This document shows positions 1 through 45,186 of a stretch of 45,186 nt of DNA, piece after piece (the first letter of the stretch is position 1; every line of letters starts with the position of its first letter). Source of the DNA: Phaeobacter sp. B1627 (lineage in GTDB: Bacteria; Pseudomonadota; Alphaproteobacteria; Rhodobacterales; Rhodobacteraceae); assembly GCF_006265095.1 (NCBI RefSeq), contig NZ_VCNK01000037.1, positions 1 through 45,186 on the forward strand. The letters are read 5' to 3'. Below the pieces are notes generated by a model, which searched no databases, was not told the origin of the DNA, and saw nothing but the letters and a program-made list of their open reading frames with translations. The translations under genes and the position numbers were made by a program.

Positions 1-38
1 CCCGGGGCAAGTGCAACAGCGGCGCGGGTTTTCATCAT
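1..38 (-). CDS. 5' end of a probable secreted protein (truncated by window edge)
   Basis: Only the first twelve codons are inside the window. On the minus strand two ATG codons in a row are followed by Lys-Thr-Arg and then an Ala/Val/Leu run, which looks like the start of a signal peptide. An AAGGA-type ribosome binding site lies about six bases upstream of the first ATG. The gene is divergent from the CueR-type regulator, so a role in copper handling is possible, but that is an inference from position only. The product cannot be named from this fragment. Confidence 0.5.
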   Translation of the reverse strand, partial: MMKTRAAVALAP

Positions 39-52
39 CGGTGTTCCTTCTT

Positions 53-68
53 GTCTGACTTTTCAGAC
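53..68. promoter_or_regulatory. Inverted repeat upstream of the truncated gene
   Basis: GTCTGA and TCAGAC form a perfect 6-bp inverted repeat with a 4-base centre, 15 bases upstream of the start codon of the gene that runs off the left edge. It could be an operator or a short hairpin in the leader. It does not look like a CueR dyad. Confidence 0.3.
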
Positions 69-226
69 CCTTGGTCCCGATAGGCGGAGAGGTGGATCGG
101 GTATCGGGGCGGGTCTCATGGGCGAATGTCACACCCGGAACTGCATGGACCGGGCGTGGTTGAGCTAGGCCTACATCACTCATCGGGCGGGGCGCAACTA
201 CGGAAGAGAGGGCGGAAGCGCATTCC

Positions 227-301
227 GAGTTTCAGGCCAGAGCGTAGGCCAGGGCCTCAGGCCGGAGCGTCAGGCCCGAATTTCAGGCGGAGTGCCAGGC
301 T
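227..301. repeat. Degenerate 12-13 bp tandem repeat upstream of cueR
   Basis: About six imperfect copies of a 12-13 bp unit follow one another, each ending in a CAGGC-like core (for example GAGCGTCAGGCCC). The stretch from 69 to about 474 has no convincing gene apart from this repeat. Open frames through it are by-products of the GC-rich repeat. Confidence 0.6.
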
Positions 302-474
302 GTTGTTTCGAGGCTCGCGGATCAGCCCTTCAGGAAAACCCCTTCTCAGGGCCCCATACTGTTGCAAACCTGTCAAGTTTACGTTGAGTGGCTTGAGATT
401 GCGGGTGGGTTTGCCCATCTTGAGGAGTGTAGGGCGCGGGCAGCCGCGTGGGCGGACCAGGGAGGTGCAAAGAC

Positions 475-876
475 ATGAATATCGGCGATGTCGCGACCAG
501 ATCAGGGCTGCCGGCCAAGACGATCCGCTATTATGAGGATATCGGTCTGATCCGCCCTGGCCGCAGTTCCAATGGCTATCGCTGCTTTGAGGAACGTGAC
601 CTGCATAAGCTGGCGTTTCTGGCGCGCGCGCGGGCGTTGGGGTTTTCGATCGAGGATTGCCGCGTACTGCTGGGCCTCTATGAGGATGAGAGCCGTGCCA
701 GCGCCGATGTCAAACAGCTTGCGCAAACCCATCTGACCAAGATCGAGGCGAAGATCGCTGACCTTGCGGCGATGCGGGCGACGTTGAAAGAGCTGATCAC
801 CTGCTGTGCCGGTGACACCCGTCCCGATTGTCCGATCCTGAAGGATTTGTCCGGCGAGGGCGCGGGCCAGTCGTGA
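475..876 (+). CDS. cueR: CueR-type copper-responsive MerR family regulator
   Basis: A 133-aa MerR-family activator expected to sense Cu(I)/Ag(I) and switch on copper efflux genes. The N-terminal winged helix (residues 1-70) has the typical TIRYYE motif with a RPGRSSNGYR wing. A dimerisation helix follows, with Ser76 in the SADVK motif, matching the CueR serine that marks monovalent-metal sensors. The C-terminal loop has Cys111 and Cys119 spaced C-x7-C, as in E. coli CueR. The start at 475 has a GGAGGTG ribosome binding site; an upstream in-frame start is less likely. It is divergent from the truncated gene at the left edge, a possible target. No clear CueR dyad was found in the spacer. CueR is well supported over other MerR sensors. 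Confidence 0.88.
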   Translation: MNIGDVATRSGLPAKTIRYYEDIGLIRPGRSSNGYRCFEERDLHKLAFLARARALGFSIEDCRVLLGLYEDESRASADVKQLAQTHLTKIEAKIADLAAMRATLKELITCCAGDTRPDCPILKDLSGEGAGQS

Positions 877-897
877 CGCGCGGGGCGCGGCCCGCCC

Positions 898-919
898 GCC
901 GTGGCTGTCCTGCCACGGC
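898..919. terminator. Hairpin between convergent genes
   Basis: GCCGTGGC and GCCACGGC form an 8-bp perfect stem around a 6-base loop between the convergent cueR and PHP genes. There is no T-run on either side, so it may be a weak bidirectional terminator or only a stable hairpin. Confidence 0.35.
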
Positions 920-957
920 CGTTGGCCCGGACGCCGACCGCGCAGTCGCCGAGCGGA

Positions 958-1899
958 TCAGAGCGTGCCGGGCCAGACCGGGTTTGACCAGGCGCGTTTG
1001 CCTGCCCGGTCGATGACCGTCACCCGCAGCCAGGGGCTCTTGCTCAGTCGCCCGAGTTCCACCCGGACGTCGGTCATGGCGTCGCCAACGGCCATTTCGG
1101 CGGCGTTGCCATGGGCCTGGACAACCACAATGGAGGCCGCTGAACAGGCAACGCGAACCTGGCTGTCCTCCAGCCAGATGCCATGAATCTCCGGCCCCTG
1201 TGAGGCGTAGAAATGACCGGCCTTCAGGGCGGCGAGCAGATGCTCCGGGTCATTTTCAGCCGCTTTGACCATGACCCAGCCTCCGAAAGCGTCCGGCCCT
1301 TTGAAATGCGCGTCGTCAGTTGCGATCAATGTCAGATCGCGCCCCTCGGACAACAGCAGCTCCAGCATTGGCATCCCCGTGCCACGGTCGCTGAGGCTGT
1401 GGGCGCCGTGATTGTAGATCTCGACCGCATGGGCTGCGGTGATACTGCGCGCATCCTCCATGGTCAGCCCGGACCATTGGGGATGGGCGATGGCGACAAA
1501 AGCGCCGGCCTCCCGGGCGCGCATTGCGATCTCAGCTCCGGTTTCCTGACCCGCGACCGGCTGGAAGTCGGGGGAGTTGGAGGGGGCGAAATCCGCAGGA
1601 AGACCTACGGCCAAAAGATGCCAAAGCTCACCGTTGGCCTGCGCGCCGGAATGCAATTCTGCGCCGAGCAGCGTCGTGAACCGGTCGTCCCGAAATGGCA
1701 GGGTGTCGGTGATCGGATAGTCCCAGCGGCCGACAAAGTGATCCGTCAGAGAGATGAAATCATAGCCTTCGGCTTTGTATCTGCGACAGACCTCAGCAGG
1801 GTCCAGCGCCCCGTCGGTCACATTGGAATGCGTGTGCAGGTTGCCCCGGAAAAAGGATCCGGCAGCGGTGAAGGGGGGCAGCAGCATGGTAGGGCTCAT
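958..1899 (-). CDS. PHP domain metal-dependent phosphoesterase
   Basis: A 313-aa protein of the PHP (polymerase and histidinol phosphatase) superfamily, probably a cytoplasmic metal-dependent phosphoesterase. The metal-binding motifs are all visible: LHTHS (His22, His24), LTDH (Asp53, His54), GAELH (Glu81), AIAHP (His139) and ATDDAH (Asp195, His198). The last 80 residues form a separate beta-rich region of the kind seen in PHP proteins that are not polymerase-linked. The substrate is unknown; related families act on nucleotides or sugar phosphates. It stands alone, convergent with cueR. A GAGGAA site sits very close to the first ATG, so translation could start at the second Met (1887). Confidence 0.8.
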   Translation of the reverse strand: MSPTMLLPPFTAAGSFFRGNLHTHSNVTDGALDPAEVCRRYKAEGYDFISLTDHFVGRWDYPITDTLPFRDDRFTTLLGAELHSGAQANGELWHLLAVGLPADFAPSNSPDFQPVAGQETGAEIAMRAREAGAFVAIAHPQWSGLTMEDARSITAAHAVEIYNHGAHSLSDRGTGMPMLELLLSEGRDLTLIATDDAHFKGPDAFGGWVMVKAAENDPEHLLAALKAGHFYASQGPEIHGIWLEDSQVRVACSAASIVVVQAHGNAAEMAVGDAMTDVRVELGRLSKSPWLRVTVIDRAGKRAWSNPVWPGTL

Positions 1900-2571
1900 T
1901 TCCTCAATCGGGGTGTCGATCCGCCCGACCTACCGAGTCTGTGCGACAGCCGTGTGACCGGCTTGCGGTCAAGCGCATGCAGGCCCTGAGCCTTCATCGC
2001 GGCCCCGGTGGAGCGCGGTGGCCGTCGGCTTGTCTTTTTGTCGGTGATTCTTGGACATTTGAGAAGGCGGCTGAATCTTCCCGACTGCAGCAATGTCCGG
2101 CAGGGAACGATCAATCCGGTTTACCGAGGACGCGCCACTGCGGCGATGGAATCAGAGTCTTTTCGATCAGGGCACGCCCTTCTGGCCTCGGGCAGGGCGC
2201 CGTGCGATCCGGTTGACCCTAGGTAATCTGCGGCGGCAGTGGAGGAAACCAAATAAAAACCTAGATTAAAAATTAGGCTATTCGTCGGATGGCGATTTCC
2301 AAGCAATTTCATATAATTCCGCTCGCGGCAGCGTGAAATTGCAATACATGTTATGCAAGTTCAGGTTGTGTTGCCGTGTGGTCTGTTAACCATTTGTAGC
2401 GAGTGTTTACAATCTGTTAATAGGCTGAAAGGAAAAGCTTTTATATAATGTCCCTTTTTTTGTTGGCCGGTCGCGGTTTTGGTGGTTTAATGGTGGCGTG
2501 AGGTTGCTCATGGGCAATTTATGAGTTTTTTGCCACAGCGTCTCTGGTAATGGTTATGGCGAGAGTGTCCA
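1900..2571. other. Long non-coding spacer with an AT-rich half
   Basis: No gene is convincing here. The left half is GC-rich. The right half (about 2240-2560) is markedly AT-rich, has repeated TTAA/TTTA tracts and includes a TATAAT hexamer at 2444-2449 without a good -35 partner. This looks like an extended promoter region for the regulator that starts at 2572, perhaps with sites for nucleoid proteins. Confidence 0.5.
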
Positions 2572-4236
2572 ATGGTAGTAGTTTTAAAAGTCCGTCAGTG
2601 CGGTGCGTTTGGTGTATTCCGACCTGATGGTGAGTCTATTCAACTCGGTGCAAAACATCAGGCGCTTATGGCGCTTTTGATCACGGCCGAAGACGGAATC
2701 CGAACGCGTGCATTTCTAGAGCACATTTTATGGAGTTTCGCCCAGCCGGAGCAGGCCAAGGCCAGTCTGCGAACAGCGCTTTCGACCTTGCGAAAACACA
2801 TTGGCCCCCTGGCTTCCGGCGCATTGATCGCCAACCGGGAGCGGGTCACGCTCGACCTCAGCATGATCGAGATCGAAGCCGACGCATCCCGTGGTGATTT
2901 CATGGAAGGCTTTGAATTGCCCCATGAACATGTCTTTGCGGACTGGCTGGCAGAGATGCGGGCGCAGACCGACAGTTCCACCAGCCAAGGAAAAGATCTG
3001 CCCTGGGCGCCGCGCGACCGGAGCCGGATTATTCTGGACGAGCTACTGCCGTCTATTGCAGTGTTGCCCTTCGTACAGCGATCGCCCGGAAACGCCACGG
3101 CGCCGCTGGGGTCGATCCTGTCGGAAGAGCTGTCGCGCCAATTGTCGCGGAGCCAGGCGTTTTCTGTCACCTCCTACATGGCCTCCCGGCAATTCAGTAT
3201 TGAGGATGTACGCCCGGCAGACGTGTCCTCCGTCGCCGGAGTGAGCTATCTCGTGTCCGGATCGGTTTTTATCGATGGCCATGATTTCATTGCGCAGATA
3301 GATCTGCATGATGCGCATCGCGAAAAGGTGATTTGGTCGCGGGAATTCAAAGGGTCGCTGTCGGATCTTCTGATGGGACAGAGCAGCTCTCTGCGCGAGG
3401 CGACCAGCCAAATTGGTCAGACCGTCGTCGGAGAAGCCGTGCGGTTGGTCAGCTTTCGCCCTTTGTCCAATCTGGCCAATCACACCTTGCTGATGGCCGC
3501 GATCGTGATGATGCAAAGCAAACATCCCGACCAGTTCGAAAAATCGAACGAGATTCTCGATACCCTGCTGGAACGCGAAATGCACCATCCCGTGGTGCTG
3601 ACCTGGGCTGGGATCTGGCATGTGATGCAGGTTCAAAAAGGTCTCTCTGCTGATCGCCACAAAAGCACCCTGATGGCTGAAAATCTCGCCAGTGCCGCGC
3701 TTGCACAGGATCCCGCGTTTTCGCTTGCCCATACTCTTCGCGGGATGATTGCCAGCTATCTGACGTTCGACTTCGACACCGCGCAATATTCCTATGACAA
3801 GGCGCTGCAGGACAATCCGAACGAGGCGTTGGCCTTGCTGCTGAAGGGCGCGACCCGGGCAATGCAGAACCACCCGGATGAGGGGCTGCGTCTGACCGAG
3901 GCGGCGCGAAAACTGACGCCTCTGGGGCCACAGCGCTACTACTTTGACTCTTTGGCGGCATCCGTGAATTTGGCCGCCCGGGACTATGACCGCGCCATCG
4001 AACTTGCGGACCAATCGCTGCAGGAAAACGATTCCTACCCATCGACGCTGCGCACCAAGGCGATTGCGTTGCAGATGTCGGGCAGGGCGGATGAAGCGCG
4101 CGATGTCGTGGCCTGTCTGATGCGGGTCAGCCCGGACTTCAGCCTGTCGCGATACATGCAGGAACACGCGGCCGCCTTCACGCCTTCAGGGCGGGACTGG
4201 GCCAGTGCGCTGCGGGAAGCGGGCGTCCCTGAGTAG
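2572..4236 (+). CDS. Winged-helix, TolB-like and TPR transcriptional regulator
   Basis: A 554-aa regulator with three parts. Residues 1-110 form a winged-helix DNA-binding domain of the SARP/OmpR kind (LEHILWSF and ASLRTALSTLRKHIG motifs). Residues about 160-290 resemble the TolB-like/FlgO-like domain found in CadC-type and adenylate-cyclase-associated regulators (SIAVLPF, GSILSEELSRQLSR). The remainder is helical TPR-like repeats, including the Asn-Pro and Asp-Pro repeat boundaries. No transmembrane helix or cyclase domain is seen, so it is probably cytoplasmic and senses a protein or small molecule through the TPR part. The large AT-rich spacer upstream suggests complex control. It is transcribed alone and ends at a strong hairpin. 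Targets cannot be inferred. Confidence 0.75.
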   Translation: MVVVLKVRQCGAFGVFRPDGESIQLGAKHQALMALLITAEDGIRTRAFLEHILWSFAQPEQAKASLRTALSTLRKHIGPLASGALIANRERVTLDLSMIEIEADASRGDFMEGFELPHEHVFADWLAEMRAQTDSSTSQGKDLPWAPRDRSRIILDELLPSIAVLPFVQRSPGNATAPLGSILSEELSRQLSRSQAFSVTSYMASRQFSIEDVRPADVSSVAGVSYLVSGSVFIDGHDFIAQIDLHDAHREKVIWSREFKGSLSDLLMGQSSSLREATSQIGQTVVGEAVRLVSFRPLSNLANHTLLMAAIVMMQSKHPDQFEKSNEILDTLLEREMHHPVVLTWAGIWHVMQVQKGLSADRHKSTLMAENLASAALAQDPAFSLAHTLRGMIASYLTFDFDTAQYSYDKALQDNPNEALALLLKGATRAMQNHPDEGLRLTEAARKLTPLGPQRYYFDSLAASVNLAARDYDRAIELADQSLQENDSYPSTLRTKAIALQMSGRADEARDVVACLMRVSPDFSLSRYMQEHAAAFTPSGRDWASALREAGVPE

Positions 4237-4260
4237 TCCTTCTGGCGCTGATGCACGGGA

Positions 4261-4289
4261 TAAACAGAGGGCCACCCGCCCTCTGTTTA
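4261..4289 (+). terminator. Strong hairpin terminator
   Basis: TAAACAGAGGG and CCCTCTGTTTA form an 11-bp perfect stem with a 7-base loop, 25 bases after the stop codon of the TPR regulator. The 3' arm ends in TTTA; the A-rich 5' arm would allow termination from either side. Confidence 0.75.
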
Positions 4290-4433
4290 CGTCTTTGAAA
4301 TCATTGTGACCCGGAGTTTAATATTCTGATTTTGTTGAGAAAACAGCTTTGGTCGCTCGGGTGCGCACTTTTTTCGCAAAAACCCCTTGCAGCGCTCTGC
4401 AACACTCATTAGAAGGCCTCTCACACAGAGCGC

Positions 4434-4508
4434 TGGGATGTAGCCAAGTGGTAAGGCAACTGTTTTTGGTACAGTGTACCGTAGGTTCGAATCCTACCAT
4501 CCCAGCCA
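4434..4508 (+). tRNA. tRNA-Gln (anticodon TTG)
   Basis: A 75-base cloverleaf with acceptor stem TGGGATG pairing CATCCCA, anticodon loop TTTTGGT giving anticodon TTG, a normal T-loop (GGTTCGAATCC) and an encoded CCA end. It reads Gln CAA and, by wobble, CAG codons. Confidence 0.96.
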
Positions 4509-4790
4509 ATTTCCTCCAGAAAACGAATGCGGCCCACCGCGATAGCATGTAGCGCACCGGCAAACCGTCGGTCTCCAGATCGCTGTCGCTGGTAAACAGG
4601 GGCGCGGAGCAGTGGTGCGCAAACTGGGTTTCATAGACCGGGATGCAGACGGGGATGCAGACGGCGCGCGCTGTCTGGAAGGCGGGTGTTACCTCGCGGG
4701 AAAATCCTCTTTGCAACGCTGACTTCTGTGAAGCAGTCGTGTCGCTCAGTCGCGTTCCTCGCCCAAACCTACGGGACGCGGGACGGGTTT
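4509..4790. other. Spacer after tRNA-Gln, no gene seen
   Basis: About 280 bases without a believable gene. It contains a two-copy 12-bp tandem duplication (GGGATGCAGACG at 4640-4651 and 4652-4663). No terminator was seen for the leftward DUF3299 gene that ends here. Confidence 0.5.
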
Positions 4791-5294
4791 TCAAAACGGT
4801 ACGATGCGATCCGCTGAAATGGCATAGGCGATGTCAGCCAGTTGCGTCGAGGTCGAAGCGGTGCCGAACATGCCCGTGACGTTCACGGCTTCAAACAGGC
4901 CTGTTGCTTCGTAGGGCTTTGCGGTGGTGACAAACACTAATTGGTTCGCGGGCGGCGGCGGGACATGGACGCAGGCGCCGACAAATGGCACCAGGATAAA
5001 CGCAGTCACGCCCGTCCCGGAGTATTCGATGGGGACAATGTAGCCGGGCAGCCGCACTGTCTGGCCGTTCCAATCCGTGCGCACCCCGTGCGACGGGGGT
5101 TGCTGGCGTGTCATCGCAGGGGTGTCATGCTGAATGAGGCCCTGTACGAATGGCGGGACCCTGGGCTGCCCCTCCGGGATCAGATCGGTCCATTTGAGGT
5201 CGATAATATCTTCGGCCATTGCACCGGATGGTGCAACCGCCAGTGCTCCGAATGCCGCCAGCACGGCCCTGCGGTCCAGGCGCCGGATTACCAT
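4791..5294 (-). CDS. DUF3299 family exported protein, last gene of a ZrgA-like operon
   Basis: A 167-aa protein with an N-terminal RRxDRRAVLAAFGALA segment that reads as a signal peptide, possibly twin-arginine. The mature part has the pattern I associate with DUF3299: a WTDLIP start, then RLPGYIVPIEY and a VPFVGACVHVPPPP motif with one Cys and one His that could bind metal. It is expected in the periplasm. It overlaps the small ORF upstream by seven bases and lies downstream of an ABC permease, an ATPase and a His-rich DUF2796 protein, so it probably helps the same metal-related transporter. The molecular role is unknown. Confidence 0.75.
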   Translation of the reverse strand: MVIRRLDRRAVLAAFGALAVAPSGAMAEDIIDLKWTDLIPEGQPRVPPFVQGLIQHDTPAMTRQQPPSHGVRTDWNGQTVRLPGYIVPIEYSGTGVTAFILVPFVGACVHVPPPPANQLVFVTTAKPYEATGLFEAVNVTGMFGTASTSTQLADIAYAISADRIVPF

Positions 5295-5470
5295 TGGAAC
5301 ACCTCGATCAGATCGGCGTCCTGCGCATCGCCAATGTCAGCCAGGGAAGGGGGCGGGCATGTGGTCGGGCAAGTGAATTGACGTCGGTGTCGCATCTGGC
5401 CACCCGCAGGCGGAGGTGGCGCGCATGGTGCAGCAGCTGCGATCAGAGGCCGAGAGGGCAATTCCATCAT
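5288..5470 (-). CDS. Small Pro/Cys-rich ORF between permease and DUF3299 genes
   Basis: A 60-aa frame that starts 13 bases after the permease stop and ends by overlapping the DUF3299 start (ATGGTAA), a geometry typical of translational coupling. It has three Cys residues, Pro runs (CAPPPPAGG, CPPPS) and an acidic tail ending LIEVFQW. The N-terminus (PLIAAAAPC) is only weakly like a lipoprotein signal. I do not recognise the family. It could be a small accessory protein of the transporter or a chance frame; position is the main argument. Confidence 0.45.
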   Translation of the reverse strand: MMELPSRPLIAAAAPCAPPPPAGGQMRHRRQFTCPTTCPPPSLADIGDAQDADLIEVFQW

Positions 5471-5483
5471 ATCATTCCGTCTT

Positions 5484-6734
5484 CTAGATCCTGACCATCA
5501 TACCATCCGCCAGTGACATGCGGTAGGCTCTCAGCGCAGGCCCGACACTCACAATCGCGCCAGCGGCGACCACGCCCAGCACCACCTGAAGCTCGCGCAG
5601 CGATGGGGGCTCTATCGGGAGCCACAGGCCGAAGCTGGCATCAATTGCGGGCTGGGCGATCAGCAACCCCAAGTAAAGCATCCCCAGTCCGGCTAGCGCT
5701 CCGATCGCGGCCATAACAGCTGCCTCGATGATCAAAAGACTCAGGATCACGCGCGGGCGCGCGCCCATCGCGCGGAAAATAGCCATCTCGCGGCGGCGCT
5801 CGTTCAAGCTGGAAAATATCGTGGCCATCATACCAATCAGGGCTGTGACGACCACCATCCCGGACACGGCAATCAACGCTGTTTCTGCGATCCCGACGAT
5901 CTGCCACAATTCCTGCAGCGCAACGCCGGGCAAAATCGCCAGCAACGGCTCGTGTGGGTAGTCATTTATCGCGCGTTGCAATCCAAACACCTGCAGTCGG
6001 CTTTTGACGCCGATCAGGGCGGCGGTCACCGCCTGCGGTTCAAGCGCCATCTGCCGGATGGTCTGCGCCGATGTGGACTGTCCCGGGATCGCTGCACCAT
6101 TTTGCCAATCCACATGAATGGCCTCGATGGCACGAAGGCTGACAATCACGGTCCGGTCGACGGGCGTCCCGGTTTTTTCCAATATGCCAGAGACGCGAAA
6201 CGGTTGATTGTCGTGGTCCACAAAGGAGGCAAGCCCGTGTGCCACGACGATCGGATCGCCGATCGCGTATCCCAATGTCGCCGCGACATCGGCGCCGAGG
6301 ACGGTGTCAAACACATCGTCCATCACGGCGCCCTCTGCAAGGATCAGGGATCGGCCCGCGCGGAATTTGTAGCGATCAAAGAACTCCGTGGTTGTTCCCA
6401 TCACCCGGAATTGCCGGTGGCTGTCTCCCAGAGAGATGGGGACAATCCAGTCCGTTTCGGGGCGAGCGGCAATGTCCTGGTAGCTTTCCCATGTCAGATT
6501 GTTGGTCGCATTCCCGATGCGGAAAACCGAATAGAGAAGCAGTTGGACCGAGCCTGATCGCGCCCCCATGATCAGGTCGGTCCCGGAAATCGTATCGGCA
6601 AAGCTGGCTTTTGCGCCAGTGCGCACCTTCTCGACCCCTGAAAACAGGGCAACGGACAGGGCAATGGCGAGGATCGTCATGCCCACAGTCAGCAAACGGG
6701 CGCGCAGCGACGCAAGGGCAAGACGCAGGATCAT
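5484..6734 (-). CDS. FtsX/MacB-type ABC transporter permease
   Basis: A 416-aa inner-membrane permease. One transmembrane helix lies near residues 10-32, followed by a large periplasmic domain to about residue 280. Three helices near 285-315, 335-365 and 385-405 form the FtsX domain, with the conserved loop ERRREMAIFRAMGARP between them. This is the LolC/MacB architecture, which usually does mechanical work across the envelope rather than carrying solutes through a channel. It overlaps the ATPase stop by four bases (ATGA). With the DUF2796 and DUF3299 genes it matches the arrangement of zinc-regulated zrg-type operons; a zinc role is inferred. Confidence 0.82.
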   Translation of the reverse strand: MILRLALASLRARLLTVGMTILAIALSVALFSGVEKVRTGAKASFADTISGTDLIMGARSGSVQLLLYSVFRIGNATNNLTWESYQDIAARPETDWIVPISLGDSHRQFRVMGTTTEFFDRYKFRAGRSLILAEGAVMDDVFDTVLGADVAATLGYAIGDPIVVAHGLASFVDHDNQPFRVSGILEKTGTPVDRTVIVSLRAIEAIHVDWQNGAAIPGQSTSAQTIRQMALEPQAVTAALIGVKSRLQVFGLQRAINDYPHEPLLAILPGVALQELWQIVGIAETALIAVSGMVVVTALIGMMATIFSSLNERRREMAIFRAMGARPRVILSLLIIEAAVMAAIGALAGLGMLYLGLLIAQPAIDASFGLWLPIEPPSLRELQVVLGVVAAGAIVSVGPALRAYRMSLADGMMVRI

Positions 6735-7432
6735 GGGCGGACCTGCATCGTTTGCGTGATGTCAGCCATCCGGACGACACGATCAAATTGCGCCCCGAGG
6801 CGGGCATCGTGGCTCACCATCAACAGGGTGCTGCCAGAGGCGCGCGCCTGGGCAAACAGCAAGCTCAGGAAGGTGGCCTGTGTCGCGGCATCCAATGCCG
6901 ATGTCGGCTCGTCCGCGACCAGCAACGGCGGTGCCCCGATGAGGGCGCGCGCCGCCGCGACGCGCTGTTGCTGCCCGACGCTGAGCCTGCCGGCCTGTGC
7001 GGTCAGGGTTTCCGGCGGCAGCCCCAGGTCAAGGCACAGTGCCCGTGCCGCCGCGCGAGGAGATGGCACGCGGGCGCGGCGCATCGGGGCGAAACGCAAC
7101 GGAAGAAGGATATTGTCGAGGACAGTTGCATAGGGCAACAGATTGAATTGCTGAAAGATCAACCCGATATGCTCCGCCCGGAACCGGTCCCGCGCCCCTG
7201 CCGACAAGGAGGCGATGTCTGTGCCGCCAACCCTGACCGTGCCCCTCTGCGCGGTTATCGTCCCACAGACCAGCGATAACAGCGTCGATTTGCCGGACCC
7301 GCTTTCCCCCAGAAGCAAGACGCTCCCGGCCTTGGACAGTTGGAAGTGCGGAATGTTCAGCGCAAAGGAGGCCCGCCCGCCCCAGCGGTAGCAAACGTCC
7401 TCTAGCGACACGACGGGTTCATCCTGTTCCAC
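6731..7432 (-). CDS. LolD/MacB-type ABC transporter ATP-binding protein
   Basis: A 233-aa ATPase partner of the FtsX-type permease downstream. Walker A is GESGSGKST, the Q-loop is FQQFNLLPY, the signature is LSVGQQQR (a variant of LSGGQ), Walker B is LLVADEP, and the switch His lies in MVSHD. The closest well-known group is LolD/MacB/FtsE. The start is a GTG 14 bases after the ZrgA-like gene's stop; its end overlaps the permease start. Confidence 0.85.
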   Translation of the reverse strand: MEQDEPVVSLEDVCYRWGGRASFALNIPHFQLSKAGSVLLLGESGSGKSTLLSLVCGTITAQRGTVRVGGTDIASLSAGARDRFRAEHIGLIFQQFNLLPYATVLDNILLPLRFAPMRRARVPSPRAAARALCLDLGLPPETLTAQAGRLSVGQQQRVAAARALIGAPPLLVADEPTSALDAATQATFLSLLFAQARASGSTLLMVSHDARLGAQFDRVVRMADITQTMQVRP

Positions 7433-7446
7433 GATCGGGCCAGGCC

Positions 7447-8121
7447 TCAGAACAATTCGCGCAGATCGAGCGTGGGGGCGTCCCGCATAACCTCAAACGC
7501 GGTCGCTCCGCGGTCCGTGATCACCTGAACGTCCAGCTCCATCGCCTTTGGGAAGGCCTCAAAATATGCAAATGTGATGAGGCTTGCCCGGGTGGGGTCA
7601 TTACATTCCAGCAGGTATTGCGCCTGAAATTCGCTATGAGCTGGCTCCTGCCCGTGGCTATCATGCTCATGCTCATGCTCATGCTCATGTTCATGCTCGT
7701 GATCCTCTGTCTCATTCTCGCCCGGCAGAGTCTCACCCCTGTGCCCGCCCATCTGCTCGCTCGACTGCCCGTCTGTGTCATGCTCCTCGTGCTCCGCCTG
7801 TCCTGCTTCGCTTTCAAGGGAGGCACTCGCTTCAAGAACACTGCATCCGGCCGCGTCAGGGAGGGAGAACAAGTCGAGCGGACGCGCCAGACGGGCAACC
7901 GCCTCATTCACCTTCGCACGGTCTTCACTGCTTTTGGCCGCATATTCAAAGCCTGTGATATCGGCGCCCGGGACATGAAGCGCCATTGCAATGCGGTCGC
8001 CGTCAAAGGCGATGTCCAAATGGCCTACACCGTGCTCGTGCGCGTCCAGCTGGCGCATCCCCTGAGCAGTGACAGCGCCGGCCGAGAGAAGAACAAGGAG
8101 GGTGGAAACGGATTTGATCAT
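7447..8121 (-). CDS. ZrgA-like DUF2796 His-rich periplasmic metal-binding protein
   Basis: A 224-aa exported protein. An 18-residue signal peptide (MIKSVSTLLVLLSAGAVTA) precedes a DUF2796 start with the conserved LDAHEHGVGHLDIA motif. A very acidic, His-rich linker follows, containing about six His-Glu pairs, and then a C-terminal domain with LLEC and ITFAYFEAFP motifs. DUF2796 includes ZrgA, a zinc-uptake component described in Vibrio. The likely job is to capture Zn(II) in the periplasm for the ABC proteins encoded next. The start at 8121 has a GAAGGG site and yields the signal peptide; a longer upstream frame does not. No clear Zur box was found upstream. Confidence 0.82.
   Translation of the reverse strand: MIKSVSTLLVLLSAGAVTAQGMRQLDAHEHGVGHLDIAFDGDRIAMALHVPGADITGFEYAAKSSEDRAKVNEAVARLARPLDLFSLPDAAGCSVLEASASLESEAGQAEHEEHDTDGQSSEQMGGHRGETLPGENETEDHEHEHEHEHEHEHDSHGQEPAHSEFQAQYLLECNDPTRASLITFAYFEAFPKAMELDVQVITDRGATAFEVMRDAPTLDLRELF
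7662..7697 (-). repeat. In-frame hexanucleotide repeat coding for His-Glu pairs
   Basis: Six adjacent copies of CATGCT (one with a single change), read on the minus strand as alternating His and Glu. Because the unit is six bases, slippage would lengthen or shorten the metal-binding linker without breaking the frame. Confidence 0.8.
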
Positions 8122-8278
8122 GGGCTTGCCCTTCGAGACGTTTGGACGGGTACATACCGCGTGGTCATTGCAGCGGTGGTGAGATTCAAAATGGGTAGAG
8201 AGGATCACAGCCTATGGGGCTCGATGGCCGTGTCTGGCCTGTGGGATATGCTTCGGCGGCATCCCAGCCTCTGCATTT

Positions 8279-8353
8279 GCGGCCCCTGAGCTGGCGGCCC
8301 CTGAGCTTGCGGCCCCTGGACTTGCGACCTGTGGACTGGCCACCTGTGAAAGC
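8279..8353. repeat. 15-bp tandem repeat between zrgA-like and Rrf2 genes
   Basis: Five units of 15 bp, the first two almost identical (GCGGCCCCTGAGCTG) and the others progressively diverged. It fills the spacer just beyond the Rrf2 stop codon. All frames through it are open, which explains several spurious frames here. Confidence 0.75.
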
Positions 8354-8369
8354 CTTGCCTGCGGCATCT

Positions 8370-8774
8370 TCAGGTCCCCCGCATGTCTGAGATGGAGGTT
8401 TCGCGGAGCTTCTGAACAAGGCTGTGCTCGATGTCCTCCAGCACGCCCGAGACGGTTCTGTGCAACGCGTTCTCCACCGAGCAGCCGGACGCATGGGGGC
8501 TTTGGTCACTGGCGACCAGCCGCTCATCCAGCGCGAGATAGACATCTGCCAAGGTGATTTGTTCAGGAACGCGCGCCAGTCTCCAGCCGCCTGCGTGGCC
8601 CTTTTCCGACGTCAGCAGTCCCGCCTTGCGCAACCGTCCTAAAACGCGGCGCACAACAACTGGATTGGTGCCTGCGTGCTCGGCAATATCGGCAGATGTC
8701 CGCATTTCATCCGGATTTCCCGCCATATGGCTGAGGGTATGAAGAGCCAGGGACAGGCGGCTGTTTCGCTTCAC
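8370..8774 (-). CDS. Rrf2 family transcriptional regulator (single cysteine)
   Basis: A 134-aa Rrf2-family regulator. The winged helix spans about residues 5-65, with the recognition region SADIAEHAGTNPVVVRRVLGRL, followed by the GGWRLAR wing and a dimerisation helix. Iron-sulfur members (IscR, NsrR, RirA) carry three conserved Cys; here only Cys98 (SGCSVE) is present, so the protein more likely resembles the YwnA-like branch and senses by another route. The GTG start has a GGAGA site. It lies between two transport operons, leftward ZrgA-type and rightward nickel/peptide-type, and its promoter holds two copies of a palindrome. Control of the divergent operon and itself is inferred. Confidence 0.85.
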   Translation of the reverse strand: MKRNSRLSLALHTLSHMAGNPDEMRTSADIAEHAGTNPVVVRRVLGRLRKAGLLTSEKGHAGGWRLARVPEQITLADVYLALDERLVASDQSPHASGCSVENALHRTVSGVLEDIEHSLVQKLRETSISDMRGT

Positions 8775-8805
8775 GGCAGATCTCCGAATATTTCTTGACC
8801 CTCAC

Positions 8806-8822
8806 GTAACATTTCAGGTTGC
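8806..8822. promoter_or_regulatory. Imperfect copy of the GTAAC-N7-GTTAC operator
   Basis: GTAAC-ATTTCAG-GTTGC resembles the perfect palindrome 26 bp to the right (12 of 17 positions equal). It lies in the spacer between the Rrf2 gene and the divergent DUF6525 gene. Probable second binding site for the Rrf2 protein. Confidence 0.5.
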
Positions 8823-8831
8823 GTGGCTCCA

Positions 8832-8848
8832 GTAACTTCTCTAGTTAC
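8832..8848. promoter_or_regulatory. Palindromic operator candidate for the Rrf2 regulator
   Basis: GTAACT and AGTTAC flank a 5-base centre, a perfect 6-bp inverted repeat. A further 9-bp inverted pair (TCACGTAAC at 8802-8810 and GTTACGTGA at 8844-8852) links the two sites. The location in a divergent promoter next to an Rrf2 gene fits an autoregulatory operator. Confidence 0.6.
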
Positions 8849-8877
8849 GTGAAGACTTTTCAACTCCGAGCGACACA

Positions 8878-9156
8878 ATGCCCTCACAACATTCCCGCAA
8901 CCTGGGTCAGACAAGTCTGCGCGGCAAGCGGCGTGCGGGAGCGCCGATGCAGACCTATGACGCATTGCCCGCGCCCCTGCGGCTCTGGCTGGGGCAGGCG
9001 GTGCTTCCGTGGTCACCTACCTCTGCGCGCCGCATCTGGAACACCGCCCGTGCCCGCGGTCTGAGCGAGAATGACGCATTGTCGATGCTCTCGAAAGCCG
9101 AAGCCAAAACACTCTCCCGCGATACGTTCAGCACGCAAATCCCCCGTAATTTCTAG
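8878..9156 (+). CDS. DUF6525 family small protein
   Basis: A 92-aa protein with a basic start and the block MQTYDALPAPLRLWLGQAVLPWSP followed by SARRIW and a helical C-terminus with LSKAEAKTLSRD. I recognise this pattern as a small family common in Rhodobacteraceae (recalled as DUF6525), without known function. It is soluble, with no signal peptide. It is the first gene to the right of the Rrf2 operator region and may be co-transcribed with the importer genes 68 bases downstream. Confidence 0.65.
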   Translation: MPSQHSRNLGQTSLRGKRRAGAPMQTYDALPAPLRLWLGQAVLPWSPTSARRIWNTARARGLSENDALSMLSKAEAKTLSRDTFSTQIPRNF

Positions 9157-9207
9157 ATCCGCCCGTAGCCTAAATCCGCCCGTAGTCTAAATCCGCCCGT
9201 AGCCTAA
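9157..9207. repeat. Three-copy 17-bp tandem repeat in the leader of the importer operon
   Basis: Three units of ATCCGCCCGTAGCCTAA (the second with one change) start directly after the DUF6525 stop codon. A partial fourth copy runs into the GAAGGA ribosome binding site of the next gene. Each unit carries TAG and TAA triplets. It may alter spacing between the two genes if copy number changes. Confidence 0.85.
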
Positions 9208-9224
9208 ATCCGAAGGACGCCATT

Positions 9225-10760
9225 ATGTCACTCTTTGAGAGCCTCGCAGCATCCGCCCTGATCGCGCTGAGCCTGGCGCAACCCGTCTTCGCACAGAAGG
9301 CTGACCAGAAGGCTGACCTGACGATTGCAGTCGGTTTCGGTCCGACATCGGATGTGCCTGATCCACGTGCGGGATACAATGGCTGGATGTCCAACCAGAC
9401 GGGCGTGACAGAGACGCTGATGGGCATCGACTATGATCTGAAACTCTATCCGCGTCTGGCACAAGTCATAGACCTGATCCAGCCGACCACATGGCACGTC
9501 ACCCTTCGCGAGGGGGTCAAGTTCCATGACGGAACCCCGGTGACCGCCCAAAGCGTAACCGATGCGATTGCGCCGGTGCTTGACCCGAGCCATTCGGCGT
9601 ATAATGCGAGGATCGCCGATCTGCTGGATCTGGCCTCCGTCACGACGGTCGGCGACCGTGTTGTCGTGTTTGAGACAAACAGCCCGAACGCGGCCTTTCC
9701 ATGGTCCCTTTCCGAGCCCGGTCTCGCCGTATTGGGGGCCGGATCCGGGGCGTTTCCCATCAACGGCACCGGCCCGTATATCTTCCGAGAGGCGATCGCC
9801 GGGCAGCTCTACCGCGTCGAGGCAAATCCGGATTACCGCCTTGGCGCCCCCGGTCTCAATGAGGTGCGCGTGGTGGCGATTTCGGATCCCGGTGCTGCGG
9901 CGCTGGCATTCGAGGCGGGGGACGTCGATATGGTGATCAACTACCCAGAAACGGATTTCACCCGCATTCAGGCCACCGGCGCGCTTGGGTTTTCCGCCCC
10001 GACGGGGCGTTTGTATTTCTACACGGTCAACGCCGCCAGCGGCCCGATGAGCAATCCGCTGATCCGCCGTGCCGTCTCGGTCGCAATTGATCGCGAGGGG
10101 ATCGTGGAGGCGGCCTTGTCGGGTGTGGGCGGTGTCCCGGCGGGGACGATCTATCCGGCCGGAACGGGATGGGCCGCGGATATCACTCCTGTCTACGACC
10201 CGGCCATGGCAGAGGACCTGCTGGCCGAGGCGGGAGCCGTGAAGACGGCGGGGCGCTGGTCCCTGGAGGGAGCGCCGCTGGAAATCGACATTGTGACATA
10301 TGCCTCCCGCGCCGCATTGCCGCCCACCGCAGAGCTGACCCAGGCTTTTTTGCAGGCGATCGGGATCACGGCAAATATACGCATCGGCGAGTACGGGGCC
10401 AGTGCCGATGCCATTTCCGACGGAAGCGCGGACATGTTTCTGCAGGCCTGGGTCACCGCGCCGCAGGGCGACCCTGGTGCGGTCCTTGAGACGCTGTTGG
10501 GATCGGGCGGCGGGTCAAACGCGGGCGCCTACAGCAATGGCGAACTGGATCAGCTTCTCGCCGACGGCCGCAGCACCTTTGATGAGGGCGCGCGCGCGGA
10601 CATCTATGATCGTGTCCAGCACATCATCGCATCCGAAGCGGCGATGATCCCCGTTTTTCATGTGAGCCAGACCAATGTGGCGCGCGCGGGATTGACCGGT
10701 TACGCGGTGCACCCGACCGAGACCTACTGGATCACTCATGAGACGGCTTTGACAAAATGA
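9225..10760 (+). CDS. ABC transporter substrate-binding protein, family 5 (nickel/peptide type)
   Basis: A 511-aa periplasmic binding protein with a signal peptide ending near AQPVFA. The family 5 pattern (DppA, OppA, NikA, CntA) is visible: YDLKLYPRLAQ, the ligand-lobe motif VTLREGVKFHDGTPVTA, GTGPYIF and NPLIRRAVSVAIDRE. It has no lipoprotein Cys. The GAAGGA site before 9225 supports the start. Next to it are two ATPases, two permeases and a DMT transporter. NikA-like or metallophore-binding CntA-like proteins belong here, and the neighbouring zinc-type operon favours a metal ligand, but a di- or oligopeptide substrate cannot be excluded from sequence. Confidence 0.83.
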   Translation: MSLFESLAASALIALSLAQPVFAQKADQKADLTIAVGFGPTSDVPDPRAGYNGWMSNQTGVTETLMGIDYDLKLYPRLAQVIDLIQPTTWHVTLREGVKFHDGTPVTAQSVTDAIAPVLDPSHSAYNARIADLLDLASVTTVGDRVVVFETNSPNAAFPWSLSEPGLAVLGAGSGAFPINGTGPYIFREAIAGQLYRVEANPDYRLGAPGLNEVRVVAISDPGAAALAFEAGDVDMVINYPETDFTRIQATGALGFSAPTGRLYFYTVNAASGPMSNPLIRRAVSVAIDREGIVEAALSGVGGVPAGTIYPAGTGWAADITPVYDPAMAEDLLAEAGAVKTAGRWSLEGAPLEIDIVTYASRAALPPTAELTQAFLQAIGITANIRIGEYGASADAISDGSADMFLQAWVTAPQGDPGAVLETLLGSGGGSNAGAYSNGELDQLLADGRSTFDEGARADIYDRVQHIIASEAAMIPVFHVSQTNVARAGLTGYAVHPTETYWITHETALTK

Positions 10761-11440
10761 CGATCCGGGCCACTGGCCTGAGCGGTATCCGCGCGGGTCG
10801 CATCATTCTGCATCCCACCGATCTGGAGATCAGGGCCAGCGAACGGGTTGGGCTGGTCGGCCCGTCGGGATCCGGTAAATCAACGCTGGGTCATGCGCTG
10901 GTCGATCGCCTGCGCCAGCAGGGGCGAGGGGTGTCCCACGTCCCGCAAAGCCCGGACGAGGGGCTGGATCCGTTGCGCTCCATGGCGTTTCACTGGCGCG
11001 AGGCGGCGCGGGCGATCGGGGTGTTGCCTGACCCTGCACAGCAACAGGCGCTGTTCTCGGCTCTTGGGATTTCGGGCGGCAACATGCGCGACCGCCCATG
11101 GGGATGGAGCCGCGGCATGCAACAGCGGTTTGTGATTGCAATGGCCCTTATTGGCCGCCCCGAGCTTCTGGTCATGGATGAGCCGACCTCGGCGCTAGAT
11201 CCGGTGGTTGCCGCCGATACCATGGATTTATTGGAGGGCTATCTTGCCACGCGCAGCACAGCACTTCTGCTCATTACCCACGACCTTGGCCTGGCGGCAC
11301 GTCGGGTGGCGCGGCTGATGGTTATGGACCAGGGCCGCATCATCGAGGACGCCGCAACCGCTCACTTCCTGACGGCCCCGGAAACCCATGTGGGCAAAAT
11401 GCTGTGTGGGCATCGAAACTGGCGCGCATTTCCATGCTGA
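10757..11440 (+). CDS. ABC transporter ATP-binding protein, NikD/DppD type
   Basis: A 227-aa ATPase. Walker A is GPSGSGKST (residues 35-43), Walker B LLVMDEP (137-143), switch His175 in LLITHDLG. The signature WSRGMQQR departs from the usual LSGGQ, as is common in NikD-type subunits. It is shorter than DppD/OppD and lacks their C-terminal oligopeptide extension, which favours a Nik/Cnt-like import system. The start overlaps the binding-protein stop (ATGA). Confidence 0.82.
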   Translation: MTIRATGLSGIRAGRIILHPTDLEIRASERVGLVGPSGSGKSTLGHALVDRLRQQGRGVSHVPQSPDEGLDPLRSMAFHWREAARAIGVLPDPAQQQALFSALGISGGNMRDRPWGWSRGMQQRFVIAMALIGRPELLVMDEPTSALDPVVAADTMDLLEGYLATRSTALLLITHDLGLAARRVARLMVMDQGRIIEDAATAHFLTAPETHVGKMLCGHRNWRAFPC

Positions 11441-12159
11441 ACCTAGATCGTGTCTGCGTGCACAGGGCGGCCAGGATGACCCTTGATACGGTGTCGCTGA
11501 GCCTCGCTCCGGGGCGCACGCTTGCTGTTGTCGGACAAAGCGGAGCGGGAAAATCGACGCTCATCAACGCAATTCTCGGGCTGGTGCGCTGCAGCGCGGG
11601 AGAGATCACATGGCAAAATGCACCTCTGTGCCGTTGCCGACCCGCCGTTGTCCTGCAAGAGCCGCGCAGCGCCTTCAACCCGCGCCTGTCACTGCGCCGC
11701 TCGGTGATGGAACCGCTGGCCGCCCGCCGACGGACTGCAGATCCCGCGCGGTTGGAAAAACTGTGTGACGGGCTTGAAATAGCGCCTGCGCTGCTGGAGC
11801 GCCGCCCGGCGCAGGTCTCTGTCGGTCAGGCGCAGCGGATCGGCATTCTGCGGGCGCTGATTGCGCAGCCCCCCCTTGTCTTGTTTGACGAGCCGCTCTC
11901 TGCCCTGGACGCCATAGCGCAGAAACAGACGGCCCGTCTGATCGCAGATCTGCAGCGCGAGGAGGGCTTTGCCGCGTTGATCGTCACCCATGATCTGGGC
12001 TATGCGGCCGCCTGTTCCGATGACATTGCCGTGCTGCGCGCGGGGCGTATCGAAGAACTCAGCCGCACGGAGGCCTTTGTTGCCGCACCTGAGACGGCCT
12101 ATGGTCGCACTCTGCGCAATGCCGCCTTCGCGCTCGGCGCGTTGGAGCACGCTGCATGA
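11434..12159 (+). CDS. ABC transporter ATP-binding protein, NikE/DppF type
   Basis: A 241-aa ATPase, the second of the pair. Walker A is GQSGAGKST, the Q-loop region VVLQEPRSAFNPR is the family hallmark, the signature reads VSVGQAQR, Walker B is LVLFDEP, and the switch His lies in VTHDLG. The start at 11434 overlaps the previous gene by seven bases (ATGCTGA) and fits the family start better than an ATG 30 bases upstream. Confidence 0.82.
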   Translation: MLNLDRVCVHRAARMTLDTVSLSLAPGRTLAVVGQSGAGKSTLINAILGLVRCSAGEITWQNAPLCRCRPAVVLQEPRSAFNPRLSLRRSVMEPLAARRRTADPARLEKLCDGLEIAPALLERRPAQVSVGQAQRIGILRALIAQPPLVLFDEPLSALDAIAQKQTARLIADLQREEGFAALIVTHDLGYAAACSDDIAVLRAGRIEELSRTEAFVAAPETAYGRTLRNAAFALGALEHAA

Positions 12160-13094
12160 CGGGGCTTGTGGTCGGGCTCATTCTGCGCGCCGGTGTGGTG
12201 CTCACAGGGGCGGCGCTGGCGACATTTGCCTTGCTTTGGCATGCCCCGGGGGACCCGGCGCTTGCGATTGCGCTGGCACGATTTGACACGGTGGTGCCTG
12301 CGGCGGTGATCGATCAGCTGCGCGCGGAGGCCGGACTGGACGGCGGCTTCTGGCAGGCCTTTCTGGCCTGGGTGGCGCCATTGCTGGTGGGCGATTTCGG
12401 GCAGTCGTCTGTGACGGGACGCGACGTCTGGCCGGACCTCGTGAGGGCAATGTCCTACACTCTGCCGCTCGCCCTCGCGGGGCTGCTGGTGGGTCTGATC
12501 ATATCTCTGCCGCTGGCGCTGGTGGCGACGCGGCGGCCGGGGGGCTGGCTTGATCGATGCGCCGTGGGGGTGGCGGCGCTGGGAGCGTCGATCCCTGCCT
12601 ATTGGCTGGGTCTGCTGCTGATTATGCTGTTTGCGGTCCGGCTGGGCTGGTTGCCCGCCACGGGGGCGCGGACGCCGGTCCATATTGTGCTGCCCGCTGT
12701 GACATTGGGGCTGGGGGTGGCCGCGTCGTTCACGCGGATCCTGCGCTCGGGTATTCTCGATGCGCGGGCGCAGCCTTTCCTGCCGGCCTTTCGTCGCCGT
12801 GGCGTGGCCTGCCGTGACATCGCGCGCGCCCATGTCGCACCGCATGCGGCCATTCCGGTCGTGACTGTATTCGGCCTCGAATTGGCCTTTCTTCTGGAGG
12901 GGGCCGTCATGGTCGAGACCATTTTTGCCCGTCCGGGGCTGGGCAGTTTTCTGGTCGGCGCGATTGAGGCCCGCGATTTTCCCAAGGTACAGGCCGTCGT
13001 CGTTTTCTCCGCGCTCCTGTTCGTGACCTTCAATATGATCATCGACCTGATCTACCGCGCCATTGACCCGCGCATCGGAGAGCACAATGCGTAG
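12156..13094 (+). CDS. ABC transporter permease, NikB/DppB type
   Basis: A 312-aa inner-membrane permease with about six transmembrane helices and the GFQxS-like segment FGQSSVTGRDVW near residue 88. The cytoplasmic coupling loop is FRRRGVACRDIARAHVAPHA, and the C-terminus carries the family motif ETIFARPGLGSFLVGAI. It overlaps the ATPase stop by four bases and its own end overlaps the next permease. Forms the channel with the NikC-type partner. Confidence 0.85.
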   Translation: MTGLVVGLILRAGVVLTGAALATFALLWHAPGDPALAIALARFDTVVPAAVIDQLRAEAGLDGGFWQAFLAWVAPLLVGDFGQSSVTGRDVWPDLVRAMSYTLPLALAGLLVGLIISLPLALVATRRPGGWLDRCAVGVAALGASIPAYWLGLLLIMLFAVRLGWLPATGARTPVHIVLPAVTLGLGVAASFTRILRSGILDARAQPFLPAFRRRGVACRDIARAHVAPHAAIPVVTVFGLELAFLLEGAVMVETIFARPGLGSFLVGAIEARDFPKVQAVVVFSALLFVTFNMIIDLIYRAIDPRIGEHNA

Positions 13095-13881
13095 TGTCGG
13101 CGGTCTGGCTGCCCTCTTTCTGCTGCTTGGGATCGCGGGACCGTGGCTTGCGCCGCATGATCCGACACAGATCAATATCGCGCACCGCCTGAGCCCCCCG
13201 GGCGCCGAGTGGCTGCTGGGAACGGATGCTTTGGGGCGCGATATTGTGTCGCGCCTTCTGCATGGGGCGCGCTGGTCGCTTGGCCTCGCCTTTGTCATCT
13301 CTGTGGCAGGCCTGTGTATCGGCACCCTCGTGGGCCTTGTGGCTGCCCTGGGGGGAAGACTGGCCGATTGGGCCCTCATGCGCACAACCGATACGTTTCT
13401 CGCCTTCCCGGACCTTGTGGCGGCGGTGGTCATTGCCGGGGTTTTGGGCGCGGGAACAGGCAGCCTGATCTTTGCCCTCACCGTGACAGGGTGGATGCGA
13501 TATGCCCGCGTTGCACGGGCGGTCGGGGTCTCGCTCCATTCGCGGGGATATGTGGTGCAGGCCCGGTTGGCCGGCCTGTGGCCTGCAGCCATTGCCTTCT
13601 GGCACTATCTGCCGTCGCTGCTGTCCTCGCTCATGGTGGTCTGGACCGGGATGTTCGCCCGCGCGGTTCTGGGCATATCGGCGCTGGGTTTTCTCGGCTT
13701 CGGGGTTCAGCCTCCTTCGCCAGAATGGGGCACGATGCTGCTTGACGCCCGCATTCATATGCGATCAACACCGCTGCAAATGCTATGGCCCGGTCTTGCG
13801 GTGGTTGGCTGCGTTCTTGCCATCAATCTGACGGGAGATGCGCTGCGCGACCGGCTTGCCGAAAAGGATGGTCACCGATGA
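13087..13881 (+). CDS. ABC transporter permease, NikC/DppC type
   Basis: A 264-aa permease with the family opening LAPHDPTQINIAHRLSPPG, the signature LGTDALGRDIVSRLLHGARWSL and the C-terminal LGFLGFGVQPPSPEWG. About six helices. The start at 13087 lies inside the end of the upstream permease (8-base overlap). The short N-terminal region, with one helix before the LGTD motif, is typical of NikC. Confidence 0.85.
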   Translation: MRSVGGLAALFLLLGIAGPWLAPHDPTQINIAHRLSPPGAEWLLGTDALGRDIVSRLLHGARWSLGLAFVISVAGLCIGTLVGLVAALGGRLADWALMRTTDTFLAFPDLVAAVVIAGVLGAGTGSLIFALTVTGWMRYARVARAVGVSLHSRGYVVQARLAGLWPAAIAFWHYLPSLLSSLMVVWTGMFARAVLGISALGFLGFGVQPPSPEWGTMLLDARIHMRSTPLQMLWPGLAVVGCVLAINLTGDALRDRLAEKDGHR

Positions 13882-14864
13882 CACAGAGGGACCCGTCCAG
13901 CCTTGGCATTGGCCTGCGCGTGCTGTCTGGCGTGTTGATGGGCGGTATGTTTGTCTGCGTCAAAACGGTCAGCGCAGATGTCCCCTTGGGCGAGATCGTC
14001 TTTTTCAGATCAGCCTTTGCGTTGGTCCCGCTGATCCTATTCCTGTGGCTGCGGCGCGAATTTCCGCAGGGACTGGCGACAAAGCGGCCCCTGGATCATG
14101 TTCTGCGGGCCAGCTTCGGTGTGATTGCGTTGTTTGCCTCCTTTGCGGCGGTTGCCAGGCTGAACCTCGCCGAAGCAATCCTGATCGCGCAGCTGTCTCC
14201 CGTGATTCTGGCCGTCGCCGCATGTGTTCTGTTGCGCGAGCGGCTGACGCGTTGGCGGGTTGGGGGGCTGGCGCTGGGCTTTGCGGGCGTGGTTGTCATG
14301 GTGTGGCCGGAGCTTGACAGCGCCGCCGCGTCCGACAAACGCATCACCGGGCTGTTGCTTGCGGTGCTCTCTGCCGGGATGTCGGCATTGGCATTGATCA
14401 TGGTGCGACGCCTGAACAAAACCGAAAGTCCGGGCGCGATTGCGCTGTACTTTGTCCTCGCTTCGATGGTCGGGGCATTGGCCACGATACCGATGGGGTG
14501 GAACCTGCCAAAGGGTGCGACACTTCTATGGCTGATTGGGGCGGGCCTGTTCGGCGGGTTTGCCCATATCGCGATGACCCTTGCCTTTCGCTACACAGAG
14601 GCGTCAAGGCTTGCTCCCTTCGAATACATCGCACTCCTTTGGCCCCTGCTGGCGGATCTTTTGATCTTCCGGCTGCCGCTATCGAGGAGCTTTCTGTTCG
14701 CTCTGCCCCTTGTTCTGTTGGGCGTCATGATTGCTTCCGCAGAACGGAGCCCGGCGGCCCGGGCAGGGCCCGGCGGATGGAGACTGCGACGCCGCTCAAC
14801 TGATCCGCGACGACCAAATGATGGAAAATTCCCCCGTCCCGAAGTGGAAGCGCCCGAGGCATGA
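13878..14864 (+). CDS. DMT (EamA) family transporter
   Basis: A 328-aa protein with about ten predicted transmembrane helices in two EamA repeats: the first has SLGIGLRVLSGVLMGGMFVCVK, the second begins near residue 155. It overlaps the permease stop (ATGA), so it belongs to the importer operon. EamA proteins are mostly exporters of metabolites; in pseudopaline-type systems an EamA protein exports the metallophore, a parallel worth noting, but no opine synthase gene is present here. The last ~45 residues after LGVMIASAER are polar and look like read-through into the following spacer rather than part of the fold. Confidence 0.78.
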   Translation: MTQRDPSSLGIGLRVLSGVLMGGMFVCVKTVSADVPLGEIVFFRSAFALVPLILFLWLRREFPQGLATKRPLDHVLRASFGVIALFASFAAVARLNLAEAILIAQLSPVILAVAACVLLRERLTRWRVGGLALGFAGVVVMVWPELDSAAASDKRITGLLLAVLSAGMSALALIMVRRLNKTESPGAIALYFVLASMVGALATIPMGWNLPKGATLLWLIGAGLFGGFAHIAMTLAFRYTEASRLAPFEYIALLWPLLADLLIFRLPLSRSFLFALPLVLLGVMIASAERSPAARAGPGGWRLRRRSTDPRRPNDGKFPRPEVEAPEA

Positions 14865-15145
14865 CCCCTCCCGGAGGCTGATTTCCGGGCCGCCCAACTC
14901 CAAGCCGCCGATGCCTGTCACGATCCGACACCCCGAGAGGGGAAATCCTGAAAACCTACTGCGCGCACAGGCCGCGCAATCCAGCGCTGTGATGGGGTTA
15001 GTGCACTGAAATAATGGAATAGACCTGCGATCGCGATACAGGCTGCACCGCAAGTTTCCACTTAACTTAAAATTATTTCTTTGGACCTATCTGTTTTCCG
15101 AGAGCGGAGAAAAAGCCGCGTATATGGATCCGGAGAACCCGAGGC
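14865..15145. other. Spacer with unusually open frames, no gene assigned
   Basis: About 280 bases. Several frames on both strands stay open through 14725-15050, including a minus-strand frame 14796-15053, yet none has a clear start signal or a family I can name. The spacer contains TCCCGGAGGCTGATTTCCGG-like dyads. The right end is AT-rich and probably holds the promoter of the sugar cluster. Confidence 0.4.
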
Positions 15146-16114
15146 GTGCAGTTTAAATCGTATAACCAGCCTGTTTCAGACCTGCGCAAGCCACCTATGG
15201 CGACTGTGTTTTGCGCAGTGTGGCATAAACAGGCGGACAAACTGGATCTGTTGCGGTCCCATTGGGAAAACCTGAAGGCGCAGTCATTGCCGGTCGAGGC
15301 CTGCTATATTTTCGACAATGGGGATGAGGCACCGGACTGGCTTGATGCAACGTGGCATAGTTTTTCCGAGCCGCTGACCATCTATGAGGCCTGGGCGGCC
15401 GGGGTCGCGCTGAGCAACACCAAATATACCATGAACCTCAATATGGATGATCGCCTCGCCACCGATGCGGTGCGGATGATGGTCTCCACTGCCGAAGCGA
15501 CACAATCGGCACTCGTTGCCGGCGATTGGTTGGTCAGTTTCGACAAATCGCATCTCAACGCAGAATTTACAGTGACGGATCTGTGGGGGACGCATCATTC
15601 CCCGGAATGGCCCTTGATGGCACAGCCCAATTTGCGATTGGGCAGCGGCAGTGGCGATCGCGGCACCTTTGGCCCGGCGACGCTGTGGAATCTTGACATA
15701 TTGGGGAAATGGTATCCGACCCATTTCAACAATAATACGCCGATCCAGTCGATCGGCGACCAGATATTCTGGAAAGTCGTACTGCAGAACAAGCAAAAGG
15801 CGACCCGGCTGCCGTTGATCATCGGGCGTTACTTCTCCGATACCAATAGCCAGGCGGAGTTTCGACCGCACAATGACAACGCGTTTCTGAAGACATATGG
15901 TGTCAACCCTGTGTCGTTTGCGCAATGCGTGACCTCTGGTGATTTTTCCAAACGTCCGGGGCAGGCTGGCGCCGCGCTGGATGCAGAGGCGCGGGATGCG
16001 GCTGCGCCAGAGGCGCTGAATGCGGTTGAGCAGGCCAGCGCCCAACTGGCTGAAAAATTCCGCGCCGCGGGCCTCGGCGCCGGGGCCGGGCCAACGCCGG
16101 GAATATCTCGATGA
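15146..16114 (+). CDS. Putative glycosyltransferase (GT-A type) of the sugar cluster
   Basis: A 322-aa soluble protein. The first 230 residues have GT-A features: a beta-strand start (MATVFCAVWHKQADK), an acidic motif NLNMDD (Asp101, Asp102) in the place of a DxD metal site, and a long loop with GTFGPATLW. It has no transmembrane segment. The last 45 residues are Ala-rich and probably a coiled tail. The GTG start at 15146 has a GGAG site; an ATG at 15197 is possible. It overlaps the next gene by four bases. It is only distantly like family 2 enzymes, so acceptor and donor are unknown; the adjacent GDP-sugar genes suggest a dideoxyhexose donor. Confidence 0.6.
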   Translation: MQFKSYNQPVSDLRKPPMATVFCAVWHKQADKLDLLRSHWENLKAQSLPVEACYIFDNGDEAPDWLDATWHSFSEPLTIYEAWAAGVALSNTKYTMNLNMDDRLATDAVRMMVSTAEATQSALVAGDWLVSFDKSHLNAEFTVTDLWGTHHSPEWPLMAQPNLRLGSGSGDRGTFGPATLWNLDILGKWYPTHFNNNTPIQSIGDQIFWKVVLQNKQKATRLPLIIGRYFSDTNSQAEFRPHNDNAFLKTYGVNPVSFAQCVTSGDFSKRPGQAGAALDAEARDAAAPEALNAVEQASAQLAEKFRAAGLGAGAGPTPGISR

Positions 16115-16905
16115 TGCGGGTCCTTCTGACTGGAAGCGGCGGCATCGTCGGCAAGCATGCAAAACGGGCGCTTGCCGAGCTGGCACCCGATGCAGAGGTC
16201 CTGTGCAACACCGCCGATCTGACCGATCTGGCTGCGACGACGCGGATGGTTGAGGACCTGGGCCGGATCGATTTGGTCATCCATCTTGCCGCCCTGGTGC
16301 CGGTGGCCGAGGTTCGATCCAACCCCGCCCGGGCGTTTGCGGTCAATGTCGGCGGAACCATGAACCTCTTGTCGGCGCTGACGGATAACGCGGCCCGGTT
16401 CTTGCTGTGTTCCTCCAGCCATGTCTACGCGAGCAAGGACGATGCCATTGGGGAATGTGATCCGACCGTCCCCGTTTCGGTCTATGGCCAGACCAAGTTG
16501 CTGGCGGAACGGGCCGCAGATCAGATCTGCAGCGCCACCGGGCGGTCTCTGTGTCGGGCGCGGCTCTTTTCCATTCATGACCCGCAGCAGACAGGGAGCT
16601 ACCTGCGGCCCACATTGCAGCGGCGCTTTGCCGAGGCTGACCCCGAGGCAGAGTTTGAACTATATGGCGCGGGAAGTGTGCGGGATTTCCTGACCGCGCA
16701 AGAGGCCGCGCGACTGCTGGTGCAGCTGGCCCTGTCCGGAGCCGACGGGGTGGTGAACGTGGCGTCGGGGCAGGCGATCACCGTGGCGGATTTCGCGCGC
16801 GAACTGGCGCCATTCCCGCTAAAAATCAGGCCCCTGGGCCAGAACGACACCCTCAAAGCCGATGTGACTCGCCTGCGGGCGATCCTTGGAGAATACCATG
16901 CCTGA
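16111..16905 (+). CDS. NAD(P)-dependent sugar epimerase/reductase (extended SDR)
   Basis: A 264-aa Rossmann enzyme. The nucleotide motif is GSGGIVGKHA (residues 8-17), the catalytic Ser cluster is SSSHVY (101-106) and the YxxxK pair is Tyr125 and Lys129. At 264 residues it is shorter than GDP-fucose synthase or ColC (about 320), lacking part of the sugar-binding C-terminus. In this cluster it could reduce the 4-keto group of a GDP-4-keto sugar, the step needed after Gmd and the ColD-like enzyme. That role is inferred. It overlaps both neighbours. Confidence 0.75.
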   Translation: MMRVLLTGSGGIVGKHAKRALAELAPDAEVLCNTADLTDLAATTRMVEDLGRIDLVIHLAALVPVAEVRSNPARAFAVNVGGTMNLLSALTDNAARFLLCSSSHVYASKDDAIGECDPTVPVSVYGQTKLLAERAADQICSATGRSLCRARLFSIHDPQQTGSYLRPTLQRRFAEADPEAEFELYGAGSVRDFLTAQEAARLLVQLALSGADGVVNVASGQAITVADFARELAPFPLKIRPLGQNDTLKADVTRLRAILGEYHA

Positions 16906-17692
16906 AAAACAGATTTCGCCTGAAAAACAGATTTCGATCGTCATTCCCACCTTCAACCGCGCGGATATGCTGCCAAAGGCGATTGACTGCTCGCTGGCGC
17001 AGACGATGCCCTGCGAAGTGCTGGTCGTCGATCATGGCTCCACAGATGCCACGCCGGAGGTGGCGGCCGCCTATGGTGACAAGATCACCTATATTCGCCG
17101 CGAAAAGGATTTCGGCCCGCATTTCTGCTGGCTGGAGGGGGTTTTGCATGCAAACGGGGACTATGTTCACCTGCAGTATGACGATGACTGGATCCACCCG
17201 ACATTCATCAAGAAATGCTTTGCGGTGATGGCGGATGACGTCGGGTTTTCGTTCAGCGGTGCTGAGGTCATCGACGACAAGACCGGGCGCCAGATGATGA
17301 CCCAGTTTCTGGAGTGGTTGCCCGATACCGGAGCCTTCGAGAACCGCCTCGCCGAGGAAAAGATTGTCGGCTCGCTGATCTCGCCCGGCGCTGCATTGTT
17401 TCGCCGCCAGGTGCTGATCGACGCCCTGTATCAGGGACGGCTGCCGCTGCAGCAGAGCGAATATCATGGCGTGGGGCCGGATATTTTCGCCTCGCTGCTG
17501 TCGATGCTGCGCTATCCGAAAGTCGGCTTCGTCAAGGAGCCTCTGGCGAGTTTCCGGGCGCATGACGGCTCCATCACCATCGACGCGTTCAAGGATCAGG
17601 CCAAAAAGGCAAGCATCGCCGCCGCCTACAACGAAGTGCGCCGCTACTATGTCGAACTGAAAGCCATGCAATCTGTGCGGGGAGCGCAATGA
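16898..17692 (+). CDS. Family 2 glycosyltransferase
   Basis: A 264-aa GT2 enzyme: QISIVIPTFNRADMLPKAID at residues 11-30, the VVDHGSTDAT nucleotide loop, and a metal-binding DDD at 95-97 in QYDDDW. It has no membrane helices. The start at 16898 has a TGGAGA site and overlaps the SDR stop by eight bases. The N-terminus carries an exact duplication of PEKQIS that is absent from the usual family start. Likely transfers the sugar made by the neighbouring enzymes to a lipid or polysaccharide acceptor. Confidence 0.82.
   Translation: MPEKQISPEKQISIVIPTFNRADMLPKAIDCSLAQTMPCEVLVVDHGSTDATPEVAAAYGDKITYIRREKDFGPHFCWLEGVLHANGDYVHLQYDDDWIHPTFIKKCFAVMADDVGFSFSGAEVIDDKTGRQMMTQFLEWLPDTGAFENRLAEEKIVGSLISPGAALFRRQVLIDALYQGRLPLQQSEYHGVGPDIFASLLSMLRYPKVGFVKEPLASFRAHDGSITIDAFKDQAKKASIAAAYNEVRRYYVELKAMQSVRGAQ
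16901..16936 (+). repeat. Perfect 18-bp tandem duplication at the start of the GT2 gene
   Basis: Two identical copies of CCTGAAAAACAGATTTCG follow the ATG directly. It keeps the frame and adds six residues (PEKQIS twice). Being exact, it looks recent. Confidence 0.9.
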
Positions 17693-18882
17693 TGAAGAGT
17701 GACGTAAAGCCTGTGACCCTCGCAGAGGACACGATTTCACAGGATGAACTGGAACAGACGGCAGCCTGGATGCTGGCAGGCAACCGGCTCACCAAGGCCG
17801 GGCTGACGACGCTCTTTGAGGAAGAGTTTGCGGCCTGGATGGGGTGCAAACACGCCGTCTTCGTCAATTCCGGATCCTCTGCAAACCTGTTGATGATCTA
17901 TGCCGCCCAGGAGGCCGGCCGTCTGCGCAACAAGAAGGTGATCGCACCGGCTGTCAGCTGGGTGACCACTGTCTCGCCCTTGATCCAGCTCGGCTTTGAT
18001 GTCCGCCTGTGCGATTGTGACCCGGTCAATCTTGGTCTCGATCTGGAGCATCTGGAAACCCTGTGCCGCGAGGACGCGCCGGCGATGCTGATCCTCGTTC
18101 ACGTCCTCGGCCACGCAAACCACATGCGCGAAATCCGCGAGATCTGCGACCGCTACGGGGTTTTGCTACTCGAAGACAGTTGCGAGGCGCTGGGGTCGAC
18201 CTATGACGCGCGCAAACTGGGCTGCCATGGTGTGGCGGGCAGTTTCTCATTCTACTACGGCCATCATATTTCCACGATCGAAGGTGGCATGGTGGTGACC
18301 GATGACAGCGAGCTGCATCAGGTGATGCTGTCCCTGCGCTCGCATGGCTGGAGCCGTGATCTCGATCCGGCGCGGCGCGACAGCCTGCAGCAGGAACACG
18401 GGATCGATGATTTCCGCAATCTCTACACCTTCTATCACGCGGGGTTCAATCTGCGCTCTACCGACCTGCAGGCCTTTATCGGGCGTCTGCAGATTGCCAA
18501 ACTGGATGACATCTCCTGGGTCAGACAGGCGAATTTCAATTCCTATGCCGCGCAGCTCCCCGATTTCTTCCGCCAAGAGAGCGACGCAAATCTGGTGTCC
18601 TCCTTTGCCTATGGAACGCTGGTCGAGAACCGGATGGAGGTCTACGCGCATCTGAAGCGCCAGCAGATCGAGTGTCGCCCTCTGATTTGCGGCAACATCG
18701 CCCGCCACCCCTTCTGGACCCGGCGGTATGGGCATCAGGTGTTGCCAAACGCAGATCTCATTCACGAATTCGGCATCTACCTGCCCAATCATCACAATCT
18801 CAGCACTGCAGATGTGGAGCGGGTGACGACGGCTTTCAATGCAGTGGCCCGGCCAAAGGGGCTGCAGGCTCAGGCTGCCTGA
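17689..18882 (+). CDS. DegT-fold PLP enzyme with His in place of Lys: probable ColD-type sugar 3-dehydratase
   Basis: A 397-aa member of the DegT/DnrJ/EryC1/StrS fold. Aminotransferases of this fold bind PLP through a Lys in a motif such as IKNIT. Here the aligned segment is [12 protein letters not shown] (residues 189-200), with His192 at the Lys position. That exchange, together with [12 protein letters not shown] and the downstream SHGWSRDL motif, is typical of ColD, which removes the 3-hydroxyl of GDP-4-keto-6-deoxymannose using PMP and glutamate. The adjacent gmd makes exactly that substrate. I therefore call a 3-dehydratase rather than a perosamine synthase. The start overlaps the GT2 stop (ATGA). 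Product specificity needs biochemistry. Confidence 0.75.
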
Positions 18883-18962
18883 CGGGCCGCCCGACAGGCC
18901 ACCTGAAACGCCGCAGTGGGAACAGGCCTCACAGAGGGCCGCAGGACAACGGACGATATGCA

Positions 18963-20081
18963 ATGAAAAAAGCTCTGATCACTGGCGTCACCGGACAGGA
19001 CGGCTCCTACCTGGCTGAACTCCTTCTCGCCAAAGGCTACGAGGTGCATGGCATCAAACGCCGCGCCTCGTCGTTCAACACGCAGCGCGTGGATCATATC
19101 TATCAGGATCCTCAGACTGACCACGCGCGGTTCCGGCTGCACTATGGTGATCTGTCAGATACCTCGAACCTGACACGGATCATCTCTGAAGTGGAACCGG
19201 ACGAGGTCTACAACCTCGGGGCCCAGAGCCATGTGGCCGTGTCCTTTGAGGCACCGGAATATACGGCGGATGTCGATGGCTTGGGCACCCTGCGGATGCT
19301 GGAAGCGATTCGTTTCCTCGGTCTGGAGAAAAAGACCCGGTTTTATCAGGCCTCCACGTCAGAGCTCTATGGTCTCGTTCAGGAGATGCCACAGCGCGAA
19401 ACCACGCCCTTTTACCCGCGCAGCCCCTATGCGGTGGCCAAACTCTACTCCTATTGGATCACGGTGAATTACCGCGAGTCCTATGGCATGTATGCCTGCA
19501 ACGGGATCCTGTTCAACCATGAGAGCCCGCGCCGCGGCGAGACCTTCGTGACGCGCAAAATCACCCGGGGCCTGGCCAATATCGCGCAGGGTCTGGAAGA
19601 ATGCCTCTATATGGGCAATATCGACGCGCTGCGGGACTGGGGCCACGCCAAGGACTATGTGCGCATGCAGTGGATGATGCTGCAGCAGGATAATCCCGAG
19701 GATTTCGTGATCGCCACGGGCGAGCAGCATTCGGTGCGACAGTTCATTCTCTGGGCGGCGGCAGAGCTGGGTATCACCCTCGAGTTCCGCGGCGAGGGAA
19801 CCGAGGAACATGCGGTGGTGGCCGCCCTCACCGGGGACAAGGCCCCGGCGCTTCAGGTCGGGGACGTGATCCTGCAGATCGATCCACGCTACTTCCGCCC
19901 GGCCGAAGTGGAAACGCTGCTCGGCGATCCTTCGAAGGCCAAGAAAACCCTCGGTTGGGAGCCGGAAATCACCGTTCAGGAAATGTGCGCCGAGATGGTC
20001 GCTGCGGATCTCGACTGCGCGCGGCGTCATTCGCTGCTGCGCGACCATGGCTTTGACATGCCCGTCGCACTGGAGGCATAG
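18963..20081 (+). CDS. gmd: GDP-mannose 4,6-dehydratase
   Basis: A 372-aa enzyme converting GDP-D-mannose to GDP-4-keto-6-deoxy-D-mannose. The NADP motif is [12 protein letters not shown] (residues 8-19). The Gmd signatures [16 protein letters not shown] and [11 protein letters not shown] are present. The catalytic set is Ser131-Thr132 with Glu134 in STSELYG, and Tyr156/Lys160 in [24 protein letters not shown] is also diagnostic. Length and motifs are normal. It follows the ColD-like gene after 80 bases and supplies its substrate. No GDP-fucose synthase gene (fcl) is in the window, so a fucose end product is less likely than a 3,6-dideoxyhexose. Confidence 0.95.
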
Positions 20082-20083
20082 CG

Positions 20084-20119
20084 GGCGACACGCCCCCACG
20101 CAGGGAGCCGGGCGTCGCC
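20084..20119 (+). terminator. Bulged hairpin after gmd
   Basis: GGCGA...CGCCC pairs with GGGCG...TCGCC across a 14-base loop, starting two bases after the gmd stop. There is no T-run, so it may be a weak terminator or only a stable 3' end. Confidence 0.35.
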
Positions 20120-20446
20120 GCATCCCCGACGGCTCCGATGGCCAGTGACGTGTCGGCCATGTCGCCGTAGGCGCCCGATGCCACGCGCCCAATGTTACGC
20201 AGCCGATGCCCGCGCCGGGGCGGCGGCGGCCGCAAAGGCGGTGAGCGTCGTCAGCGGCGGCAGATCAGGGTGGCGCCGAGACAGGCCGGGCGCCCGGCCT
20301 GGGGCTTGGGGCAGGGGGACATGAGGCGAGCTCCGGCGCGTATGGGGCCTCCCCAATGGCTTGGCGAGTAGGCCTCCCGACAAAAGGCCGGTTGGTTCTG
20401 ACATTTGGGACTGGCATTTCGCAGCACGCGCTGGCAGGGATATGGC
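20120..20446. other. GC-rich spacer, no gene seen
   Basis: About 330 bases between gmd and pxpB. Minus-strand frames through it lack starts and family resemblance. The sequence is rich in GGCG/CGCC runs. No promoter could be picked out. Confidence 0.4.
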
Positions 20447-21253
20447 ATGACTGACCTACGCGATGTTTCGCCCCAGGCGCCCCATGCACCGGAGGCGCAG
20501 GAGTGGCCCCATGCACCGGAGGGGCCTGAATGGCCCCGGGTGACCACCGCCGGTTTCGACGGGTTTGTGGTGCGGTTTGGCGACGCGCTGAGCGAAGCGG
20601 CCAACCGGGCTGCGCTGGCGTTTCGAGCGGCGGTGGATCTGGCCGGGTGGCCCGCCGTGGCAGAGACCTCGACCTCGCTGGTGTCGACCTATCTGCGATT
20701 TGATCCCTTGGGCACCGATCATGCGGTGATGCGCAGGCAGGTGCAGAGCCTTCTGGCCACCCAGGACTGGTACGCCGCGGCGCTTCCGCAGGGACGCAGG
20801 TTGTGGCGGGTTCCGACGGTCTTTGGCACCGGATACGCGCCCCAGCTTGACGAGGCTGCCGCCCGCGCCGGTCTGACGGCGGCAGAGGCGATCCGCCAGA
20901 TCGCGGCGACACGGTTGCGGGTGCAGACCATCGGCTTTGCCCCCGGTCAACCCTACCTCGGCGAATTGCCCCCGGCATTTGACATTCCCCGCCAGACCGA
21001 GCTGACACCCGAAGTCCCGGAAGGCGCGGTGGTGGTGGCGATCCGCCAGATTGTCCTGTTCTCTGTCACCACACCGACGGGCTGGCGCCATATCGGGCAG
21101 ACCCGGTTCCGCCTGTTCAGGCCCGACGCCGACGACCCCTTCGTGCTGCGCCCCGGTGATGAGGTGCTGTTCGAGCCGATCTCACCGGAACGCTACAGCG
21201 CGTTGGCGAAGGCCGGACCCGACGGGGGCGCGCTCAGCGAGGCGCTGAAATGA
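20447..21253 (+). CDS. pxpB: 5-oxoprolinase subunit PxpB (KipI family)
   Basis: A 268-aa subunit of the ATP-dependent 5-oxoprolinase PxpABC, which opens 5-oxoproline to glutamate. Family features are GWPAVAETSTSLVSTYLRFDP, the LWRVPTVFG segment and the strongly conserved IGFAPGQPYLGELP, followed by RQTELTPEVPEGAVVVA. The start at 20447 has an AGGGA site. The first 30 residues are a Pro-rich extension made of a duplicated nine-residue unit (PHAPE..EW) and are not part of the family. It overlaps pxpC by four bases. Confidence 0.85.
   Translation: MTDLRDVSPQAPHAPEAQEWPHAPEGPEWPRVTTAGFDGFVVRFGDALSEAANRAALAFRAAVDLAGWPAVAETSTSLVSTYLRFDPLGTDHAVMRRQVQSLLATQDWYAAALPQGRRLWRVPTVFGTGYAPQLDEAAARAGLTAAEAIRQIAATRLRVQTIGFAPGQPYLGELPPAFDIPRQTELTPEVPEGAVVVAIRQIVLFSVTTPTGWRHIGQTRFRLFRPDADDPFVLRPGDEVLFEPISPERYSALAKAGPDGGALSEALK
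20480..20533 (+). repeat. 27-bp tandem duplication in the 5' end of pxpB
   Basis: Two copies of a 27-bp unit sharing the core ATGCACCGGA are in frame and code for PHAPEAQEW and PHAPEGPEW. They lie before the conserved PxpB domain, so they extend the N-terminus. Confidence 0.75.
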
Positions 21254-22302
21254 GCAGGACCCTCACCCTTCATACCGCCGGGCCCGGGCTGACGGTGCAG
21301 GATCTCGGCCGTCCCGGCTACCTTGCCTTCGGCCTGTCGCGTGGCGGGGCGGCCGACCGGCTGGCGCTGGCAGAGGGCGGCGCGCTGCTCGGGCAGGACA
21401 CCAGCTTTGCCGCGATTGAAATGGCGGGCCTCGGCGGCACCTTCGAAGCCTCCGCAGAGATGCGCATTGCGCTGACCGGCGCGCCGATGGGGGCTGCGCT
21501 GGATGATGGAACCGCGCTGCGCTGGAACGCCAGCCACCTGCTGCCAAAAGGCGCGCGGTTGACGGTGGGGGCCGCGCGGCGGGGATCCTATGGCTACCTG
21601 CATGTGGGCGGAGGGATTGCCACGCCGGACCGTCTTGGCGCGCGCGGCGTGCATCTTGCCGCGGGCCTTGGTGCGCGGCTACAGGCCGGGGCTGTGCTGC
21701 CCGTCGGGGACGATGCCGGTGGTCCGGTCAATATGGCTCTGGACCCGGAGCCGCGTCTGGAGGGGGGGGGGCTGCGGATGGTGCCGAGCCTGCAAACCGA
21801 GCTGTTCGGCCAGGCGGAGCTGATCCGGTTTCAGCACACGACCTTTGTGCGCGACAGCCGTGCCAACCGGATGGGCGTGCGGCTGCTGCCCGAGGGCGCT
21901 GGTTTTGCGCTCGATGGCGGGCTGAGCGTGCTGTCCGAGGTGATTGCGCCCGGCGACATTCAGGTCACCGGCGACGGCACGCCCTTCATTTTGATGAGCG
22001 AGTGTCAGACTACGGGCGGCTATCCCCGGATCGGCTCGGTGATCCCCTCGGATCTGCCCCGGGTGGCCCAGGCTCCGGCCGGGGCGGCGTTTCGGTTCAC
22101 GCTGGTATCGCTGGCCGAGGCCGTGCAGATAGAGCGTCGCGCCGCCGAAGACAGAGCGCGGCTGCCCGCTCGCCTCGCGCCGCTGTTGCGCGATCCCGCC
22201 CAGATCCGGGATCTGCTGGCCTATCAATTGGTCAGCGGGGTCACCGCCGGGACCGATCTGGATGATGACGATCCCGACACAGAGGAGGGCCGCCGGCCAT
22301 GA
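21250..22302 (+). CDS. pxpC: 5-oxoprolinase subunit PxpC (KipA family)
   Basis: A 350-aa subunit of 5-oxoprolinase, often annotated as biotin-dependent carboxyltransferase family protein. Diagnostic motifs are GLTVQDLGRPGYLAFGLSRGG near the start, YLHVGGGIATP, and the C-terminal GDIQVTGDGTPFILMSECQTTGGYPRIG. The acidic tail (TDLDDDDPDTEEG) is not conserved. It overlaps pxpB and pxpA by four bases each, so the three are co-translated. Confidence 0.88.
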   Translation: MSRTLTLHTAGPGLTVQDLGRPGYLAFGLSRGGAADRLALAEGGALLGQDTSFAAIEMAGLGGTFEASAEMRIALTGAPMGAALDDGTALRWNASHLLPKGARLTVGAARRGSYGYLHVGGGIATPDRLGARGVHLAAGLGARLQAGAVLPVGDDAGGPVNMALDPEPRLEGGGLRMVPSLQTELFGQAELIRFQHTTFVRDSRANRMGVRLLPEGAGFALDGGLSVLSEVIAPGDIQVTGDGTPFILMSECQTTGGYPRIGSVIPSDLPRVAQAPAGAAFRFTLVSLAEAVQIERRAAEDRARLPARLAPLLRDPAQIRDLLAYQLVSGVTAGTDLDDDDPDTEEGRRP

Positions 22303-23081
22303 CACGCACAGTAGATCTGAACGCGGATATGGGAGAGAGTTTTGGCCCCTGGGTGATGGGCCGGGACGCCGAGGTTCTGGACGTTGTGACCTCGGCCAAT
22401 GTGGCCTGTGGTCTGCATGCGGGGGATTGGGACGTGATGGCACAGACTATGGCCGCCGCAACCGCGCGCGGGGTGGGGATCGGGGCGCATCCGGGGTTTC
22501 CGGATCTGCAGGGCTTTGGCCGCCGCAAGCTGCATCTGCCGCCGCAGAGTCTGGCGCATCTGGTGCAATATCAGGTCGGTGCGGCGCAGGCGATGGCCCG
22601 CGCCGCAGGGAGCGAGGTGCGGCATCTGAAGCTGCATGGGGCGATGGCGAATATGGCGGCGGCCGACCGCGAGATGGCCCGGGCCTGCTACACGGCGGCG
22701 CTGGCTGTGGCGCCGGAGATCATCATCATGGTGATGGCGGGCACCCAGCAACAGGCCGCCGCCGCGGAGCTCGGATGCGGGGTTGCCTGCGAGATCTTTG
22801 CCGATCGGGCGTATAATGCAGATGCGTCACTGGTTGATCGCGCCCTGCCCGGGGCGGTGATCCACGATGCGGAGCGCGCCGGGGAACGGGTGGCCCGGAT
22901 GGTAGAAGACGGCGCGATTTTTGCCGAAGACGGCAGTCGCATCCCGACCCGCATCGATACGGTCTGCCTGCATGGCGACACGCCAGAAGCCCTTGATATT
23001 GCGCGCAGTGTCCGGACCCATCTGACAGCAGCCGGGATTTGCCTGCAGATGTTCGCCGGGGCATCGCTGACGTCTGCCTGA
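22299..23081 (+). CDS. pxpA: 5-oxoprolinase subunit PxpA (LamB/YcsF family)
   Basis: A 260-aa subunit with the YcsF start VDLNADMGESFGPW, then TSANVACGLHAGD, GIGAHPGFPDLQGFGRR, LKLHGAMAN and the C-terminal DTVCLHGDTPEAL. These motifs carry the conserved His and Asp residues of the family. Completes the pxpBCA operon for recycling 5-oxoproline, a spontaneous glutamine breakdown product. No dedicated transporter gene is in this operon. Confidence 0.9.
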   Translation: MTRTVDLNADMGESFGPWVMGRDAEVLDVVTSANVACGLHAGDWDVMAQTMAAATARGVGIGAHPGFPDLQGFGRRKLHLPPQSLAHLVQYQVGAAQAMARAAGSEVRHLKLHGAMANMAAADREMARACYTAALAVAPEIIIMVMAGTQQQAAAAELGCGVACEIFADRAYNADASLVDRALPGAVIHDAERAGERVARMVEDGAIFAEDGSRIPTRIDTVCLHGDTPEALDIARSVRTHLTAAGICLQMFAGASLTSA

Positions 23082-23103
23082 CTGGGGCTGACCCGTCATG
23101 ACT

Positions 23104-23231
23104 GGGGGGCCTCCCGCCCATCTGCCGTGGCCATGCGGCCCCGCCATCCGGTTGGGCCCGGCGCAGCGCGCGCCCGTCCCGGGCGCGCGCTGCGCCGGGC
23201 GCTTCGGGCAATGCCCGAAGCGCAACACCTC
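23104..23231. repeat. Double-hairpin intergenic repeat, copy A
   Basis: The order is: a GGGGGGC-CTCCCGCCCA opening, a 30-base variable part, GGTTGGGC, then a perfect 16-bp hairpin (23160-23175 with 23181-23196), a perfect 11-bp hairpin GCGCTTCGGGC/GCCCGAAGCGC (23199-23223) and the tail AACACCTC. It lies between the convergent pxpA and thiD genes and could also stop transcription. A second full copy is at 38181-38309. Confidence 0.8.
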
Positions 23232-23255
23232 ATTTTCAGAGGATGGTTCTCCATT

Positions 23256-23319
23256 GCCGTGACACAGGATCGCCGTGACACAGGATCGCCGTCACACAGG
23301 ATCGCCGTCACACAGGGTC
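23256..23319. repeat. Four-copy 16-bp tandem repeat at the end of thiD
   Basis: Four units of GCCGTGACACAGGATC (units 3 and 4 with one or two changes). The last unit contains the stop codon and last codons of thiD on the minus strand, so the repeat looks like serial duplication of the gene's own end. Confidence 0.9.
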
Positions 23320-24033
23320 TGAAGATGCCAGCCAGTTGGTGATTTCTGTTTTTGCCGCCTGGCAGGCCGTTTGCAAATCGCGCCCCAGCGCCAGGCCACA
23401 GGCAATTCCGGTGGCGAGGCTGCATCCTGTCCCCCTGCGCGCCCCTGGCATCCGGGTGGCGTCAAACCGGGCGACGCCCTCGGGCCGGATGAGGGTGTCG
23501 GTCGATCTTGGCCCCCCAGCATGCCCCCCTTTGATCAACACGGCCCTGCAGCCCACAGCCAGAAAGGCCTCGCCCTGGTGCTGCAGATCTGCATCGGTGG
23601 CGGCGATGGTCCGCCCGGTCAGCGCGGCGCTTTCCGGCAGGTTCGGCGTGAGCAGCGTGACCCGCGCCACAAGCGGCAGGAGCGCCTCCCGCGCGCTGAG
23701 CATGCCCCCGGAACTGGCCCGCAACACCGGGTCCAGAACAATCGGGATCTGCGCCGGTAGCTCTGTCACGAGAACATCGATCTGCTCCGCCGAGGCAACA
23801 ATGCCGATCTTGATCGCGGCCGGTCGCGGCGCGGCGAGCGCGGCGCGAAGCTGTGCCCTCAGGGTATCTGCCTCCACCGGGTTGATGGCCTGCACCGCCT
23901 GGCCCGTTTGCACCGTGACCGCGGTCACGACTGGCTTTGTCGCGGCGCCCATACGCGCGGCCATGGCCGCATCCCGGGTCAGCCCGGCACCACCGCTGGG
24001 GTCGGTGCCGCCGATGGTCACGATATGCGTCAT
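23308..24033 (-). CDS. thiD: Hydroxymethylpyrimidine/phosphomethylpyrimidine kinase
   Basis: A 241-aa ribokinase-fold enzyme that phosphorylates the thiamine pyrimidine twice. Motifs: GGTDPSGGAGLTRD near the start, AIKIGIVAS, VLDPVLRASSG, TPNLPESAALTG, and the anion-hole segment RGTGCSLATGIACGLALG with the catalytic-type Cys/GTG pattern. It is slightly shorter than E. coli ThiD (about 266). Last gene of the thi operon, overlapping thiF by four bases. Its stop codon lies in a tandem repeat. Confidence 0.9.
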   Translation of the reverse strand: MTHIVTIGGTDPSGGAGLTRDAAMAARMGAATKPVVTAVTVQTGQAVQAINPVEADTLRAQLRAALAAPRPAAIKIGIVASAEQIDVLVTELPAQIPIVLDPVLRASSGGMLSAREALLPLVARVTLLTPNLPESAALTGRTIAATDADLQHQGEAFLAVGCRAVLIKGGHAGGPRSTDTLIRPEGVARFDATRMPGARRGTGCSLATGIACGLALGRDLQTACQAAKTEITNWLASSDPV

Positions 24034-24998
24034 GGCGCGTTGACCGCGTGCAGCGCCAGATCGCGGTACCCCAGCTCCTGCAACCGTCGCGCCGCCCGCC
24101 AGGCCCGCAAGCCGCTGCTGCAGGCCAGGATCACCCGCCGGTCCCGGGGCAAACCGGCCTCGGCAACCTTGTCCGGCGACAGGCGACGGGCGCGCGGGGT
24201 GGCCAACTGCGGCGCTTCGGTGGCGGCGCGCAAATCCACCACGAGGTCCTTGCCACCGCCGAGCGGGACAAAGCGCAGCGCCGCCTCCGGTTCCTTGGCG
24301 GTGTCAAAGCGAAACCCCGTAACCTGCAGCCGGCCCATGTCAAACGACAGCATCTGACCGACAACCGGCGGCGTGGTCCCGAGCAGGTGCTGCAGCACCA
24401 TCTGCGCCTCAGCGGCCCCGATCATCCCCACCAGAGGCCCCAGCACTCCGGCGTCTGAACAGGTGGCCGCCTGCTCCGGCAGATCGGGAAACACGGCCCG
24501 AAGGGAGGGCGCGCCCCCGCAAAACCCACCGACATAGCCGGCCACGCCCAGCGCCGAAGCCGAGATCAGCGGCTTGTCGGCGGCGAGACAGGCATCTGAC
24601 AGGATATAGGACACGGCAAAGCTGTCGGCGGCGTCGACGACGATATCGACCGGCGCGATGGCGGGCGCGGCATTGGCGGCGCCAAGGGCGGTGGCGTGCA
24701 GGGTCAGCCGCAGCCCGGGGGTCTGGGACCGAAGCCGCACCCCTGCGGCCTCCACCTTCATTGCGCCGACATCGCGTGGCGTAAAAAGCGGCTGGCGGTG
24801 CAGGTTCGAAAGCTCCACCCGGTCAGGATCCATCACGGTGATCTGACCGAGGCCCGCCGTTGCGAGATAGGTCAGCACCGGACAGCCGAGACCACCGGCG
24901 CCGACCACCAGCACATGCGCGGCGGCAAGACGCGCCTGACCCGCACGGCCGACCTCGGGCAGGGCAATCTGGCGGGAAAACGGGCTCAGGTCCTGCAT
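24030..24998 (-). CDS. thiF: ThiF/MoeB-like adenylyltransferase with C-terminal rhodanese-like domain
   Basis: A 322-aa protein. Residues 1-235 are an E1-like adenylating domain: FSRQIALPEVGRAGQ, the nucleotide loop VVGAGGLGCP, DPDRVELSNLHRQ and DAADSFAVSYILSD. It should adenylate the ThiS C-terminal Gly. The last 85 residues are a small rhodanese-like domain with CSSGLRAW in the active-site position, which could pass sulfur. The zinc-binding CxxC pair usual after the adenylating core is not seen (APSLRAVFPD in that place). The start at 24998 overlaps thiE by 13 bases and is preferred to a much longer frame antisense to nothing conserved. Confidence 0.82.
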   Translation of the reverse strand: MQDLSPFSRQIALPEVGRAGQARLAAAHVLVVGAGGLGCPVLTYLATAGLGQITVMDPDRVELSNLHRQPLFTPRDVGAMKVEAAGVRLRSQTPGLRLTLHATALGAANAAPAIAPVDIVVDAADSFAVSYILSDACLAADKPLISASALGVAGYVGGFCGGAPSLRAVFPDLPEQAATCSDAGVLGPLVGMIGAAEAQMVLQHLLGTTPPVVGQMLSFDMGRLQVTGFRFDTAKEPEAALRFVPLGGGKDLVVDLRAATEAPQLATPRARRLSPDKVAEAGLPRDRRVILACSSGLRAWRAARRLQELGYRDLALHAVNAP

Positions 24999-25579
24999 GC
25001 CGTAATCCACTCCCGCGCTCTCGCCTCCGGGTCGGTGGCCTCCTGGATGTCGGTGACCACCGCCGCACTGTCCGCGCCGGCGGCAAAGACAGGGCCCAGG
25101 CGCTCCGGTGTCAGCCCGCCAATCGCCACCAGCGGCACCGACCCGGCGGCGGCTTTCCAGCGGCTCAGCCGGTCCAGACCCTGCGGCGCCCATTTCATCT
25201 GTTTCAGCCGGGTGGGGTAGACAGGCCCGAGCGCAACATAGGCCGGGTTCAGCGCCAGCGCCCGGTCCAGCTCGGCCTCGTCATGGGTCGACAGCCCGTA
25301 GCGGACCCCGGCCCGGCGCAGCGCCTGGATGTCGGCTTGGTCCAGATCCTCCTGCCCGAGGTGGACAAAATCGCACCTCAGATCCAGCGCCGCCTGCCAA
25401 TAGTCATTCACCACCAGCTGCGCGCCATAAACCGCGCAGAAATCCCGGGCGCGGGCAATCTGTCGGCGGACCTCGGCGTCGGGCTGATCCTTGAGGCGCA
25501 GCTGCACCAGTCGCACGCCCTGCGGAACCAGCAGCTCCAGCCGGCCGACATGGCCCACGATGAGGTAAAATCGCTCCAT
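24986..25579 (-). CDS. thiE: Thiamine phosphate synthase
   Basis: A 197-aa TIM-barrel enzyme joining the pyrimidine diphosphate and thiazole phosphate. Motifs: VQLRLKD in strand 2, VVNDYWQAA, DFVHLGQEDL, GLSTHDEAELDRAL, YVALGPVYPTRLKQMKWAPQGLDRL (shown in parts), and VAIGGLTPERL with the phosphate-binding Gly pair. It is a little short for the family but complete. Its start meets the thiG stop region, and its end overlaps thiF. Confidence 0.87.
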   Translation of the reverse strand: MERFYLIVGHVGRLELLVPQGVRLVQLRLKDQPDAEVRRQIARARDFCAVYGAQLVVNDYWQAALDLRCDFVHLGQEDLDQADIQALRRAGVRYGLSTHDEAELDRALALNPAYVALGPVYPTRLKQMKWAPQGLDRLSRWKAAAGSVPLVAIGGLTPERLGPVFAAGADSAAVVTDIQEATDPEARAREWITACRT

Positions 25580-26346
25580 CAGATCAACTCCGCCAGGCCG
25601 GGAACAGGTGTCGAGGGCACGGCCATGTCGCGCCGGTCCATGGGGTCGGCGTGATGGCCCAGACGGCCGGCCTCCACCGCCTGTGCCATGGCGCGGGCCA
25701 TCGCCACCGGGGCGCCTGCGCGCGCGACTGCGGTATTCACCAGCACCGCATCCATGCCCAGCTCCATCGCCACCGCCGCATCCGAGGGTCGCCCGATGCC
25801 CGCATCCACCACCAGCGGCACCCCGGGGAAATGCGCCCGCATCGCGCGCAGCCCCTCGGGATTGACCACCCCGCGGCCAGAGCCGATCGGCGCGCCCCAG
25901 GGCATCAGAACCTCGCAGCCGGCCGCCAGCAGATGTTCGCCGACCACCAGATCTTCGGTGGTGTAGGGAAAGACCTGAAACCCGTCGGCGCTCAGAATGC
26001 GGGCGGCCTCAACCAGCCCGAAAACGTCGGGCTGAAGGGTATCCGCATGGCCGATGACCTCCAGCTTGATCCAACGGGTGCCAAAGACCTCCCGCGCCAT
26101 ATGTGCTGTGGTGACCGCTTCGCGCACGCTGTGACAGCCGGCGGTGTTGGGCAGGATGCGCACACCGGTTTCCTGCAGCAGGTCCCGAAACCCCGCGCCA
26201 GAGCCATTGGCGTTTTCGCGCCGCAGCGATACCGTCGCCACCGCGCAGCCACTGGCCCGGATGGCCTCCTGCAGGATCGCAGGCGAGGGGTATTGCGCGG
26301 TGCCGAGAAACAGTCGGGACGGCAATTCCGTATCATAGAGGATCAT
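25579..26346 (-). CDS. thiG: Thiazole synthase
   Basis: A 255-aa enzyme forming the thiazole from deoxyxylulose phosphate, dehydroglycine and ThiS-thiocarboxylate. Lys94 in RWIKLEVIG is the Schiff-base lysine. Other marks are [33 protein letters not shown] (phosphate binding) and [12 protein letters not shown]. Normal length. It follows thiS after four bases. The glycine oxidase ThiO encoded in the operon provides the dehydroglycine, the aerobic route. Confidence 0.93.
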
Positions 26347-26516
26347 GCGCTCATCCTCCCTGCATCGGGGCCAGCACCTCGATGCGGTCGCCCGCCGACA
26401 GGGTCTGCTCGCCCCGTCGGTCGCGCGGCACGAAATGGCCGTTCAGCGCGGTGGCAAAGGCGCCACCGCTGTAGCCCAGTTCCTGCAGGGCGGCGCTGAG
26501 CGTCGGTCCTGCGACC

Positions 26517-29317
<2,801 letters not shown>

Positions 29318-29425
29318 TCAAAAAGACACCAATTGAGCCGGGCCGGAGGAAAACGCGGGCAGGGGGTACAGGCCTGCCTGTTCGGCGCAGACGGTCCCAA
29401 CCTGTACAGGGGTGGTCACGGCTGT

Positions 29426-29538
29426 CCTAGCTTCCTACGCCAGTATCAACTGGGTCAGGTTCTAAGGGTCGCGTCACCGGGATTTCTCCCTGTCAGCCTC
29501 TCAGTCCCCTCGGGCGGGACTCCCCTGCGTGCCCTAGG
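29426..29538 (-). promoter_or_regulatory. TPP riboswitch (THI element) controlling the thi operon
   Basis: Read on the minus strand, the aptamer has the conserved CTGAGAGG core within GGGGACTGAGAGGCTGA, then GACCCTTAGAACCTGA and the GATACTGGCGTAGGAAGC end. P1 is closed by CCTAG and CTAGG. Between it and the thiC start, copies of GTACAGG and CCTGTAC can form alternative pairs and may be the expression platform. Binding of thiamine diphosphate should lower expression of the seven-gene operon. Confidence 0.96.
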
Positions 29539-29724
29539 GGTAGAGGAGCGGGCCGCAGAGCGTCAAGAGGATTTTTACGCCGCCCATTTGCCCGCCTGTC
29601 GTGGCGCGGGGCAGGGGGAACTGCCACTGGCGGGCCTGCGGCATCCGCGCTAGGCTGTGATGGGTTCGGGCCTGCGGCTCTTGCACGGATCTGACCCAAG
29701 CTGGCCACACAAGGAATACTGGAA

Positions 29725-30243
29725 ATGCAGCTCGCCTATGTCATGACCGCCGAACGGGGCGCCACGGACCGTCTTTTGACCGCACTTGCCGAACGTCTGG
29801 CGGCCAGGGGCATCCGGACGGCTGGCATCGTGCAGACCAACACCGAATGCTATGACAACAAGCTCTGCGATATGGATGTCCGGGTCCTGCCCGATGGCGA
29901 AACGATCCGGATCTCCCAATCCCTCGGCGAGGGTGCGCGCGGATGCCGTCTCAATCCCTCCGCCCTGGAACGTGCGGTCGGCCAGGTCACCGGCGCCCTG
30001 TCAGAAACCCCGGCGCCACAGGTTCTGATCGTCAACAAATTCGGCAAACACGAGGCCGAGGGGCGCGGCATGCGGCCGGTCATCGGTGAGGCGCTGGCCA
30101 TGGGGGTGCCGGTGATCACCGGCGTGAACCGGATGAACGTCAGCGCGTTTGATGGCTTTGCCGAGGGGCTGGCCGAGGAAGCCGAGGCCGATCTGGAGGC
30201 TCTGGTGGCCTGGGTCGAAGTGGCCATCGCCGAGCCCGCCTGA
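29725..30243 (+). CDS. DUF2478 protein (NTPase-like, molybdenum-associated family)
   Basis: A 172-aa soluble protein. The start LAYVMTAERGATDRLLTALAERL has the shape of a nucleotide-binding strand-loop-helix but lacks a strict P-loop. QVLIVNKFGKHEAEGRGMRPVIGEAL and GVPVITGVN are typical of DUF2478. Members are often found next to molybdenum transport or cofactor genes; none is nearby here. It stands alone between the thi operon and a decayed island. A GGAA site precedes the ATG. Confidence 0.75.
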   Translation: MQLAYVMTAERGATDRLLTALAERLAARGIRTAGIVQTNTECYDNKLCDMDVRVLPDGETIRISQSLGEGARGCRLNPSALERAVGQVTGALSETPAPQVLIVNKFGKHEAEGRGMRPVIGEALAMGVPVITGVNRMNVSAFDGFAEGLAEEAEADLEALVAWVEVAIAEPA

Positions 30244-30376
30244 GGCGGGTCGCGAGGGAATGCCCATCTGGCGCGTGGTCAAGTCATGGAGTATTTCGTT
30301 TCATCTTCACGCCTTGCGCAACATATTGAAGGTGCAGGTGGTGGGGGCGCCACCGTTCTCCGGTATTCATGAGTCA

Positions 30377-30392
30377 GTATGTGTAAACATAC
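30377..30392. promoter_or_regulatory. Operator-like palindrome 1 (ATGYGYAAACAT core)
   Basis: GTATGT-GTAA-ACATAC, a perfect 6-bp inverted repeat. It shares the core ATGYGYAAACAT with a second site 41 bp to the right. Paired sites like this are typical of a dimeric repressor, but no regulator gene is next to it. Confidence 0.45.
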
Positions 30393-30417
30393 CTTTTGTA
30401 TCACTTGCTTGGTGCGT

Positions 30418-30433
30418 ACATGCGCAAACATGT
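30418..30433. promoter_or_regulatory. Operator-like palindrome 2 (ATGYGYAAACAT core)
   Basis: ACATGC-GCAA-ACATGT forms an inverted repeat (ACATG/CATGT) and matches site 1 at 11 of 16 positions, the differences being purine-purine or pyrimidine-pyrimidine. Lies in the same short AT-richer stretch. Confidence 0.45.
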
Positions 30434-30769
30434 GTTGCCCACATGCATTCTCCCTTTGTGGGGTATGATGTGGTGATGAAATGCCGAAATAGGGTCCCGA
30501 ACTATCCCCCATTGCCGCGCGGCGGCTCACGCACCCGGGCTATGGCGTGAATGTGATGTTCGCCGTCTGCGGGGGCTGCGGGGGCTGCGGCCTGCATCTG
30601 CAGAGTGCGCATCCACCGCAGCGCGCGTTGGGCAACTGTCCGATATGAGTATTTGCAAGGGGATGCGAGATATGCAAAAGCGCGCCGCAACGTCGGCGAA
30701 AAGGGCTGGCGCGGATGCGAGCACCGTAGGCTGGCGGGATAGGCAAAGCGGCGCGCTTGCTGCGCCGCA

Positions 30770-31027
30770 CGCCTGCGCAGCACGTCCCGAGATTGGGCGG
30801 CGGAATTCACTGACTATCCGCGCGATCTGATCGAGATCGCCTTGGCCCAGGAAGTCAGGTCAGAGATTGAGCGGAGTATCGACGCGGCGATGCGGCCTCT
30901 GTCGACACTGCGGTTTACGAGGTTGTTGGCCATCATGGTCTCCATGCAACACGAAACGACGCATCGGCGGCTGTCAGCGCGTGTGATACTGTCGCCAAGC
31001 CGCTCACTGATGCTCATTCAACGATGA
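30770..31027 (+). pseudogene. Remnant of a tyrosine recombinase (phage/island integrase C-terminus)
   Basis: One frame reads RLRSTSRDWAAEFTDYPRDL and then IEIALAQEVRSE, which is the conserved C-terminal part of P4-type integrases (usual form GLRSTFRDWAAE...IEMALAH). The catalytic Arg of RST is present, but the preceding HG is lost, and after about residue 40 the similarity ends while the frame runs on to 31025. The N-terminal 300 residues are missing. It is a dead fragment of an integrative element whose original target may have been the tRNA-Tyr 3 kb to the right. Confidence 0.7.
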
Positions 31028-31149
31028 CTCATTCGCCGAGATGAAGCGGATATACCTTGAGGTATCGCGGTGGTTCCGCGAACGCAGCAATCCGCGCTTG
31101 AGGGTGGCTGTGAGAAACGAGTTGATAAAATCCACGACCCGCTGAGTAT

Positions 31150-31469
31150 ATGTACATATCGGTCAGCATTCTTGGCAAAGTGGATGCAGATACTGTGTAC
31201 ATCAACGACAAAGACTTTGCCGCGCCTTACGGCGTCACCCGTCAAGCCATTTGGGCGAGAACGCGGAATTTGCGCAGCCTTCTCGCCTGTCCGGGAAATG
31301 CACCCGCTGGCGGCTGTCCGAAATTGAAGAATGGGACGCCTGCCAGGCGCTGGTGGTTGAAAACGAATACCCGCCAAATAGGCCAATGCCATCCAGAATA
31401 ACGGCTTGTGTAGCATCCATTGTCGTTTCTCCAAATATTGGCCGGACCGTAGGGCTGCCATTGCTTTAG
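31150..31469 (+). pseudogene. Frameshifted AlpA-family phage-type regulator
   Basis: Two overlapping frames together give one AlpA-like winged helix. From 31195 the first reads VYINDKDFAAPYGVTRQAIW; near 31265 the match moves to a second frame reading EFAQPSRLSGKCTRWRLSEI and EEWDAC. AlpA regulators switch on integrase and excision genes in prophages and islands. The shift in the middle of the DNA-binding domain means no functional product. With the integrase fragment 200 bases upstream, it marks a decayed mobile element. Confidence 0.7.
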
Positions 31470-31487
31470 AAAAAGCGAATACATACG

Positions 31488-32357
31488 ATGAGGCCCATGA
31501 ATGAAAACGAACGCATGCCCATCGACAGCGATTTGCTACTCACATTCGTGCGCATCGCGGAATGCGGCAACCTCACCGTTGCCGCTGGAAAACTGGGACG
31601 CACGCAATCGGCAATCAGCGTCCAACTTCGCAAGCTTGAAGATGGCTTGGGCGTGACGCTCTTTGCGCGGACCGCAAAAGGCATGGTGCTGACACCTGCC
31701 GGAGAAACGCTGCTGTCGCGCGCCACTATTATCATCTCTGAGATACGGGAAACAGCACAACTGTTCCGTGAGCCGCTCACGGGGTCCATTCGGGTGGGTT
31801 TGCCGGATGACTTCGATGACGTTGTCCTGGAACGTATCCTTGCTCACTTCTCCAGGGCGCATCCGGGCGTCCAGGTACTCGCCCGGTCAGGTTGCACATC
31901 TGGATACTCTGCCTTGATCCAAAACGGCGCGCTCGACGTTGCCGTTTGTTCCGGCCTGAATGATCCGGGGGGGATCGCCCTTGACGCAGATGAAATCGTC
32001 TGGGCCGCCCGCGAGGGCATGGATTGGTCCAAAACAGACACCCTGCCGTTGGCCGTGCTCGACCGCCCGTGTTATTGGCGGGATTTGCCAAAACAACTTC
32101 TCGACGCGCAAGGGCAAAAGCACAGGGTCGCGTTCCAAAGCGGCAGCTTCACTAGCCTTCAGGCGGCCCTGCGCGCAGGTATTGCGATAGGTTTGCTCCC
32201 GAAATCCTGCCTTGGTGACGGCTTGCAGATACTGACCGAGACAGACGGATTGCCTCCGCTACCGACCTCATACCGCGCCATTCTGACATCGGACAACGCG
32301 CCGAAAGACATCGTGATGGCAATGGTGAACGCGACCCGAGCCGCGTGCCAGCTTTAG
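31488..32357 (+). CDS. LysR family transcriptional regulator
   Basis: A 289-aa LysR regulator. The winged helix (residues 10-70) reads LLLTFVRIAECGNLTVAAGK, LGRTQSAISVQLRKLEDGLG and LFARTAKGMVLTPAGE. The effector domain starts near GSIRVGLPDDFDDVVLERIL and continues with AVCSGLNDPGG and SLQAALRAGIAIGLLP. It is intact although both flanks are degenerate mobile DNA, so it may be cargo of the old island or a survivor of the host chromosome. Three in-frame ATGs occur; the one at 31497 has the best site (GAGG). No divergent target gene remains next to it. Confidence 0.85.
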   Translation: MRPMNENERMPIDSDLLLTFVRIAECGNLTVAAGKLGRTQSAISVQLRKLEDGLGVTLFARTAKGMVLTPAGETLLSRATIIISEIRETAQLFREPLTGSIRVGLPDDFDDVVLERILAHFSRAHPGVQVLARSGCTSGYSALIQNGALDVAVCSGLNDPGGIALDADEIVWAAREGMDWSKTDTLPLAVLDRPCYWRDLPKQLLDAQGQKHRVAFQSGSFTSLQAALRAGIAIGLLPKSCLGDGLQILTETDGLPPLPTSYRAILTSDNAPKDIVMAMVNATRAACQL

Positions 32358-32473
32358 AATGCGGCCATTGATGCGATACGCAGTATCGGTGACTTCGGGT
32401 TGATGCCGTGGAAAATCACCCGATCGCGGGCGCAGAATTTCGTCGCTGGAGTTGGGCGCGGGCGCCTTTCCTA

Positions 32474-32743
32474 TCAGGCTTTGCGTGGTTGCTGCGGTGC
32501 AGGAAAGATCCCTCGCGTACATTGGCTTTGCCAATACCCTGCCGGGCAATGCTTGGCCAGTTTGCGGAGGTTCTGGGCAGTTGCGGCGAGGAGGAGTGAG
32601 CCGGGACCGTGGCCCCAGTGGGGCCGCGAAAGCCCGAAGCGAACGTCATTTGCACCGCATGGGCCGCGCAATCGCAGGCGTCCCAGCCCGAGGATGCGTT
32701 TGAGGTGGGCGAAGAGCATCTCGATCTTCTTCCCGAGCTTCAT
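32474..32743 (-). pseudogene. C-terminal fragment of an IS1182-like transposase with an internal insertion
   Basis: The frame reads KKIEMLFAHLKRILGLGRLR and then LRGPCGAND, followed after about 16 unrelated residues by LLLAATAQNLRKLAK. In intact IS1182-type transposases GAND is followed directly by EFLLAATAQNL. So a stretch of about 48 bases (32580-32650), in frame and rich in inverted repeats, sits inside the conserved end. The N-terminal part of the transposase is gone, and the IS5-family element begins 150 bases further right. Confidence 0.65.
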
Positions 32744-32893
32744 TGAGAAGGTTCTCTGATTGCGGCTATGTCAACAGCAGTTTGCATTGCCTCTGTGGGG
32801 CATGGTGCTCTCCGAGGTGGATGGTGTTCGCCTCGTGATGGCTTCCGGCCTCTGACCGTCTCCATATGTCGAATGCGCGTTCCATTCGTACCG

Positions 32894-33947
32894 GCGCTGT
32901 TGCGCAAATCTGAAACTTGCCGCAGTTCCCCTTTCCCCCGACACACTTAGCCAGCAGCAATTGTGACGGGTATGCCGAGTGCCGTGAAACGGTTCAGAAC
33001 CGCGGCGCGGATCTGAACCTCGGCCACCTGGCGGTCAAAGTCACGGGCCATAAGGCGCTGACCGAGGATCTTCACAGAGTTCATCTTCGTTTCAACACGA
33101 CTTCGTCGGTGATACTCACTCCAGCGTCTCCAGAGCGCTCTGCCGAGATATGTCGAGGCTCACAGCGCTTCATTTCTGGCTCTGGCTCCAGCAGTTGTCG
33201 GCTTCCACGGCTTGGCGTTCCGGCGCGGTGGAATTATTGCTGCGGCGCCACGGTCAGCGATAACATTGTGGCATCGGCGTGTGTTATGGACGCCGTCAGC
33301 GGTGACGGTTGCGATGTCTTGGTCCGGAGCAATCTGCTCCAGAAGAGCTGGAAGCATCGGCGCATCTCCAACGTTGCTGGTGGTGACTTCAACGGCTCGG
33401 ATTTCCAGTGTTTCTTTGTCTATTCCGAGGTGTATCTTACGCCAAACACGCCGTTTGAGGCCGCCATGCTTGCTTGCGCGCGTGCCACTCACGTTCACCC
33501 TCCACCTTGATCCCCGTGCTTTCAATCAAGAGGTGTAACGCCCCCTGCGACTCCCGATAGGGAATGTTCACGGCAAGGGTTTTCTGACGGCGGCTCAGGG
33601 TGCTGAAATCAGGAACGGACCAGTCAAGGCCTGCGAGTTTCAACAAGCTCGCCGTGAACCCGGCCGTCTGTCGAAGCGCCATGCCAAACAGGACTTTGAT
33701 CGTGAGGCACGCCTGGATGGCAGCATCGCTATAGGTCTGCTGGCGGCCACGTTTGCCGGAGGGCGCTGACTCCCACACCATCGCCGGATCGAACCAGACG
33801 GTCAGCGAACCACGTTGTCTCAGTGCTCGAATGTAGTCATGCCTGTTCGTGGTCTTGTAGATCGTCTTTTCGGGTATGCCCATCCACGCAAGCTATAACA
33901 TTGGATTCCTGTCGTGAATCCTACTCAGTTTTTGCGCAACACAGGCC
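32894..33947 (-). mobile_element. Degenerate IS5-family insertion sequence
   Basis: About 1054 bp bounded by related ends: GGCGCTGTTGCGCAAATCTG on the left and, reading inward from the right, GGCCTGTGTTGCGCAAAAAC. They share GGC and TGTTGCGCAAA. The single transposase gene on the minus strand is broken twice. The size and ends fit the IS903-like branch of IS5. No clean target duplication was recognised. Confidence 0.8.
32947..33883 (-). pseudogene. IS5-family transposase with frameshift and nonsense mutation
   Basis: The product starts MGIPEKTIYKTTNRHDY and continues through the DDE-type core (LHLLIESTGIKVEGE, RRVWRKIHLGIDKETLEIRA, TADGVHNTRR) to the end RQVAEVQIRAAVLNRFTALG. Two lesions are visible. 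A direct 4-bp duplication (GCTT GCTT at 33468-33475) shifts the frame in the middle, after HARK. An in-frame TGA at 33160-33162 replaces an Arg codon before ASTYLGRALW. The product cannot be made in one piece. Confidence 0.85.
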
Positions 33948-33992
33948 CATAGACCCCTTGTGAGGAAAATATTGAATAAAATCAAGGGAAAG

Positions 33993-34076
33993 TGGTGGGC
34001 GACCCTGGAATCGAACCAGGCGTGCGTCTCCGCGAGGGAGTTACAGTCCCCTGCCACACCTTGCGGCCTGTCGCCC
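33993..34076 (-). tRNA. tRNA-Tyr (anticodon GTA)
   Basis: An 84-base class II tRNA with a long variable arm. Acceptor stem GGGCGAC pairs GTCGCCC, the anticodon loop CTGTAAC gives GTA, the T-arm is CCTGG-TTCGATT-CCAGG, and CCA is encoded. Its 3' end faces the decayed mobile DNA to the left, the usual side for island insertion. Confidence 0.95.
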
Positions 34077-34194
34077 ACTGTCAGAAGCATGTTGCACCTG
34101 ACGTGGAGGCGTGATTACTAGCGCACCAAACGGGCGTCAACAGGAAAAGCGTATCTTTTTTCCGCCGTCTCGAATTTTGTTTCCGGAGCATAGC

Positions 34195-34983
34195 ATGAGC
34201 AATAAACCCAGCAAGAAGCCCGCCTGGGTGGTGGACAAGGAAAAGGCCAAGAAAGCGGCCGGGGCCGAGACCGTATGGCTCTTTGGTCTGCATGCCGTGC
34301 GCGATGCTCTGCTGAACCCGAAGCGCGAAAAACTGCGCCTGGTCGTCACGCCAAATGCGCAGATCAAGCTGGAAGAGGCGATCACCGAGGCAGGCATCGC
34401 ACCCGAGGTGGTGGAGCCGCGCAAGTTCTCCGTTCCGATCGATCCGGGCTCGGTGCATCAGGGGGCGGCGCTGGAAGTGAAACCGCTGAACTGGGGCGGG
34501 CTTGAGGACAATTGCATCGGTGCCGAGGTGCCGCGGGTGCTCCTGCTGGACCGGGTGACCGATCCCCATAACGTGGGGGCGATCCTGCGCTCTGCCGAGG
34601 TGCTCGGGGCGTCGGCCGTGATTGGAACCCGCCACCATTCCGCGCCTGAAACCGGTGCGCTCGCCAAAACGGCGAGCGGTGCGCTGGAGCGCCAGCCCTA
34701 CCTGCGGATGCGCAATCTTGCGGATACGATCGTCGCACTGCAGCAGATGGGCTATCTGGTGCTGGGGCTCGACGGGGAGGCCGAGGACACCATCGAGCAG
34801 GCGGTCGCAGGTCGCAGCGGCGATCCCATCGCGCTGGTGCTCGGGGCAGAAGGCCCGGGCTTGCGGCAAAAAACCAAGGAAACCGTGGACAAGCTGGTCA
34901 AAATCGACGCTGCGGGCGGTTTTGGCTCGCTCAATGTTTCAAATGCGGCCGCGATCTCCCTATATGCGTCCCTGAGGGGCTGA
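34195..34983 (+). CDS. rlmB: 23S rRNA 2'-O-methyltransferase RlmB (SpoU/TrmH family)
   Basis: A 262-aa SPOUT methyltransferase, expected to methylate the ribose of G2251 in the peptidyl transferase P loop. An N-terminal substrate-binding domain (WLFGLHAVRDALLNPKRE) is followed by the knot domain with the three family motifs: LLLDRVTDPHNVGAILRSAE, ALVLGAEGPGLR and LNVSNAAAISLYA. The Lys-rich first 25 residues are an alphaproteobacterial extension. The start at 34195 has a GGAG site. It is divergent from tRNA-Tyr. Confidence 0.9.
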   Translation: MSNKPSKKPAWVVDKEKAKKAAGAETVWLFGLHAVRDALLNPKREKLRLVVTPNAQIKLEEAITEAGIAPEVVEPRKFSVPIDPGSVHQGAALEVKPLNWGGLEDNCIGAEVPRVLLLDRVTDPHNVGAILRSAEVLGASAVIGTRHHSAPETGALAKTASGALERQPYLRMRNLADTIVALQQMGYLVLGLDGEAEDTIEQAVAGRSGDPIALVLGAEGPGLRQKTKETVDKLVKIDAAGGFGSLNVSNAAAISLYASLRG

Positions 34984-35032
34984 ACGGGCACAGGAGGTCG
35001 CCATCGCACATCGAAGTATATCCGGCGGCAAG

Positions 35033-35371
35033 GTGATCACCTGCTGCTATTGTAGTGTGCAATCAGTGTTCACGCCGGATGCGCGGCTGCATGCGCTGGT
35101 GTGCGGCACCTGCGGGGCGCCCCTGTCGGCCCAGAAGCAACGCCCCCTGGTTGAGCAGAGGCCAAAGGCGGCAAAACCGGATCTCAAGGGAACGAAATTA
35201 CCGCGGGCCGGGAAAAAGAAGCCGAAAAAAGCCTCGTATCACACAGAGCGCAAGGGGGCATCGATCCATCGGGACGGCAGCCCGACGCGCAAAAAGAAAA
35301 AGAGCCGGAAATCGCCCTGGAAGTCGGTGTTCGAAGAGGTTTTCGATGTCATTGAGGACCTCTTTGACTAG
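35033..35371 (+). CDS. Zinc-ribbon protein with basic tail, unknown function
   Basis: A 112-aa protein from the GTG at 35033. Cys4/Cys7 (CCYC) and Cys24/Cys27 (CGTC) form a zinc ribbon. The rest is very basic (Lys-rich, PKKASY, RKKKKSRKS) and ends in an acidic helix (VFEEVFDVIEDLFD). Nucleic-acid binding is plausible but not shown. The true start may be 30 bases upstream: an AGGAGG site at 34992-34997 is five bases before an ATC codon at 35003, and the in-frame sequence from there (HRSISGGKVITCCYC) matches what I recall of the family's N-terminus. It follows rlmB closely and may be co-transcribed. Confidence 0.6.
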   Translation: MITCCYCSVQSVFTPDARLHALVCGTCGAPLSAQKQRPLVEQRPKAAKPDLKGTKLPRAGKKKPKKASYHTERKGASIHRDGSPTRKKKKSRKSPWKSVFEEVFDVIEDLFD

Positions 35372-35511
35372 GCTTTCGCCAAGCGGAGTGGTGGGCGTGT
35401 TGCACTCCTGAGTCACTCCGCTCACGCGGTGTTCAATTTCGCGTATGCTCTCTTTTCTCATCTAGCCGGTTTGGGCATTCTCTGCCTGTTCATCAAAGCC
35501 GGAGATCTCAT

Positions 35512-35994
35512 GTGCTGCTGTACCGTCTGAAATCGCTTCTGTTGACCATGGCCTGTGGGCTGCTGCTGGCCGCCTCGCTTGGTGTCGTGGCCGGCCAGCG
35601 TGCGATGGCCGGCACGGTCTATTTCTCGGTTCAGGACGGCATCGCCATCCGTGGCTACGATCCCGTGTCCTTCTTTTTCGCCGAAACCCCGGCGCGCGGG
35701 CACCGGTCGCATGCGGTGATGTGGAAAGGGGCGGTCTGGCTGTTTCAGTCGGCGGAGAATCAATCGCGGTTTGAGTCGAACCCGCGTGCCTTTGCGCCTC
35801 GGTTCGGGGGGCATTGCGCATATGGGATGGCCCGAGGGCGGATGTCCGATGGCGACCCGCTGGCGTGGGAAATCGTCGATGGCCAGCTCTTTCTCTTTCA
35901 TAATCAGAGGGTTGAAGATCTTTGGCGGGCGAACCACGATGCCATGATCCAGGCCGCCCGCGCTGTCTGGCCGGATATTCTGCGGGGCGAGTGA
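35512..35994 (+). CDS. YHS domain-containing exported protein
   Basis: A 160-aa protein with a signal peptide or anchor at residues 7-33 (LLLTMACGLLLAASLGVVAG). A YHS-type domain follows: IAIRGYDPVSFFF, MWKGAVWLFQSAENQSRFES, FGGHCAYGMARG, and FHNQRVEDLW. YHS domains occur in metal-related and oxygenase proteins; only one Cys is present, so a metal role is uncertain. The start is a GTG with a GGAGA site eight bases upstream, inside an out-of-frame ATG. It stands alone. Confidence 0.78.
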   Translation: MLLYRLKSLLLTMACGLLLAASLGVVAGQRAMAGTVYFSVQDGIAIRGYDPVSFFFAETPARGHRSHAVMWKGAVWLFQSAENQSRFESNPRAFAPRFGGHCAYGMARGRMSDGDPLAWEIVDGQLFLFHNQRVEDLWRANHDAMIQAARAVWPDILRGE

Positions 35995-36160
35995 CGTAGC
36001 CCTCTGTCGCAAGACCCCAAAGTCAAGCCTCAAAGCTCGCACACCGTTCACGAAAGTGAGAGCAGCCCTTTCATTTCCCCATCTGCGCACCACATTCAAA
36101 ATCAGGCTGTGGCTCTGGAACGGCCACAGATCTTTTTCACTGTCCCTCGTTCCACACCTG

Positions 36161-36188
36161 GCGCCCGAAGTTGCTTCGGGCGCTTTTT
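36161..36188 (+). terminator. Rho-independent terminator
   Basis: GCGCCCGAAG and CTTCGGGCGC form a 10-bp perfect stem with a 3-base loop followed by TTTTT. It is 167 bases after the YHS gene stop, with a second hairpin (CTGTGGC/GCCACAG) in between, so it ends either a long 3' UTR or a separate small RNA. Confidence 0.85.
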
Positions 36189-36292
36189 CTCTTCTCTGGC
36201 AGACGGTTCGCAGATAGTTCGCAGCGGGATCACAGAGGCTTCGTGGTGCAACAGGCCTTGCAAGGGCGCAATGGCGGCGCCAATGTGGGGCC

Positions 36293-36757
36293 ATGTATTC
36301 CGATGCTCTGTTCAAGAAGATCCTGACAACGACCAAGGTCATCGCCGTGGTCGGGGTGTCTCCTAATCCGGTGCGGCCGAGCTACTATGTGGCGCGCTAT
36401 CTGAAGCTGAAGGGGTTCCGGGTGATCCCGGTCAATCCCGGCCACGCGGGGAGGGAGCTGTTCGGAGAAACGGTGCGAGCTTCACTTCGGGACGTGGAAG
36501 TGCCGGTGGACATGGTCGATGTTTTTCGCCGCTCCGAGGCGGTTCCGCCTATTGTGGAAGAGGCGCTGGAGGTTTTTCCGCAGCTGCGCACGGTCTGGAT
36601 GCAGATCGGCGTTGAGAATGCGCAAGCCGCCGCCATGGCAGAGGCGCGGGGGGTGACGGTGATCCAGAACCGCTGTCCGAAGATCGAATACCAGCGATTG
36701 TTCGGGGAGCTGCGGCAGGGTGGCTTTGCGACCGGAATTATATCATCAAAACTATAG
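36293..36757 (+). CDS. CoA-binding domain protein (YccU-like)
   Basis: A 154-aa Rossmann-type protein of the CoA-binding family. Motifs are VIAVVGVSPNPVRPSYYVAR (nucleotide loop), RVIPVNPGHAGRELFGE, and the C-terminal VWMQIGVENAQAAAMAEARG followed by NRCPKIE. The function is unknown; E. coli YccU is the best-known relative. It is convergent with hisE across a hairpin-rich repeat. Confidence 0.82.
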   Translation: MYSDALFKKILTTTKVIAVVGVSPNPVRPSYYVARYLKLKGFRVIPVNPGHAGRELFGETVRASLRDVEVPVDMVDVFRRSEAVPPIVEEALEVFPQLRTVWMQIGVENAQAAAMAEARGVTVIQNRCPKIEYQRLFGELRQGGFATGIISSKL

Positions 36758-36768
36758 GCCAGAGGCGA

Positions 36769-36849
36769 GGGGGGCGCTCCCGCCCGTCGGGTTCTGCATT
36801 GAAATGCAGCCCCTCCCGTTGGGCCGGGCGCCTTGCCTGCGGCAAGGCG
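36769..36849. repeat. Double-hairpin intergenic repeat, variant copy B
   Basis: It opens with GGGGGGCGCTCCCGCCC, carries a small hairpin CTGCAT/ATGCAG, then GTTGGGCCGGGCG and a perfect 9-bp hairpin CGCCTTGCC/GGCAAGGCG. The order of blocks matches copies A and C, but the CGCTTCGGGC hairpin is replaced. It lies between convergent genes. Confidence 0.55.
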
Positions 36850-36907
36850 GGCGCGCGTCGCGACTGGTGCCTGCCGGGGTCGCTGCGGCGTCGCGCGTCG
36901 GGACGGT

Positions 36908-37228
36908 TCAGGATGCGGATGGCCGCGCGGCTTTTTCATCGATGCCGCTGAGACCCTGGCGCTGGGCAAGCACGGCCAGAACGTCGTCCAGTGACACATC
37001 GCGCGCCGCCAGCATGACAAGGAAGTGATAGAGCACATCGGCCCCTTCGGAGGCGAGGCCCGCCTTGTCATCCCGGACCGCTTCGATGATCGCCTCGATC
37101 GCTTCTTCGCCGAATTTCTCGGCACATTTCTCGGGGCCTTTGGAAAGAAGCCTGGCCGTCCAGCTGGTGTCCGGATCTGCGGATTTGCGCGCCTGTATGG
37201 TGGCTTCTAGCTCGTGCAGCAGGGTCAT
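36908..37228 (-). CDS. hisE: Phosphoribosyl-ATP pyrophosphatase
   Basis: A 106-aa all-alpha NTP pyrophosphatase, second step of histidine synthesis. The motifs [20 protein letters not shown] and [21 protein letters not shown] carry the conserved Glu/Asp metal ligands. It overlaps the hisF stop by four bases. It is the last gene of the his group in this window. Confidence 0.92.
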
Positions 37229-37986
37229 TGGAGCCTCATCGGGATGCCGTTTGCGATCATATGGTGTTTGGCGTCTTGCACGGTGTACTCGCCGAAGTGA
37301 AAGATTGACGCCGCGAGGACCGCACTGGCGCCGCCCTTGGTCACTCCCTCGACCAGGTGATCCAAGTTGCCGACGCCGCCGGAGGCAATCACCGGCACGG
37401 CCACGGCGTCAGAGACGGCGCGGGTCATTTCGAGGTTGAAGCCGGATTTGGTGCCGTCGCGGTCCATCGAGGTCAACAGGATTTCACCGGCGCCCTTGGC
37501 GGTGACCAGGCGGGCAAAGTCGACCGCGTCAATTCCGGTTTCGCGGCGGCCGCCGTGGGTAAAGATCTCCCATTTGCCGGGCGCTACGGATTTGGCGTCA
37601 ATGGCGCAGACGATGCACTGGCTGCCGAACTGGTCGGCGCTCTCGGCGATCACGTCCGGGTTGGCCACGGCGGCAGAGTTGAACGACACCTTGTCCGCCC
37701 CCGCCAGCAGCAGCGCCCGCACGTCGTCCTTGCTGCGCACGCCCCCGCCCACGGTCAGCGGAACAAAACACTGCTCGGCCGTGCGGCGGACCATGTCGAA
37801 CATCGTTCCGCGGTTTTCATGGGTTGCGTGGATGTCGAGAAAACAGATTTCGTCAGCGCCGGCGGCGTCATAGGCGCGTGCGGCCTCGACCGGGTCACCT
37901 GCATCGCGCAGGCCGACAAAATTCACCCCCTTGACCACACGGCCATCGGCCACATCGAGACAGGGGATCAGGCGGGTTTTCAGCAT
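37225..37986 (-). CDS. hisF: Imidazole glycerol phosphate synthase cyclase subunit
   Basis: A 253-aa TIM barrel with [16 protein letters not shown] at the start (catalytic Asp11), [15 protein letters not shown], the second catalytic Asp in CAIDAKSV, and [12 protein letters not shown] for phosphate binding. Works with HisH, encoded 2.3 kb upstream. Normal length. Separated from hisA by 355 bases that contain a double-hairpin repeat. Confidence 0.95.
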
Positions 37987-38180
37987 GGTTCAGCGAGGCC
38001 TCTTGCGGATCAGGTCGATCAATGCCATGCGCCGCTGAAAAAGGCCAGTCTACCAGTGCGCGGGTGCATCAGTATCGCAGGGAAGCAAGGTACAGAGTGC
38101 GCCCGGCGGAGGATCGCAGTGGCGTGAAGCCTGCCTATGAAGCGCGCAAATGCATCCCCCCACGAAGAGCCTCCGGTGTG

Positions 38181-38309
38181 CTCCCGCCCACGCGGGGATC
38201 GCCCCCTTTGGGGTCGACCCTCGCGAGGTTGGGCTGGGCGGCGCGGCGCGTGTCCAAAGGACACGCGCCGCGCCGGTCGCTTCGGGCACAGCCCGAAGCG
38301 AAACACCTC
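38181..38309. repeat. Double-hairpin intergenic repeat, copy C
   Basis: CTCCCGCCCA, a variable part with a CCCC-CTTT-GGGG stem, GGTTGGGC, a perfect 16-bp hairpin (38240-38255 with 38259-38274), a perfect 10-bp hairpin CGCTTCGGGC/GCCCGAAGCG (38278-38300) and the tail AAACACCTC. Same block order as copy A, but the 16-bp stem differs in sequence while keeping full pairing. It lies between hisA and hisF, both leftward. The rest of the 37987-38341 spacer has no gene. Confidence 0.8.
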
Positions 38310-38341
38310 CTCCGACGCGTGTAGGCCAGAGGCAACGCAGG

Positions 38342-39064
38342 TCAGTCTTTCAGGACGGCAAGAGCTTCCTTCAGGTCGATAGCGCCATCATAGAGCGCCC
38401 GCCCCGAGATTGCGCCATTCAGCGGAGCACCACAGGATTTGAGCGCGCGCAGATCGTCCAGGGATGACACACCGCCGGAGGCGATCACCGGGATCGATAC
38501 GGCCTTGGCCAGAGTGGCGGTGGCGTCGATGTTTGGCCCCTTCATTGCGCCATCGCGCAGGATATCGGTATAGATGAGTGCCGCCACACCGGCATCTTCA
38601 AAGGACCTGGCGAGGGAGGTCACATCCACGTCGGTCTCCTCGGCCCAGCCCTTGGTTGCAACCTTGCCGTTGCGGGCGTCGATCCCGACGGCGACCTTGC
38701 CCGGAAACGCCCTTGCGGCCTCCCGCACGAGGGCCGGGTTTTCTACCGCCACCGTGCCGAGAATGACGCGGGCCAGTCCCTTGTCGAGCCAGCGCTCGAT
38801 GGTGGCCATATCGCGGATCCCGCCCCCCAGCTGCGCCGGCACATTGGTCTGTTTCAGGATTTCTTCCACCGGGCGGGCATTGACCGGCTCTCCTGCGAAA
38901 GCGCCGTTCAGATCGACCAGATGCAGCCACTCACAGCCCGCCGCGACGAACTCCAGCGCCTGTGCGGCCGGGTTGTCATTGAACACCGTGGTTTTGTCCA
39001 TATCGCCATGCAGGAGCCGCACGGCCTGACCGTCCTTGAGGTCGATGGCGGGGTAGAGGATCAT
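38342..39064 (-). CDS. hisA: ProFAR isomerase HisA
   Basis: A 240-aa TIM barrel isomerase. The start [20 protein letters not shown] contains catalytic Asp8. The second catalytic Asp is in [25 protein letters not shown] and [13 protein letters not shown] bind phosphate. The two adjacent ATGs (39067 and 39064) share a GAAGGG site; 39064 gives the usual family start. Confidence 0.95.
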
Positions 39065-39266
39065 CATATGCACCCTTCGTGGTGGTTTCGAACGTCTGAG
39101 CGCCCTTTTGCCCAAGCGGCACGACAATTGCAACGCATGGCCTGCGGCGTGCGGCGGCCGGGAAAGGTGAGGGCCTGGGCGCCAGCGCGGCAAGGCGACC
39201 CGAGGTCAATCTTGCCTGCGTGGCCCGGCCTCGGTCACAGTTGCCGCAGTAGGGAGGAACCACACC

Positions 39267-39656
39267 ATGAAACAGATGATTGCTATTCTCGCGGTATCGG
39301 CGGGCCTTGCCAGCGCTGCACTGGCTGCAGACCCGATTGAGGGCACCTGGCAAACGGAACCCGACGATGGCGCCTATGCCCATGTGGCCATGGCGCCCTG
39401 CGGCGGCGGCCTCTGCGGGACCATCGCGCGCACCTTCAATGACAGTGGCGAGTATAAATCTCCGAACCTCGGAAAGAGGCTGGTGATCGATATGAAACCG
39501 AAGGGCGGCGGTGCCTATGAGGGCAAGGTCTGGCGCCCGTCAAATGACAAGATCTACATCGGCAAGATGGATCTGAACGGAAATTCTCTTCGCTTGCGTG
39601 GCTGCGTCGCGGGTGGGTTGATCTGTTCGAAGCAGACCTGGACGCGTGCCAAGTAA
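39267..39656 (+). CDS. DUF2147 exported protein
   Basis: A 129-aa protein with a cleavable signal peptide (cleavage near ALAADP) and the DUF2147 pattern: IEGTWQTEPDDGAYAHV, CGGGLCGTI, and YEGKVWRPSNDKIYIGKM followed by LRLRGCVAGGLICSKQTW. Cys residues may pair in the periplasm. The function is unknown. It is divergent from hisA and carries a AGGAGG-like site. Its last two codons and stop are the first unit of a tandem repeat. Confidence 0.85.
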   Translation: MKQMIAILAVSAGLASAALAADPIEGTWQTEPDDGAYAHVAMAPCGGGLCGTIARTFNDSGEYKSPNLGKRLVIDMKPKGGGAYEGKVWRPSNDKIYIGKMDLNGNSLRLRGCVAGGLICSKQTWTRAK

Positions 39657-39704
39657 ACCGGGCCAAGTAAACCGGGCCAAGTAAAGCCGGCCATGTAAAC
39701 CAAG
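39648..39704. repeat. 14-bp tandem repeat copying the end of the DUF2147 gene
   Basis: Units GCCAAGTAAACCGG, a second exact copy, a third with one inserted base, and a diverged fourth. The first unit contains the Ala-Lys-stop end of the gene, so each copy repeats the stop codon. Further GCAG/GGCA-rich imperfect repeats continue to about 39800. Confidence 0.88.
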
Positions 39705-39826
39705 CAGACGCGCGGCCGGTAGAACGGTCAGCAGAGCGATGCGCGCAGCAGGCTGGGCAGCGATCGGCAGAGCAGGCTGCGCCGGGCAGGCCACAGGCCT
39801 GCGCGCTCAGGTCAGATCCGGACCGC

Positions 39827-40144
39827 TCAGAACAGCCCCATCTGGACCGGGATCGGGACAAAGCCGCGTTTGACCTGCTGTGCGCGGGCGCTGTCGAACA
39901 GGGCCTGCGCCTCATCAAGCGAGGCACAGTAGTTGCGCCGCTCGTGGCCGCCCGGCTTGCCGATCGGGCCGGAGGCCTGAACCACACACCAGTCGCCGAA
40001 CAGGGTCGGCGTCAGGCTCAGCACCAGATAGCGGTGCTGCCCGTCCCGGTGGCTGAATTTTTCAAAACGCAAGTACAAGGCAGATCTGGCCTGGCGAGAA
40101 AGAAAGGTCACGCCCATATGCCTTGTCAGAAAGGCGGTGTCCAT
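39827..40144 (-). CDS. Small protein with a WGR-like domain
   Basis: A 105-aa protein. The central part, YLRFEKFSHRDGQHRYLVLS then GDWCVVQASGPIGKPGGHER, follows the WGR-domain pattern (conserved W, then GxIGxxG), although the WGR triplet itself is SGP here. The end ALFDSARAQQVKRGFVPIPV is also typical. WGR domains bind nucleic acids, for example in PARP, but stand-alone bacterial forms have no known role. The start is uncertain: an ATG at 40144 lacks a good ribosome site. Confidence 0.65.
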   Translation of the reverse strand: MDTAFLTRHMGVTFLSRQARSALYLRFEKFSHRDGQHRYLVLSLTPTLFGDWCVVQASGPIGKPGGHERRNYCASLDEAQALFDSARAQQVKRGFVPIPVQMGLF

Positions 40145-40256
40145 TGCCGACCGCAAGTCATGCCTGACCTCAGGCGCCCCCAGTAATCAATAGTCCAGGA
40201 AACGATAGTCACGGCAAAACCCGGCCGGAGGGCGAGGCGTCATCACCCCCTGACGG

Positions 40257-40895
40257 TCAAGGGGCCCATTTGAGGAAGTTCGCAATCATCCGCAGCCCCA
40301 CGTGCTGGCTTTTCTCCGGGTGAAACTGCATGCCGAGCACGGTGTCATGGCCCACCACGGCGGTGACATCGCCGGAGTAGTCGACATGGGCCAGGCGCTC
40401 GGTCGGCCGGGCGACGCGGAAGTGATAGCTGTGCACAAAATAGCAGTGATCCCCGGTGCGGATGCCCTCGAAGATCGGGTGGGGCTGGTCGATGATCAGA
40501 TCGTTCCACCCCATGTGCGGGACCTTCAGCGCCGGATCCTGCGGGGTGATCCTGACCACGTCGCCTGCGACCCAATCGAGGCCCGCAGTCTCCTCGTATT
40601 CATGGCCGGTGGTGGCCATCAGTTGCATGCCGACACAGATGCCGAGGAAGGGCCGGCCGCGATTTTCAACCGCGTCGACCATGGCGTCATAGATCCCCTT
40701 GTGCCCGCGCAGTTCAGCCGCACAGGCCGGAAAGGCACCGTCGCCCGGCAGCACCAGACGGTCCGCCCGGGCCACGACCTCTGCATCTGAGGTGACCACA
40801 ACCTCGCCCGCGTCGACCTCTGCGGCCATCCGCTGAAAGGCTTTTTCGGCGGAGTGCAGGTTGCCGGATTCATAGTCGATGATGGCGGTCAGCAT
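40257..40895 (-). CDS. hisH: Imidazole glycerol phosphate synthase glutaminase subunit
   Basis: A 212-aa class I glutamine amidotransferase feeding ammonia to HisF. Marks are the start AIIDYESGNLHSAEKAF, VLPGDGAFPACAAEL, the nucleophile Cys in FLGICVGMQLM, YFVHSYHF, and the His-Glu pair in GMQFHPEKSQ. Normal length and motifs. Confidence 0.95.
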   Translation of the reverse strand: MLTAIIDYESGNLHSAEKAFQRMAAEVDAGEVVVTSDAEVVARADRLVLPGDGAFPACAAELRGHKGIYDAMVDAVENRGRPFLGICVGMQLMATTGHEYEETAGLDWVAGDVVRITPQDPALKVPHMGWNDLIIDQPHPIFEGIRTGDHCYFVHSYHFRVARPTERLAHVDYSGDVTAVVGHDTVLGMQFHPEKSQHVGLRMIANFLKWAP

Positions 40896-40943
40896 GGGCG
40901 CAGTGTCCTTGTGTCTCAGACCTCAGGAAGTGGCGGCAAAATG

Positions 40944-41027
40944 GGCAATGGTCAAGGGGATGGCCAGTGGGATGGCCGGGGAGATGGCCAGGGGGATGGC
41001 CAGGGGTAGGGCCAGGCGGGGCAGGGG
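40944..41027. repeat. 12-bp tandem repeat between hisH and hisB
   Basis: Five to seven units close to GGGGATGGCCAG. Since 12 is a multiple of three, every frame is open, and on the minus strand it reads as repeated Pro-Leu-Ala-Ile. I treat it as non-coding. Confidence 0.8.
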
Positions 41028-41115
41028 GCAGGGCGATGTGATCCATGGGTCCGGACGCGGCCAGCCCGCATGCGCTGTCGCGCCGCCCGTCACCGGGGCG
41101 GCGCCCTCAGCGGGA

Positions 41116-41703
41116 TCAGAGCGCGCCCTTGGTGGAGGGGACCGCGTCCGCCTTGCGGGGATCAACGTCCACGGCGGTCCGCAGCGCCCGGGCCACGGCC
41201 TTGAAGGCGGCCTCGGCGATGTGGTGGCTGTTCACCCCGTGGATCTGGTCGATATGCAGGGTAATGCCGCCATGGGTCGCCAGCGCCTGAAAGAACTCGC
41301 GCACCAGCTCGGTGTCGAAGGTGCCGATTTTCGCGGTCGGCAGGGTGACATTCCACACCAGAAACGGGCGGGCCGACAGATCCAGCGCCGCGCGCACCTG
41401 CGCATCGTCCATCGGCAGGTGACATTCGCCATAGCGATTGATGCCGCGCTTGTCGCCGAGCGCCTGCACCAGGGCCTGGCCGAGGGCAATGCCGGTATCC
41501 TCGACCGTGTGGTGGTCGTCGATGTGGTAGTCGCCCTTGGCGCGGATGGTCATGTCGATCAGCGAATGGCGCGACAACTGGTCCAGCATATGATCGAAAA
41601 AGCCGACGCCGGTCTGATTGTCATATGTGCCGCTGCCGTCAAGATTGACCGATACGGAGATCTCCGTTTCGGCCGTGGAGCGGGAAACCTGGGCTGTGCG
41701 CAT
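41116..41703 (-). CDS. hisB: Imidazoleglycerol-phosphate dehydratase
   Basis: A 195-aa monofunctional dehydratase. The metal-binding His/Glu clusters are in [29 protein letters not shown] and [10 protein letters not shown]. It has no phosphatase domain, as usual outside enterics. It is the first his gene on this strand, 220 bases before hisH. Confidence 0.95.
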
Positions 41704-41882
41704 GGGAAGGTCCTCATTCTATGCCCGTGGCTTATAAGGCGGGGGCGCGGGGGGGCTCAAGCCCGGGAAGGCAGAAAGGCAGGGGCTGTGACATCAATGG
41801 GGCGGCCTGCGCGGGATTGCCCTTTGTTGCGGCGCATGCGACGTTGCCGGGCAATCAGACCTGACAGAATTCGAGGCCCGTT

Positions 41883-42122
41883 ATGTCGACCTGTGTCTTT
41901 ATCCAGATCCGCTGTAAACCCGGCACCACCTACAAGGTTGCCGAAGATATTGCGTTGCGGGAGATCCACTCGGAACTCTATTCCACCAGCGGCGAATATG
42001 ACTTGCTGATGAAGCTCTATATTCCGCAAGGCGCGGATGTGGGGAAATACATCAATGACCATCTTCTGCAGATCCCGAACATTGAGCGATCCCTGACCAC
42101 GATGACCTATAACGTGTTCTGA
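41883..42122 (+). CDS. Stand-alone Lrp/AsnC ligand-binding domain protein
   Basis: A 79-aa RAM (regulation of amino acid metabolism) domain without a DNA-binding part. It has the fold pattern CVFIQIRCKPGTTYKVAEDI, ELYSTSGEYDLLMKLYIPQG and RSLTTMTYNVF. Such proteins form ring-shaped oligomers and bind amino acids; they may modulate full-length Lrp proteins. No partner gene is adjacent. Confidence 0.85.
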   Translation: MSTCVFIQIRCKPGTTYKVAEDIALREIHSELYSTSGEYDLLMKLYIPQGADVGKYINDHLLQIPNIERSLTTMTYNVF

Positions 42123-42267
42123 GAGGTAACCCAAAGGAGCGCCTCGCGGCGCACTGGATGAGCTTTCCCGAGAGGGAAAGCCGGTCCCTGTCACGGCAGC
42201 CGATGGAAGGGTGCTGATGCACCTGAGGCCGATGCACAGCTGGTCAGGCGGGCTGTATCGGACAGGC

Positions 42268-42355
42268 TGGGATGTGACTTGCTAGGATTTGACTGGCTGC
42301 GATCCGGCAGGCGGGAATTTTGCGGGCGAGATTTTGCGGGCGGGATGTGGCGCCG
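42268..42355. repeat. Degenerate 14-15 bp tandem repeat
   Basis: About six diverged units; the clearest pair is GGAATTTTGCGGGC and GAGATTTTGCGGGC. Read on the minus strand it would give five-residue repeats such as ARKIP, ACRIA and ASHIP. It occupies the spacer between the RAM protein and the aminotransferase gene; the rest of 42123-42472 holds nothing recognisable. Confidence 0.6.
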
Positions 42356-42472
42356 TTATCTTCCGGTGGTATGGGGCCGTGCACGATACGCGCAGGGCCC
42401 CGCCCAGATGTCCCAGATGTCCCTGTCCCCGCGCCCCGGATGAGCCAGCAAGGGACAGCCAGCGCCCGGGGA

Positions 42473-43825
42473 TCACCCGTCCAGCAACCCTTCGGACTTG
42501 AGCTGATCGTAGGCTGCGTCGACACCTGCCTTGGCGCGTCGGAGCATCTCGTCGACTTCGTCTCTGGTGATGATCAGGGGCGGGCAGAAGGCCAGAGCGT
42601 TGCCCGCGACGGCGCGCAGAATGAGCCCCTCGGCCTGACAGGCCTGGACAGCCGCCGCGCCGCCCTTGCCGCCCGCGATGGTGGCGCCTGTGGTTTTGTT
42701 CGACACCAGCTCCAGCGCCGCAATCAGGCCCTTGCCGCGCACTTCGCCCACCATTGGGTGGTCTTCGAACATCTCGCGCAGCCGGGTCTGCATATAGGCA
42801 CCGACCTCTGCGGCATGTTCGAAAATCCCGTCGCGTTCGTAGATTTCGAGCGTTTTCAGAGCGGCGGCGCAGGCGGCGGGATGGCCGGAATAGGTGTAGC
42901 CATGGCCAAAGACGCCGACCTGGTTGGTCTGGTCGATCATCGCGTCATACATCCAGCCGGGGATGACCGCGGCGGAGATCGGGAAATAGGCCGAGGAGAG
43001 CTGCTTGGCGAAGGTCATCAGGTCCGGTTTGATGCCCATTGTGGTGCTGCCGAAATCGGCTCCGGTGCGGCCGAAACCGCAGATGACCTCATCGGCCCAG
43101 ACCAGAATGTCATGTTTGCGTAGCAGCGCCTGCAGCCCTTCGTAATATCCCTCCGGGGGCACGATCACGCCGGAGGCGCCGGTGATCGGCTCCACGATCA
43201 TGGCCGCGATGGTGGCGGGATCCTCGGCGAGGATCTGATCTTCGAGCGAGGTCAGGATGCGGTCGACGAATTGCGCTTCGGTCTCATTGCCCTTGCGGCC
43301 GGTATAGTAATGCGGCGCATCCGTGCGCAGGATCGACAGGGCCTCCAGCGGGGCATCGAAATGGGCCAGGTTCGCGGGCAGAGAGGTCAGGGCGCCGGCC
43401 GCGACGGTGACACCGTGATAGCCGCGTTCGCGGGTGATGATCTTGCGCTTTTCCGGTTTGCCGATCGCGTTGAAGTAGTAGCGCAGCATCTTGTAGTGCG
43501 AATCATTGGCGTCGGACCCGGAGTTGCCGAAGAAGAAATAGGCGTCCTCCACCGGCACCATCGCCTTGAGCTTGTCGGCCAGCTGCATCACCGGTTCATG
43601 GGTCTTGCCGCCGAATGTGTGCTGAAAGGGAAGGCGGTGCAGCTGTTCGGTGATGGCTTCGACCACTTCGCTGTTGGAATAGCCCAAAGAGGTGCACCAC
43701 AGGCCCGCGAGCCCTTCGATGTATTCCTTGCCGTCGCTGTCGTAGACGTGGATGCCCTCACCATGGGTGATGCAGAGCTGCTCCGTCGCGGTGAAATTCG
43801 TCGTTGGGTAAATCACGGAGGACAT
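42473..43825 (-). CDS. Class III PLP-dependent aminotransferase (omega-amino acid/polyamine type)
   Basis: A 450-aa fold-type I enzyme. Marks are GLAGLWCTSLGYSN, FFFGNSGSDAND (PLP phosphate), RERGYHGVTVAAGAL, the PLP Asp in VWADEVICGFGRTG, and the PLP Lys in LMTFAKQLSSAY. GVFGHGYTYSGHPAACAAAL is strong for the group that includes putrescine-, taurine- and beta-alanine-pyruvate aminotransferases. The exact amine donor cannot be told from sequence. The start at 43825 has an AGGAA site; a longer frame continues into the promoter. Confidence 0.85.
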   Translation of the reverse strand: MSSVIYPTTNFTATEQLCITHGEGIHVYDSDGKEYIEGLAGLWCTSLGYSNSEVVEAITEQLHRLPFQHTFGGKTHEPVMQLADKLKAMVPVEDAYFFFGNSGSDANDSHYKMLRYYFNAIGKPEKRKIITRERGYHGVTVAAGALTSLPANLAHFDAPLEALSILRTDAPHYYTGRKGNETEAQFVDRILTSLEDQILAEDPATIAAMIVEPITGASGVIVPPEGYYEGLQALLRKHDILVWADEVICGFGRTGADFGSTTMGIKPDLMTFAKQLSSAYFPISAAVIPGWMYDAMIDQTNQVGVFGHGYTYSGHPAACAAALKTLEIYERDGIFEHAAEVGAYMQTRLREMFEDHPMVGEVRGKGLIAALELVSNKTTGATIAGGKGGAAAVQACQAEGLILRAVAGNALAFCPPLIITRDEVDEMLRRAKAGVDAAYDQLKSEGLLDG

Positions 43826-43892
43826 GCGGCCGGTTCCTTTGCTGCCAGAGAGATGGTGCAAGGATTGGCGGGCATTGCCGGAACAGTCAATT

Positions 43893-43906
43893 TTTTTGAT
43901 CAAAAA
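43893..43906. promoter_or_regulatory. 14-bp palindrome beside a -35 box upstream of the aminotransferase
   Basis: TTTTTGATCAAAAA is a perfect palindrome. On the minus strand it is directly upstream of TTGACT (43884-43889), a good -35 box, about 68 bases before the start codon. The position fits an activator or repressor site. The protein that binds is unknown. Confidence 0.45.
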
Positions 43907-44044
43907 GCGCTTTGTTCAGTGGAGGCAAAGCTATGAACTGCAGCGCGGACGGGAGGTGAAGAGGGTGGGGGGGGGCATGCAAACAGTCGCCTGTTGACGG
44001 GTTTCATTCAGTTTGATGCCTGCTGAAATTTTTATCATATATTT

Positions 44045-44482
44045 TCAGAAGGTTATTAGGTCTGGATTCCAGCAAGTTTGATACCATTCGAAAGATACCG
44101 CTACATTTTCCGGGTGCAGCACATAGTCTCTTCGAAAAAATTCAATGATTTCAATAAAGGGCTTGTGATAGGTGGTCGGCTTTTCCCGCCCACCGTAGGT
44201 TGCATCGATCATCACGGTCTTCTCTTCGGTATGCTCGGCCGCCAGTTCCGCCATCATCCGGGCGAAGACACCCTTGTCGCTCCACCGCTTCCAACGATTG
44301 TAGAGTGTCTTGTGCGGCCCGAAGGCGGCGGGCGCATCACGCCACCTTAAGCCATTACGATTTATGACGATAATCCCGCTCAACACCCGCCGATCATCGA
44401 GGCGGGGCTTGCCGTGGGACTTCGGAAAGAAGGGCTCGAGGCGCGCCATCTACGCATCTGTCAGCCAGAAAAGATCAGACAT
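44045..44482 (-). pseudogene. Truncated IS5-type transposase fused to unrelated sequence
   Basis: From the ATG at 44482 the frame reads MSDLFWLTDA, then a TAG where relatives have Gln, then MARLEPFFPKSHGKPRLDDR, GLRWRDAP and HKTLYNRWKRWSDKGVFARM up to MIDATY. Those are the N-terminal and first-Asp parts of an IS5-type two-frame transposase. After MIDATY (about 44197) similarity stops; the last 49 residues come from AT-rich sequence unlike any transposase. So the copy is truncated by a junction and also carries a nonsense mutation. A GGGTCCTGACCC palindrome at 44538-44549 is probably near the element's right end. Confidence 0.7.
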
Positions 44483-44598
44483 GTTCACCGCTCCATTTGC
44501 GAAGCCGTGAATCGCGCGCCTACGCGGGAATCAATGGGTCCTGACCCTAGCCCGAACGGAGAACGCAGTCGCAGCGGTGCGCCGCATCAAGCGTACCT

Positions 44599-44964
44599 GT
44601 GAGCGCTACGGCATCTTTGACCGTTTTCCCCAAGCCTACGGCACAGGTTCAGCCGTATTACTCAGTGCTTGGCCCGGACCTCACCGTTCAGTTCCTACTC
44701 GAATTCGGAGGGGCTGAACTGTTCATACCGCAAAATCCGAAGGGCAAGTCGCGGGTGGAAAAGTTGGTAGGAGCAGAAAACACGAAAGCACTGGCAGACA
44801 TGTCGCATCTCCTTCAGCGGCGAGTTCCGCTCGCAAACCCTTGGATTGCAGCCTTTCTTTACTGGCAGGGGATGCCTGTAAGCGAAATTGCGCGCCCCAT
44901 TCGCCGAACTGAGAGAACCGTCCGTTTGTCCCTCGCACACAATCACGAACGGAATTTAGCTTGA
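44599..44964 (+). CDS. Small helix-turn-helix protein, unknown function
   Basis: A 121-aa protein from a GTG. Central motif FLLEFGGAELFIPQNPKGKS with VEKLVG, then a C-terminal helix-turn-helix-like part PVSEIARPIRRTERTVRLSL. The pattern recalls Mor-type or other small DNA-binding proteins of mobile elements, which would suit its place between a dead IS and a tRNA-Gly, but I cannot assign the family with certainty. No ribosome site is clear. Confidence 0.5.
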   Translation: MSATASLTVFPKPTAQVQPYYSVLGPDLTVQFLLEFGGAELFIPQNPKGKSRVEKLVGAENTKALADMSHLLQRRVPLANPWIAAFLYWQGMPVSEIARPIRRTERTVRLSLAHNHERNLA

Positions 44965-45162
44965 AGGATTTGGGGCGAAGTGCAGGCGGTGGGGCCTCCC
45001 AGTCCGGCAAGCCGGAAACCCCAGATGGCGCTCCGATCTTAAGTCTGCACTTAAGACCGTGCTACGGCCGGGAGAATATTACCGCGTCACGCCTGCTGAA
45101 ACGGCGGTATCAGGCTGAATGATTACTAACACCTGTGACGCGGCTGGTTTGGGAGGACCGAC
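44965..45162. other. Spacer before tRNA-Gly, no gene seen
   Basis: About 200 bases. It contains two CTTAAG palindromes six bases apart (near 45038-45055) and a GGGCCTCCCAGTCCGG block. No coding frame is convincing. Confidence 0.4.
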
Positions 45163-45186
45163 TGGAGCGGGCGAGGCGATTCGAAC
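45163..45186 (-). tRNA. 3' end of a probable tRNA-Gly (cut by window edge)
   Basis: On the minus strand the last bases read GTTCGAATCGCCT, then CGCCCGC, T and CCA: the T-loop with the 3' side of its stem, the 3' side of the acceptor stem, the discriminator base and an encoded CCA. A U discriminator with a GCGGGCG acceptor stem is typical of tRNA-Gly. The anticodon lies outside the window. Confidence 0.75.

Follow-up and report, generated by a model that had tools for sequence, protein, structure and literature searches.

A five-gene cassette in Phaeobacter sp. B1627 proposed to make and attach a GDP-derived 3,6-dideoxyhexose

The window, a 45,186-nucleotide stretch of DNA from Phaeobacter sp. 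B1627, contains five genes that probably form an operon-like, exchangeable cassette for making and attaching a GDP-derived 3,6-dideoxyhexose. The whole pathway would lead from Gmd through a His192 dehydratase and a short SDR to two glycosyltransferases, with a D-configured GDP-3,6-dideoxyhexose as its product, and we assign this reading a probability of roughly 0.6. It builds on sequence features, gene linkage, clade and fold, from which we infer the substrate, the configuration of the product, the transfer roles and the location of the sugar at the cell surface. An ORF check of the window found all five ORFs of the compact cluster where the initial annotation had placed them:

15146..16114, + strand: GTx, putative glycosyltransferase; 322 aa from GTG, with an internal ATG as alternative start; GT-A fold, without a Pfam match
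16111..16905, + strand: extended SDR; 264 aa; proposed NADPH-dependent GDP-4-keto-3,6-dideoxy-D-mannose 4-reductase
16886..17692, + strand: GT2-family glycosyltransferase; 268 aa from TTG; PF00535, 93 bits; proposed to transfer the dideoxyhexose
17689..18882, + strand: ColD-like PLP/PMP-type 3-dehydratase; 397 aa; His192 replaces the Schiff-base Lys
18963..20081, + strand: Gmd, GDP-mannose 4,6-dehydratase; 372 aa; TIGR01472, 580 bits (cut-off 415)

The SDR start overlaps the end of GTx by ATGA (16111–16114), the dehydratase start overlaps the end of GT2 by the same four letters (17689–17692), and if GT2 instead starts at the ATG at 16898, its overlap with the SDR stop would be 8 nt. The gene next to the dehydratase, 80 bp downstream, had been called gmd, a name that its TIGR01472 score bears out. 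Promoter-like sites (2 versus 1.5 expected) and terminator-like sites (8 versus 4.1 expected, all within the gene span and 5 of the 8 on the opposite strand) are weak and uninformative.

In the proposed pathway, Gmd would convert GDP-D-mannose to GDP-4-keto-6-deoxy-D-mannose. The His192 enzyme, using PMP regenerated from glutamate, would then remove the C3 hydroxyl as ColD does to give GDP-4-keto-3,6-dideoxy-D-mannose, and the SDR would reduce C4 without C5 epimerisation to yield a D-series sugar, namely tyvelose (3,6-dideoxy-D-arabino-hexose) or its D-lyxo isomer. Transfer of the dideoxyhexose would fall to GT2, and GTx may add the residue next to it, possibly a fucose that Fcl produces from the same intermediate. 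GDP-mannose could be supplied by the products of two genes in the genome that match GMP_PMI (TIGR01479) above its cut-off, at 571 and 554 bits.

The dehydratase matches PF01041, the DegT/aspartate-aminotransferase fold, with 241 bits, and the four best PDB sequences found for it by phmmer are ColD entries (204 bits; E1 scores 142). The initial annotation had pointed to a motif with His192 in place of the PLP lysine and had proposed an alignment at that position as a check. In the phmmer alignment, His192 pairs with the residue of ColD for which the altered entries 3b8x, 2r0t and 3gr9 carry Asn or Lys. As a check on the register, the tblastn column at His192 holds Lys in four ordinary DegT matches (L048, L049, L050 and the second hit of L037/L052). 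Both H192 and H193 are invariant in all 19 aligned dehydratases, comprising those of the window, 14 of 22 cassette loci and four canonical ColDs. An identity as an aminotransferase or GDP-perosamine synthase is rejected on the basis of His192 at the Schiff-base Lys column. RfbH/E1 is likewise rejected: the E1 cysteine run DCYCAPGCDNTC aligns to a Cys-free stretch, so that the [2Fe-2S] cysteine set is absent, and the score on the RfbH model, 211 bits, lies below the cut-off of 423. Identity to the four canonical ColDs of the same family is 33–36% in the alignment. A midpoint-rooted tree, some of whose long branches are flagged, separates a clade of 19 rows (99/96), which includes the dehydratase, from one of 15 rows (100/99) in which E. 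coli ColD falls. By sequence, the dehydratase is a member of a clade separate from canonical ColD.

Members of this clade were found in 22 other loci. The SDR, GT2 and dehydratase occur together in all 22, with GT2 between the other two each time, and GTx is present at 18. Gmd is found at 19 of the 22 loci and is apparently full-length in 18, the match at L028 covering only residues 1–137. The SDR was present in exactly the five of 394 family genomes that carry the window's dehydratase clade, and in the same seven of 18 genus genomes as that clade. Homology, invariant residues and the linkage in 22/22 loci back the earlier proposals of a 3-dehydratase tied to Gmd and of the SDR as its pathway partner. 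A class-wide search of 385 genomes found the clade only in the window's own genome, with seven others matching at 35–39%, and none of 55 plasmid records with relatives of the dehydratase reached at least 60% identity. For the 30 of these 55 that were listed, the annotation, where there is one, is in most cases ‘DegT/DnrJ/EryC1/StrS family aminotransferase’ or RfbH. The cassette is present in scattered marine and plant-associated alphaproteobacteria. Pfam searches of ten neighbouring ORFs of relatives gave glycosyltransferase families for three (L037, L043, L044), CDP-alcohol transferase, esterase and subtilase for three more, and no match for four; with results this mixed, the acceptor could not be named.

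The SDR, of 264 aa and with Tyr125 and Lys129 as first described, matches PF01370 at 97.5 bits. Its best PDB sequence match is RMD 6x3b (E 1.5e-14), and a Foldseek search with its model placed the GDP-4-keto-6-deoxymannose reductases 2pk3 and 6x3b at ranks 3 and 7. UDP-sugar epimerases and NDP-sugar dehydratases rank equal to or above RMD in that search, so that the likeness to RMD is weak and is counted against the main reading. Rmd reduces a GDP-4-keto-6-deoxyhexose and is not known to epimerise it. The SDR is alike in fold but only 24–28% identical (Foldseek), shorter, with a motif of its own and presumably a 3-deoxy substrate. In the 16 aligned SDRs, from the window and 15 of the 22 loci, Ser/Thr102, Tyr125 and Lys129 are always present, and His104 and His156 are invariant. 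Placed by eye, His104 matches the position of the fucose-synthase base Cys109, and the segment at the position of His179 is a shorter loop, FSIHDPxQxGS(Y/F)LRP, in which Phe replaces Ile once. The Fcl model NF047922 gives the SDR 33 bits against a cut-off of 500. This low score and the His at the Cys position led us to reject ColC/GDP-L-fucose synthase as its identity, and we favour a plain C4-reductase that would act without C5 epimerisation.

The initial annotation had reported no fcl or ColC, which holds within the window but not, for fcl, beyond it. On another contig (G000:C60), the window's genome carries a further gmd together with an fcl (521 bits). Screened with the Fcl model (E<=1e-60), the genome gave no ColC-type gene. 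A true fcl adjoins the cassette in 20 of the 22 loci, and Fcl is present in 14/14 cassette genomes searched versus 106/295 background family genomes at the same threshold. Where fcl is not local (the window, L037 and L040), it lies elsewhere in the genome. This frequent association counts against the main reading, as the plain Gmd–dehydratase–SDR pathway does not need Fcl, which may provide GDP-fucose for GTx or act on the dehydratase product. In the latter case, the sugar could be L-colitose, with Fcl epimerising C5 and reducing C4 as ColC does and the SDR acting otherwise or later. We regard this as unlikely, although it is the strongest of the alternatives. The SDR, not Fcl, accompanies the dehydratase in 22/22 loci, and the cassette-adjacent Fcls (from 11 of the 14 genomes) score 477–528 bits on NF047922 versus 292–323 bits for the neighbours of canonical ColD in the seven sampled genomes that have such loci. 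The two types split at 100/100 in a tree (30 and 10 rows), and the cassette Fcls derive from more than one Fcl lineage. A colitose-like sugar, which had been offered earlier, is therefore the weaker option, since the Cys of the epimerase pair is missing from the SDR and the fcl genes at the cassette are not of the ColC type. In the same family, canonical ColD adjoins a ColC-type gene in 10/10 such loci examined (L053–L062). A 3,6-dideoxyhexose is thus not in itself unusual for roseobacters, contrary to what had been supposed for their surface.

The SDR could instead be a compact epimerase-reductase in which His104 and/or His156 replace the Cys/His pair, yielding an L-sugar. Both residues are invariant and His104 occupies the Cys109 position; moreover, within the conserved loop (residues 153–167), positions 156–163, including His156, are modelled at pLDDT <50, so that either His could still serve epimerisation. 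Cys109 and His179 have epimerisation roles in fucose synthase (PMC2279256), and the known fucose synthases described need a Cys and a His (PMC2279256, PMC12362431). We consider an L-sugar made in this way improbable, the closest solved structure by sequence being that of a plain reductase. Least probable of all is that the dehydratase uses another NDP-4-keto sugar, such as a GDP-heptose or a CDP/dTDP sugar, with Gmd serving fucose only: 3-dehydratases for GDP-heptoses are described (PMC10440746), and gmd was not found at the 150-bit threshold at L037, L040 and L041 and is partial at a fourth locus, but the genomes of those three carry gmd elsewhere and it is apparently full-length at 18/22 loci. 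The genome with the partial gene (L028, genome G238) yielded no gmd at E<=1e-60, which counts against the main reading.

GTx has no Pfam match at E<=0.001 and matches the wcaE model with E 1.1e-4 over 59 aa. Its AF2 model (mean pLDDT 74.4) retrieves GT-A enzymes of generic fold by Foldseek, and the GDP-fucose-using WrtF is one of many matches (TM ~0.5, 11–13% identity, rmsd up to 15). With a generic GT-A fold and so weak a match to WrtF, its role as a candidate fucosyltransferase is a guess.

The proposed D-series pathway shares its order of Gmd, a PMP-type His 3-dehydratase and an SDR with the ColD/ColC route to GDP-L-colitose in E. coli and others. It differs in its separate dehydratase clade, the lack of ColC, an SDR of 264 aa that lacks the epimerase Cys, and GT2 in 22/22 loci. 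The RfbH/E1 route to CDP-paratose, abequose and tyvelose also employs a DegT-fold His 3-dehydratase, and tyvelose is a possible shared end product; however, that route runs on CDP sugars, its [2Fe-2S] enzyme working together with a reductase (PMC8987622), and the cassette enzyme lacks the E1 cysteine run. The C. jejuni GDP-3,6-dideoxy-heptose pathways are likewise GDP-linked and are described with a 4,6-dehydratase, a PLP-dependent C3-dehydratase and a separate C4-reductase (PMC10440746). Two of their C4-reductases (HS:53 and HS:3) are described as reducing GDP-3,6-dideoxy-4-keto-D-threo-heptose directly to D-arabino and D-lyxo products (PMC10440746), as proposed for the cassette, and by analogy may serve as a precedent for the main reading. 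The likeness is one of pathway steps; the sugar is a heptose rather than a hexose, and the native routes add a separate C5-epimerase (PMC10440746).

The descriptions in PMC8987622 have colitose arising from GDP-mannose and tyvelose as a CDP-linked sugar. Our searches of the open-access literature found nothing on GDP-tyvelose or on dideoxyhexose with Roseobacter, and no report, assay or sugar analysis of the cassette; judged by titles and the beginnings of abstracts, articles on dideoxyhexose, lipopolysaccharide and Rhizobium name no such sugar in rhizobia. We tentatively suggest, at somewhat less than even odds, that the cassette represents a hitherto undescribed route, in which a second, ColC-free class of GDP-4-keto-6-deoxymannose 3-dehydratase is paired with a dedicated short reductase and the product, a D-configured GDP-3,6-dideoxyhexose, is GDP-D-tyvelose or its D-lyxo isomer. 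By joining a ColD-like enzyme to a reductase that does not epimerise, the cassette would open a GDP route to the D-series dideoxyhexoses and provide two enzymes for their synthesis. Because the annotated plasmid-borne relatives listed mostly carry generic aminotransferase or RfbH names, such a sugar is easily overlooked in genome surveys. If the reading is true, a GDP-linked dideoxyhexose besides colitose would have been passed on by transfer between roseobacters, rhizobia, Stappia and Acetobacter, and the cassette would show how such a surface sugar is gained and lost as one block.

The cassette occupies 15146-20081, and the compact five-gene cluster of the initial annotation is fully in place there, all genes running in the same direction in this order:

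15146-16114, GTx, a glycosyltransferase for which no Pfam model matches the window member at E<=0.001
extended SDR, 264 aa
GT2, a GT2-family glycosyltransferase
17689-18882, DegT-fold enzyme with His192, 397 aa
gmd

ATGA overlaps join GTx to SDR and GT2 to the DegT-fold gene, SDR and GT2 overlap by 8 nt provided that GT2 begins at its ATG, and a gap of 80 bp separates the DegT-fold gene from gmd; these overlaps and the short gap before gmd point to one operon. The block has a lower G+C (0.597) than the 10 kb on either side of it (0.626 left, 0.679 right). GTx belongs to a conserved GT-A glycosyltransferase family in which D101-D102-R103 is invariant (13 aligned members). GDP-mannose supply genes are present in the genome, and searches of an open-access library found no report of the cassette.

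His192, noted from the outset in a DegT fold beside gmd, aligns on the ColD residue, named H188 in an extract of PMC8987622, that altered PDB entries change to Asn or Lys. Four ordinary DegT matches in the same alignment have Lys in this column, so the alignment register is sound. The comparison with ColD and RfbH that had been proposed gives His, not Lys, at the PLP column. H192 and H193 do not vary among 19 aligned sequences, a set that includes four canonical ColDs. In the PDB, ColD entries take the first four places by sequence (204 bits); E1, which carries a [2Fe-2S] cluster according to the same extract (PMC8987622), scores lower (142 bits), and its cysteine run is missing from the window enzyme. 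The enzyme falls below the cut-offs of both the RfbH and the PseC models. It is very probably a ColD-like 3-dehydratase, and the best inference from its sequence is ColD-type chemistry, in which the intermediate would be hydrolysed and PMP renewed by glutamate.

The SDR retains Tyr125 and Lys129, as first annotated, with Ser or Thr at 102, in all 16 aligned sequences. The GMER fucose synthase epimerises via Cys109 and His179, and the human enzyme via Cys116 and His186 (extracts of PMC2279256 and PMC12362431). Aligned by eye, 16/16 SDRs have His104 where Fcl sequences have the Cys, two residues ahead of the motif Tyr, and the presumed His179 segment is replaced by a shorter loop, FSIHDPxQxGS(Y/F)LRP (pLDDT below 50 at 156-163). 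The best solved sequence match is a GDP-4-keto-6-deoxymannose reductase; Foldseek lists two such reductases in its first seven entries, but places other SDRs equally high. In C. jejuni, GDP-3,6-dideoxy-4-keto-D-threo-heptose is the direct substrate of two C4-reductases, whose products have D-arabino and D-lyxo configuration (extract of PMC10440746). The apparent replacement of the Cys/His pair, the reductase likeness and this precedent favour reduction without C5 inversion, which would yield GDP-3,6-dideoxy-D-arabino-hexose (tyvelose configuration) or its D-lyxo isomer, between which sequence cannot choose. For the complete pathway ending in a D-series sugar we put the probability at roughly 0.6.

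The presence of Fcl is the main fact for which this pathway has no need. An fcl lies directly behind gmd in T. horizontis, the sister species (L026:10374-11345); in the window it does not, and the initial statement that no fcl is visible holds there but not for the genome, which has a gmd-fcl pair on another contig, C60. Fcl was found in 14/14 cassette genomes searched, against an Fcl/ColC match in 106/295 family genomes at the same threshold, and gmd in 13/14. Less probably, Fcl may act on the dehydratase product. In the 11 of these 14 genomes where Fcl adjoins the cassette, it reaches 477-528 bits with the Fcl model, against 292-323 bits for genes beside canonical ColD (seven such genomes sampled); the Fcl tree separates the two types with 100/100 support, and the cassette Fcls are spread over more than one lineage, interspersed with other Fcls. 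They look like ordinary fucose synthases, and alongside the preferred D-series route Fcl would supply GDP-fucose for a second residue, perhaps added by GTx. In G238, the genome without gmd (none at E<=1e-60), gmd is matched at L028:9240-10587 over residues 1-137 only, running into fcl. The enzyme of this locus groups with Leisingera and G238 is placed in the window's own family; its Nocardioides marinus label is probably a mislabel.

One scan of genome contigs gave 25 loci, 22 with a window-type dehydratase (66-89% identity), under the database names Tritonibacter, Leisingera, Shimia, Epibacterium, Phaeobacter, Stappia, Acetobacter, Rhizobium and others. SDR, GT2 and dehydratase occur in all 22, Fcl in 20, Gmd in 19 (L028, residues 1-137 only) and GTx in 18. 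The SDR is found in five of 394 family genomes, exactly those with the window dehydratase clade, and ten more have dehydratase matches at 35-40% only; since few candidates were scored per genome (up to six and four), these runs may have overlooked a distant copy. Within the genus, seven of 18 genomes carry the SDR, and the dehydratase occurs in the same seven. The downstream flank occurs in congeners without the cassette: five of six stretches compared (L113-L117) hold no trace of it, two of these genomes (G293, G782) carrying it elsewhere. The nearest by flank (G780; 85% over 2.9 kb) has a scar, the GTx end and SDR residues 55-115 (L112:3604-3929). These flanks and the scar lead us to infer gain and loss of the cassette as a single unit.

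A 40-row tree, midpoint-rooted and with some long rows, unites the window enzyme with its relatives in a 19-row clade (support 99/96) and puts E. coli ColD in a separate 15-row clade (100/99); judged by this tree, the window enzyme is no orthologue of ColD. The tree also places in the former clade, on a long branch, a solitary DegT-fold paralogue that four of the 18 genus genomes carry and that shares 35-44% identity with the window enzyme:

L105:9008-10192
L106:8940-10124
L107:8997-10169
L108:8912-10090

Its neighbours are housekeeping genes (by reading, ccmF-like, enoyl-CoA hydratase, citrate synthase and gltX). At the Lys/His column three copies show Tyr (G-Y-Q-L) and the fourth a different stretch with gaps, N254/R256 are altered, and the paralogue looks catalytically dead or adapted to a new role.

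Canonical ColD also occurs in the window's family, L053 matching E. coli ColD at 548 bits. A ColC-type gene is present at all ten canonical-ColD loci (L053-L062, ten other genomes of the family), and eight of ten short stretches of the canonical-ColD set (L016-L025) have a gmd match. The ColD and ColC-type pairs suggest colitose-bearing roseobacters, and a dideoxyhexose is not the unusual roseobacter-type surface sugar it had been taken for. The initial observation is confirmed and its interpretation upheld in part: the ColD-like 3-dehydratase is supported, fcl is present elsewhere in the genome, and dideoxyhexose genes, given these loci, are not as such new to the family. What is new there is a second type of 3-dehydratase.
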